A stretch of DNA of 39,632 nt. Origin: a virus. Numbering within the stretch: the stretch's first letter is position 1; each line of letters begins with the position of its first letter. The stretch is from the IMG/VR virus record IMGVR_UViG_3300034198_008680, positions 1 through 39,632 of that record. One strand, written 5' to 3'. Position numbers and translations under genes: made by a program. Under the pieces are notes generated by a model. The model had not been told where the DNA came from. It was given only the letters and a program-made list of their open reading frames with translations, and did no database searches. This document shows positions 1-39,632 of this stretch, piece by piece.

Positions 1-2
1 CT

Positions 3-28
3 AAACAAATCAGCACGACCATTGAAAC
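3..28. repeat. 26-bp terminal direct repeat, left copy
   Basis: Positions 3-28 are identical to 39607-39632. The two bases before it (CT at 1-2) do not match the two before the right copy (GC at 39605-39606). Collapsing the copies restores one continuous repressor frame, so the simplest reading is end overlap of a circular or permuted genome, with a small error at the first two bases. An attL/attR core is less likely because the integrase lies almost 4 kb away. Confidence 0.9.
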
Positions 29-356
29 GCGGCGGACGCCGCATATACTCCCCAGTCTCGCCGTTCATTGTGAAGTCCCCCGTATCGCCACCCCAGGCAG
101 TCCCAAGAACGGGAACGTCGCGGGCCATGTCTGAGCGTGCGGGAAACTTGGCAGAAGTGTCAAACGGACGCACTTCCTCAACCGGGGTATTGACTCCAAG
201 AAACTGACGGATCGCGACTCCCTCGGCGTCGCTGATACCTCTCTTCTTATGTATGATTTTGCTCAACTGAGGCGGGGCCAGTTTAAGATGAGCGGCAAGC
301 TCAGCTTGTGTTTTTCCGCGCTCGATTAGCTTTTGAGCGATCCATTTCGGGTCCAT
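3..356 (-). CDS. Phage repressor, N-terminal part (gene split by the window ends)
   Basis: First 118 residues of an S24/LexA-type phage repressor; the rest lies at 39325-39606. An N-terminal helix-turn-helix spans about residues 5-40 (the stretch reading TQAELAAHLKLAPPQLSKI). The linker contains VPVLGTAWGGDTGDF (81-95), where the family places its self-cleavage site; here the dipeptide is Gly-Gly or Trp-Gly rather than the usual Ala-Gly. The frame is open to position 3, and joining through the 26-bp terminal repeat continues it directly into the peptidase domain, giving 211 residues in total. The start is the ATG at 356-354, with only a weak ribosome site. It is divergent from the cro-like gene. 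By family knowledge it is a dimeric DNA-binding protein that maintains lysogeny and may self-cleave under RecA/SOS. Confidence 0.9.
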   Translation of the reverse strand, partial: MDPKWIAQKLIERGKTQAELAAHLKLAPPQLSKIIHKKRGISDAEGVAIRQFLGVNTPVEEVRPFDTSAKFPARSDMARDVPVLGTAWGGDTGDFTMNGETGEYMRRPPRFNGRADLF

Positions 357-369
357 ATTCCATGTTGCC

Positions 370-389
370 TTTATCGTCACGACGATAAA
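370..389. promoter_or_regulatory. 20-bp perfect palindrome in the repressor leader
   Basis: TTTATCGTC (370-378), AC, GACGATAAA (381-389): 9-bp arms. A second pair of 9-bp arms, 355-363 and 399-407, surrounds it, and the outer left arm overlaps the repressor start codon. The sequence differs from the TTGCC-type operator. It could bind a different regulator (for example Cro) or fold in the repressor leader RNA near the start codon. Confidence 0.5.
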
Positions 390-405
390 ATTGCCGATAT
401 GGAAT

Positions 406-411
406 ATTGTA
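406..411 (-). promoter_or_regulatory. Putative -10 of the repressor promoter (PRM-like)
   Basis: The minus strand reads TACAAT, 5 of 6 matches to TATAAT. Transcription would start near 399, leaving a leader of about 43 nt before the repressor ATG at 356. No good -35 is seen at normal spacing, as is common for promoters needing activation. Confidence 0.4.
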
Positions 412-422
412 GTTGCCTAGAA

Positions 423-439
423 GTTGCCAGTATGGCAAC
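423..439. promoter_or_regulatory. Repressor operator between repressor and cro (OR-like)
   Basis: GTTGCCAGTATGGCAAC, a 17-bp perfect inverted repeat with 7-bp arms. It matches the TTGCC-N5-GGCAA motif found twice at the leftward promoter. A degraded site, TTGCC followed five bases later by GGAAT, lies at 391-405, and a lone TTGCC half-site at 413-417. The operator overlaps the likely start codon of the cro-like gene. Confidence 0.65.
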
Positions 440-644
440 CTCCAGCAACATGATCCAGCAGACCATAAAAGAACTCACGCCGACCAAGGTCGCAAAGGCC
501 ATGGGAATGCCGACTTCGACCGTATTCCGGTGGATGACGCAGGACAGAATCCCCGGCCGAGGAATGGCGCACAAGTGGCGGCTCGACCAATTTGAGGCGG
601 CTGTGAGGAAACTGCGCCGCTCCTCAAAGCGGGCGAGGGCATAG
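432..644 (+). CDS. Cro-like helix-turn-helix regulator
   Basis: A 70-residue basic protein, the first gene of the rightward early operon and divergent from the repressor, which is the classic cro position. The stretch TPTKVAKAMGMPTSTVFRWM (residues about 17-36) reads as a helix-turn-helix of the YdaS/Cro type. The C-terminus is strongly basic (RKLRRSSKRARA). The frame is open further upstream to 333, but that runs through the palindromes and the repressor start. The ATG at 432 lies inside the operator and the ATG at 450 is an alternative; neither has a clear ribosome site, so a nearly leaderless message is possible. Expected role: represses the repressor promoter during lytic growth (inference from position). 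Confidence 0.7.
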   Translation: MATSSNMIQQTIKELTPTKVAKAMGMPTSTVFRWMTQDRIPGRGMAHKWRLDQFEAAVRKLRRSSKRARA

Positions 645-646
645 CC

Positions 647-970
647 ATGGCCGCTCCCATGACAGACGCAGAGAAGCTGAGAGAACTCATCTGGTGTGCG
701 CGCGTTTTTCGTGATGCGGGCAGCGACGTTCTGAAGATTCGAAATTTCTGGCCGCTTGTAGAAGCCGCCGAGGCCCACCTTTCCACACTGCCGAAGGTCA
801 AGACAGTCGAACGCTGGGCCGTGACGTACTGGTCGCTGACGGATCGCACGACGGTATGCCGTATGTGCGTTGATGAGGATCACGCCAATATCTTGGTCGC
901 ATCGAACGGCTCGACGGCGCGCAAGCACCAGCTTTCGACGCTTGAACACCAAGAAGCCCCGGAGGCGTAA
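647..970 (+). CDS. Hypothetical early protein
   Basis: A 107-residue protein I do not recognise. It starts two bases after the cro-like stop, with GCGAGGGC upstream; an in-frame ATG at 659 is an alternative start. The N-terminal half looks alpha-helical (TDAEKLRELIWCARVFRDAG), and a CRMC pair occurs in the middle. It abuts the GapR-like gene (stop codon then ATG), so the two are probably co-translated. Confidence 0.65.
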   Translation: MAAPMTDAEKLRELIWCARVFRDAGSDVLKIRNFWPLVEAAEAHLSTLPKVKTVERWAVTYWSLTDRTTVCRMCVDEDHANILVASNGSTARKHQLSTLEHQEAPEA

Positions 971-1504
971 ATGGCTCCGCGCAAGGCCCCCAAGATCAAG
1001 ACAGGCGGCGTGATCCAGGCCGCGCACCTCAAGTCGATTGTGGAGCGCATCGAGCGGCTTGTCGAAGAGCGCAAGGGCATTCAGTCCGACATTAAGGACA
1101 TTTTCACCGAGGCAAAGGGCGTCGGCTACGACGTGCCGACCGTCCGCAAGGTGATCGCCTTGCGCGCCATGGACGAAGGCGACCGGGCGGAAATGGAGAC
1201 GCTGGTCGATACCTACATGCACGCGCTTGGAGAGGGCAAAAAAACGGCCGTGGAAGCGATGCAGCAGGGCGCTGGCACCCGAGAGGCCGCCCTGCGCGCA
1301 GGCATCGCAGTGGGCGCCGCATCGCAATTGCGGACAGGTGTTCACGGAATCGAAAACGATGAACATTCAGAAACGCCGGAATTAGACACCCCGGCGGGCG
1401 GCGGCGAGGGCACGGCGGAAAACGAGGCCGCTTCAGCCCCCGTCGCTGCCGAGAATTCCGACAACATGCCGCCTATACCAACGTTTCTAAGGCGCGTCGC
1501 ATGA
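971..1504 (+). CDS. GapR-like (DUF2312) DNA-binding protein with C-terminal extension
   Basis: Residues about 15-88 match the DUF2312/GapR pattern: VERIERLVEERKGIQSDIKD, then a TEAKGVGYDVPTVRKVI stretch, then LRAMDEGDRAEMETLVDTY. Cellular GapR of Alphaproteobacteria is a small (about 90 residue) tetrameric protein that encircles overtwisted DNA ahead of forks and RNA polymerase and stimulates topoisomerases (family knowledge). The phage protein has 177 residues. The extra 85 begin with an Ala-rich helical segment and continue as an acidic Pro/Ala/Glu-rich tail not typical of the family. The context of early replication genes fits a role in phage DNA topology (inference). The ATG follows directly on the previous stop. 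Confidence 0.85.
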   Translation: MAPRKAPKIKTGGVIQAAHLKSIVERIERLVEERKGIQSDIKDIFTEAKGVGYDVPTVRKVIALRAMDEGDRAEMETLVDTYMHALGEGKKTAVEAMQQGAGTREAALRAGIAVGAASQLRTGVHGIENDEHSETPELDTPAGGGEGTAENEAASAPVAAENSDNMPPIPTFLRRVA

Positions 1505-1563
1505 CCGGCCTCTGCCTCTTGGTGGTGTGCTGCGTAGTGCTGATGGTGGAATGCCATGAGTAG
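1501..1563 (+). CDS. 20-residue hydrophobic Cys-rich peptide
   Basis: Tiny ORF encoding MTGLCLLVVCCVVLMVECHE. Its ATG overlaps the stop of the GapR-like gene (ATGA), and its own end overlaps the methyltransferase start by 8 nt. It has one short hydrophobic segment with four cysteines. It may only couple translation into the methyltransferase gene, or be a genuine membrane micropeptide; sequence alone cannot decide. Confidence 0.4.
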   Translation: MTGLCLLVVCCVVLMVECHE

Positions 1564-2503
1564 GGGTGGCTCGCTTACGCTCGCGGAGAACTGCGGCAAG
1601 CAGGAGTGCGCCAAACTCAAGGTGTTGGACCTCTTCTCAGGCATCGGCGGCTTCAGCCTTGGCCTTGAGCGGACGGGCGGCTTCAAGACCGTCGCCTTCT
1701 GCGAAATCGAGGAGTTTCCCCGCCGCGTGCTGGCGAAGCACTGGCCGGACGTACCCATCCATCGAGACGTGCGGGAGTTGAAGGCGGAACATGTCGGACC
1801 AATCGACGTTATTTGCGGCGGATTTCCCTGCCAGGATATCAGCACGGCTGGCAAAGGCGCGGGGCTCGCAGGTGAACGCAGCGGCCTCTGGCGTGAATAC
1901 GCCCGTCTTGTTGGCGAGATTCGACCCCGATACGTCATCGTGGAGAATGTCGCCGCGCTTCTCGGGCGAGGACTCGGAACCGTTCTCGGGGACTTGGCCG
2001 CGCTCGGGTACGATGCGGAGTGGCATTGCATCCCGGCTTCCGCCGTTGGCGCCCCTCATAGGCGCGATCGGGTCTGGATTATTGCCTGCGCCGGAGGCGA
2101 GCAACACGAAGTCCAAAGCGATGCGATCGGGCGGAAGATCACCGCGCGACTTCATGAAGCCTTGGCCCACGCCAGGAGCGAACGATGCACAGAAGCGCGG
2201 AAAGATCGCGAACGACCCAAGGAACGGACTTCCGGCTGCGGTGCGGTTTTTCCCGACACCGTGTGCGGCGGACAATCGAGACAGGGGCGGACCAACGACA
2301 CCGGCCATCCAACGGCGCGCGGAAATAGGGAAATCAATAGAATTATCCATGACTGTGGATGGTCCTTTGAACCCGACGTGGGTCGAGTGGCTTATGGGGT
2401 TCCCTTTGGAGTGGAGCGCCTTACCGGACTCGGCAATGCCGTCGTCCCGCAAGTTCCCGAAGCGATAGGCCACGCCATCTTGGCAGCGGAGGGCCGCGCA
2501 TGA
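1556..2503 (+). CDS. DNA cytosine-5 methyltransferase
   Basis: Transfers a methyl group from S-adenosylmethionine to carbon 5 of cytosine in a specific DNA site. Length is 315 residues. Motif I DLFSGIGG is at 25-32; motif IV GGFPCQ ends at 93, with Cys92 the catalytic nucleophile; motif VI ENV is at 130-132; motif VIII RDRVWI at 170-175; motif X GLGNAVVPQV at 291-300. The target-recognition segment between 176 and 290 is short and rich in Arg/Glu. There is no restriction partner nearby, so it is probably an orphan enzyme that protects phage DNA or alters expression (inference). From 1791 to 2468 the same DNA also carries a long protein-like +1 frame, described separately. Confidence 0.95.
   Translation: MSRGGSLTLAENCGKQECAKLKVLDLFSGIGGFSLGLERTGGFKTVAFCEIEEFPRRVLAKHWPDVPIHRDVRELKAEHVGPIDVICGGFPCQDISTAGKGAGLAGERSGLWREYARLVGEIRPRYVIVENVAALLGRGLGTVLGDLAALGYDAEWHCIPASAVGAPHRRDRVWIIACAGGEQHEVQSDAIGRKITARLHEALAHARSERCTEARKDRERPKERTSGCGAVFPDTVCGGQSRQGRTNDTGHPTARGNREINRIIHDCGWSFEPDVGRVAYGVPFGVERLTGLGNAVVPQVPEAIGHAILAAEGRA
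1791..2468 (+). CDS. Second protein encoded in another frame inside the methyltransferase gene
   Basis: A 225-residue frame lying wholly within the methyltransferase gene. Unlike a random shadow it reads like a real protein: RFDPDTSSWRMS (43-54), GTWPRSGTMRSG (67-78), PWPTPGANDA (124-133), FFPTPCAADN (153-162) and WVEWLMGFPLEW (197-208), ending in PSSRKFPKR. From memory this set recurs in phage hypothetical proteins found near cytosine methyltransferases; a search must confirm that. The two frames interlock: IRPRYVIVENV of the enzyme is encoded by the same bases as RFDPDTSSWRMS, and LAHARSE by those of PWPTPGANDA. An AAGGCGG-type ribosome site precedes the ATG at 1791. Function unknown; a partner of the methyltransferase is a guess. 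It could also be a conserved but untranslated frame. Confidence 0.6.
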   Translation: MSDQSTLFAADFPARISARLAKARGSQVNAAASGVNTPVLLARFDPDTSSWRMSPRFSGEDSEPFSGTWPRSGTMRSGIASRLPPLAPLIGAIGSGLLPAPEASNTKSKAMRSGGRSPRDFMKPWPTPGANDAQKRGKIANDPRNGLPAAVRFFPTPCAADNRDRGGPTTPAIQRRAEIGKSIELSMTVDGPLNPTWVEWLMGFPLEWSALPDSAMPSSRKFPKR

Positions 2504-2594
2504 CGACGCGCCCGCGCCCATTCCCACATATCGACCACGTTATCGGCGCGAGGCCGTTGCCCGCCGATCTGCGCGCCTCCCCTGGTCAGCGCAG

Positions 2595-2625
2595 GCCCGA
2601 CCGTTTGCTCCCCGCGCGGTCGGGC
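2595..2625 (+). terminator. Possible rho-independent terminator
   Basis: GCCCGACCG (2595-2603) pairs perfectly with CGGTCGGGC (2617-2625) across a 13-nt loop and is followed by ATTCTTTCC, a weak T-rich tail. It may reduce readthrough from the methyltransferase gene into the next part of the early operon. Confidence 0.4.
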
Positions 2626-2670
2626 ATTCTTTCCTCCCGTGGCGTTCTGCTCATCCGTCACGGAACCTGC

Positions 2671-2703
2671 GCCGCTGGTGCTGCCCTCGGGCGCACCAGC
2701 GGC
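2671..2703. repeat. 11-bp perfect inverted repeat (hairpin)
   Basis: GCCGCTGGTGC (2671-2681) and GCACCAGCGGC (2693-2703), with an 11-nt loop containing GCCC and GGGC that could extend the stem. No T-tract follows on plus. It is very stable, but its role is unknown. Confidence 0.5.
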
Positions 2704-2827
2704 GACTTTCTCCAATTCTACGCGGGTGGCCTTCAGCTTGGCGGCCAGACCACTCGCGAGAGTGCCTACAGCTATCCAGTTCGATGGGTTCGTCGGCTTC
2801 CTCATATTCAACAACATGAGGGCATCC

Positions 2828-3223
2828 ATGACCAAGAAGTTGGAGCAGTATTCCAAGGAGTCGGAAATGAACACGCACGCTGAGGCGCGAGCCCTGCTTT
2901 GGGCCGTGGTTCCGTCTCGGATCGAGGACAACCGCAAATCCTGGCTGGCAAGGGCCGCGCGCACGATGGGCTGGGGCGAACGCCGCACCCGCGCGCTGTT
3001 CTACTGCGAGGCGCGTTGCGTAACCGCCGATGAGTGGCGGCAGTTAAACCAGCGTCTAGACCAACTAAAAGCCGCCGAAAGACGGCACGGGGAGAGCTTG
3101 AATGAACTACGCGATGCTTATTCGACTGCGGGGGCTCGCCTGCCTGTGGCTGGCGGAAAGACTGTCTCCGCTGATGACGCGACTGCGCCAACAGGCGGCG
3201 CGCGACTACGGGCGCACGACTAG
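2828..3223 (+). CDS. Hypothetical early protein, likely DNA-binding
   Basis: A 131-residue protein that I place at the ATG at 2828 because GAGGG sits 5 nt upstream. ATGs at 2816 and 2867 are alternatives. The core NRKSWLARAARTMGWGERRTRALFYCEAR, then a DEWRQLNQRLDQLKAAERR stretch, suggests a helix-turn-helix followed by a coiled segment. The C-terminal part is low-complexity. Its last 122 bases are shared, in another frame, with the 58-residue gene at 3102. Function not recognised. Confidence 0.65.
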   Translation: MTKKLEQYSKESEMNTHAEARALLWAVVPSRIEDNRKSWLARAARTMGWGERRTRALFYCEARCVTADEWRQLNQRLDQLKAAERRHGESLNELRDAYSTAGARLPVAGGKTVSADDATAPTGGARLRAHD

Positions 3224-3278
3224 GCCCGCTGGCGACCTGTTCGATCAAGACAATCCAAGCGACTGGGGAGGAAGATGA
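3102..3278 (+). CDS. 58-residue protein nested in the end of the preceding gene
   Basis: The ATG at 3102 has a strong GGGGAGA site 7-8 nt upstream. The product starts hydrophobic and amphipathic (MNYAMLIRLRGLACLWLAER) and ends polar (DLFDQDNPSDWGGR). It overlaps the preceding gene by 122 nt in a different frame, and its stop overlaps the next start (ATGA at 3275). Ribosome site plus coupling make it more convincing than most small ORFs here. It may be membrane-associated; function unknown. Confidence 0.55.
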   Translation: MNYAMLIRLRGLACLWLAERLSPLMTRLRQQAARDYGRTTRPAGDLFDQDNPSDWGGR

Positions 3279-3952
3279 TGCACTTCATGCCGGACAGCGA
3301 CACAGGCCACCTAAGCCTGATGCACACGCGCCTGAAGGCCCTTCACGACTCCATGCGGAGGCGGGGAGCGTCGGAGGCGGCTATCGCGCGACTGCCCAAG
3401 TTGCCGATGCTGGTAAAGCCGATCGATCACGGCCTCGCGCCTGTCGTTCTGGCGACGCCCCGGAACGGCACCGACTACGCGGCGCAGGAACGGCTGCGGA
3501 AGATCCGCGAGCCCGGCTACGTCAAGCCCGTCTACAAGCACAAGGCAAAGGCTGCGGTGAAGCAGTACGCGAGCGTAGGCTATGACTTGGACTGGTATCG
3601 CGGGGACACCTGCCCCGAACAGTTCCGCCGCGCCATACAGATCATCGACATCGTGGCGGTTGCTGCGGGCATCAATCCCTGGCGCGTGCGGAGCAAGAGC
3701 AAACCCGCCGACGTGGTTCCGGTGCGCCAGATCGGCATCAAGCTGGCGCTGGAACTGACGCGGATATCCGCCGCCCGCCTGTCGGCTGCTTTTGAGTCCG
3801 AACATTCGACGATCCGGCACAACCACCGCCGCGCGCGGCTGCTTCTCGATAGCGGCGACGCGCTCGCCACGGACCTGCACGCGAGGGCGCTCGCAGCCTG
3901 TCGTGCCCGGTGGCCGGAATACCAGATCGAACAGCAGAGGGAAGCGGCATGA
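3275..3952 (+). CDS. Protein with DnaA-domain-IV-like helix-turn-helix
   Basis: A 225-residue protein with a GGGGAGG site just upstream; ATG at 3275 or 3278. The region VRQIGIKLALELTRISAARL (about residues 150-169), followed by SAAFESEHSTIRHNHRRARL, resembles domain IV of the initiator DnaA, where an R-Q and an H-S-T-(I/V) signature contact the DnaA box. No AAA+ ATPase domain is present. Phage proteins with only this domain may bind DnaA-box-like sites to control replication or transcription (inference). ATGA overlaps link it to genes on both sides. Confidence 0.7.
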   Translation: MMHFMPDSDTGHLSLMHTRLKALHDSMRRRGASEAAIARLPKLPMLVKPIDHGLAPVVLATPRNGTDYAAQERLRKIREPGYVKPVYKHKAKAAVKQYASVGYDLDWYRGDTCPEQFRRAIQIIDIVAVAAGINPWRVRSKSKPADVVPVRQIGIKLALELTRISAARLSAAFESEHSTIRHNHRRARLLLDSGDALATDLHARALAACRARWPEYQIEQQREAA

Positions 3953-4284
3953 CTCGCATGGAATTCATTACGGCGTTCAACCAGTTGGAGCCCGGCAAGG
4001 GCTTTGCCTACCACGTCGGGAACCTGTGCCGTGACCGTCAGATGGGCAAGGACGGCGCAAACATTTCGACGGTGGCGAACGAGGCCATGCTTTGCCAAGC
4101 GCGCGGGCTGGCGTTCCTCGTGCAGCGCCGCGTCGAGCCCGGCATCGATGCCACCGACAACACCATGCAAGAGCGCTGCGAATACATCATCCGCAAGCGT
4201 GTGTCCGTGGCTGCCGCGCCGCGAACGGTCAACGAGATTCGCGCCGCGATCAAGGCGGCGAGCTTTGAAAGGGAAGCAGCATGA
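3949..4284 (+). CDS. Hypothetical early protein
   Basis: A 111-residue protein; its start overlaps the previous stop (ATGA), which I prefer over an upstream in-frame ATG at 3910. It has a mixed helical composition with no motif I recognise (LEPGKGFAYHVGNLCRDRQM, and INEIR-like VNEIRAAIKAASFE near the end). It precedes and overlaps the SSB-tail protein gene, so a replication-linked accessory role is plausible but unproven. Confidence 0.65.
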   Translation: MTRMEFITAFNQLEPGKGFAYHVGNLCRDRQMGKDGANISTVANEAMLCQARGLAFLVQRRVEPGIDATDNTMQERCEYIIRKRVSVAAAPRTVNEIRAAIKAASFEREAA

Positions 4285-4583
4285 CCGACATCAAGACAAC
4301 CGGCGCTTTGTTCATCACGGACAAGCAAGGCAACGCCAACCGGCCGGACTACAACGGCGACTTCAAGCTGACGCAAGAGTTCCTGGCGGCCCTCGTGGAT
4401 GCGCTAGGCGACCAGCCCGATTGCAAGGTGAAGCTCGCCGGCTGGAAGAAGCAGGGCCAGAAGGGTCCATACCTCAGCCTCAGCATCCAGCCGCCTTTCC
4501 GCAGCGATGGGCAGTCGCGGCCGACCGGAGCGCCGACCAAGCCCACGGGCGGCACCGTGCATTCGGACGAGATTCCGTTTTGA
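4281..4583 (+). CDS. Putative ssDNA-binding-like protein with SSB-type C-terminal tip
   Basis: A 100-residue protein ending HSDEIPF, which closely resembles the acidic DDDIPF tip by which bacterial SSB recruits replication and repair proteins. The N-terminal 70 residues are polar and beta-prone (GALFITDKQGNANRPDYNG, KVKLAGWKKQGQKGPYLSLS), and a Pro/Gly linker separates them from the tip, which is the SSB layout. No OB fold can be assigned by eye. Inference: a phage SSB or an SSB mimic that engages the host replisome. ATGA overlap with the preceding gene. Confidence 0.6.
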   Translation: MTDIKTTGALFITDKQGNANRPDYNGDFKLTQEFLAALVDALGDQPDCKVKLAGWKKQGQKGPYLSLSIQPPFRSDGQSRPTGAPTKPTGGTVHSDEIPF

Positions 4584-4594
4584 GAGGGGATGTC

Positions 4595-5320
4595 ATGACC
4601 TACGAATACCGTGCGCCGATGGGGCGGCCTGTCAGTACCCCGCCGATGGACTTCCGCAGCAACGGTCATTGCGACCATGCCGCGCCGGGCGGCGGTAAGC
4701 CCGTGCGGCGTGATGACGAGACGACGCCGCAATATGCCTCGCGGTGCGCTGCGTGGCGGATGGCAAATGACCCGGAATACGTCGCCCGGTGGCGTGATCG
4801 TTCCGCAATGTCTGCGAAGGTGCGAAAGCGGCGAGTGGAGAGGGTTGCCAGCAAACTCAACAAGACCGAGACGCGGGGAACGTGGATGACTGCCGAGCAA
4901 TGCGCGAAGGCACAGTCCATTAATTTGACGACCGCACACGGACGCGCTCGCAAAGAGGGCTGGGAAGTCAATCGCTCCACGTATCCGTGGATTTTTCTGG
5001 TGCCGCACGCTGCGCCCGCAATCGTGGCACCGGAGCCGCAAGGCGAATGGCTGACGTATCCGCAGCTATGCGAGCGCGTCGGGTATGGCGGGGGGCATCC
5101 CAGCCAGTTCGCACGGAAGACAGTCGAAAGATACGGTTTTGAATATCGGCACTCGGACGATGGGCGAGCTGAGGTATACGTCCCGGCAGACGCGGTGCTG
5201 GCGCAGTGGAAGCCTCGCAAGTTGAGAGGCGGCGGTCAGATGGTATCTGCCGCCGTCATTGCCGAACCGCCTGCACCGCCGACGTTCTGGCAGCGCATCA
5301 AGTCATGGTGCGGGCTATGA
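4595..5320 (+). CDS. Hypothetical protein, probable DNA-binding
   Basis: A 241-residue protein starting at the ATG at 4595 behind GAGGGG. The same frame is open far upstream, but that part is the shadow of two other genes. The N-terminal third is basic (SAKVRKRRVERVASKLNKTE). The middle TAEQCAKAQSINLTTAHGRARKEGW looks like a helix-turn-helix, and a second one may follow at LTYPQLCERVGYGGG. The C-terminus ends in a hydrophobic WQRIKSWCGL. Its stop overlaps the next start. Confidence 0.65.
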   Translation: MTYEYRAPMGRPVSTPPMDFRSNGHCDHAAPGGGKPVRRDDETTPQYASRCAAWRMANDPEYVARWRDRSAMSAKVRKRRVERVASKLNKTETRGTWMTAEQCAKAQSINLTTAHGRARKEGWEVNRSTYPWIFLVPHAAPAIVAPEPQGEWLTYPQLCERVGYGGGHPSQFARKTVERYGFEYRHSDDGRAEVYVPADAVLAQWKPRKLRGGGQMVSAAVIAEPPAPPTFWQRIKSWCGL

Positions 5321-5508
5321 GCGCGCCCTACGGCTGGAACGAATGCCGCATCGACCTGGAGAATGGGGTCAATCCCGACACGGTCGCAGAATGGCTTGGC
5401 GAGCCCGTCGAATACCTTCTTGAGGTCGCTGAAATGCAGGGCTGGCCCATCCGCTGGAGCGGCCAGACGGCGCAGCAGTCCATCGACGCGGGAGAGAGGT
5501 TCCTGTGA
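5317..5508 (+). CDS. Small hypothetical protein
   Basis: A 63-residue acidic protein, ATGA-coupled to the preceding gene. NPDTVAEWLGEPVEYLLEVAEMQGW suggests a compact helical, possibly helix-turn-helix, fold. No family recognised. Confidence 0.6.
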   Translation: MSAPYGWNECRIDLENGVNPDTVAEWLGEPVEYLLEVAEMQGWPIRWSGQTAQQSIDAGERFL

Positions 5509-5684
5509 TTGTCACGGAACAAACCGGACGGCGGATTGCCGAGGCTTTGGAGCGGCTTGCCGAGGCCATTGAAAGCGCGAAGCCGCTGACAGCATCAGAA
5601 CCCCGTCAGGGCGTGTGCATTGTGTGCGGGACGCGACATGGCCTGACCGTGACATGTCCGGCCTACATAAAGATTTCCCAATGA
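5505..5684 (+). CDS. 59-residue zinc-ribbon-like protein
   Basis: GTG start overlapping the previous stop (GTGA), with GAGAGG upstream. A helical N-terminus (RRIAEALERLAEAIESAK) is followed by CIVCGTRHGLTVTCP, a CxxC...C cluster that could bind zinc. Its stop overlaps the next ATG at 5681. Unknown function. Confidence 0.55.
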   Translation: MIVTEQTGRRIAEALERLAEAIESAKPLTASEPRQGVCIVCGTRHGLTVTCPAYIKISQ

Positions 5685-5866
5685 AGCCCTCCCGCCAAGG
5701 AGCCGCCACCATCCTCGCCCTGCGCCGAGCAGAGCGGGAAGTTGTGCGAGCCCGCAAGCGTGCCAAGCGTGCGCGGTCAGGAGACAAGGTTCTCGCGCTG
5801 ATCCGCCTGCGTGACGCCGTTACCGCCGCGTTGTCGCTGGCGCCGCGAAGGGGAGTGTCGGCATGA
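5681..5866 (+). CDS. Small basic hypothetical protein
   Basis: 61 residues, very rich in Arg/Lys/Ala (RRAEREVVRARKRAKRARSG), probably one long basic helix; likely binds nucleic acid. Coupled by ATGA overlaps on both sides. Confidence 0.55.
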   Translation: MKPSRQGAATILALRRAEREVVRARKRAKRARSGDKVLALIRLRDAVTAALSLAPRRGVSA

Positions 5867-6492
5867 GTGCGCGCAGGCGGCTGGTTGAGTCGGCTCTGAG
5901 GCGTGGAATCAACCCCGTGATAATAGCAGAACAGTTGGGCGTCAGCCATCAGGCGATATCGCAGATGGTCCAGAGAATGGAGCGCAGCGCGGGCGTTAGT
6001 ATCCCGCGCCCCCCGAAGAAAATGAGGGTGAGCAAGGCATATCAGACGCTACATGAATTTGTGTGTGGAACGTGTGGCCGTTCATTTGCCGAATTTCACT
6101 CAAGCAAGAAGATGTTTTGCTCCCGTCCTTGCGCGCGAAAGAGCCAGAGAACCATTAGCGACGATATGACCAAGCGCGCGATGGAAATGCGCGTCGCGGG
6201 GCAGACTTGGAAAAATACGGCAAAACTTCTTGGGCATCCGACGCAATCCCTGCAACGCCGTATCTGGGATTTTCTGCACGGAAATGGAATTTTAACGCGG
6301 CAGCTTGTCGTTCGGATTTGGCGTCCGTCCGGGTCGCTACACAGAAAAACCAGTTCGTGGCAGTGGTTGATTGGGATAACGGGCAACGTGCCGCGCGAAG
6401 ATGAAGCCGGTTATGCGGTCTATCCTTTGGACCAACTCTCGTGGATGCGCGGCCCACAAATTAAACAAGAGAATATCGGGGATGCCGCCTAA
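5863..6492 (+). CDS. Helix-turn-helix protein with zinc-finger-like cysteines
   Basis: A 209-residue protein. The N-terminus, INPVIIAEQLGVSHQAISQM (residues 16-35), is a clear helix-turn-helix. VCGTCGRSF...KKMFCSRPCARK (about 67-93) forms a CxxC...CxxxC cluster that probably binds zinc. A second helix-turn-helix-like part follows around VAGQTWKNTAKLLGHP. The segment from about 6040 to 6480 is visibly richer in A+T than its neighbours, which hints at recent acquisition. It could be a homing-endonuclease relative or a regulator; no HNH or GIY-YIG catalytic motif is visible. Confidence 0.65.
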   Translation: MSARRRLVESALRRGINPVIIAEQLGVSHQAISQMVQRMERSAGVSIPRPPKKMRVSKAYQTLHEFVCGTCGRSFAEFHSSKKMFCSRPCARKSQRTISDDMTKRAMEMRVAGQTWKNTAKLLGHPTQSLQRRIWDFLHGNGILTRQLVVRIWRPSGSLHRKTSSWQWLIGITGNVPREDEAGYAVYPLDQLSWMRGPQIKQENIGDAA

Positions 6493-6824
6493 TGCGCCCC
6501 TCCAAATACAAGAACAAGCCCACCGTGGTTGACGGCATCCGCTTTGCCTCCCAGGCGGAAGCACGACGCGATGCGGAGCTTCAGTTGCTCGCCAGAGCAG
6601 GGGAGATATTCGCCCTGCGTCGTCAGCCGCGTTACCCGCTGATCGTGAATGGCGCGAAGGTCTGCACCTACGTCGCGGATTGGGAGTACGTCGAGAAGCC
6701 CACGCCGGGCGGCCCGACCAAGACCATTTGCGAGGACAAAAAAGGCGTTGTCACACCCGCCTTCCGCATCAAGTTCAAGCTCGCGCAAGCCCTGCATCCC
6801 GAGATCGAATGGCGGGTGACATGA
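6492..6824 (+). CDS. DUF1064 family nuclease-like phage protein
   Basis: 110 residues starting MRPSKYKNKPTVVDGIRFASQ; this opening and FASQAEARRDAEL, VCTYVADWEYVE and CEDKKGVVTPAFRIKFKL are the conserved blocks of DUF1064, a restriction-endonuclease-fold group common in phage replication and recombination modules. Candidate acidic/basic catalytic residues are Glu (QAEARRDAE), Asp (VADWEY) and Glu-x-Lys (CEDKKG). Likely processes branched or damaged DNA during replication (family-level inference). Confidence 0.8.
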   Translation: MRPSKYKNKPTVVDGIRFASQAEARRDAELQLLARAGEIFALRRQPRYPLIVNGAKVCTYVADWEYVEKPTPGGPTKTICEDKKGVVTPAFRIKFKLAQALHPEIEWRVT

Positions 6825-7033
6825 TGCGCCATGTCGAGCGCACTGGGCGGCAGCGGTACGACTCGCGCCGCACATTCTGGGGCCGTGAATACTTGGTGCT
6901 TCAAATCCAGGAGCGCGGCTTGGTGGCAAGCTACATCGGCGGTCACGTTGACTGCGAATGGATGACGCGCTGGCGTGACGCAACAACGGTTGACCTGACC
7001 ATCACATCCCCCACGGTCGCGAGGGCTGCATGA
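6821..7033 (+). CDS. Small hypothetical protein
   Basis: 70 residues, ATGA-coupled to the DUF1064 gene. Beta-rich middle (REYLVLQIQERGLVASYIGG). Not recognised. The operon of overlapping genes pauses after it, with a promoter-like region following. Confidence 0.6.
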   Translation: MMRHVERTGRQRYDSRRTFWGREYLVLQIQERGLVASYIGGHVDCEWMTRWRDATTVDLTITSPTVARAA

Positions 7034-7199
7034 CGCATTTCCCCACCACTTCCGCGCGTATGTGTGCTATACAAATAGACGAGGCGGGCGGCGCTACCAA
7101 CGCTCATCCCGCCTCTAACCTTCACCGGCTTCTGAGGAGCGCGGCAATGGCTTTTCAAGTTTATATCAGAGACGAGTCTGCCCGTCACGGTGCCAGATA
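7034..7199 (+). promoter_or_regulatory. Internal promoter and structured leader of the late-early genes
   Basis: TGCTATACA at 7065-7073 is an extended -10 (TG-n-TATACA, 5 of 6 matches) with no clear -35. A stem GAGGCGGG (7081-7088)/CCCGCCTC (7108-7115) begins just where the transcript would start, and AGGAG lies at 7135-7139. The AGGAG serves an ATG at 7147 that encodes 17 residues and ends at 7200, overlapping the next start (TAATG). A longer 56-residue frame from 7030 to 7200 is also open but would start upstream of this promoter. Confidence 0.5.
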
Positions 7200-7649
7200 A
7201 TGGCACGCGATCTGGAGAGAATTGCAACAAGTATCCCGCTGAATAAGACGGCGGGGCTGGTGACGAGTAAGGGCGTTCACTGGACGCCCGACAGAAAGCC
7301 AGCAAACGCCCTAATACGGGCCAGCGCTGATCTGCTTCCGGTCAACAACTCGCCCAAGATCAGTGCGACCGCCATCTTCCGCGAACTGGTGGGTAACACG
7401 TTCGGGCGCTGGAAGGTGATCGGGTACGCCGCAACGCAAGCGCCGAACAAAAAATCGCGCTGGGTCGTGAAATGTTCATGCGGCAGATACGAGCATCGGC
7501 ACGCCAAGACGATCCGACGCGCCCCGCAGACCGGCGACAAGTGCGGAGAGTGCCAGCACCTGGATTACGTGCGCCGGAGCTACAAGTTCCATGGCGGAAA
7601 AGCGCCCGAGCAGTTTGGTGCGGCCTCAGAGAAGCGGAGTGAGGCATAG
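7200..7649 (+). CDS. Zinc-ribbon-like hypothetical protein
   Basis: 149 residues. The C-terminal half (GNTFGRWKVIGYAA, then KSRWVVKCSCGRYE and DKCGECQHLDYVR) contains CxC...CxxC cysteines that probably hold zinc. The N-terminal part is polar and of unknown fold. It lies directly upstream of the replication-initiator-like gene, so an accessory role in replication is possible. The ATG at 7200 overlaps the stop of the leader ORF. Confidence 0.65.
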   Translation: MARDLERIATSIPLNKTAGLVTSKGVHWTPDRKPANALIRASADLLPVNNSPKISATAIFRELVGNTFGRWKVIGYAATQAPNKKSRWVVKCSCGRYEHRHAKTIRRAPQTGDKCGECQHLDYVRRSYKFHGGKAPEQFGAASEKRSEA

Positions 7650-7651
7650 CC

Positions 7652-8500
7652 ATGGCCCGTATCCGCACAGTGAAGCCAGACTTTTTCACAAGCGACGACA
7701 TATGCGCTCTGAGCCCGCTCGCTCGCCTGCTTTACATCGGCTTGTGGTGTGAGGCCGACAGGGAGGGCCGCCTTGTGTGGGCGCCGCGCACCTTTCGGCG
7801 GCGGTATCTGCCGGAGGATGACGGCGACATCGCGGACATCTGCCAGGAACTTCTAGACCGTGATCTGGTGCGGCTGTACGGCGACGGCCTAGCCCATATT
7901 CCGACCTTCCTAGAGCATCAGCACGTCAATCCGCGCGAGGCAGCGTCCGTCCTCCCGGCACCCGATACGCACGCGTCGCCACGCGACAGTGACGCGCAGG
8001 TAGGAAGGGAAGGAAAGGAAGGGGAAGGAAAGGGAAGGAATACAGATACTAGCGTATCTGGGGCTTCCCGTTCCGGGACGCGCCTGCCGGACGATTGGGA
8101 GCCGAGCGCAGACGAGCGGGCTTTTGCCGAGCAGCTTGGGCTCAACGCAACGACCGTAGCCGCATCGTTCCGGGACTATTGGCGCGGGATACCGGGGGCC
8201 AAGGGGCGCAAGGCAGACTGGCCGGGAACGTGGCGCAACTGGTGCCGCCGCGAGGCCGAGAGAATCGCCGCCAAGCGCGCAGCCCCGCAGACTTTCGCCG
8301 CTCGCGATGCCGCCGTGGCAGCGACCACTGTCAACCGTGACGACGATGCCCAATGGCGAGCCCGCATCAGCGGCTGGCGTCCCGGCAAGATGTGGCTGCG
8401 TGGCGATTGGGGACCTGAGCCTGGAGAGCCCGGCTGCCGCGTTCCCCCCGCCATCTACTCAGAATGGGCGGCCAAGCACGACAGAAAGGAAGCGGCATGA
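7652..8500 (+). CDS. Replisome organiser / DnaT-like phage replication protein
   Basis: 282 residues. The N-terminal domain opens MARIRTVKPDFFTSDDICAL and continues SPLARLLYIGLWCEADREGR (21-40), a winged-helix block typical of phage replication proteins. A low-complexity linker (about 115-145, Gly/Glu/Lys/Ser) follows. The C-terminal domain, LPDDWEPSADE...FRDYWRG...WPGTWRNWCRREAE (about 144-210), is DnaT-like, the part that engages the helicase or loader. The linker DNA holds a 39-base pure-purine tract and a palindrome that could be the origin, as in lambda gene O. Expected role: binds the phage origin and recruits the host DnaB helicase (inference). Confidence 0.75.
   Translation: MARIRTVKPDFFTSDDICALSPLARLLYIGLWCEADREGRLVWAPRTFRRRYLPEDDGDIADICQELLDRDLVRLYGDGLAHIPTFLEHQHVNPREAASVLPAPDTHASPRDSDAQVGREGKEGEGKGRNTDTSVSGASRSGTRLPDDWEPSADERAFAEQLGLNATTVAASFRDYWRGIPGAKGRKADWPGTWRNWCRREAERIAAKRAAPQTFAARDAAVAATTVNRDDDAQWRARISGWRPGKMWLRGDWGPEPGEPGCRVPPAIYSEWAAKHDRKEAA
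8002..8060. other. Candidate replication origin inside the replication gene
   Basis: Positions 8002-8040 are an unbroken purine tract of 39 bases with repeated GGAA and AAGGGAA units. They are followed directly by the palindrome CAGATAC-TAGC-GTATCTG (8043-8060). The block lies in the flexible-linker region of the replication gene, where lambdoid phages keep their origin. Confidence 0.4.
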
Positions 8501-8820
8501 GCTTGGACATTGACCTGATGGCAGTGCGCGAAGTCTCGGTTTTTGACACCAACATTACTCACAATTTGGCGCCGATGGCCGAGCGTGCCGGGATCTACCA
8601 ACATTTATGGCGCCCCGAGGAAATCGGGATCACCATGGCGTCCGAATTGATTGAGCCGCTTACCGCTGGCCTCGCCAAGATGAAGGCCGACCCTGACCAT
8701 TATAGAACGTTTGACGCGCCCAACGGTTGGGGCACCTACAATGATTTCGTGCCCTTCGTTGAGAGATATTTGGCAGCCTGCATCGGAAATCCAGACGCGA
8801 CCATTGCGGTGTCGCGATGA
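8497..8820 (+). CDS. Conserved phage hypothetical protein
   Basis: 107 residues, beginning MSLDIDLMAVREVSVFDTNI, with THNLAPMAERAGIYQHLWRP and NGWGTYNDFVPFVERYLAAC. I recognise this as a family of short phage proteins of unknown function usually found in early regions. ATGA overlap with the replication gene. Confidence 0.75.
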   Translation: MSLDIDLMAVREVSVFDTNITHNLAPMAERAGIYQHLWRPEEIGITMASELIEPLTAGLAKMKADPDHYRTFDAPNGWGTYNDFVPFVERYLAACIGNPDATIAVSR

Positions 8821-8848
8821 ACCCCAAGAAGCAGGAAAGGGCGGCGGC

Positions 8849-8908
8849 ATGACCGAGCCCACCCCCTGGCCGACGCGCGCCGCACTCAACGAGAGGAACG
8901 AAGGATGA
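8849..8908 (+). CDS. Very small ORF (19 residues)
   Basis: Encodes MTEPTPWPTRAALNERNEG. It overlaps the next start (ATGA at 8905) and follows an even smaller 11-residue ORF (8817-8852), which overlaps both neighbours. The chain may exist mainly to couple translation across the gap between 8820 and 8905. Confidence 0.3.
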   Translation: MTEPTPWPTRAALNERNEG

Positions 8909-9258
8909 TATCGCAAGACCCTGATTGCATCCGTTGTGATGATGCGGCGGAAGGCGCTGCTCTCGGCTTGCTTGGTTTGATGACGGGCATCAGCGAGGAA
9001 TGCTGGTGCGCCGGATGGATGGAGGGCTTGGAGTTTTCGCTGTGGGGCGCTTCTGGCGGAATGCGCTATGGGCAGGGCATTATTACAGAGCGTGAAAGCC
9101 AACTGCTCAAACTTTTGAGTGAAGAATGCGATGGATGGTGGCGTTGGGCGGACGGTCCATTATTTATCAGCACGGCTGACTGGCTGCGGTTGCTGGAACC
9201 CAAGCCGGAAGGTGCCTCTGAAGCACTCCGCGACGGCGAAGCCGGATCCACCACATGA
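8905..9258 (+). CDS. Hypothetical protein
   Basis: 117 residues, acidic, rich in Trp and Gly (ECWCAGWMEGLEFSLWG, CDGWWRWADG). GAGAGG precedes the ATG. No family recognised. Its stop overlaps the next ATG. Confidence 0.6.
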   Translation: MISQDPDCIRCDDAAEGAALGLLGLMTGISEECWCAGWMEGLEFSLWGASGGMRYGQGIITERESQLLKLLSEECDGWWRWADGPLFISTADWLRLLEPKPEGASEALRDGEAGSTT

Positions 9259-9566
9259 CCCACCTACTGGTTGAGACTGTAGCACTTGCGGCAAAGGCCA
9301 GCCTGAAGCGCCAGCTTGGCGGGAAGCCGCTGCCCGGCCCATCAAGCGGCGCGGATGACTGGTCGGCGCAAGGTGGCTCTATCGACCTGGAGGAAGTTGT
9401 GCGCGATTGCTTCGCCGCCATCCTCTCCAATGGCTACGCCATAGTGCCTGTGGAGCCGACAGAGGAGCAGGGAGACGAAGGCTGTAAGGTCGGCCTGCTG
9501 GAATTCGACCACGCCTGCGAGGTCTACCGCGCCATGCTTTCCGCTGCCCCAAAGGTGATGGGATGA
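9255..9566 (+). CDS. Hypothetical protein
   Basis: 103 residues, ATGA-coupled. The composition is helical and acidic; DLEEVVRDCFAAILSNGYAI and EFDHACEVYRAMLSAA suggest a small folded domain. Not recognised. Confidence 0.6.
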   Translation: MTHLLVETVALAAKASLKRQLGGKPLPGPSSGADDWSAQGGSIDLEEVVRDCFAAILSNGYAIVPVEPTEEQGDEGCKVGLLEFDHACEVYRAMLSAAPKVMG

Positions 9567-9784
9567 ACGGCAAAGCCTGGACCCCCCACGACACCGCCAC
9601 CTTGCACGCGCTCCACAAGACGCACGCAGACGCGGATATCGCCACCAGAACCGGACATTGCCGGGAAACCGTATGCCGCAGGAGGCTTGCCTTGGGCCTA
9701 GATCCGTATGTCCGCGTGAAGTATTCGACGTTCCTGGCGTTGCCCAAGGCATCGCTTGAGGCCATCAGGCGGGCAGCAGCCTAA
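9563..9784 (+). CDS. Small helix-turn-helix protein, last gene of the early operon
   Basis: 73 residues. WTPHDTATLHALHKTHADAD and IATRTGHCRETVCRRRLALG form a helix-turn-helix of the SANT/GcrA-like kind (Trp-x-x-x-D...L..L..., IA..TG...V..RR). Located just before the late genes, so it could regulate late transcription (inference from position only). Confidence 0.6.
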   Translation: MNGKAWTPHDTATLHALHKTHADADIATRTGHCRETVCRRRLALGLDPYVRVKYSTFLALPKASLEAIRRAAA

Positions 9785-9862
9785 AGCGCATTTTCCGCTT
9801 GCATTTCTAAATCACAACTCGATAGGTGGTTAGGCCGACGCTCACAACAGACGAGCAACGGC
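9785..9862 (+). promoter_or_regulatory. Gap before the packaging genes; possible late promoter
   Basis: TTGCAT (9799-9804), a 17-nt spacer, and ATAGGT (9822-9827) form a weak sigma70-like promoter. A short AGCG/CGCT hairpin lies at 9785-9798. This is the first real gap after a long run of overlapping genes, which supports a transcription boundary, but the boxes are poor. Confidence 0.3.
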
Positions 9863-10285
9863 ATGGGCGAGAAGCCCCTCACTCCGAAACAGCAGCGATT
9901 CGTCGCGGAATACCTGATCGATCTGAACGCCACACAGGCGGCCATTCGTGCTGGGTACAGTGAGAAGACGGCCGAGCAGATCGGCTATCAACTGCTTCAG
10001 AAAACTTCAGTAGCCGCGACAATAGCCAAGGGGCAGGAGAAGCGCGCCGGAAAGCTGGAGCTAACCGCCGAGAAGGTGCTGGCCGACATCGAGGCGACGC
10101 GACTGGCCGCCGCTGGTGCAGAGCAGTACGCCTCCGCGCTTCGTGCCAGCGAGCTACAGGGCAAGCATCTGGGCATGTTCATCGAGCGGCGGGAAACGAC
10201 CGTCAAGGATGTTCGCCTAGCCGCCCGCCTGCCCGAAAAGGCCGCCAGCGATGAAGCGTGGGCCGCTGAAGTAGCGGTGCATTGA
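9863..10285 (+). CDS. terS: Terminase small subunit
   Basis: 140 residues. The opening LTPKQQRFVAEYLIDLNATQ, then AAIRAGYSEKTAEQIGYQLL, is the N-terminal helix-turn-helix of the Terminase_2 family, which binds the packaging site on phage DNA. The remainder is helical for oligomer formation. The stop overlaps the large-subunit start. Confidence 0.9.
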   Translation: MGEKPLTPKQQRFVAEYLIDLNATQAAIRAGYSEKTAEQIGYQLLQKTSVAATIAKGQEKRAGKLELTAEKVLADIEATRLAAAGAEQYASALRASELQGKHLGMFIERRETTVKDVRLAARLPEKAASDEAWAAEVAVH

Positions 10286-11721
10286 TGCCTGACGGCGCCG
10301 ACTTTGAGGAATGGAAGGCCCAGCCCGGCCCGCAGATGGAGTTGCTCCGCTGCCCTGTGTTCGAAGTGTTCTATGGCGGCGCGCGCGGCGGGGGGAAGAC
10401 TGACGGCGTATTAGGCGAATGGCTGGAGCATGCCGACAAATACGGCGAACACGCCATTGGGCTGATGATCCGGCGCACCCTGAAGCAATTGCGCGAGACG
10501 ATTGCCAGATCCAAGCAAATCTATCGCCATGTCGGGGACTTCAACGAAACCGACAAGGAATGGACATTCCGCAACGGCGCCCGGCTGATCTTCGCCTATC
10601 TGGAGCGGGACAGCGACGCCGACAACTACCAGGGTCACAGCTACACGCGGGTTTACGTCGAGGAAATCGGCAACTTCCCCAGCCCGGCCCCGATCATGAA
10701 GCTGATGGCGACGCTGCGCTCCGGTGCGGCCGTGCCGTGCGGGTTCAGGGCGACGGGCAATCCTGGCGGCGCCGGTCACCAGTGGGTGAAGGCCCGCTAC
10801 ATCGACCCGGCCCCGCTTGGTCGCAAGCTGATTGCCAGCGAGTTCAAGAACCCGTTTACCGGCGAGGTTGTGCGCCGTAACCGCGTCTACATCCCGTCGC
10901 GGGTGACGGATAACGGCTACCTAGGCGGGGACTACGTCGCCAACCTGCACATGAGCGGGAGCGAGGAGTTGGTGCGGGCGTGGCTGGAGGGCGACTGGAA
11001 CGTCATTGCGGGCGCGTTCTTCCCTGAGTTCGGCCCCAAGCATCTGGTCAAGCCCTTTGAGATCCCGAAGGAATGGACACGCTTCCGCAGCATGGATTGG
11101 GGCTCTGCCAAGCCGTTCTCCGTGGGGTGGTGGGCGATCAGCGACGGCAGCCTGCCTGCGTTCCCCCGTGGCGCGCTGATCCGTTACCGCGAGTGGTACG
11201 GCTGCAAGCCGGGCGAGCCGAACACCGGCCTGAAGATGCCGGCCGAGGAAGTGGGAGAGGGCATCCGCGACCGTGAGCGCGGCGAAACCATTGGATACGG
11301 CGTGCTGGACCCTGCGGCCTTTGCCTCTGACGGCGGCCCCTCGATTTGGGAGCGCCTGAAGCTGCCGAACATGCGCCGGGCCGACAACAAGCGCACGGCC
11401 GGGACGGGGGCCATGGGCGGTTGGGATCAAGTTCGCGCCCGCCTCATAGGCGACGAGCGGCCGATGATCTACTTATTCGACACCTGCCGCGACCTGATCC
11501 GCACGCTGCCGGCCATGCAGCACGACGAAAACAAGCCCGAGGACGTTGATACAGAGGCCGAGGATCACGCGCCGGACGATTGCCGGTATGCCTGCATGAG
11601 CCGGCCCTACGTCCGCATCGACCAATCCAAGGAACCACCCAAATTCGGCATCGAGAACTACACCATGAACGACCTATGGCGCGAACACGGCCAGCACAAA
11701 GGCGGACGAGGCAGGATATGA
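10285..11721 (+). CDS. terL: Terminase large subunit
   Basis: 478 residues: an ATPase plus nuclease that pumps DNA into the prohead and cuts it. Walker A GGARGGGKT is at 31-39; Walker B VYVEEI at about 123-128, with the catalytic Glu. The C-terminal RNaseH-like nuclease carries acidic residues in SMDWGSAKP, GVLDPAAF and APDDCRYA. The ATG at 10285 overlaps the terS stop; a TTG one codon upstream is also open. The type of end generation (headful or cos) cannot be read off with certainty; the permuted ends of the window fit headful. Confidence 0.95.
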   Translation: MPDGADFEEWKAQPGPQMELLRCPVFEVFYGGARGGGKTDGVLGEWLEHADKYGEHAIGLMIRRTLKQLRETIARSKQIYRHVGDFNETDKEWTFRNGARLIFAYLERDSDADNYQGHSYTRVYVEEIGNFPSPAPIMKLMATLRSGAAVPCGFRATGNPGGAGHQWVKARYIDPAPLGRKLIASEFKNPFTGEVVRRNRVYIPSRVTDNGYLGGDYVANLHMSGSEELVRAWLEGDWNVIAGAFFPEFGPKHLVKPFEIPKEWTRFRSMDWGSAKPFSVGWWAISDGSLPAFPRGALIRYREWYGCKPGEPNTGLKMPAEEVGEGIRDRERGETIGYGVLDPAAFASDGGPSIWERLKLPNMRRADNKRTAGTGAMGGWDQVRARLIGDERPMIYLFDTCRDLIRTLPAMQHDENKPEDVDTEAEDHAPDDCRYACMSRPYVRIDQSKEPPKFGIENYTMNDLWREHGQHKGGRGRI

Positions 11722-13859
11722 GCGAACTTTCTGAAACCGCCGCCATCGTGCAGGAGGACAAGCCTGCAGGCTCTGCCCGCTATTGGCTGGGCGAGATTGC
11801 CACGGCAAAGCGCGCGCACGCTCCTTGGCACAGTCGAGGCGACAAAGTCATTCGCCGCTACAAGGACGAGGGCAACGCCCGCGAGATGATGCAGGGCGCG
11901 GGTGGCCGTGGCCGCAAGATGGCGATGCTCTGGTCCAACGTGCAGACCATCGGCCCGGCGCTGTTCAACCAAACGCCTGTACCGAACGTATCGCGCCGCA
12001 ACAAGGACGCCGACCCGGTGGGCCGTTGGGGCTCGATCATCCTGGAGCGCTGCATCGAGGTCTGCCTGGATACGCAGGACATCGAACATACCATGCGCTC
12101 CGTGGTGCAGGACTTGCTTCTGCCCGGCCGTGGCATGGCCGTGGTCGAGTACCAAGCCGAGATCGGTGACGACCCGGACGCTGCGACGGAGCCGGGCGGC
12201 GACGATCCCGACGACCCGACGCCGCAGGCCGGCCAGAAGGTCACGCGCCAGCAGGCGATTCTCCGCTATGTCCATTGGAAGGACACGCTTACCAACCCGG
12301 CCCGCATGTGGTCGGAGGTCTGGTGGTTCGGCTATCGCTCGTTCCTGACCCGCGAGGAGATTGCGGACAAGTTCGGCAAGGACGTGGCGGCCAAGATCCA
12401 GCTTGACCACAAGCCGGACGAGGGCGGCAAGCAGACGGGCACGCAGGAGGACAACCACCAAGCGACGGTGTGGACCATCTGGTGCAAGCGCCACAACAAG
12501 GTCTATCAGGTCGCGCCGGGCTATCCCGACGATCTGTTGTCGGACATGGAGCCGCCGTGCCGATTCGATAACTTCTGGCCGATTCCGCGCCCTGTGACGG
12601 CGACGGTGGGCAGCGACTCCATTGTGCCGGTGCCCGACTTCGCGATGTATCAGGATCAGGCCGACGAAATCGACCTGCTCACGAACAAGATTTACAAACT
12701 GAGCGAATCCCTGCGCCTGCGCGGCCTTTACCCGGCCGACATGGACAGCGTGAAGCGCCTGCTGTCGGACGCCTCGGACACAGAGCTTATCCCGGTCGAG
12801 AATTGGGCCATGTTGGCCGAGCGTGGCGGCGCCGATGGGTTGGTGGTGTGGTTCCCGCTTAAGGACGTGGCGGCGGCCCTGGTGGCCTGCTACGAGGCCC
12901 GCGAGAAGGCCAAGGCCGCCCTGTACGAGGTGACGGGCATTGGCGACATCGTGCGCGGCGCATCGGACGCCAGCGAGACGGCGACGGCCCAGCAACTCAA
13001 GAGCCAATGGGGTTCGCTCCGCATCCGTGACCGGCAGCGCGATATCCAGCGCTTTGCCCGCGATGCCATCCGCCTGATTGCCGAGGTAATAGCCGAGCAT
13101 TTCAGTCAGGAAACGATGGCGCAGATGAGCGGCGTTAAACTGCTGACGGCCCAACAGAAGCAGATGTTGCAGATGCAGCAGCAGTACATGCAGCAGTATC
13201 AGCAGCAGGCCCAGCAGGCGCAGCAGGCGGGCCAGCCTGTGCCGCCGCCGCCCGGTATTCCCGAACCGTCGCCGGAAATGCTCGCGGCGATGAAGGAACC
13301 GACGTGGGACGAGGTCATGCAGCTCCTCCGCGACGACAAGCTGCGCGGCTTCCATATCGACGTGGAGACGGACAGCACGATTGAGCCCGACCAGAAGGCC
13401 GAGCAACAGAAGGCGGTTGAGTTCATCGGCGCAATGGCGACGTTTCTCAAGGAAGCCGCGCCCATGGTGCAGATGGCCCCGTCGTCGGCTCCCATGCTGG
13501 GCGAAATGCTCATGTTCGGCGCGCGTCGCTTCAAGATCGGGGAGACGCTGGAAACGGCTATCGAGAACTTCGCCAACCAGATGGCGCAGCAGGCGCAGGC
13601 GCCCAAGCCGCCAGATCCCCAGCTTGAGATAACGAAGATCAAGGCCGATGCCGAGGGCAAGAAGGCCCAGAACGAAGTGCAGAAGTCGCAGATCGAGCTA
13701 CAGGGCACGATGCTTGAGCATCAGCACGCGCAGGCCGAGCATGGGATGAACATGCAGGCGCTCCAGATGGAGGGGGCTGCCCAGCAGCAGGCGGCGGCCC
13801 TTGCTCAACAGCAGCACGAACAAGCCATGCAGCAGGCCCAGCAGCCGGTGGTGCCGTGA
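11718..13859 (+). CDS. Portal protein
   Basis: 713 residues, the length of P22-type portals, immediately after terL with an ATGA overlap. The conserved core runs from the N-terminus (WHSRGDKVIRRYKDEGN) through FWPIPRPVTATVGSDSIVPV to the membrane-like stem helices near ALYEVTGIGDIVRGASDASE (about 405-424). From about residue 475 the sequence becomes Gln-rich (a long run of Q, M, A and Y), and the last 130 residues are a coiled, Gln/Ala-rich barrel-like segment. Forms the dodecameric DNA entry ring at one capsid vertex (family knowledge). Confidence 0.9.
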   Translation: MSELSETAAIVQEDKPAGSARYWLGEIATAKRAHAPWHSRGDKVIRRYKDEGNAREMMQGAGGRGRKMAMLWSNVQTIGPALFNQTPVPNVSRRNKDADPVGRWGSIILERCIEVCLDTQDIEHTMRSVVQDLLLPGRGMAVVEYQAEIGDDPDAATEPGGDDPDDPTPQAGQKVTRQQAILRYVHWKDTLTNPARMWSEVWWFGYRSFLTREEIADKFGKDVAAKIQLDHKPDEGGKQTGTQEDNHQATVWTIWCKRHNKVYQVAPGYPDDLLSDMEPPCRFDNFWPIPRPVTATVGSDSIVPVPDFAMYQDQADEIDLLTNKIYKLSESLRLRGLYPADMDSVKRLLSDASDTELIPVENWAMLAERGGADGLVVWFPLKDVAAALVACYEAREKAKAALYEVTGIGDIVRGASDASETATAQQLKSQWGSLRIRDRQRDIQRFARDAIRLIAEVIAEHFSQETMAQMSGVKLLTAQQKQMLQMQQQYMQQYQQQAQQAQQAGQPVPPPPGIPEPSPEMLAAMKEPTWDEVMQLLRDDKLRGFHIDVETDSTIEPDQKAEQQKAVEFIGAMATFLKEAAPMVQMAPSSAPMLGEMLMFGARRFKIGETLETAIENFANQMAQQAQAPKPPDPQLEITKIKADAEGKKAQNEVQKSQIELQGTMLEHQHAQAEHGMNMQALQMEGAAQQQAAALAQQQHEQAMQQAQQPVVP

Positions 13860-13945
13860 TGTGCCCGCTGATGCCGCTTTGGCGCTGGCTGTTCGGCCCC
13901 CGCAAGAACCCGCTCGACGGCACAAGATTATGGGACAATTCTTAA
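13859..13945 (+). CDS. 28-residue peptide between portal and next gene
   Basis: Starts at an ATG overlapping the portal stop (TGATG) and ends TAATG, overlapping the next start. Product MCPLMPLWRWLFGPRKNPLD... with a short hydrophobic, Trp-rich head. It may be a real micropeptide or simply a coupling ORF. Confidence 0.35.
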   Translation: MCPLMPLWRWLFGPRKNPLDGTRLWDNS

Positions 13946-14292
13946 TGAGAACCCGCTTCCGCTATGACGCAGACCTCGATGCCGTGGTCGAGATACGCGG
14001 CAACTATTTCGAGGAAACCAAGCCCGGCCCGTCCGTCATCAGTGACGGCCTCAACGGCATCCACGGCCTGCTGAACCACGCCGACCGCAAGACCTACGAC
14101 AGCAAGCGGGCTTTCGAGGCCGCCACCCGCGCCCATGGCTGCGAGACGGTGGGCAACGAGGACATGGGCAAGCATGTGCGCCCGCCTGAACTGATTGGCC
14201 GGCGCGAGATTGGCGAGACGATCAAACGAGCGTTTGAGGAGCATCGGCAGTTCGGCTCCGGTGCAATCCAGCGTGCGAAGGAGTTTGGCTGA
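13945..14292 (+). CDS. Conserved phage protein next to portal
   Basis: 115 residues beginning MRTRFRYDADLDAVVEIRGN; this and VISDGLNGIHGLLNHADRK are conserved in a family of unknown function found between portal and scaffold in related podoviruses. It overlaps the scaffold start. Possibly a head-assembly accessory. Confidence 0.75.
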   Translation: MRTRFRYDADLDAVVEIRGNYFEETKPGPSVISDGLNGIHGLLNHADRKTYDSKRAFEAATRAHGCETVGNEDMGKHVRPPELIGRREIGETIKRAFEEHRQFGSGAIQRAKEFG

Positions 14293-15356
14293 TGGCTGAC
14301 GACGTTGAAGTTGACGACCTGCGCGGCGACCTCGCCAAGGCATTTGCGGGCGATATCCAGGCCGACGCACCGCCTCCCGCTGACCTGGGCGAGGCCACGC
14401 CGCCAGCCGATGCGGCGCCCAAGGAACAGACCGCCGCCGAGCGTGCCCGCGATGAAAAGGGCCGCTTCGCCCGCGATGAAGCCGCCCGCGAGGTCAAGGC
14501 ACGCGAAACGCTGACGATCAAGCCCAAGGAGCCGGCGCAGGCCGCCGCGCCTGTCGCTGCCGAGCCTGTGGCCGCCACGCCCAAGCCCGGCGACATTCCC
14601 CCGCCGATGGAATGGAAGGGCGCGGCCAAGGTCGATTGGAACCGCTTGCCAGCGCCTGTGAAGGCCGAGATTGCGGAGAAGTACGCCGCCCTTGCAACCG
14701 AGCGCGCAGAGGTCGCGCCGCTCAAGGAACTGATCGACACCAACCGGGAATTCCTCGTCAACGAGGCGGGCTCGATTGGCGAAGCGTTCCGGCAGATGGT
14801 GCAGTTCGCGCGCATGAGCGTTGACAATCCAGTCGCTTTGGCGCAGCATATCCTCCGAGCGCGCGGAATCGACGCCGCGACTGCGTTTGGTGGACAGCCC
14901 CAGGGTATCCCCGCGCAGCCGCCGCAAATCGCAGACCTTGTCGCTCAGACCGTGCAGCAGAGATTGCAGCCCCTACTGGCGCAATTTGAGCAGCGGGAAA
15001 CTCAACAGCATATCCAATCTATCGAGGCGTTCGCCTCTGATCCGGCCCATCCGTACTTCAACGATGTTCGCGCACAGATGGCGAACTTCATCAGGTCCGG
15101 GCAGGCCAAGGATCTGAAGGACGCCTACGAACAAGCGACTTGGGCGCATCCAGTTATCCGGCAGCAGCTTCTATCTGCACAAGCCGAGGACGCCGCGAAA
15201 GCCAGAGCCGCAGAGGTCCAGAAGGCGCAAGCCGCTTCCAGGGCCTCTCTCACCGGCGCGCCGACACCGGGGCATGTCTCCGTCAACGGCGAGTCAGATG
15301 GCAGCATTCGCGGCGATCTCATGAGGGCCATGCAGGCGCAAATGGGGGCCGTTTAA
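14292..15356 (+). CDS. Scaffold-like head assembly protein
   Basis: 354 residues, directly upstream of the coat gene, acidic N-terminus and highly helical, as scaffolds are. SIEAFASDPAHPYFNDVRAQ and KDLKDAYEQATWAHPVIRQQ are conserved blocks of this putative scaffold family. The motif (L/I)RGDL..A occurs at both ends (10-18 and 339-347), and the C-terminal copy is shared with the protein at 17596. In other phages the scaffold C-terminus binds coat; the repeated motif may do so here (inference). Confidence 0.75.
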   Translation: MADDVEVDDLRGDLAKAFAGDIQADAPPPADLGEATPPADAAPKEQTAAERARDEKGRFARDEAAREVKARETLTIKPKEPAQAAAPVAAEPVAATPKPGDIPPPMEWKGAAKVDWNRLPAPVKAEIAEKYAALATERAEVAPLKELIDTNREFLVNEAGSIGEAFRQMVQFARMSVDNPVALAQHILRARGIDAATAFGGQPQGIPAQPPQIADLVAQTVQQRLQPLLAQFEQRETQQHIQSIEAFASDPAHPYFNDVRAQMANFIRSGQAKDLKDAYEQATWAHPVIRQQLLSAQAEDAAKARAAEVQKAQAASRASLTGAPTPGHVSVNGESDGSIRGDLMRAMQAQMGAV

Positions 15357-15371
15357 TTTAGGAGAACGGCG

Positions 15372-16322
15372 ATGGCCTCGCCCAATCTTTCGGAAATCAC
15401 GACTACCACTCTCCAGCATCGTTCCAAGAAGCTGGCCGACAACGTCACCAAGAACAACGCTCTACTGAACCGCCTTTCGAGCAAGGGCAACGTCAAGACC
15501 GTGCCCGGTGGCCGTTCCATCGTGCAGGAGCTTGAATACCAGGAGAACGGCACCTTCTCGCGCTACAGCGGCTATGACGCCGTCAGCATCGCGCCGTCCG
15601 ACACGTTCACCGCTGCCGAGTTCGACTGGAAGCAGGCGGCTGTGGCCGTCTCGATCTCCGGCCTTGAGCAGTTGATGAACAGCGGCCCCGACGCCGTGAT
15701 CGACCTCCTCGAAAGCCGCATCAAGAACGCGGAAAAGACCATGATGAACAACATCGCGGTCGATTGCTATTCGGACGGCACGGCTTCGGGCTCCAAGCAG
15801 ATCGGCGGCGCGCAGTTGCTGGTTGCCGATACCCCGACCTCGGGCACTGTCGGCGGCATCAACCGCGCGACGTGGACCTTCTGGCGCAACATCGCGGTCA
15901 GCACGACCTTCACGGCGGCGGCCATCCAGACCGGCCTGAATTCGGCCTACGCGCAGACCGTTCGCGGCAAGGACGCAATCGACCTGTGGGTGGCGGACAA
16001 CACGGCATGGCTGGCCTATCTGGCCTCGCTCCAAGCCATCCAGCGCATCACCGTCTCCAGCGAGGCCAGCGCGGGCTTCCAGACGCTGAAGTTCATGGGC
16101 GGCGACTTCATGCTCGACGGCGGCTTCGGTGGCGGCGCCCCGTCCAGCCACGTCTACGGGTTCAACACGGACTACATCTACTTCCGTCCCCACAAGGACC
16201 GGAACATGGTCCCGCTTGATCCCGACCGCTTCAGCACCAATCAGGATGCGATGATCAAGCTCATCGGGTTCGCCGGCAACATGACCCTGAGCAACGCTTC
16301 GCTCCAGGCCGTCTGCAAGTAG
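15372..16322 (+). CDS. Major capsid protein
   Basis: 316 residues, with AGGAGAACGGCG before the ATG, the best ribosome site in this part, as expected for an abundant product. The N-terminus TTTLQHRSKKLADNVTKNNA leads to a long helix, and the body is rich in Ala/Gly/Thr (AVSISGLEQLMNSGPDAVID, GGDFMLDGGFGGG). It matches a known type of phage coat of probable HK97 fold, without the protease-cleaved delta domain of HK97 itself. Position after scaffold and before the decoration gene supports the call. Confidence 0.88.
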   Translation: MASPNLSEITTTTLQHRSKKLADNVTKNNALLNRLSSKGNVKTVPGGRSIVQELEYQENGTFSRYSGYDAVSIAPSDTFTAAEFDWKQAAVAVSISGLEQLMNSGPDAVIDLLESRIKNAEKTMMNNIAVDCYSDGTASGSKQIGGAQLLVADTPTSGTVGGINRATWTFWRNIAVSTTFTAAAIQTGLNSAYAQTVRGKDAIDLWVADNTAWLAYLASLQAIQRITVSSEASAGFQTLKFMGGDFMLDGGFGGGAPSSHVYGFNTDYIYFRPHKDRNMVPLDPDRFSTNQDAMIKLIGFAGNMTLSNASLQAVCK

Positions 16323-16344
16323 ACCCAGGAATAGGAGAACCATC

Positions 16345-16908
16345 ATGACTACTGCTTCTTGGGCTGCTCTCGACCAGTTGGGCGGATCGTCCTGCCCCGG
16401 TGACGCTGCCGACGCCGTCTACACGACGCCGGGCGGCACCAGCTACGGCCCGCAGATCCCTGTGGGCACTGTTCGACGCTTCATCGACCTCTCCGGCAAG
16501 TACGGCGTGGGCGAGTTCATCTACCTGCCGGGCGTGGCTTCGCTCGCGGTGGGCGATGTCGTCGAATACAACCTCTCGGCGGGTGTCGCTGCGGCGACCG
16601 ATGCCACGGTGGTTCGCTGGGCCGGCACTGCCGGTTCGGGCAAGGCGCTCGCTATCGCCATGACCGCCAATACCTCGGCCACCACGTACAGCTGGTACCA
16701 GATCGGCGGCGCTGCCGTCGTGAACACCAACGGCACCGTGGCGGCTGGCGACAAGGCGTTCTGGCAGGCCACTGCCACCGTCTCCACCACGCAGGTCAAC
16801 GGCAAGCAGGTTCTCGGCGCGGTGGCCTTCTCGGCCAACGGCGTGCCGAGCGCCAACAAGGCGATCTACACCATCGACCGGCCGCACGCGCAGGGCCAGG
16901 TGGTCTAA
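16345..16908 (+). CDS. Capsid decoration / head-associated beta protein
   Basis: 187 residues, strong AGGAGAACC ribosome site. Nearly all beta and rich in Ala/Thr/Val/Gly (LAVGDVVEYNLSAGVAAATD), typical of small proteins that coat or stabilise heads (DUF2190-like impression). Followed by a strong terminator, which would allow coat and decoration proteins to be made at a higher level than downstream genes. Confidence 0.65.
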   Translation: MTTASWAALDQLGGSSCPGDAADAVYTTPGGTSYGPQIPVGTVRRFIDLSGKYGVGEFIYLPGVASLAVGDVVEYNLSAGVAAATDATVVRWAGTAGSGKALAIAMTANTSATTYSWYQIGGAAVVNTNGTVAAGDKAFWQATATVSTTQVNGKQVLGAVAFSANGVPSANKAIYTIDRPHAQGQVV

Positions 16909-16923
16909 CGACTGACGACAGGG

Positions 16924-16953
16924 CGGGGGCTTCGGCCCCCGTCTTTTCCTTTG
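16924..16953 (+). terminator. Rho-independent terminator after the capsid genes
   Basis: CGGGGGC (16924-16930), tetraloop TTCG, GCCCCCG (16935-16941), then TCTTTTCCTTTG. The stem is GC-perfect with a stable UUCG-type loop and a T-rich tail. Probably partial, as no obvious new promoter follows. Confidence 0.85.
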
Positions 16954-16990
16954 TTCAACCGGACCCGGCTTAGACCGGCATGGAGGCCAA

Positions 16991-17587
16991 GTGAGCGACC
17001 CGACACCGTTTCTCGTACCGAATCCCGAAAACCCCAAGGAACAGAATATCGTCTGGTTTGAGTGGGGCTCCGAGAAGAACGACGAGGAAACCAACGCCAA
17101 CGGCGTGCCCGTATTCGACACCGTGCTTCTTGCCCATGTGCAGGGACCGGGCCTGATGCGCTCCGAGGCGGTTCTGGTGGTCGAACGCAAGAAGCCCGAC
17201 GGCAAGGTGATCGAGAACCACCGCATCTATGGGCCGATGATCAAGGCCTTCAAGGAGAACGACGCGGGCGGCATGACCGGCACGCCGTTGTCCGAACTGG
17301 CGATGCTCGATTCCGGCATCCGCGCGACCTTCAAGGCGATGGGCGTGCATTCGGTCGAAGCCCTCGCGAGCTTGGCCGATGTCGCGGCCGAACGGGTAAT
17401 GGGCTTCCACAAGTTCAAGCAGGCGGCGCAGGCGTTCATTGCCCAGCGCGACGGCCAGCAGCCGATGGCGAAGCTCACCTCCGAACTGGAGATCGAGCGC
17501 GAGAAGAACAGGCAGCTTGAAGCGACCGTTGCGGCGCTCGACGAGCGGCTGAAGGAACTGGAAAAGCCGAAGCGCAAGGCGGCGTAG
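16991..17587 (+). CDS. Hypothetical structural-region protein with coiled coil
   Basis: 198 residues from a GTG start preceded by GGAGG. The first 90 residues are beta-rich (NIVWFEWGSEKNDEETNANG, VPVFDTVLLAHVQGPG). The middle LAMLDSGIRATFKAMGVHSV, followed by EALASLADVAAERVMGFHKF, looks like a helix-hairpin-helix. The last 45 residues (EIEREKNRQLEATVAALDER) are a coiled coil. Function unknown; conserved between capsid and tail genes in related phages as far as I recall. Confidence 0.7.
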   Translation: MSDPTPFLVPNPENPKEQNIVWFEWGSEKNDEETNANGVPVFDTVLLAHVQGPGLMRSEAVLVVERKKPDGKVIENHRIYGPMIKAFKENDAGGMTGTPLSELAMLDSGIRATFKAMGVHSVEALASLADVAAERVMGFHKFKQAAQAFIAQRDGQQPMAKLTSELEIEREKNRQLEATVAALDERLKELEKPKRKAA

Positions 17588-17595
17588 GAGAGACA

Positions 17596-18210
17596 ATGGC
17601 GGACCCGGTCAGCGAGCGCTACAAGCGCGCCTCCATCTTTCAGCGTCCCGCCGAGACGCCGACCGGGCAAACCGACCCGCTGATGGCGATGCTTGCCAAG
17701 CTCAAGGGCTACATGATGCAGCAAACGGCGGCGCAGGCGGCCGCAGGGTCCACGGGTTCTGCCCCTGACGGAATGGCGCCGGGCGCTCCCACGACGACGC
17801 CCATGACGGCGAATTCACCCGCTGGGGGTTACAATCCCGCGCCCGCAGCGCCGTCAGTCACGGTACAGGCTCCCCCCTATACCCAGCCTTTCAAAGGCCT
17901 GCACAACGCGCCCTATGGGCAGAATCTTCCGCCGTTTGAGCAGCCGGGGGCCATGTCGCAGAACTACATGCCGGGCCATCTGCCGCAGGCTTCAGCCGAG
18001 GTCGTGCAGAACACGACGCCAGCCCCGGCCGCACCGCCGCAGGTTCCCGGCCAGCCCCAAGTTCCGCCGATGCCTGATCCCGTCCAGATCGGCGCATCTG
18101 ACGGCTCCGTGCGCGGCGATATCTTGGCGGCCATTGAGGCCAAGAAGCGTGCCGCGATGGTACCGCCTTGGGCGGTCAATCAGGGCACCTTGGCGGACCA
18201 GCAGGGATGA
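17596..18210 (+). CDS. Pro/Ala/Gln-rich structural-region protein with scaffold-like motif
   Basis: 204 residues, AGGAGAG ribosome site. Residues 30-165 are low-complexity Pro/Ala/Gly/Gln and probably disordered. Near the C-terminus ASDGSVRGDILAAIEAKK (167-184) closely repeats the C-terminal motif of the scaffold protein (SDGSIRGDLMRAM). I infer that both proteins dock on the same capsid surface; this one could be a minor head or internal protein. Confidence 0.65.
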   Translation: MADPVSERYKRASIFQRPAETPTGQTDPLMAMLAKLKGYMMQQTAAQAAAGSTGSAPDGMAPGAPTTTPMTANSPAGGYNPAPAAPSVTVQAPPYTQPFKGLHNAPYGQNLPPFEQPGAMSQNYMPGHLPQASAEVVQNTTPAPAAPPQVPGQPQVPPMPDPVQIGASDGSVRGDILAAIEAKKRAAMVPPWAVNQGTLADQQG

Positions 18211-18920
18211 CCGCCCTTAGCATCATCCAGACGGCGGCGGCATGGGTGGCAATCCCCCAGCCTACGGCGGCCTTCAGCGCCACGGACGCGCAGACCATCC
18301 AGCTTCGTTCTCTGCTGAATGACGAGGGCCTGGAGCTTGCGTCGTGGACCGACCATGCGTGGACGAAGCTGACCAAGGAAAAGACCTTTACCACGGTCGC
18401 GGCGAGCATCCAGACCGGCGCGGTGCCTTCGGACTTCGCCCGGTTTTGCGACAACTCGGCATGGGATCGCACCGTGGACCGCCCGCTGTGGGGGCCAATG
18501 AGCCCGCAGCAGTGGCAGCAAGAGAAGGCGGGCCCAACCTTCACCAGCATGTATTACGGCTTCCGGCTGCGGGGAAACGACTTCCTGATGACGCCGACGC
18601 CGACTGCAGGTGACACCATCGCCTACGAGTACGTGTCGAACTATCACGTCTATGCCTCCGGCGACACGACGCCGACCAAGAGCAGCTTTACAGCCGATTC
18701 GGACACGTCGGTCTTTGACGAGACGCTGCTCGCGCGCGGTGTGCGCTGGCGGTTCCTGCGGGCCAAGGGGCTCGACTACAGCCAGGAATATCAGTCGTGG
18801 ATTGAGCTATTGCAGCGGCTTGCCTCGCGCGACGGCGGAATGCCCAAGCTGTCGGCATCCCGCAACTATCCGTGGACGCGCCTTAGCCCGTTCATCCCTG
18901 ATTCTGGATTCGGCGCTTAG
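18207..18920 (+). CDS. Head-tail adaptor protein (SU10/phiKMV-type)
   Basis: 237 residues. The pattern IQLRSLLNDEGLELASW, then SWxxL-like WTKLTKEKTFTT, VPSDFARFCDNSAWDRTVDR and PLWGPMSPQQWQQ is that of the short-tail adaptor that rings the portal. Start taken at the ATG at 18207 because it overlaps the previous stop (ATGA); an in-frame ATG at 18168 is less likely. Expected as a dodecamer joining portal to nozzle. Confidence 0.75.
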   Translation: MTALSIIQTAAAWVAIPQPTAAFSATDAQTIQLRSLLNDEGLELASWTDHAWTKLTKEKTFTTVAASIQTGAVPSDFARFCDNSAWDRTVDRPLWGPMSPQQWQQEKAGPTFTSMYYGFRLRGNDFLMTPTPTAGDTIAYEYVSNYHVYASGDTTPTKSSFTADSDTSVFDETLLARGVRWRFLRAKGLDYSQEYQSWIELLQRLASRDGGMPKLSASRNYPWTRLSPFIPDSGFGA

Positions 18921-18922
18921 AC

Positions 18923-19261
18923 ATGGCGGCCGGCCTCCCGATTTACTCGCCGGAATGGATATTTAAGTCGCTGGTGTCGGATCGCTTCGCCGGCATCATG
19001 ACTCAGGTGCTGACCGGCTCGGCCGTCTATGACCCGCCGAACGTCGCCAGCGGGGCAGCGACGGCCATTACCACGGTCACGGTGACGGGCGCAGTGGTGG
19101 GCTATCCGGTGTGGGGCACGTTCTCGCTTGACCAGCAGGGCCTGCACCTGAACGCCTGGGTGAGCGCGGCCAATACCGTCTCGGTCAACTTCCTGAACCT
19201 GACGGGCGGTGCCATCAACCTCGCGAGCGGCACGCTGAAGGCCTACGTGATGGTGCCCTGA
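18923..19261 (+). CDS. Small beta-rich virion-region protein
   Basis: 112 residues. TAITTVTVTGAVVGYPVWGT and LNAWVSAANTVSVNFLNLTG, followed by GAINLASGTLKAYVMV, form a compact beta fold that recurs in phage structural clusters. Specific function unknown; a head or connector decoration is possible. The stop overlaps the next ATG. Confidence 0.65.
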   Translation: MAAGLPIYSPEWIFKSLVSDRFAGIMTQVLTGSAVYDPPNVASGAATAITTVTVTGAVVGYPVWGTFSLDQQGLHLNAWVSAANTVSVNFLNLTGGAINLASGTLKAYVMVP

Positions 19262-19689
19262 TGGCGGATTGGAACACGCAGCGGCTCGCACAAGCGCTTA
19301 TAGGCCCGCGAGACGGAAAACTGACGCCTGAAAACGAGGGGGCTTTCCAGTCCTTTATGGCGTTTGATCCGAACGTCCGCCAATGGCGCAACGGCTTTCA
19401 GGCCAAGTACGGCGAGCAGCCTAACACCAATGAGCCCTCGTTTAACTACCGCGAGGCATACATGCAGGGAAACGTCCCGCAGATGTACGCGGGTGACAAC
19501 TCAATGCACTGGGATTCGCGCGGCAAGGCCCCCGACCATCCAACCGCTTGGATGAACGACTTTATGGGGCAATACGGCGTCGATCCTGTGATGCAGGCAC
19601 AACAGGGCTTTACCTCGGAACAGCAGCAGACTGTCAACGGGCAGCTTTCATCCGACCTACTAGCGCAACTGCTCCAGAGGGGGCGCTGA
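19261..19689 (+). CDS. Hypothetical virion-region protein
   Basis: 142 residues. The region FDPNVRQWRNGFQAKYGEQP, then SFNYREAYMQGNVPQM and GDNSMHWDSRGKAPDHPT, is conserved-looking, with a polar Gln-rich end (GFTSEQQQTVNGQLSS). Recalls proteins between adaptor and nozzle in alphaproteobacterial podoviruses; function unknown. Confidence 0.65.
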   Translation: MADWNTQRLAQALIGPRDGKLTPENEGAFQSFMAFDPNVRQWRNGFQAKYGEQPNTNEPSFNYREAYMQGNVPQMYAGDNSMHWDSRGKAPDHPTAWMNDFMGQYGVDPVMQAQQGFTSEQQQTVNGQLSSDLLAQLLQRGR

Positions 19690-21236
19690 TGTTCTCGCCC
19701 GCCGTATCTGATCGCCGCTTTGCCCGCAGGGCATCCACGTCGAACGCCTACAACCTGCCCGCGCCCGTCAATGGCCTGAACGCCAAGGACGGCTATTCCG
19801 ACATGAAGCCGGAGGACGCGGTCACGCTCACAAACGTGTTCCCCGAGGCCAGCTATGTGGCCGTGCGAAAGGGCTACACGTCATGGGCGACGGGGATGAC
19901 CAACCCCATTCGGACCCTGATGACCTATTACGGGCTGACGGGCGCGGACAAGCTCTTTGCCTGCGAAAGCACGAAGATTTGGGACGCGACGGCCTCGGGC
20001 GCGGCAACCTCCGTCGTCACAGGCCTGACAAGCGCCGATTGGCAGTGGACCAACATCAAGACGCCGGGCGGCGCTTACCTGATCTGCGCCAACGGGTCGG
20101 ACTCCGTGCGGAGCTTCGACGGCACGACATGGGCGACGCCCGCCATTACCGTGGTCACGTCGTCCACGCTCATCAACGTGTTCCAGTTCAAGCAGCGCCT
20201 GTGGTTCGTGCAGAACAACAGCCTGTCACTCTGGTATCTCGGCACTCAGGCCATTGCAGGTGCGGCGACCGAGTTCGCGCTAGGCTCCGTGTTCCGCAAG
20301 GGCGGCTACATCGTGTCGGCCGGGTCGTTCTCGCGCGATTCGGGCGACGGCGCCGATGATTACCTCGCCATCATCACGTCCAATGGCGAGATTGCGGTTT
20401 ACCAGGGCACCGACCCGACCTCGGCCAATACCTTCGCCCTCGCCGGGATCTTCAACACGGCCAAGCCCCTGGGGCGGCGTTGCATGACGCGCCTGAATGG
20501 CGACCTGTCCATCGTCACGGCAAATGGCGTCATGAGCATGAACGCCCTGCTTGAGTTCGGCCGCGAGTCTGACCAGAAGGCGGCGATCACCGGGCGCATC
20601 CAGACCCTGTTTAGCCAGTATTCCAGCAGCTACGGCTCGGTATTTGGCTGGCAGGCGATGACCTATCCGAAGGCCCGGTATCTGATCGTGAACGTCCCGC
20701 AGGTGACGAACGCGACCTCGATCCAGTTGGTGATGAACACAATCACCGGGGCGTGGTGTTCCTTCTCCAACCTCAACACGAATTGCTGGGGCGCGGCCAA
20801 CGACGCGCTTTACTTCGCCGGGACCGATGGCGTGGTCTACACGGCGGACGCGGGCTACCAGGACAACGGCGGGCAGATCAATTGGGAGATCCAGACCTCG
20901 TGGCAGATGCCGGGCGGGGCTCGCAACAAGATGTTCAAGATGGTGCGGCCGGTCATGCTGACAGGCGGCGGCGTGGCCTTCGCCATCGAAGTGGACACGG
21001 ATTTTGACACCAGCAACCCGCCCACCGGCATGGGAGCCGTTGTGGCCGTAACGGGCATGTCGTGGTCGTGGACGCATCCCGGCACCTGGGGCGGCGCAAA
21101 CGTGATCGACAACCGCTGGCAGTCGGTGGGCGCCATCGGCACGTGGGCGAGCGTCCATATCATAGGGGCGACCAAGGGCGGCGCCTGCCAGATCAACAGC
21201 TTTGACCTGTTGGCAGAACTCGGGGGCGTTCTGTGA
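19689..21236 (+). CDS. Tail nozzle / beta-propeller-like tail protein
   Basis: 515 residues starting at the ATG that overlaps the preceding stop. Opening LPAPVNGLNAKDGYSDMKPE and PEDAVTLTNVFPEASYVAVR, then repeated beta segments with Trp/Gly-Asp turns, match the large nozzle or packaged-DNA-stabilising proteins of short-tailed phages. No enzymatic motif. Expected at the tail tip, keeping DNA in the capsid and contacting fibres. Confidence 0.7.
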   Translation: MFSPAVSDRRFARRASTSNAYNLPAPVNGLNAKDGYSDMKPEDAVTLTNVFPEASYVAVRKGYTSWATGMTNPIRTLMTYYGLTGADKLFACESTKIWDATASGAATSVVTGLTSADWQWTNIKTPGGAYLICANGSDSVRSFDGTTWATPAITVVTSSTLINVFQFKQRLWFVQNNSLSLWYLGTQAIAGAATEFALGSVFRKGGYIVSAGSFSRDSGDGADDYLAIITSNGEIAVYQGTDPTSANTFALAGIFNTAKPLGRRCMTRLNGDLSIVTANGVMSMNALLEFGRESDQKAAITGRIQTLFSQYSSSYGSVFGWQAMTYPKARYLIVNVPQVTNATSIQLVMNTITGAWCSFSNLNTNCWGAANDALYFAGTDGVVYTADAGYQDNGGQINWEIQTSWQMPGGARNKMFKMVRPVMLTGGGVAFAIEVDTDFDTSNPPTGMGAVVAVTGMSWSWTHPGTWGGANVIDNRWQSVGAIGTWASVHIIGATKGGACQINSFDLLAELGGVL

Positions 21237-21757
21237 AGCGCACCCTGCTTACCGGGCATGACGAGACGGTCGCGCAGTTCGTTGCGAAACTGTCGCCCAT
21301 CGAGCAGCCCGTCTGGACGGACGTTGCGGCGGCATTCGGGGTGCTGCGGGAGGACGGCGCCCTTATAGCGGGTGTCGTCTTTTCCAACTATCGCCCGCAA
21401 TTTGGCACTTTAGAATTGAGCGCGGCTAGTGTATGCTCTTTCCTCAGCATCGAGATTGCGAACCACCTTAGTGAGTTCGTATTCCGACAGCTCTCAACCA
21501 ACAGACTTTGGGCTAGAACATCCGTCTCCAACCGGCGCGCTCGCGCCACGTTGAAGTCTCTCGGTTTTACGGAGGAGGGGGTTCAAGCCTGCCATTACGG
21601 CGCAGGACAGCACGCAGTTATTGCGCGTTTATTGCGGTCGGAGTGGGAACGCCATTTAGCCACCGACAGGTGGCCCAAGGCAAAAGCCAATGGGCGCTCC
21701 GCAGTTCAAGAAAGACGTACCTCTGTCCCAGAGACTTCGGTCGCTCTCTCACATTGA
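21233..21757 (+). CDS. GNAT-family acetyltransferase with abnormal C-terminus
   Basis: 174 residues from a GTG start (GTGA overlap). The fold reads VAAAFGVLREDGALIAGVVF..., then WARTSVSNRRARATLKSLGFTEEGV, the acetyl-CoA-binding (R/N)RRA..(L)...GF element of GNAT enzymes. The natural end is probably near LLRSEWERH. The remaining 25 residues are polar and overlap the inserted HNH gene in another frame, so they probably come from the insertion. Related phages carry a similar acetyltransferase among tail genes; its substrate is unknown. Confidence 0.75.
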   Translation: MKRTLLTGHDETVAQFVAKLSPIEQPVWTDVAAAFGVLREDGALIAGVVFSNYRPQFGTLELSAASVCSFLSIEIANHLSEFVFRQLSTNRLWARTSVSNRRARATLKSLGFTEEGVQACHYGAGQHAVIARLLRSEWERHLATDRWPKAKANGRSAVQERRTSVPETSVALSH

Positions 21758-22175
21758 CGAGAGCACCGGCTGTCGCGTCTGGACCGCCGCCAACTGCACG
21801 AAAGCTGGGTATGGGTACCTTCAGTGGATGGGTAAAAAGCAGTATGCCCACCGGCTCGCGTGGTCGGATGTAAACGGCGAGATTCCCACCGGTCTTTTTG
21901 TTTGCCATGCCTGCGATAACCGACGCTGCGTGAATGTCTCTCATTTGTGGCTCGGTACTGCCGCTGAAAATGCTCAAGACCGAGATGACAAGGGCAGGCG
22001 CGGCACGCCAAATCCTCGCCGCGGCGAGGCACATCCTCACGCAACACTGACAGAAAAGATTGTACACGCCATCCGTTTGGCGGAAGGAACTCAGCGCCAA
22101 ATTTCCGATCGATTCGGTGTTGCTCAAATGACGGTTTGCGACATTAGACGCCGAATTGCTTGGAGGCACGTCTGA
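21690..22175 (+). CDS. HNH endonuclease with C-terminal helix-turn-helix (homing-type)
   Basis: 161 residues. The HNH core is HRLAWSDVNGEIPTGLFVCH, continuing ACDNRRCVNVSHLWLGTAAEN (about 54-94), with the usual paired cysteines and conserved His and Asn. A DNA-binding helix-turn-helix, IVHAIRLAEGTQRQISDRFG, follows at 125-143. Such stand-alone HNH genes are typical mobile homing elements in phages. It overlaps the GNAT gene by 68 nt and fills the gap to the next tail gene. Base composition is slightly more A+T-rich than its neighbours. Confidence 0.85.
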   Translation: MGAPQFKKDVPLSQRLRSLSHIDESTGCRVWTAANCTKAGYGYLQWMGKKQYAHRLAWSDVNGEIPTGLFVCHACDNRRCVNVSHLWLGTAAENAQDRDDKGRRGTPNPRRGEAHPHATLTEKIVHAIRLAEGTQRQISDRFGVAQMTVCDIRRRIAWRHV

Positions 22176-23041
22176 TGCAGAGCGGTGCAGGCTCCGCCCC
22201 AACCTTCAACGCCCAACAGGCGGCGAGCGACCAGTCGAAGTCTAACGTACAGACCGGCATTGCGAACGCGACCCTTGGAAATACCAATCAGGTCACGCCC
22301 TATGGAAACCTGACGTACGCCGAAACGGGCGGTAAGGACGTTGGCGGCAATTGGGTGCCGTCCTATACGGCTACGCAGACGCTGAGCCCTGAGCAGCAGG
22401 CGATCTACAACAAGACCACGGGCCTGCAGTCCGGGGCGCTCGACACTGCCGGCAACGTGCTGGGGCAGGTCAACAACACCGTCAACACGCCGCTGAACTT
22501 CTCCGGCGCTCCCGCTCTGCCGCAGGACCAGACGGCTCTGCGGGATCAGGCCTATGGCGCGCTGACGGCGCGGTCGAATCAGGATCTTGACCGCCAGACC
22601 GAACAGCAAAAGACCCAGCTTGCCAACCAGGGCTTGGCGGTCGGCAGCGAAGCCTACAACAACGCCATGGTGCCGCTGGAGCGGGCGCGGGTGGATGCGT
22701 CCAATCAGGCGACCATCAACGCGGGCAACATCGCGGGTCAAAACCTGTCGCAGGCACAGACCCTGCGAAACCAATACATCAACGAGTTGCAGACGACCCG
22801 CAACCAGCCCCTGTCGGATTATCAGGCGTTGCTGGGCTTCGGCGGCGGCGTGCAGCAGCCGACCTACGCGACGCCGACACAGGCTCAGATCGCCAATACC
22901 GACGTGGTGAGCCCGCAGATCGCGGCCTATCAGGGGCAGACCAACGCCTACAACCAAGGAATGCAGTCCAGCAATTCGACGATGGGCGGCCTGTTTGGGT
23001 TGGGCGGCTCCGCCCTCATGGCCGGGGCGATGTTCGCATGA
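22175..23041 (+). CDS. Gln/Asn-rich virion protein of unknown function
   Basis: 288 residues. GGAGG at 22162-22166 fixes the start at the ATG at 22175, not the TTG at 22160. NQVTPYGNLTYAETGG, TQTLSPEQQAIYNKTTGLQS, QLANQGLAVGSEAYNNAM and a final small-residue hydrophobic stretch (GGLFGLGGSALMAGAMFA) are hallmarks of a family found beside internal virion proteins in alphaproteobacterial podoviruses. Possibly ejected with DNA; not proven. Confidence 0.7.
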   Translation: MQSGAGSAPTFNAQQAASDQSKSNVQTGIANATLGNTNQVTPYGNLTYAETGGKDVGGNWVPSYTATQTLSPEQQAIYNKTTGLQSGALDTAGNVLGQVNNTVNTPLNFSGAPALPQDQTALRDQAYGALTARSNQDLDRQTEQQKTQLANQGLAVGSEAYNNAMVPLERARVDASNQATINAGNIAGQNLSQAQTLRNQYINELQTTRNQPLSDYQALLGFGGGVQQPTYATPTQAQIANTDVVSPQIAAYQGQTNAYNQGMQSSNSTMGGLFGLGGSALMAGAMFA

Positions 23042-23046
23042 TCGCC

Positions 23047-23550
23047 CTAGTCGCCTTGGCACTTCACCTTGTACTTGGTGCCGATCGACCGGCAGATGAA
23101 CTGCGCGTCGTAGATCATCGCCTCAACCTGCGGCCGATCCCGGAACATCACGACGGTATTGTTGGCGGTCGGGTAGGTCCACGCATAAGCAGCGCCTGGA
23201 TAGCTGATCGTATTGGAACTGCCGGAGATCGAATTGCCGTAAATCGAAGCGCTGCCGCTGGTGGTGCTGTATCCCGGCACAGTGACGACTCCTCCCGCAT
23301 TGGCTCGCACGGCAGCGCCAGCAAATCCAAAATAACGGAAGCCGTTTTTAGTGGCGAGTTCGGCGCTTCGCAGCAAGGCAAAGTCCTGTGTTTGCTCCTG
23401 CGAGGTGTAGCCGTTCCCGGTGAAGGACACGCGCCAGATGTTGGGAGCGAGTTGGGTTTCCTCGTATCCGCCGGCGAGGCCGCTGGGGCCGTATGGGGTA
23501 CTGCATCCCGCAAGGGCTGCAAGCATCGCGATCATGAATAAGCGCTTCAC
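23047..23550 (-). CDS. Antisense lipoprotein (moron-like)
   Basis: 167 residues on the minus strand within a plus-strand block. GTG start at 23550 with a very strong AGGAGGAATT in front. Signal peptide MKRLFMIAMLAALAGC with lipobox Leu-Ala-Gly-Cys16, so it is an outer-membrane or periplasm-anchored lipoprotein. The mature part, GGYEETQLAPNIWRVSFTGN then GYTSQEQTQDFALLRSAELA, resembles the CC0125/CC1285-type lipoproteins of Alphaproteobacteria. It has its own promoter (see next entry), so it may be made in the lysogen. Superinfection exclusion or another change of the host surface is a plausible role (inference). Confidence 0.8.
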   Translation of the reverse strand: MKRLFMIAMLAALAGCSTPYGPSGLAGGYEETQLAPNIWRVSFTGNGYTSQEQTQDFALLRSAELATKNGFRYFGFAGAAVRANAGGVVTVPGYSTTSGSASIYGNSISGSSNTISYPGAAYAWTYPTANNTVVMFRDRPQVEAMIYDAQFICRSIGTKYKVKCQGD

Positions 23551-24271
23551 AATTCCTCCTTTGCCCGAGGGCGGGAATATTGCGCTGCAATTCAGCGGTG
23601 GCAAGGACTCACTGGCGGTTGCATACCTTCTGCGCCCGTATTGGGACCGCATCACGTTGTACCATGTGGACGCGGGCGACCTCCTGCCGGAAGTTCGGGA
23701 AATCGTCGATAGCGTCGAGGCGATGGTGCCGCGCTTCGTGCGGATCGCTTCTGATTCCAAGGCGTGGGCTACAGTCAACGGCCTTCCAAGCGATCTGGTC
23801 CCTTGCACCGGGACGCTTCCCGGCGTGCTGATGGGCGGCAAGACCCGTATTTCCGCGCGCTACGAGTGCTGCGGGCATAACCTCTGGATACCGATGCACG
23901 CCCGCATGGTGGCCGATGGCGTCACCCTTGCCATCCGGGGCACTAAAACATGCGACATGGCGAAACTCCCGGCTGTGAGCGGGGATCAGACGCTGGGCTA
24001 TGAGTTGTGGCTCCCGTTGCAGGACTGGTCGCACGCTGACGTGTTCGCCTATCTCCGTGAGGTGGGTGCGCCCATCTGCCGGGTCTACGAGAACAACGTC
24101 AACGCGCCGGAATGCGCGACTTGCTCGGCATGGTGGAGCGAGGGCAGGGCGGGCTACCTCGCCAAATATCACCCGGATCTGAGCGCCGCCTATCAGGCCA
24201 AGCTGGGCATGGTGGCGCGTGAGGTGTTTCCGATGGTGGCCTCTCTCAACGCTGAATTGGGGGCCGTTTGA
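23534..24271 (+). CDS. PAPS reductase-family (adenine nucleotide alpha hydrolase) protein
   Basis: 245 residues. The PP-loop LQFSGGKDSLAVA (SGGKDS at 21-26) binds the adenylated substrate; RYECCGHNLWIPMH and RGTKTCDMAKLP carry conserved cysteines, and ECATCSAWWSEGRAGYL lies at the C-terminus. The ATG at 23534 gives MNKRFTIPPLPEGGNIAL, which fits the family's N-terminus; there is no good ribosome site. Its 5' end overlaps the divergent lipoprotein gene by 17 nt. Such proteins in phages may take part in sulfur metabolism or nucleic-acid modification (DndC-like); which applies here is unknown. The stop overlaps the next ATG. Confidence 0.8.
   Translation: MNKRFTIPPLPEGGNIALQFSGGKDSLAVAYLLRPYWDRITLYHVDAGDLLPEVREIVDSVEAMVPRFVRIASDSKAWATVNGLPSDLVPCTGTLPGVLMGGKTRISARYECCGHNLWIPMHARMVADGVTLAIRGTKTCDMAKLPAVSGDQTLGYELWLPLQDWSHADVFAYLREVGAPICRVYENNVNAPECATCSAWWSEGRAGYLAKYHPDLSAAYQAKLGMVAREVFPMVASLNAELGAV
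23576..23604 (-). promoter_or_regulatory. Promoter for the antisense lipoprotein gene
   Basis: Minus strand: -35 TTGCCA (23604-23599, 5 of 6), 17-nt spacer, -10 AATATT (23581-23576, 4 of 6). It lies 26 nt before the GTG start, inside the coding region of the opposite PAPS-reductase-like gene. It would allow expression independent of the late phage programme. Confidence 0.45.
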
Positions 24272-26004
24272 TGGCTGATTCTGCCCTTCTGGCTTCTCTC
24301 TTGCTGGGTCAAAAGCGCCGGTCTGATCCCGTCGAGGCGCAGCATAAGTTCGGCCAGAGCCTGATGACGACGGGTGCTTCAACCGCGCCTGTTCACTCTC
24401 CTCTTGAGGGATTGGCGCGCGCACTGCAAGGCGGCCTTGGCGCTTTTGTGTCGTATGACGCCACCCGCCGAGAGGACGAAAAAAACAAGGCGACCGTCGC
24501 GGGGCTTTCCGCTGCGATGCAGGCTGATACGCCGGAAAAGGCGGCAAAAGCTTTGCAGGATGCGGGCGGCGATCCGGATTTGGTGTCCTCGACTCTTGCT
24601 CAATTGCTGACAGCAAAAAGTGATCGGTACGCCAAAAACAATCTGGCGACGGATGCTTACAGGGCGGCGGGCGGTGTCATACCGGGCGCACAGCCTGCCG
24701 GGCCTCAGTCTGCCGCCACTCCTCCGCTGCCGCAGGGCCAGCCCGCGCCGGGCGGCTTCAACAACAACACCGGCAACATCCGCGCGTCGAGTGTTCCGTG
24801 GGAGGGCAAGGGTGTCCCGCAGAACGGATTTGAGACGTTCGATACGCCGCAGGCTGGCACTAATGCACAGGCGAAGAATTGGGGCGCCTATGTGCAGGGC
24901 AACCCCAATATCACCGTCGCGCAGGCCATCGCCAAGTGGGCGCCGCCGACCGAGAACGACACGAACCAGTATATCCGTCAGGTCGCGGAAGGCACCGGCA
25001 TCAACCCCGGAATGCCATTGGGCGAGCTACAGAAGGACCCCGTCGCCTTCGCGCAGTTCATGGAGGCCGTGACCAAGAAGGAAAAGGGCGGCGTCCCGCA
25101 GGGTGTGACCGCCGACACCTTCGTGAATGCGGCGGGCGGTGGCAATGCCCAGCAGCCAGGTCAGTTGACCATCAACATGCGTGGCCCGCAGCCTCCACAG
25201 GGCAGCGCGGATGGTTCGATGCCTCCACAGGCCGCACCGCAGGCTCCTACAGCCCCGCAAATCAGCCCCGCCGCCGCCGAACTCTCGCGACAGGCACAGG
25301 CCGCTTACAGTTCTGGCGACCCCGCCCGCGCTGCCGCCCTTCAGCAGAAGGCGCAAGAGACGCAGGCGGCTTATTTGGGTGAACAGGCCAAAATCCAAGA
25401 CACGCGGAATTATCAGCAAGTCGAGGATGTGCAGAAGCGCGCCGCAGAGGCCACAGAACATGACCGCCGCGAGGCCACCAAGACGATGAGCCGGGAGCAG
25501 TCGGACGCCGCGACCTTTGCCGACCGCATGACGAACAGCAACCGGATAATTGCCGATCTCGAAAAGGTTGGAACCTCTCAGGGCGGCCATTTGCTGGAAT
25601 CAAAGGTATTCGGTGTCGGCATTCCCTTCGCCAACCGGATGCAGAGCCCCGAATACAAGAAGTTCATGCAAGCCCGCGAGGATTTTGCATACGCGCAACT
25701 GCGTCGTGAGACGGGCGCGGCTATTCAGCCGTTTGAATACGAGACGATTGACAAGCAATACATGCCGCAGCCGGGAGACGATGCGGAGCTTCTGGCTCAG
25801 AAAGCAAAGAATCGGAAAATCGCGCTTGAGGGCATGACGCGAGCGGCTGGTCCGACATACACCGTCAATTCCACCGTAAACGAACGCCCGGCAGGCACCA
25901 CGCAGATGGCACCCGCTGCGCCGAGTCCTGGCGCAATGGTGGATGGATACCGCTTTAGGGGTGGAGATCCCAGCAAGCGGGAAAATTGGGAGCGTTCGCA
26001 GTGA
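24271..26004 (+). CDS. Internal virion protein with peptidoglycan-degrading-type domain
   Basis: 577 residues from the ATG overlapping the previous stop. Residues about 161-270 (GGFNNNTGNIRASSVPWEGK, QNGFETFDTPQAGTNAQAKNW, KWAPPTENDTNQYIRQVAEG) match the structural-protein/transglycosylase-like module seen in phage virion-associated murein enzymes. Flanks are Gln/Ala/Pro-rich and helical. Probably ejected at infection to open the cell wall (inference). Catalytic residues cannot be fixed by eye. Confidence 0.75.
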   Translation: MADSALLASLLLGQKRRSDPVEAQHKFGQSLMTTGASTAPVHSPLEGLARALQGGLGAFVSYDATRREDEKNKATVAGLSAAMQADTPEKAAKALQDAGGDPDLVSSTLAQLLTAKSDRYAKNNLATDAYRAAGGVIPGAQPAGPQSAATPPLPQGQPAPGGFNNNTGNIRASSVPWEGKGVPQNGFETFDTPQAGTNAQAKNWGAYVQGNPNITVAQAIAKWAPPTENDTNQYIRQVAEGTGINPGMPLGELQKDPVAFAQFMEAVTKKEKGGVPQGVTADTFVNAAGGGNAQQPGQLTINMRGPQPPQGSADGSMPPQAAPQAPTAPQISPAAAELSRQAQAAYSSGDPARAAALQQKAQETQAAYLGEQAKIQDTRNYQQVEDVQKRAAEATEHDRREATKTMSREQSDAATFADRMTNSNRIIADLEKVGTSQGGHLLESKVFGVGIPFANRMQSPEYKKFMQAREDFAYAQLRRETGAAIQPFEYETIDKQYMPQPGDDAELLAQKAKNRKIALEGMTRAAGPTYTVNSTVNERPAGTTQMAPAAPSPGAMVDGYRFRGGDPSKRENWERSQ

Positions 26005-28058
26005 GCGGTCCCTGGGAAAGATATGCCCCCGCCGAGACAGGTCCGTGGGACAAGTTCAAATCACCCGACCCCGGCATCACCGGGGACCGGCTGGCGCAGG
26101 CGTTCGGCGGCGGCGCGACGTTTAATTTGGGCGACGAACTGGCAGCAGGCGTTCGCGCCGCTGCGCCTGAGTTCTCCAATTGGATGATGCGCGGCCCGGC
26201 GCTTCAACGCGATGAAAGCATCGGCGGAAGCCCCACACCGCAGACCGTCTCGACGGCTCCCGACTTCCAAGGCCGCTATGATGAGGAATTGGCGAAGGAA
26301 CGCCAGAAGGCGAAAGAGTTTCAGGCCAACAGCCCGATTGCTGCGGGCGCGGCAAATATCGCCGGCAGTCTAGCGACGACTGCGCTTGCCTTGCCTGCCG
26401 CCGCAACGGCAGTGGGGCCGAGTGCTTTGGTCAACGTCGCCAAAACGGCTGGCGTGGGAGCGGCGCTGGGTGGCGCTGCTGGCTTTGGCGAGGGCGAGGG
26501 CGAAGCGGACAGGCTGTTTAAGGCCGGGGTGGGTGGTGTGATCGGTGGCGGGGTTGGGGCTCTGACGCGCCCGCTTTCCGCCATTGGCAGAAGCATTGCC
26601 GAGAGTGCGCCGGGCCGTGTGGTTCTAGACCCGGTTAACGGCATGGTAAGCGCGCTCCTAAACCGCGCCGGTAATGCCAAGGCAGCGGCGCAAAACATCA
26701 GGCCGCCGGAGGGGGGCACCTCGCCGTATAGCGTAGCGGAGCAGGGGGCCGCGCAACGCCTTGCGACTGTGTTGCAGCGTGATCGGCTGACGCCGGAGGC
26801 CGTGCAGGCAGAACTTGCGCGCCTTGGACCCGAGGCCATCCCATCAGACGTTAGCGCCAGCCTTCTCCAGCAAGGCGTGAACGCCAAGACGCTCTCCGGC
26901 GAGACGCGCCAGCGTGCGCAGGATTTCTTCGCCCCGCGCGAAGGTGTGGGCCGCATTGGTCGGACTGGCGATCGCATGGTGAGGGCGGCCGAAGGCGACG
27001 CCAAGCCTCCCTCTCATTTCGCACTGACCGGCGACAATCAAGAGCCCTATTCATTCGCAAACAATCTGCGTGACGTGGGTGCCAGATTCTATGGCGAGAT
27101 GGACGCCGCCGGCCTGAAGCAGTCGCCCGCCATGGGTGCGCTGATGGAGAACAAATACGTCAACGCCGCAATCGACAAGGTGATGGCGAATGAATCGGCA
27201 ACGCGCGTCGGCACTGGCCGCAGCCCTGCCTCGACCGTCGATATCATGCACAAGGTCAAGCAGGAGATCGCTGACATGGGCGTTGCGGCAACGGGCCATG
27301 GCGACTCAACGCAGTCCTATTTCCGCGATCTTGCCGGGCATTTCGTTTCGACGCTCAAAGCCGCCAACCCCAAACTGGCAGCCGCCGACCGCGCCTATGC
27401 CGAAGCTGCCTCCCTGCCGGAGCGTTACACCGCAGGCGCGTCCATCTTCAAGCGCGGCATGGGTGAGCAGGCGACGGAATCGTCGGCCCCTGGCATTGCC
27501 GACTTGTTGCAGAACTCGACCGCCCAGCAGGCAGCGGCAACTCGCGCAGGCGCCATCAACGCCGTCCGCGACAAGGCACAGACCCTAACCGGCGCACGCG
27601 GCCTTGCGCGCGATATCGCCTTCGGCGGCGGCGAGAACGGCGTGCAGCAGTCGATCCGCTCCGCGTTGCCAAATGAGGCGGAAAACCTCATCCGCCAGTC
27701 CGGCACTGAGGGCATCTTCGCCAACACATCAAACCGCTACTTAGGCGGTCCCCATACCGCCGATGACCTCGTTGGAGCGAGCGACCTTGCGGGCTTGACT
27801 TTGCGCGCCACGCCGGGCGGCGCCACGCCACGCTGGCAGGAAAGCCTCGCCGCTGCCGCCAATTGGGTGGCGAGTCCGAACGAGGCAGTACGTAACCAGA
27901 TTGGCCGGATGCTGCTGGACGCCAACCCGGAAACGCAGCGTCGGACGCTCGCCTTGATCGCGCAAATCCTAGAGCAGCGTTCTGCTGGCACACCTATGGC
28001 GGCCGGCCTCGCTCAAGCGGGCGGTGGTCTGGCTGGGAGGGAATTGAATGCCTTTTAA
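26001..28058 (+). CDS. Large internal virion / DNA-ejection protein
   Basis: 685 residues; GTG start overlapping the preceding stop (GTGA). The N-terminus contains two copies of a GPWxxY/F-type motif (SGPWERYAPAETGPWDKF). Residues 100-190 hold Ala/Gly-rich hydrophobic stretches (AANIAGSLATTALALPAAAT, VGGVIGGGVGALT) able to enter membranes; the rest is long, helical and Ala-rich. This is the pattern of podovirus ejection proteins that form the trans-envelope conduit. Confidence 0.75.
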   Translation: MSGPWERYAPAETGPWDKFKSPDPGITGDRLAQAFGGGATFNLGDELAAGVRAAAPEFSNWMMRGPALQRDESIGGSPTPQTVSTAPDFQGRYDEELAKERQKAKEFQANSPIAAGAANIAGSLATTALALPAAATAVGPSALVNVAKTAGVGAALGGAAGFGEGEGEADRLFKAGVGGVIGGGVGALTRPLSAIGRSIAESAPGRVVLDPVNGMVSALLNRAGNAKAAAQNIRPPEGGTSPYSVAEQGAAQRLATVLQRDRLTPEAVQAELARLGPEAIPSDVSASLLQQGVNAKTLSGETRQRAQDFFAPREGVGRIGRTGDRMVRAAEGDAKPPSHFALTGDNQEPYSFANNLRDVGARFYGEMDAAGLKQSPAMGALMENKYVNAAIDKVMANESATRVGTGRSPASTVDIMHKVKQEIADMGVAATGHGDSTQSYFRDLAGHFVSTLKAANPKLAAADRAYAEAASLPERYTAGASIFKRGMGEQATESSAPGIADLLQNSTAQQAAATRAGAINAVRDKAQTLTGARGLARDIAFGGGENGVQQSIRSALPNEAENLIRQSGTEGIFANTSNRYLGGPHTADDLVGASDLAGLTLRATPGGATPRWQESLAAAANWVASPNEAVRNQIGRMLLDANPETQRRTLALIAQILEQRSAGTPMAAGLAQAGGGLAGRELNAF

Positions 28059-29547
28059 CGGATCTGGCGCCTATTCGGCTCCCTCTCTCCCCGGTTCGTG
28101 GAACCCGGCAGCTTCCGGCTCGACGGCGTCCCCAACCGACTGGAACACGCTGCTTGCAGACATCCAGACCGCGCTCACCACGGTGATCTGCAAGGACGGT
28201 CAAACGACGGTCACGGCCAACCTGCCGATGGCGACGAAACGGCATACCGGCGTTGGCAACGCCGTGGCGCGCGACGATTACGCGGCGGCCGGGCAGGTTC
28301 AGGACAGCACCCTGACCTATGTGGCGGCGGGCGGAACGTCGGACGTTATCACGCTGACGCTGGCCCCTGCGATCACGGCTTATGTCGTCGGGCAGATGTT
28401 CAGTTTCAAGGCATCTGCCGCCAACACGACTACGACGCCGACCCTCAATGTCAACGGCGTAGGAGCGGGAACCATCGTGTGGCCTGACGGTTCCGCGCTG
28501 GTGGCGGGCGATATCCCGAACGGCGCGCAGATCGTCGTCAAGTGTTCGGCCACCACGCCGGTCTGGCACCTTCAGACGGTGCCCTACTCGGTCAATACGA
28601 CCAAGCTGGCGGGCTCGACGCTTTCCGTCATGCCGTTTTTCACGCCGCAGGGCCGCCTCACGCTCACCAGCGGAACGCCGGTCATGACGGCAAACGCCAC
28701 TGCCGCGACCTCGATCTACTACAGCCCGTACAACGGCAATCTGGTGCCGCTTTACGACGGGACGAACCTTGTCCCGACGACCTTTGCCGAACTGACCAAC
28801 ACGACGACGGACAACACCAAGAACCCGGCCGCCGTCACCACCAACAGCAATTATGACCTGTTCGTGTGGAACGATAGCGGCACGATCCGGTTGGGGCGTG
28901 GCCCGGCGTGGACCTCCGACACGGCACGCGGCACCGGAGCGGGCACCACTGAATTGCAGCGCGTGAATGGCGTATGGCTGAACAAGGTCGCCATTACCAA
29001 TGGCCCCGGCGCCAATCGTGGAACCTACGTCGGCACGGTGCGCTCTGACGGCTCCAGCCAGATCAACTGGCAGGCGGGCGCGATCGCCGCAAACGGCACC
29101 GAGGCCATCCTGGGCGTGTGGAACTACTACAACCGCGTGCAGGTCGGCGGACTGGTGGGCGATTCCACCGACTCGTGGTCTTACGGGACGGCCACGATCC
29201 GCCCTGCCAACAATTCCACGACTATGCGCGCCTCGTGGATTTCAGGGCTTGCCGAAGATCTGTTTGAAGCCCGCTACGACTTCTTTTGGGCGGGCTCTGT
29301 CGCGGGCGTCGTAGCCTATGCCGGCGTCGGTCTGGACAGCACGACGGTTTTTGCCGGTCGCCGTCAGCTTCTTCAGGCCGCGCAGGCCACCGTGCAGGTG
29401 GGCTCCGGCGATCACCGCACCACCTCCATCGGCTGGCATTACATGCAGGCCCTTGAACGCGGAGACGGCAGCGCGGGCACCTTCGGCGGCGACAACGCCT
29501 TCCCGCTATTGGCGCAGACCGGCATGTCCTACAGCGGCCGATTCTAG
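28048..29547 (+). CDS. Tail fibre / receptor-binding protein
   Basis: 499 residues, with GGGAGGG before the ATG, overlapping the previous gene by 11 nt. Predominantly beta and rich in Thr/Ser/Gly/Asn; TLTLAPAITAYVVGQMFSFK and LNVNGVGAGTIVWPDGSALV are the repeat-like motifs of fibre shafts. The C-terminal half is variable-looking and Trp/Tyr-rich. Likely binds the host surface. No intramolecular chaperone signature is seen. Confidence 0.75.
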   Translation: MPFNGSGAYSAPSLPGSWNPAASGSTASPTDWNTLLADIQTALTTVICKDGQTTVTANLPMATKRHTGVGNAVARDDYAAAGQVQDSTLTYVAAGGTSDVITLTLAPAITAYVVGQMFSFKASAANTTTTPTLNVNGVGAGTIVWPDGSALVAGDIPNGAQIVVKCSATTPVWHLQTVPYSVNTTKLAGSTLSVMPFFTPQGRLTLTSGTPVMTANATAATSIYYSPYNGNLVPLYDGTNLVPTTFAELTNTTTDNTKNPAAVTTNSNYDLFVWNDSGTIRLGRGPAWTSDTARGTGAGTTELQRVNGVWLNKVAITNGPGANRGTYVGTVRSDGSSQINWQAGAIAANGTEAILGVWNYYNRVQVGGLVGDSTDSWSYGTATIRPANNSTTMRASWISGLAEDLFEARYDFFWAGSVAGVVAYAGVGLDSTTVFAGRRQLLQAAQATVQVGSGDHRTTSIGWHYMQALERGDGSAGTFGGDNAFPLLAQTGMSYSGRF

Positions 29548-29562
29548 GAACAGGAGAACCAC

Positions 29563-29937
29563 ATGGCATTGAGTCCAGTTACCCTTGTTGCGAATAACGT
29601 AGAAGTTAGCGCGACGGCGCCGCTTCCGGTTGCAATTTATGAGCCGGTAGGCGGCGGCGTCACTTGGGGCGCACCAACTGCGGTTGCTGTTACGGCGGGG
29701 CCAACCTCAACAACTTTGATCGCGGCAAACGCTTCCCGCAAAGCCATCACGATCTGGAACCCTGTCGGAAACGCGCAAATGAGCGTCGATATTTCGGGGG
29801 GCGTGGCGGCGCTGGCTTCGGGGCTTCCACTCATGGGCGGCGCCAGCCTTTTCCTGACAGGTGCGGATTGTCCAGTGGGCGCAATCACCTTCATCGGTAC
29901 TGCCGCGCAGAACCTCGTTTATCAGCAGGGGACCTAA
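29563..29937 (+). CDS. Small tail-tip / fibre-associated protein
   Basis: 124 residues, strong CAGGAGAACC ribosome site, the same style as coat and decoration genes, suggesting abundance. Beta-rich (VAVTAGPTSTTLIAANASRK, ITIWNPVGNAQMSVDIS). Placed between two fibre-like genes; probably an accessory of the tail fibre. Confidence 0.6.
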   Translation: MALSPVTLVANNVEVSATAPLPVAIYEPVGGGVTWGAPTAVAVTAGPTSTTLIAANASRKAITIWNPVGNAQMSVDISGGVAALASGLPLMGGASLFLTGADCPVGAITFIGTAAQNLVYQQGT

Positions 29938-29940
29938 GCG

Positions 29941-30699
29941 ATGATCACAGGTTTTAGCAATCCGGCACAGTGGCGCACCACAATCATCACTGGTAGCGGC
30001 AGCTACACGCCTAAAACCGGCATGGTGCTGGTTACGCTTGTCGGCGGCGGCGCGGGCGGTGGCGGTGGACATGCGACGGGTGGCGCGGGTGGTGGCGGCG
30101 CAGGCGGCACCGGTTTGATGAATTACAGCCTCGCCGTCACGGCTGGTTCGCCTTTGACCATCACGATTGGCGCAGCGGGCTCCGGCGGTGCTATCGGGTC
30201 CAACGGCACAAGCGGCGGCGATACGAACATCACGGGCGGCCTCACTGCCTGCCCGATTGGCAACGCGGGCGGTCTGGGTGCGGCGGGTGCAGCCGTCAAC
30301 GGCGGCAACGGAGGTCAGTCCGGCAACATCGTCGGTTACTTTTCCATCACAGGCGCTGGTGCCACGGGCGGCGCGGCTGGCGGCGCGAGTAACGGTATTC
30401 CAACGGGCATTGGCCCGTTGATCGCTGGCACGGGCGGCGGCGCGGGCGCGGGCACGGGCGGCGGCGCCGGTGGCGTCGCTCGCGGCTATACAAGTTCAAC
30501 CCCGAGCGTCGGAGGCACTGGCATCGGCGGCGGCGGTGGTGGTGCCACAATCATTGGCATGGGCGCGAACGGCGGAAATGCCACCGTTGCCGGTTTCAAC
30601 GCCACGGCGAACACGGGCTGCGGTGGCGGTGGCGGCGGACAGAACGCTGCGGGCGGCAATGGTTCCGCAGGCCAAGTGGTCATCATGGAGCTTTACTAA
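29941..30699 (+). CDS. Glycine-rich tail adhesin-like protein
   Basis: 252 residues. After an N-terminal beta part (TTIITGSGSYTPKTGMVLVT) almost half of the protein is Gly in long GGG/GAG runs. Such Gly-rich phage proteins form poly-Gly-II lattices at fibre tips, as in gp38-type adhesins, and are receptor-specificity determinants. The DNA is correspondingly a GGCGG-rich repeat, prone to slippage, which may give variable length. Confidence 0.75.
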   Translation: MITGFSNPAQWRTTIITGSGSYTPKTGMVLVTLVGGGAGGGGGHATGGAGGGGAGGTGLMNYSLAVTAGSPLTITIGAAGSGGAIGSNGTSGGDTNITGGLTACPIGNAGGLGAAGAAVNGGNGGQSGNIVGYFSITGAGATGGAAGGASNGIPTGIGPLIAGTGGGAGAGTGGGAGGVARGYTSSTPSVGGTGIGGGGGGATIIGMGANGGNATVAGFNATANTGCGGGGGGQNAAGGNGSAGQVVIMELY

Positions 30700-30932
30700 T
30701 GTCTGATGTGATCCGCTACGTCGTTGTCGATGATACGACCGGCATCGTCGCGAATGTCATCATGTGGGACGGCCAGCCCGGCTGGGCACCGCCCACGGGC
30801 ATGTCGGCTCACCTGTTCCCGACTGGCGATGTGTCGCCCGGCTGGATGTGGAACAACGGCAAGCCGCAACCCCCCCGCTTAAAGAATAACGAGGCGGCCC
30901 CCGACCAGACGGCCATCCGGCCGGGAGCCTAA
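30699..30932 (+). CDS. Small fibre-associated / tail assembly-like protein
   Basis: 77 residues, start overlapping the previous stop. VVVDDTTGIVANVIMWDGQP and SPGWMWNNGKPQPPRL follow the layout of short proteins after tail-fibre genes, some being fibre assembly factors. Role uncertain. Confidence 0.55.
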   Translation: MSDVIRYVVVDDTTGIVANVIMWDGQPGWAPPTGMSAHLFPTGDVSPGWMWNNGKPQPPRLKNNEAAPDQTAIRPGA

Positions 30933-30981
30933 TCACCACCGAGCCCAAAGAGCCCGGCGATGACTGAAGAAAGACTACCCC

Positions 30982-31326
30982 ATGCCCGATAGGGTTACAT
31001 CCTGGTCCTCGATCCTGGAATGGATCGGGCTGCTGGCGCCGCCTGCCTTTGGGGCTCTGATCGGTATGCGCTATGCCAAGGACCAGACGCTGAAGCAGCG
31101 GGGAGCCGGCTTTCTCACGGCGTTTTTCCTGTCCGTTTACATGACTCCGGCGCTGGCTGAAGCCGTCAACCTTGGGCCGAAAGCCACTGTAGCGGCAGGC
31201 ATTCTGGTCGCAATCGTCGGTATGGATATCGTCGGCGCGTTGATTGCGACAATCGCCCAACTGAAGAACGACCCGATGGGCACCATCAAGGGCTGGGTCG
31301 ATATGTGGCTTGGAAGGGGCAAATGA
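30982..31326 (+). CDS. Putative holin (LydA/holin III type)
   Basis: 114 residues, first gene of the lysis cassette. Three hydrophobic segments at about 12-29, 42-60 and 67-90, charged ends, and a polar loop RYAKDQTLKQRG. The family pattern (WxxxLxPxxFGxxxG in the first helix) fits LydA-like holins. It would time lysis by forming holes in the inner membrane for the endolysin. Its stop overlaps a 30-residue membrane ORF. Confidence 0.75.
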   Translation: MPDRVTSWSSILEWIGLLAPPAFGALIGMRYAKDQTLKQRGAGFLTAFFLSVYMTPALAEAVNLGPKATVAAGILVAIVGMDIVGALIATIAQLKNDPMGTIKGWVDMWLGRGK

Positions 31327-31415
31327 GCCTGCACCTCGGCCAGTTCCTCCTGATCTGCGCGGCGCTCGGTGCCTACCTCATCATTCGTGAATGGCTGCAC
31401 AGGAAATGGCGATGA
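31323..31415 (+). CDS. 30-residue single-pass membrane peptide in the lysis cassette
   Basis: ATG at 31323 overlaps the holin stop, and its own stop overlaps the endolysin start. MSLHLGQFLLICAALGAYLI then IREWLHRKWR: one transmembrane helix and a basic tail. By context a possible antiholin or lysis accessory, or a coupling ORF. Confidence 0.5.
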   Translation: MSLHLGQFLLICAALGAYLIIREWLHRKWR

Positions 31416-31849
31416 AGATCAGCGACCAAGGGCTTGAGCTTTTGATTGAACGCGAGGGCAGGCGGAACGACGCCTACCTCGATATCGTCGGCGTCTGGAC
31501 CATCGGCGTCGGGCATACGGGGCCGGAAGTCCACGAGGGCCTGCACTGGACGGACGCACAGGTAGAGGCCGCCCTGCGCGCCGATCTGGACCGTTTCGAG
31601 GACGCCATCAACGACAGCGTGACGGTCGGGCTGGAGCCGTACCAATTCGATGCGCTGGTGTCGTTCTCGTTCAATGTCGGCGTGGGCGCCTTCAAGACAT
31701 CGACGCTGCTTCGCAAGATCAACCTTGGGCAGATCGAGCTTGCCGAGCTTCAATTCAACCGCTGGCACACCCCCCCGGAAATCACCCGCCGCCGCAACGG
31801 GGAGCGTGAGCAGTTCGCCGGCCGCCACTTCGTCGCGCAGTATCCGTGA
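31412..31849 (+). CDS. Endolysin, GH24 lysozyme
   Basis: 145 residues. The start is set by AGGAA at 31401-31405 and the ATGA overlap; ATGs at 31391 and 31406 are alternatives. The catalytic E-x8-D-x5-T triad is Glu15, Asp24, Thr30 in EREGRRNDAYLDIVGVWTIG, as in T4/P22-type lysozymes that cut the NAM-NAG bond. No signal peptide or SAR helix is seen, so it depends on the holin for export. Confidence 0.93.
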   Translation: MKISDQGLELLIEREGRRNDAYLDIVGVWTIGVGHTGPEVHEGLHWTDAQVEAALRADLDRFEDAINDSVTVGLEPYQFDALVSFSFNVGVGAFKTSTLLRKINLGQIELAELQFNRWHTPPEITRRRNGEREQFAGRHFVAQYP

Positions 31850-32232
31850 CCAAGTACCTCGCCATCGGCGCTGCCGTTCTCGCCGCCATCGCCGGGCTGC
31901 TGGGCTGGCTGCTGCTCAAGGCTCACGAGGATCTCGGCAAGGCGAAATTGGCGCTTCGGAACGCCAATGCCGTCATTGCCCAAAAGGAAGCCGACGCCAA
32001 GCTGTCGGCCCTGCTGATCGCCAACCTTCAAGGACGTGTCCAACAGATCGATGCAACCGCCGCGCCAGTGCGCGAGAGGATTATTCATGTTCCTGTCACG
32101 TCGAGTTGTGGCCCTGCTATTGCTGCCGCCGTTGCAGGCGTGCAGCAGCTTCTCCGCACCGATCCCGGTGGACCGGCAACCGGACGCGAGTCTGCTCCTG
32201 CCGTGCGACCGGCCCAAGCCGCCGCCCGATAG
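31846..32232 (+). CDS. i-spanin (Rz-like)
   Basis: 128 residues; GTG start overlapping the endolysin stop. One N-terminal transmembrane helix (YLAIGAAVLAAIAGLLGWLLL) followed by a periplasmic helical region (AKLALRNANAVIAQKEADAK). The C-terminal third is coded by DNA that also encodes the o-spanin in another frame. With its partner it joins inner and outer membranes at the last lysis step. Confidence 0.8.
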   Translation: MTKYLAIGAAVLAAIAGLLGWLLLKAHEDLGKAKLALRNANAVIAQKEADAKLSALLIANLQGRVQQIDATAAPVRERIIHVPVTSSCGPAIAAAVAGVQQLLRTDPGGPATGRESAPAVRPAQAAAR

Positions 32233-32341
32233 CCCGACAGATACCGACGTGGCGCTCGGATACATCGACGCCGTGCAGAAATATTTGAACTGTGAGGCAA
32301 AGCATGGGGCGCTGGCGGCCTTCGTGAAGGGCAACAAATGA
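32087..32341 (+). CDS. o-spanin lipoprotein (Rz1-like), overlapping the i-spanin gene
   Basis: 84 residues, ATG at 32087 with GAGAGGA upstream. Signal MFLSRRVVALLLLPPLQAC with lipobox ending in Cys19, then a Pro-rich mature part (CDRPKPPPDSPTDT). It starts inside the i-spanin gene and runs 109 nt past its end, the overlapping type of Rz/Rz1 organisation. The stop overlaps the next start. Confidence 0.85.
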   Translation: MFLSRRVVALLLLPPLQACSSFSAPIPVDRQPDASLLLPCDRPKPPPDSPTDTDVALGYIDAVQKYLNCEAKHGALAAFVKGNK

Positions 32342-33309
32342 TCTCCGACCGCGATTTCATCAACGCCTGGAAGGCCAGCGGAGGGGCACCAGCCGCCGTC
32401 GCAGCAGAACTCAACATTGCCTACCGCAACGTGATGAAGCGGCGCCTAGCCCTCGAAATGAAGCTCGGCATACAGCTTCCCACCGGGACACAGGTCGGGG
32501 AGCGGGGCAGGGGCGACGGCGGATACCAAAACGACTACATGCAGCGGGTGACGCTGGACGGGTTTACCGGCACGGCGGTCATCTTCTCTGATTGTCACTA
32601 CTGGCCCGGCTCGGCCTCCGTTGCCCATCTGGCGCTTGTAGAGGTCGCCAAAGAACTGAAGCCCAAGCTGCTGATCGGCAACGGGGATCTGTTCGACGGT
32701 GCTCGCCTATCGCGATTTCCACGGAATGGCTGGGAGGCGCAGCCGCGCGTCGTGGACGAACTGGACGCGGCCAAGGAACGGCTGGCAGAGGTGCGCCACG
32801 CAGCCCCGAGGGCGCAGACCATCCGCACGGTCGGCAACCACTGCATCCGCTTCGACCGATACCTTGCCATGAGCGCCGGGGAACTGGAGGGCATCGCGGG
32901 CGCGCGGCTGGCCGATCACCTACCGGCTTGGCATGAGTGCATGTCGGTGTTCATCAACAATGGAACAATGGTGAAGCACCGCTTCAACGGCGGCATTCAC
33001 GCAGCCTATAACAACACCCTGAAGGGCGGCACGAACATCGTCACCGGGCATACCCATCACCTTGAGGTGAAGCCTTGGGGCGACTATCGGGGCCGCCGCT
33101 ACGGGGTCCAGACCGGCGCCATTGCCGACACGAGCGGCCCGCAGTTCGGCTACACCGAGGACAACCCTACCCCCTGGTGCAGCGGCTTTGCCGTGCTGAC
33201 GTTCGACAAGGACGGGCGCCTGCTCATGCCGGAGCTTTGCGAGGTCGTGGACGGCACGGCCTACTTCCGGGGCCAGAAGGTCGCCGCCAAGCGGAGGATC
33301 GCCGCATGA
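32338..33309 (+). CDS. Calcineurin-like metallophosphoesterase
   Basis: 323 residues. The N-terminal 40 residues look like a helix-turn-helix. Metal-binding motifs are SDCHYW (Asp85, His87), GNGDLFD (Gly-Asp at 116-117), VGNHC (166-168) and TGHTHH (237-240), in the order of the family. Phage members are often near lysis or DNA metabolism genes; the substrate is unknown. ATGA-coupled to the o-spanin. Confidence 0.88.
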   Translation: MISDRDFINAWKASGGAPAAVAAELNIAYRNVMKRRLALEMKLGIQLPTGTQVGERGRGDGGYQNDYMQRVTLDGFTGTAVIFSDCHYWPGSASVAHLALVEVAKELKPKLLIGNGDLFDGARLSRFPRNGWEAQPRVVDELDAAKERLAEVRHAAPRAQTIRTVGNHCIRFDRYLAMSAGELEGIAGARLADHLPAWHECMSVFINNGTMVKHRFNGGIHAAYNNTLKGGTNIVTGHTHHLEVKPWGDYRGRRYGVQTGAIADTSGPQFGYTEDNPTPWCSGFAVLTFDKDGRLLMPELCEVVDGTAYFRGQKVAAKRRIAA

Positions 33310-33647
33310 AGCCGCATCCATGGTCCGTGCGCTTTGAGAAAGCCTGCCGCCAATGGCAGGGGAAGCTCGGCCTCACCGACTGGACCATCCAATTCAAGGT
33401 CGGGAAGGAAAGCGAGCATGAGGCGGACGTAGGGTACAATTGCACCAACCGCCACGCCACCATCACCAGCTACATCACGTCGGACGCCCTGTCGCCCGAG
33501 CGGATCGCCCTGCATGAAATGCTGCATCTGCTGTTTGCCGACATGCTCGAAATGGCAGGCCAGAAGGGCGGCGATCACGCAGACGTGGGCAAGGAAGAAC
33601 ACCGCGCCATTGAGCGCCTTCTCAACACCATGGACGGAAAACCATGA
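33306..33647 (+). CDS. Small HExxH metallopeptidase-like protein (SprT/WLM-like)
   Basis: 113 residues. HEMLHLLFADM (70-80) gives the zinc motif HExxH, and a further acidic/His segment, KGGDHADVGKEEHRAIE, could supply the third ligand. The N-terminal WTIQFKVGKESEHEADVGYN resembles the beta part of short SprT-type proteins. Probably a real protease, but the substrate is unknown. Confidence 0.65.
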   Translation: MKPHPWSVRFEKACRQWQGKLGLTDWTIQFKVGKESEHEADVGYNCTNRHATITSYITSDALSPERIALHEMLHLLFADMLEMAGQKGGDHADVGKEEHRAIERLLNTMDGKP

Positions 33648-33853
33648 CCGGCTGCCTTCCCCGCCTCCACGACGTGAACGGCGAGCTATCCGTCCGGCTG
33701 TTCAAGGACGGCGTTGACCACAAGTTCGACGTGTCCGTGGAGGCCCTAGCTACCTTCATGCAGGACGGCATGGACGCCCTAGCGCGGAGGATACGGAAGC
33801 CGCCGCGTGTCGCGCATCCGGTCAATAATGACGAGCCGAGGCCGCCAGCATGA
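33644..33853 (+). CDS. Small hypothetical protein
   Basis: 69 residues; the start overlaps the metallopeptidase stop and the end overlaps the next ATG. LSVRLFKDGVDHKFDVSVEA is beta-like; the tail is basic. Not recognised. Confidence 0.55.
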   Translation: MTGCLPRLHDVNGELSVRLFKDGVDHKFDVSVEALATFMQDGMDALARRIRKPPRVAHPVNNDEPRPPA

Positions 33854-34239
33854 CCCGCGCGGTGGCCTCGTATCTGGCTGCCGCGCTGGCCTTCGTGGCG
33901 GTTGCCTTCATCTTCTTTCCGCTCAAGGCGCGCGGGCAAGACCATCACCCGCTGCACAAGGAATTCTACAGGACGTGGATGCAGCCCGGCACCAACGTCA
34001 GTTGCTGCAACGCCCGCGTTGAGGTGAATGGCGTCGAAACCGGAGACTGCGAGCCGGTGAAGGCGGAAGTCCGCGCCGGCAACTGGTGGGCATGGCTGCG
34101 GCAGGAATCGCGCTGGATACAGATCGACGATAGCCGCATCATCCGTGAGAAAAACCCGACGCAAGGCGGGACGGATGCTCACCTGTGCTATAGCTACGGG
34201 CGCGTGCTGTGCTTTGTGCCGCCATTTGGCGGCGGTTAG
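33850..34239 (+). CDS. Secreted Cys-rich conserved protein
   Basis: 129 residues. Signal peptide or anchor ASYLAAALAFVAVAFIFF, followed by HPLHKEFYRTWMQPGTNVSC, CNARVEVNGVETGDCEPVKA, RAGNWWAWLRQES and CYSYGRVLCFVPP. Five cysteines suggest disulfides in the periplasm. I recognise the mature domain as common in rhizobial-type prophages; function unknown. A GCCGCC-ATTT-GGCGGC hairpin (34218-34233) covers the end of the gene. Confidence 0.7.
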   Translation: MTRAVASYLAAALAFVAVAFIFFPLKARGQDHHPLHKEFYRTWMQPGTNVSCCNARVEVNGVETGDCEPVKAEVRAGNWWAWLRQESRWIQIDDSRIIREKNPTQGGTDAHLCYSYGRVLCFVPPFGGG

Positions 34240-34305
34240 GCGTTTTCCGCCATTTGGGCGTCTTTCGTAAAGCGCCCTCGCCGCCCTCTCCACTATCTCG
34301 CTCAT
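34240..34305 (-). pseudogene. Remnant of a duplicated small gene
   Basis: The minus strand from the ATG at 34305 reads MSEIVERAARALYERRPNGG, preceded by AAGGA, and its ATG overlaps the preceding gene's stop (ATGA). SEIVER.A.AL repeats the N-terminus of that gene, and 23 of 24 bases match between 34284-34307 and 34562-34585. The frame stays open to 33622 but there it only shadows two plus-strand genes, so I regard it as a truncated copy. Confidence 0.45.
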
Positions 34306-34583
34306 GTAGGTTCCTTGAGTGCGGCGCGATTAGCGGCTTGGGCCTCGCGCAGTTCCTTGATGATGGCCCTGTTGCTTTCTGCGTCTTTGGGCTGAAGCGA
34401 GATCCCGCCAACACCTCGCATAACGCTTGTGATTCCAACGACGGTTTCCATTTCCTCTGTCGGCTCCCGCATAGCGGCAATGGCCGCGCGAGCGAGGATC
34501 TTGTACCAGTCCTCGCGCGACTCGATTTCTTTCGTGTCGGCCGCTTCAAGTGCCGCCGCCACCCTCTCCACTATCTCGCTCGT
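34302..34583 (-). CDS. Small phage protein with an apparent ACG start codon
   Basis: 93 residues. AGGAG stands 5 nt before ACG-AGC-GAG, exactly where homologous openings carry ATG-AGC-GAG (as in the copy at 34305). EIVERVAAALEAAD and YKILARAAIAAMREPTEEME form a family of short helical phage proteins. The frame is open upstream to 34676 but with unconvincing sequence. Either ACG is used at low efficiency, the codon is mutated and the gene weakened, or an internal GTG is used. It is alone on minus between late genes and integrase. Confidence 0.55.
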   Translation of the reverse strand, partial: TSEIVERVAAALEAADTKEIESREDWYKILARAAIAAMREPTEEMETVVGITSVMRGVGGISLQPKDAESNRAIIKELREAQAANRAALKEPT

Positions 34584-34676
34584 GTCTGCTCCTGGGTGTG
34601 GTGGGGAGTATATGCAGGCTCGGCAGGCGCGGCCAACTGTGCCATAGGTGTGCCCGATCCCGGTAAAGTACAGCAA

Positions 34677-34876
34677 AACATGGCAACTCGATCCCGACGG
34701 CTACCGGATTGAAGCGTACCACGCCGGTTCCCGTTGATCCACAAACCTAGCATTTCAGGCCCGTTCGTCGTTTGCCAATCTACCGCAAATCCCGCAACGT
34801 CCCGAGAACACCCGCCCGCACTGTGACAGGTGCGTGCCAAGAAGGGCGAGTGTGACACGGGCACAGCGGGGAGAGC
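34677..34876. promoter_or_regulatory. Region upstream of the integrase with repeated TGTGACA
   Basis: About 200 bases without a gene. Two direct copies of TGTGACA with further matches (34822-34828 and 34851-34857, start-to-start 29 bp) lie just before the integrase. They could be regulator or integrase arm sites. No tRNA-like attP core that I can defend is visible. Confidence 0.35.
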
Positions 34877-35905
34877 ATGGCGACGTTCCGTCAGCGCGGG
34901 GGAAGATGGCAGGCGATTATCCGGCGTGTCGACCTGAAGGCAAGCAAGTCGTTCGACCGGAAGATCGATGCCGTGGCCTGGGCGAGGGCGCGGGAGCGGG
35001 ACGCCGACATGGCGGGCACCTTGCCGGGCACGATGTCTGGCACGCTCGCCCCGGTGATCGATCGCTACGAGCGCGAGGTCTGGCCGTCGAAGCGTTGGGG
35101 CGCCTCCAAGGCGCACGAACTGACGGTGCTTCGCCGTGACCTTGGCGGGCGCCTCCTGAGCGATTTCTCGCAGGCGACGGTACTTGCCTACGCGCGCGGC
35201 CTGAACATCACTGGCGGGGGAATTTCCACCCGCCTGAGCTTCCTCAAGGAGGTGCTTAAAACCGCCCGCGACCTGTGGGGCTTGTCCGTTCCGTTGGGGG
35301 AGGTCGAGGCGGCCATATCGGCGGCCAAGCGGATGAAGATTGCGGGCAAATCGCAGGCGCGGACGCGGCGCCCGACACAGGCCGAGATTGACGCGGTGAT
35401 CGCCTACAGCGAGGCGCAGACGCGATCCCTGATCGACCTTGGCGCGCTGGTGCGGGTCCTGTCTGTCCTCCCGCTCCGGCTGGGCGAGCTGCTTGGCATC
35501 CAGTGGGGCGACATAGACGAGGCCCGGCGCTCTGCCGTCATTCGCTCGCGCAAGCATCCCGATATCCGGGTGAGGGAGAAGAACGACCAAGAAGTGCCGT
35601 TGATCGCATTTGGCGGCGTGGACACCTACGACCTGATCGCGGGGCGGCCCCGGTACTTCGATAGCCCGTTCCCCTACAAGCGCACGTCCGTCTCGGCGGC
35701 ATTCCAGGCGGCGACGATCAAGTGTCAGATCCACGACCTGCATATCCACGACCTGCGGGCGCACGCGATTTCCCGGTTGCTTGAGGGCGGCCTGCAAATC
35801 CCGCTGGTGGCGCTGATAAGCGGGCACAAGAACTGGCGAATCCTTGCGCGGAATTACGCTCGCATCGACCCGCTGTCCGTACATGACGCGCTCAAGCGGC
35901 TGTGA
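34877..35905 (+). CDS. int: Tyrosine-recombinase integrase
   Basis: 342 residues. The catalytic set is Arg201 (LPLRLGELLG), Lys about 226 (RSRKHP), His291-x-x-Arg294 (HDLRAHAIS), His317 (ISGHKNW) and the nucleophile Tyr327 (ARNYARI). The N-terminal arm-binding part (MATFRQRGGRWQAIIRR) and SAM-like core-binding domain (60-140) are present. GGGGAGAGC precedes the ATG. Integrates and, with an excisionase, removes the prophage. Convergent with the excisionase-like gene, overlapping by 14 nt. Confidence 0.95.
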   Translation: MATFRQRGGRWQAIIRRVDLKASKSFDRKIDAVAWARARERDADMAGTLPGTMSGTLAPVIDRYEREVWPSKRWGASKAHELTVLRRDLGGRLLSDFSQATVLAYARGLNITGGGISTRLSFLKEVLKTARDLWGLSVPLGEVEAAISAAKRMKIAGKSQARTRRPTQAEIDAVIAYSEAQTRSLIDLGALVRVLSVLPLRLGELLGIQWGDIDEARRSAVIRSRKHPDIRVREKNDQEVPLIAFGGVDTYDLIAGRPRYFDSPFPYKRTSVSAAFQAATIKCQIHDLHIHDLRAHAISRLLEGGLQIPLVALISGHKNWRILARNYARIDPLSVHDALKRL

Positions 35906-36095
35906 CGGTGCGGGCTTTCAGGTAGTCCTCGACGGCGGCGGCCTTAAACAGCCTCTTGCGGCCCGTTTTCACGAACGCCGGCAGGTCGCGGTGCGGGCGG
36001 TTCTTCAGCGTCTTCACGGTGACGCCCAGCAGGGACGCCAGATCATCCTCGGTGATGAGCCCGAAGCGTTCCATCAGGTGCTGCGGTTCAGTCAA
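35892..36095 (-). CDS. Excisionase-like MerR/AlpA-type helix-turn-helix protein
   Basis: 67 residues from a TTG start placed 5 nt after GGAGG (36105-36101); a TTG at 36113 and an ATG at 36074 are alternatives. ITEDDLASLLGVTVKTLKNR and DLPAFVKTGRKRLFKAAAVEDYL are the winged helix-turn-helix of the HTH_17/Xis group. Position at the end of the leftward operon, tail-to-tail with int, supports a directionality factor. Confidence 0.75.
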   Translation of the reverse strand: MTEPQHLMERFGLITEDDLASLLGVTVKTLKNRPHRDLPAFVKTGRKRLFKAAAVEDYLKARTVTAA

Positions 36096-36122
36096 AGGGT
36101 CCTCCAAATCCAAAAGCCGGAA

Positions 36123-36209
36123 TTACACAGGCGAGCGCGAAGCGCGAAGCGAACTCACTTCTTCACCGGGGGCGGGGGAAGAGGGAGCCAGGGGGGCTAC
36201 ATCTGTCAT
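36123..36209 (-). CDS. 28-residue ORF before the excisionase-like gene
   Basis: ATG at 36209 with AGGAGA 6-7 nt upstream, encoding MTDVAPLAPSSPAPGEEVSS... The good ribosome site argues for translation; the Pro/Ser-rich product has no recognisable fold. The DNA near its end carries the short repeat GCGCGAAGC. Could be a leader for the next gene. Confidence 0.4.
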   Translation of the reverse strand: MTDVAPLAPSSPAPGEEVSSLRASRSPV

Positions 36210-36231
36210 GTCTGATCTCCTGCAATCGCGC

Positions 36232-36588
36232 TCATATCGAATCCCTCAGCACTGTTTGACCGTTGATTTTGCGCTTCCACTTGGACTTGAAGGCGGGGGC
36301 CGGGCGGATGCCGAGGTGGCGGGCTTTCATCCGCTTGGCTTTGGCTCCAGCCGCCACGTCGGCCTTGTCCTTCACCCGCCTGCATGTCTCATGGGCGGGG
36401 CCGCAGTTGGCGTCATCGTCCGCGCCACCGAGTACCAGGGCGCGCTTGTGTTCGATGATCCACTTCTCGCCTTGGCTGGCGAATATCTTCTGCTCGCAGA
36501 GGATGCAGATGCCGCCGTGCGCTTCCCATATCCGTAATCGGCGCATCGGAGACATAGCCCGGCGCGGGGTGGTGGACACGTCGGTCAT
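36232..36588 (-). CDS. HNH nuclease
   Basis: 118 residues. CILCEQKI (C-x-x-C) and WIIEHKRALVLGGADDDANC then GPAHETCRRVKDKAD give the His...Asn...His HNH core with a zinc-holding cysteine pair. Unlike the one at 21690 it sits in the leftward recombination operon, ATGA-coupled to ninB, so it is probably a resident phage nuclease rather than a homing element. Confidence 0.85.
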   Translation of the reverse strand: MTDVSTTPRRAMSPMRRLRIWEAHGGICILCEQKIFASQGEKWIIEHKRALVLGGADDDANCGPAHETCRRVKDKADVAAGAKAKRMKARHLGIRPAPAFKSKWKRKINGQTVLRDSI

Positions 36589-37046
36589 GCTGCCCGCCGT
36601 TGAGGGACCGGAAGAAGGTCGCCCGGATCAGTGAGCGCTACGCCCTTCTCGGAGAAGTGCCGATGCACGCCATCAAGGTAGGCCGTTGCCTGCTTCGTGG
36701 TCATGAGGCGGCTGATGGGGAAGTCGAGCGGCTCCATCATGAGTGCCAGCTTCTGCTCATAGGGCAGCGGCCGCACAATCGCGTCATAGCGCTCGCGAAA
36801 GCCCTCATTCTCGGCTCGGAGGATGGGAACGCCGATGGTCAGCTTGCAGTAGCCGCGCACTTCCTCCGGCGTCCAATCGCCTAGTTGCTCGGATATCTCA
36901 TTCATCCAAAGCCGCTGGAGCTTGTTCTGCTTTAACGACCGCTTCCCGCCTTTCGACAGGGTTACGGTCAGCGGCAGAGGCTGGCTTTGGATGAAGCGGA
37001 CCAGCAAAATGCGGTCCTGCTCCGTTTCCACGAAGCGCGTGGTCAT
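36585..37046 (-). CDS. ninB: NinB/Orf-type recombination protein
   Basis: 153 residues. KRSLKQNKLQRLWMNEISEQ, WTPEEVRGYCKLTIGVPILR and LDFPISRLMTTKQATAYLD are the conserved blocks of NinB (lambda Orf), an ssDNA/SSB-binding recombination mediator that supports strand exchange at phage ends. Ribosome overlap with the upstream recombination gene. Confidence 0.88.
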   Translation of the reverse strand: MTTRFVETEQDRILLVRFIQSQPLPLTVTLSKGGKRSLKQNKLQRLWMNEISEQLGDWTPEEVRGYCKLTIGVPILRAENEGFRERYDAIVRPLPYEQKLALMMEPLDFPISRLMTTKQATAYLDGVHRHFSEKGVALTDPGDLLPVPQRRAA

Positions 37047-37849
37047 GCGGCAATCGCCGGCAGGCTGTCGCGCTTTGCCTCAACGGAGGCGTAGATGGTT
37101 TTAAAGTATTCCTCTGGCAACTTCTCCCGAAGTTCGGCGCGGTTCTCTTCCCACCACGCTTTGAGGACCAAGCGATTGTCGGCCATGCTGATGGCAGTGG
37201 TGGCCGTCGCGGCGAGCGTGGCAATCTGCTTCCGCTCCTTGCTCAACTGGTACACGGACTTGCTGTTGCCAGTCTGCTGCTCAATTTCGGCGCGCGCCTC
37301 GTCAATGCTGTTTGTGGCGGCGTTCGCAATGGTCGGCCGGTTCTCCAGGCTCTCCGGGTCGTGGTCGTAGACGCCCTGCATTTCTTCCGCTGGCGTCGTG
37401 CCTAGGTTCTTGTCGATCAGCACAACGACATGGGCGAAGGCCGACCGGCAGGCGCGGGAAATGGCGCGGGTCTGTGCCATGGCGCGGATGGCGAAGTCAG
37501 GCCGCTTGGGGAGCATCTTGCCCCGAGATTCGCCGCCGAACCATGTCGGCTCGTCCTCGCCAACAAATCCCTCGGCCTCGGCAATTACCGCGCCGGTATC
37601 CATGCGCCGCACCTCGCCCACGGCACGGAAGCCGCCGTCAACGCGCTCAACGCCGCGAGAGGAAGCCGCGCAGCCATGGGCAACGGCGATGGCCTGCCAG
37701 CCGGTGCAGGCGACATATTTCTTCCCTTGAATATTGCTGGCAGTCTGTTTGACGATGGCACCGCAGATCGTGGCGGCGTCCGTGGACATGCGGTATGTAT
37801 CGACGCCATTCGACGGGATGACGGCAAGCGCGTTCGATGTATCAACCAT
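37043..37849 (-). CDS. Putative single-strand annealing / recombination protein
   Basis: 268 residues from the ATG at 37849 (GGGAGA upstream), not the much longer open frame. MSTDAATICGAIVKQTASNI and GKKYVACTGWQAIAVAHGCA, then FAIRAMAQTRAISRACRSAF (about 155-174) form the signature of a Rad52/RecT-like phage family whose members lie with recombination genes. The C-terminus is helical and charged. Expected to bind ssDNA and anneal complementary strands (inference). Neighbour of NinB fits. Confidence 0.7.
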   Translation of the reverse strand: MVDTSNALAVIPSNGVDTYRMSTDAATICGAIVKQTASNIQGKKYVACTGWQAIAVAHGCAASSRGVERVDGGFRAVGEVRRMDTGAVIAEAEGFVGEDEPTWFGGESRGKMLPKRPDFAIRAMAQTRAISRACRSAFAHVVVLIDKNLGTTPAEEMQGVYDHDPESLENRPTIANAATNSIDEARAEIEQQTGNSKSVYQLSKERKQIATLAATATTAISMADNRLVLKAWWEENRAELREKLPEEYFKTIYASVEAKRDSLPAIAA

Positions 37850-38072
37850 GACTTTCTCCCAACAGTTCGGAAATCCCAAGTCCCGGCCGCCCATAATCAA
37901 GCGCCCGGTCGATATCGTTGAGTGCGGCGAGGCAGACTTCCCGCGAGGTCCACAACCGCACGGCATTAGCGCCTTCGCGTTCCAGGCAGTCGGCGGCAAA
38001 GCGGAGCTTGCTGGCGAGCATCCGCCGTGCTTCCGATTCCGCCCGCAAGGGGGAGAGGTGCAGGCCGTCCAT
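37842..38072 (-). CDS. Small hypothetical protein
   Basis: 76 residues from the ATG at 38072, behind GAGGG. SEARRMLASKLRFAADCLER is helical; DIDRALDYGRPGLGI follows. It overlaps the recombination gene by 8 nt and starts in the stop of the upstream ORF (TGATG). Function unknown. Confidence 0.6.
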   Translation of the reverse strand: MDGLHLSPLRAESEARRMLASKLRFAADCLEREGANAVRLWTSREVCLAALNDIDRALDYGRPGLGISELLGESHG

Positions 38073-38176
38073 CAGATTGCCCTCGCGAAAAGCCAGATGA
38101 TCCATCGGCGGAACAAGCCGGGCCGCCTGCGGGGTGGGACGGGGCAGATGATCGTGCCGGTGCGAGGGTCGTTCAC
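38072..38176 (-). CDS. 34-residue basic, membrane-active-looking peptide
   Basis: GTG at 38176 overlaps the upstream stop (GTGA); the stop overlaps the next ATG. Product MNDPRTGTIICPVPPRRRPG, then LFRRWIIWLFARAI: an amphipathic Trp/Ile/Phe/Arg helix. Tight coupling on both sides supports translation. Function unknown. Confidence 0.5.
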   Translation of the reverse strand: MNDPRTGTIICPVPPRRRPGLFRRWIIWLFARAI

Positions 38177-38484
38177 GCCCGCATCCCCCAAGCCCGCGCC
38201 GTCTCGCGCTGGTCGTCGATGCTGTCCTCTGCGTTCTCGCAGGCATCGCTGTATCCTGCAGTTGACAGATACTCGCCCGCCCACTCGTCGAGCATCGCCT
38301 GCATGGCATCGTTGAGCGGGTGGTGGACCAGCTTGACGGAGATCAGGTCAACCTCTGCCGGGTCTGCCGGGTCAATGCGCGTGGCACGAGCGCCGGGCGT
38401 GAAGCTGTACTCGATCAGCACTTCCAGGGAATCCGGCTGCAACCCAAACGGTGCCCATGCGGTCATGCGGTGCTTGCTGCTCAT
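38173..38484 (-). CDS. Conserved hypothetical early protein
   Basis: 103 residues. APFGLQPDSLEVLIEYSFTP is a beta hairpin; the C-terminus (MQAMLDEWAGEYLSTAGYSD) is helical and acidic. ATGA overlaps on both sides. Unknown function. Confidence 0.65.
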   Translation of the reverse strand: MSSKHRMTAWAPFGLQPDSLEVLIEYSFTPGARATRIDPADPAEVDLISVKLVHHPLNDAMQAMLDEWAGEYLSTAGYSDACENAEDSIDDQRETARAWGMRA

Positions 38485-38666
38485 ACCCGTCCCTCCTTCT
38501 TGAGAAGCCTGTGATGGTCGATCATGTTGGCGATCTGGCCCTGCGTGCGGGCTCCGGCAGATTCCGCCGCGACTTCCGCCGCTTCGTCCTCCGGCATCCC
38601 GGCGTCGATCAGTTCCTCAACGATGTCGTTGTAGGCGTCTATCCACATGTCCTTCAGGCGGCTCAT
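38481..38666 (-). CDS. Small acidic helical protein
   Basis: 61 residues from the ATG at 38666, which follows GGAGG by 7 nt and overlaps the preceding stop. KDMWIDAYNDIVEELIDAGM and DEAAEVAAESAGARTQGQIA: all-helical, strongly acidic. Unknown function. Confidence 0.6.
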   Translation of the reverse strand: MSRLKDMWIDAYNDIVEELIDAGMPEDEAAEVAAESAGARTQGQIANMIDHHRLLKKEGRV

Positions 38667-39025
38667 TTCCGTGCCTCCGCTCTTGCGTTCCACGTCTCGT
38701 ATTCGTCCTGTAGAATGCTGACATCGAAGGCGAGGTCGGCAGGATCGACCCCAGCCTCGTCGGCCTCCTTCTGCTCCGCGCCGTGCAGGCTGGAGAGGAG
38801 GTCAAGAACGCGGCCGGCAAAGTCGGCGGCGTGATTGTCGATCTCCTTGACCAGTTCCGCGTCGTATGTGCGGTCACGGCGGGCCTTGACGGCCATCAGG
38901 TAGAACCGCGCCGCCTGCTCCATCTGCGTCAGTTCCTGGCGGGTGTCGGCCCACTGTTCTTCGATGTGGCGGCGGCGGGCGGCGTGTCCCGCCGAGCGGC
39001 TGGGCCAATGGTTGAGGCCGTCCAT
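38663..39025 (-). CDS. Helical hypothetical protein
   Basis: 120 residues. Starts at the ATG at 39025 or at the GTG one codon earlier (overlapping the preceding stop). Long charged helices (RRRHIEEQWADTRQELTQME, ELVKEIDNHAADFAGRVLDL) suggest a coiled coil. Unknown function. Confidence 0.6.
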   Translation of the reverse strand: MDGLNHWPSRSAGHAARRRHIEEQWADTRQELTQMEQAARFYLMAVKARRDRTYDAELVKEIDNHAADFAGRVLDLLSSLHGAEQKEADEAGVDPADLAFDVSILQDEYETWNARAEARK

Positions 39026-39213
39026 CACGCCACCAACCCGAGATCGGCGGCGGAAGCGACGCGGGGCAGGGCGTCCACGGCCTTGGTCAGGTCGCGGGCG
39101 AGCTGCTGCGCGGCTTCCGGCGTCAACTCAAGATGGGAAACCAACTCGCCGCCCCGGAGGTACAGCGTCACGCTGCCCGACTTGTCGGCCCATACGGTTG
39201 CTCTGGTCTGCAT
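39025..39213 (-). CDS. First gene of the leftward operon, small hypothetical protein
   Basis: 62 residues from the ATG at 39213, with GAGGAGACAGAC upstream; an upstream in-frame start would fall in the operators. RATVWADKSGSVTLYLRGGE, then LTPEAAQQLARDLTKAVDAL: a beta hairpin followed by a helix. By position it answers to the earliest leftward gene (N or cIII place in lambda), but it resembles neither. Confidence 0.65.
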   Translation of the reverse strand: MQTRATVWADKSGSVTLYLRGGELVSHLELTPEAAQQLARDLTKAVDALPRVASAADLGLVA

Positions 39214-39239
39214 GTCTGTCTCCTCTGTTGATGAGGAGG

Positions 39240-39268
39240 AGTATTGCCAAAACGGCAACATACGTCAA
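39240..39268 (-). promoter_or_regulatory. Leftward early promoter (PL-like)
   Basis: Minus strand: -35 TTGACG (39268-39263, 5 of 6), 17-nt spacer, -10 AATACT (39245-39240, 4 of 6). It is 27 nt before the ATG at 39213. One operator lies between the two boxes and the other touches the -35, so bound repressor would block polymerase directly. Confidence 0.75.
39244..39258. promoter_or_regulatory. Repressor operator 1 at the leftward promoter
   Basis: TTGCC-AAAAC-GGCAA, 5-bp perfect arms, in the spacer of the leftward promoter. Same motif as at 423-439. Confidence 0.7.
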
Positions 39269-39282
39269 TGCCAAAATGGCAA
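39268..39282. promoter_or_regulatory. Repressor operator 2 at the leftward promoter
   Basis: ATGCC-AAAAT-GGCAA: TGCCA-AAA-TGGCA core with one mismatch to the consensus in the outer base. Its centre is 24 bp from that of operator 1, close to two helical turns, which would place two dimers nearly on one face for cooperative binding. Confidence 0.65.
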
Positions 39283-39324
39283 CTCCACAGACAAAATAAT
39301 CCACCGACCTGCCGCCGCCGAGAA

Positions 39325-39606
39325 TTAGATGCCTAGAAGATCCATGGTTGTCAGCACTCGGAGGACCTGCCCGACGCGACGCCGATCGATCTCGATAGCC
39401 TTGGTGGGATTGTACTGCTGAAGCCGTACCTTGGTAGGCGTGATGCCCATTAAGAGCTTGAGATAGGCTTCCCTGGTGCCGTTTTCGTCTGGCAGTAGTT
39501 CGACGACTACATGGTCGCCGTTCTGCGGCGGCCGGGTCTTCTCGACGTAGATCAGTTCCCCCGACAGATACCGGGGCTCCATAGAATTACCTTGCACATA
39601 CAACGC
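39325..39606 (-). CDS. Phage repressor, C-terminal S24 peptidase domain (continuation of 3-356)
   Basis: C-terminal 93 residues of the repressor whose N-terminus is at 3-356. The catalytic serine sits in YVQGNSMEP (Ser126 of the joined protein) and the partner lysine in EAYLKLL (Lys168). PPQNGDHVVVELLPDENG is the usual S24 beta-core. A TTG inside the repeat could look like a start for this fragment, but in the joined molecule it is an internal Leu codon in ...ADLFALYVQG.... The gene stops at 39325, just upstream (in transcription order) of the leftward promoter. Function by family: dimerisation and SOS-triggered autocleavage. Confidence 0.92.
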   Translation of the reverse strand, partial: ALYVQGNSMEPRYLSGELIYVEKTRPPQNGDHVVVELLPDENGTREAYLKLLMGITPTKVRLQQYNPTKAIEIDRRRVGQVLRVLTTMDLLGI

Positions 39607-39632
39607 AAACAAATCAGCACGACCATTGAAAC
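39607..39632. repeat. 26-bp terminal direct repeat, right copy
   Basis: Exact copy of positions 3-28; see the left copy. It lies inside the repressor coding sequence, at the end of the linker before the peptidase domain. Confidence 0.9.

Follow-up and report, generated by a model that had tools for sequence, protein, structure and literature searches.

The cytosine methyltransferase (MTase) gene of this phage appears to be two genes in one, and we consider it probable, at roughly four chances in five on what can be read from sequence and structure models, that a single stretch of DNA here specifies both chains of a two-chain C5-cytosine DNA methyltransferase, with the nested frame (ORF2) as a beta subunit made up of the recognition domain and motif IX. 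The nested beta subunit is the most likely reading because motif IX is found in ORF2 and is absent from the MTase frame, because split and fused relatives exist, and because the model of a fused relative matches M.HhaI. The window, meaning the whole stretch of 39,632 nucleotides that was analysed, is a phage record of 39.6 kb that carries genes for the terminase, the portal and replication. An earlier note on this DNA had described a second frame of 225 codons in the +1 register of an intact MTase gene, and this was confirmed. The features of the locus are as follows.

1556-2503, plus strand: MTase ORF (proposed alpha chain, 315 aa), with motifs I-VIII and X but lacking a canonical motif IX, and with a full-length match to the MTase-frame HMM
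1616-2083, plus strand: alpha motifs I-VIII (catalytic domain), amino-acid constraint strong (dNN/dSN 0.12-0.20)
1781-1784, plus strand: Shine-Dalgarno-like AAGG, 6 nt upstream of the ORF2 ATG at 1791
1791-2468, plus strand: ORF2 (proposed beta chain, 225 aa), ATG 1791 to stop 2468, +1 frame, wholly inside the intact MTase ORF; PHROG_1008
1920-1946, plus strand: ORF2 motif FDPDTSSWR, the +1 reading of the bases coding IRPRYVIVEN
2084-2362, plus strand: alpha segment at the position of the recognition domain, open but amino-acid-neutral (dNN/dSN 1.01, CI 0.91-1.11; ORF2 frame 0.42)
2253-2261, plus strand: ORF2 PTP motif (FPTPCAAD), one of the PTPxAxD repeats, whose number varies
2363-2425, plus strand: alpha RVAxGVPxxVxRL segment, whose +1 reading is motif IX, where ORF2 constraint is strongest (0.10)
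2370-2414, plus strand: ORF2 NPTWVEWLMGFPLEW, corresponding to C5-MTase motif IX; in MTase-frame relatives the motif aligns to M.HhaI 270-307, colinear with I-VIII, with weak bits alone
2426-2494, plus strand: alpha motif X (GLGNAVVPQ...), where the ORF2 frame is neutral (0.89)

The MTase ORF matches PF00145 (E=2.3e-43), with the match confined to residues 21-185, which correspond to motifs I-VIII, and the PCQ and ENV expected of a C5-cytosine DNA methyltransferase are present. Motif IX is missing from this chain, with RVAYGVPFGVERL at that place, and it is the C-terminal end of ORF2 that matches it (NPTWVEWLMGFP). The correspondences between motifs of the two frames that had been pointed out earlier were also right, and can be read off positions 1919-1969, where the two frames give IRPRYVIVENVAALLGR and FDPDTSSWRMSPRFSGE, and positions 2372-2470, where they give PDVGRVAYGVPFGVERLTGLGNAVVPQ and PTWVEWLMGFPLEWSALPDSAMPSSRK. 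Searched by sequence against Pfam, NCBIfam and PDB, ORF2 had no match. Just upstream of the MTase, at 971-1504 of the window, lies a phage-encoded protein with a GapR-like DNA-binding domain (PF10073, 3.5e-28).

Since a conserved protein passes part of its conservation on to the +1 frame of its gene, the null model consisted of shuffles of synonymous codons that keep the MTase protein and its codon usage. ORF2 is open in 11% of these shuffles of the window gene (1.8 stops expected), so the window on its own is not decisive and it is the family that settles the question; across 168 loci the median probability of an open frame is 0.7% per locus. Viral contigs were searched by the MTase frame only, to avoid selecting for ORF2, and a complete ORF2 was found in 79 of 80 loci, always in register +1, the single exception being cut by the contig end. 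Between fixed MTase landmarks the +1 frame is free of stops over ~167 codons in 72/79 loci, while the +2 frame is open in 0/79. Prokaryote-genome loci from many phyla, selected by ORF2, had the full MTase overlap in 75/80 cases, again always at +1. Real ORF2s score 185 bits to the ORF2 HMM versus a mean of 64 bits for the +1 frames of shuffled genes, and among the 160 loci outside the HMM training set the real score exceeded the best of 20 shuffles every time (160/160). That shuffled frames still score 64 bits means the motif similarity is partly a shadow of MTase conservation. Canonical phage C5-MTases, used as controls, have LTPxExxRLQGFP in their own frame, 6-22 stops in the +1 frame, and 10-16 bits to the ORF2 HMM.

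OLGenie-type substitution rates were calculated from 36 independent pairs, as dNN/dNS for ORF2 and dNN/dSN for the MTase. Upstream of the ORF2 start only the MTase shows constraint (0.12), the +1 frame being neutral (1.02). From ENV to motif VIII both frames are constrained (MTase 0.20, ORF2 0.47), and change that is synonymous in the MTase drops about fourfold, from 1.16 to 0.30. The roles are reversed in the recognition region, where the MTase is neutral (1.01, CI 0.91-1.11) and ORF2 is constrained (0.42). ORF2 shows its strongest constraint (0.10) at RVAxGVP/WVEWLMGFP, the site of motif IX, with the MTase at 0.33; over motif X it is the MTase that is constrained (0.13), with ORF2 evolving neutrally (0.89). 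In every region the ratio for the +2 control was above 1. Together with the shuffles, these rates show that ORF2 behaves as a genuine and widely conserved dual-coding gene under protein-level selection in the family, which bears out the earlier note's suggestion of real dual coding, with both frames under purifying selection.

Across the recognition region the MTase frame contains 0 stops versus 358 expected in shuffles keeping only the ORF2 codons; the loci in this test were chosen with an open MTase frame, yet the frame is open in 79/80 MTase-selected loci and 75/80 ORF2-selected genome loci. These counts and the neutral ratio show the MTase reading here to behave as an amino-acid-neutral spacer that is kept open. 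In one locus (L204, 2805-2809) a lone stop codon lies in the neutral spacer of the MTase frame, and both ORF2 and the downstream motif X stretch stay open.

Relatives differ in how the motifs are shared between the frames. In the nested type, to which the window belongs, motif IX is in ORF2 and motif X in the MTase frame. In an actinophage type (L278, L288 and others) IX and X are both in the MTase frame, and the N-terminal half of ORF2 and the PTP repeats are in +1. In a split type (Euratis, phiBT1, Lemur, Paraburkholderia adhaesiva L215, L302 and L313) the MTase ends after motif VIII and ORF2 carries the recognition region, IX and X; IX and X both lie in the second chain in L005, L174-L180, L215, L302 and L313. 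Finally, locus L181 is a one-frame fusion of I-VIII, ORF2 and X, in the order VIII - YDPDTHTWRT...PTP...NPRFVEWMMG - X, which scores 53 bits to the HMM built from nested ORF2s. The non-overlapped parts of ORF2 past the MTase stop in split relatives match this same HMM (93 bits, E=1e-27 for L215), and a match beyond the MTase stop cannot be produced by a shadow effect.

It had also been suggested that the ORF2 motifs form a phage protein family that is in places a separate gene. The family does exist as PHROG_1008, which the window ORF2 matches at E=4.1e-34 and to which 83/83 ORF2s tested belong, although its name ('DNA methyltransferase') derives from the overlapped enzyme and the ORF2 members tested have no Pfam methyltransferase match. 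No stand-alone ORF2 without an MTase was found in the 80 genome loci or in those viral loci that were inspected; the "separate gene" makes up the second half of a methyltransferase that is split, or is fused to one. A Paenibacillus bovis plasmid (NZ_CP021170; L190, 2045-2509) carries a second ORF2 C-terminal half (PTP..NPAWIECMMGFPEGW) with no overlapping MTase match, and this copy was rejected as a free-standing ORF2, as it lies directly behind a nested pair. A locus of this type occurs five times, in apparently identical copies, on the chromosome of a Roseovarius MAG (OX638333.1, L247-L251). In Streptococcus phage Javan565 (L346, 1441-2148) the MTase frame stops without IX-X, and a 200-codon +1 frame with similarity to the ORF2 N-terminal half (50 bits) continues; this may be a further split variant, from Bacillota.

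Motif IX corresponds to NPxWVEWLMGFPxGW at the end of ORF2. In the actinophage-type loci this motif is found in the MTase frame, immediately ahead of X, and a profile built from these MTase-frame relatives matches M.HhaI at 1e-30 for motifs I-VIII and colinearly aligns motifs IX and X to HhaI 270-307 (RKLHPRECARVMGYP...GNSVV), with motif IX alone contributing only 1.8 bits. AlphaFold gave a poor prediction for ORF2 alone (pLDDT 63, pTM 0.31), which would fit a dependence on alpha but is no proof of it. The L181 fusion, with alpha and ORF2 in one chain, was modelled with a pTM of 0.81, with low confidence in the middle of the ORF2 part (252-294, 320-331). This model aligns end to end with M.HhaI (272 residues, model 3-449 to chain 1-324, Z 24.8, rmsd 3.6), with the ORF2 part occupying the place of the HhaI small (recognition) domain. 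Unlike the loci studied here, M.HhaI is a single chain in a single frame and has no PTPxAxD region.

How ORF2 is expressed bears on whether it is a separate chain. An ATG is found at ORF2 profile positions 5-20 in 101/143 non-redundant loci (79 expected), and a Shine-Dalgarno-like stretch lies upstream in 58 of these 101 versus 31 expected (z=7). It is conceivable, but quite unlikely, that programmed frameshifting instead yields the functional product, with ribosomes passing from the MTase frame into ORF2 and perhaps shifting back before motif X. Relatives do switch frame at different points, before IX, after IX or after X, apparently through shifts of a single base, and L040 shows what seems to be an early fusion. 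However, ORF2 is already constrained across the bases of motifs VI-VIII, which would be needless if it were entered after VIII; the excess of start codons and ribosome-binding sites also speaks for internal initiation, full stops separate the chains in split relatives, and the window type would need a return shift. In L040 itself (1707-2683) the MTase N-terminus is in the ORF2 frame and the remainder in the MTase frame; this one-base shift may reflect either a genuine fusion or a mistake in the assembly.

The earlier note had proposed that ORF2 is a partner or an inhibitor of the enzyme. An independent overprinted regulator or inhibitor, with no catalytic role, would be co-encoded with the MTase and have its own start, as ORF2 does, but we regard this as very unlikely given that ORF2 has the motif IX absent from the MTase frame, has motif X too in split phages, and is fused between motifs VIII and X in L181. 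Since these motifs are required by the enzyme, the partner is supported and the inhibitor is not. That ORF2 is a mere untranslated shadow, with conserved MTase residues and GC-rich codon use forcing an open and similar +1 frame, is extremely improbable and, at the family level, already refuted by the substitution rates: it would account for the 64 bits of shuffled genes and the 11% chance of an open frame in the window, but real scores lie above every shuffle at 160/160 loci, ORF2 dNN/dNS is 0.10-0.47 inside the gene and about 1 outside, ORF2 conservation extends to stretches without an overlapping MTase frame, and canonical MTases have +1 stops and only 10-16 bits.

Two-chain enzymes of this kind have precedents. 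M.EcoHK31I recognises YGGCCR and belongs to a bacterial restriction-modification system, while the family described here is from phages; its small chain is reportedly translated from a second frame within the large gene, as ORF2 (1791-2468) lies inside 1556-2503. Two natural two-chain C5-MTases have been described, M.AquI (I-VIII / IX-X) and M.EcoHK31I (I-VIII and X with the predicted recognition domain / IX), the latter a characterised two-polypeptide C5-methyltransferase in which motif IX is in the small chain and both chains are needed (PMC3404938). By that published description, the window has the same division of motifs as M.EcoHK31I, but the predicted recognition domain of M.EcoHK31I is in the large chain, whereas in the window family that segment of the large chain is neutral and ORF2 is constrained there. 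M.AquI fits the split relatives (Euratis, phiBT1, L215), with IX and X in the second chain; its chains divide the motifs in linear order, unlike the window, which keeps X in alpha and has beta nested in the alpha gene. With the window following the EcoHK31I division and the split relatives the AquI one, the kind of system is already known (PMC3404938), and the earlier view of it as little described would apply to the phage family only. We found no description of overlapping phage methyltransferase genes in the literature searched, which left most subscription journals beyond its reach, and in that literature the phage-wide unannotated family, the neutral linker, the way the constraint reverses over the recognition region, the overprinted N-terminal half and the split and fused series appear undescribed.

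On the nested-subunit reading, alpha (1556-2503) would hold motifs I-VIII and X, and beta (1791-2468) the target-recognition region and motif IX, with translation of beta in this phage probably beginning at the internal ATG with its own ribosome-binding site. The two chains would assemble into one HhaI-like enzyme in which beta is the DNA-reading chain, and the alpha reading of the recognition region would serve only as an open spacer, holding motif X in the same chain as the catalytic motifs. The likely role of the enzyme is to protect phage DNA from host restriction by methylating it. The motif FDPDTSSWR is what the +1 frame gives at the RPxxxxxEN region, which C5-MTases share, suggesting that at least the N-terminal half of beta arose by overprinting of bases coding the catalytic domain; the overprinting origin proposed earlier is thus supported for this half. 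The C-terminal half (recognition region and IX) presumably belongs to the ordinary enzyme plan and changed frame by indels at positions that differ among types. We lean, with some reserve, towards a wider reading, in which a de novo overprinted protein became an obligatory subunit of the overlapped enzyme, responsible for DNA recognition, the MTase frame in that region decayed to a stop-free spacer, and the nested design is ancient and widespread among phage C5 methyltransferases, going unseen in databases since annotation retains one frame only.

The arrangement recurs in hundreds of phages, and annotators nearly always give one frame only at these loci, an exception being the Paenibacillus phage Diva record, which labels ORF2 'g49 internal gene'. 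In phiBT1 (AJ550940; L345, 421-1471) gp9.1 is annotated 'DNA methylase may be inactive', and the recognition region with IX-X is in an unannotated +1 ORF that overlaps gp9.1 and then continues past it. Many phage 'DNA cytosine methyltransferases' would therefore be half annotated, and enzymes cloned or modelled alone should look inactive, as phiBT1 gp9.1 may illustrate. To our knowledge, long same-strand dual coding in dsDNA phages has rarely been proven. The present support comes from well over a hundred of the loci examined, spread over many phyla, with a proposed mechanism and with natural split and fused intermediates, and the overlap would make a clean test case for selection that does no more than keep a frame open.
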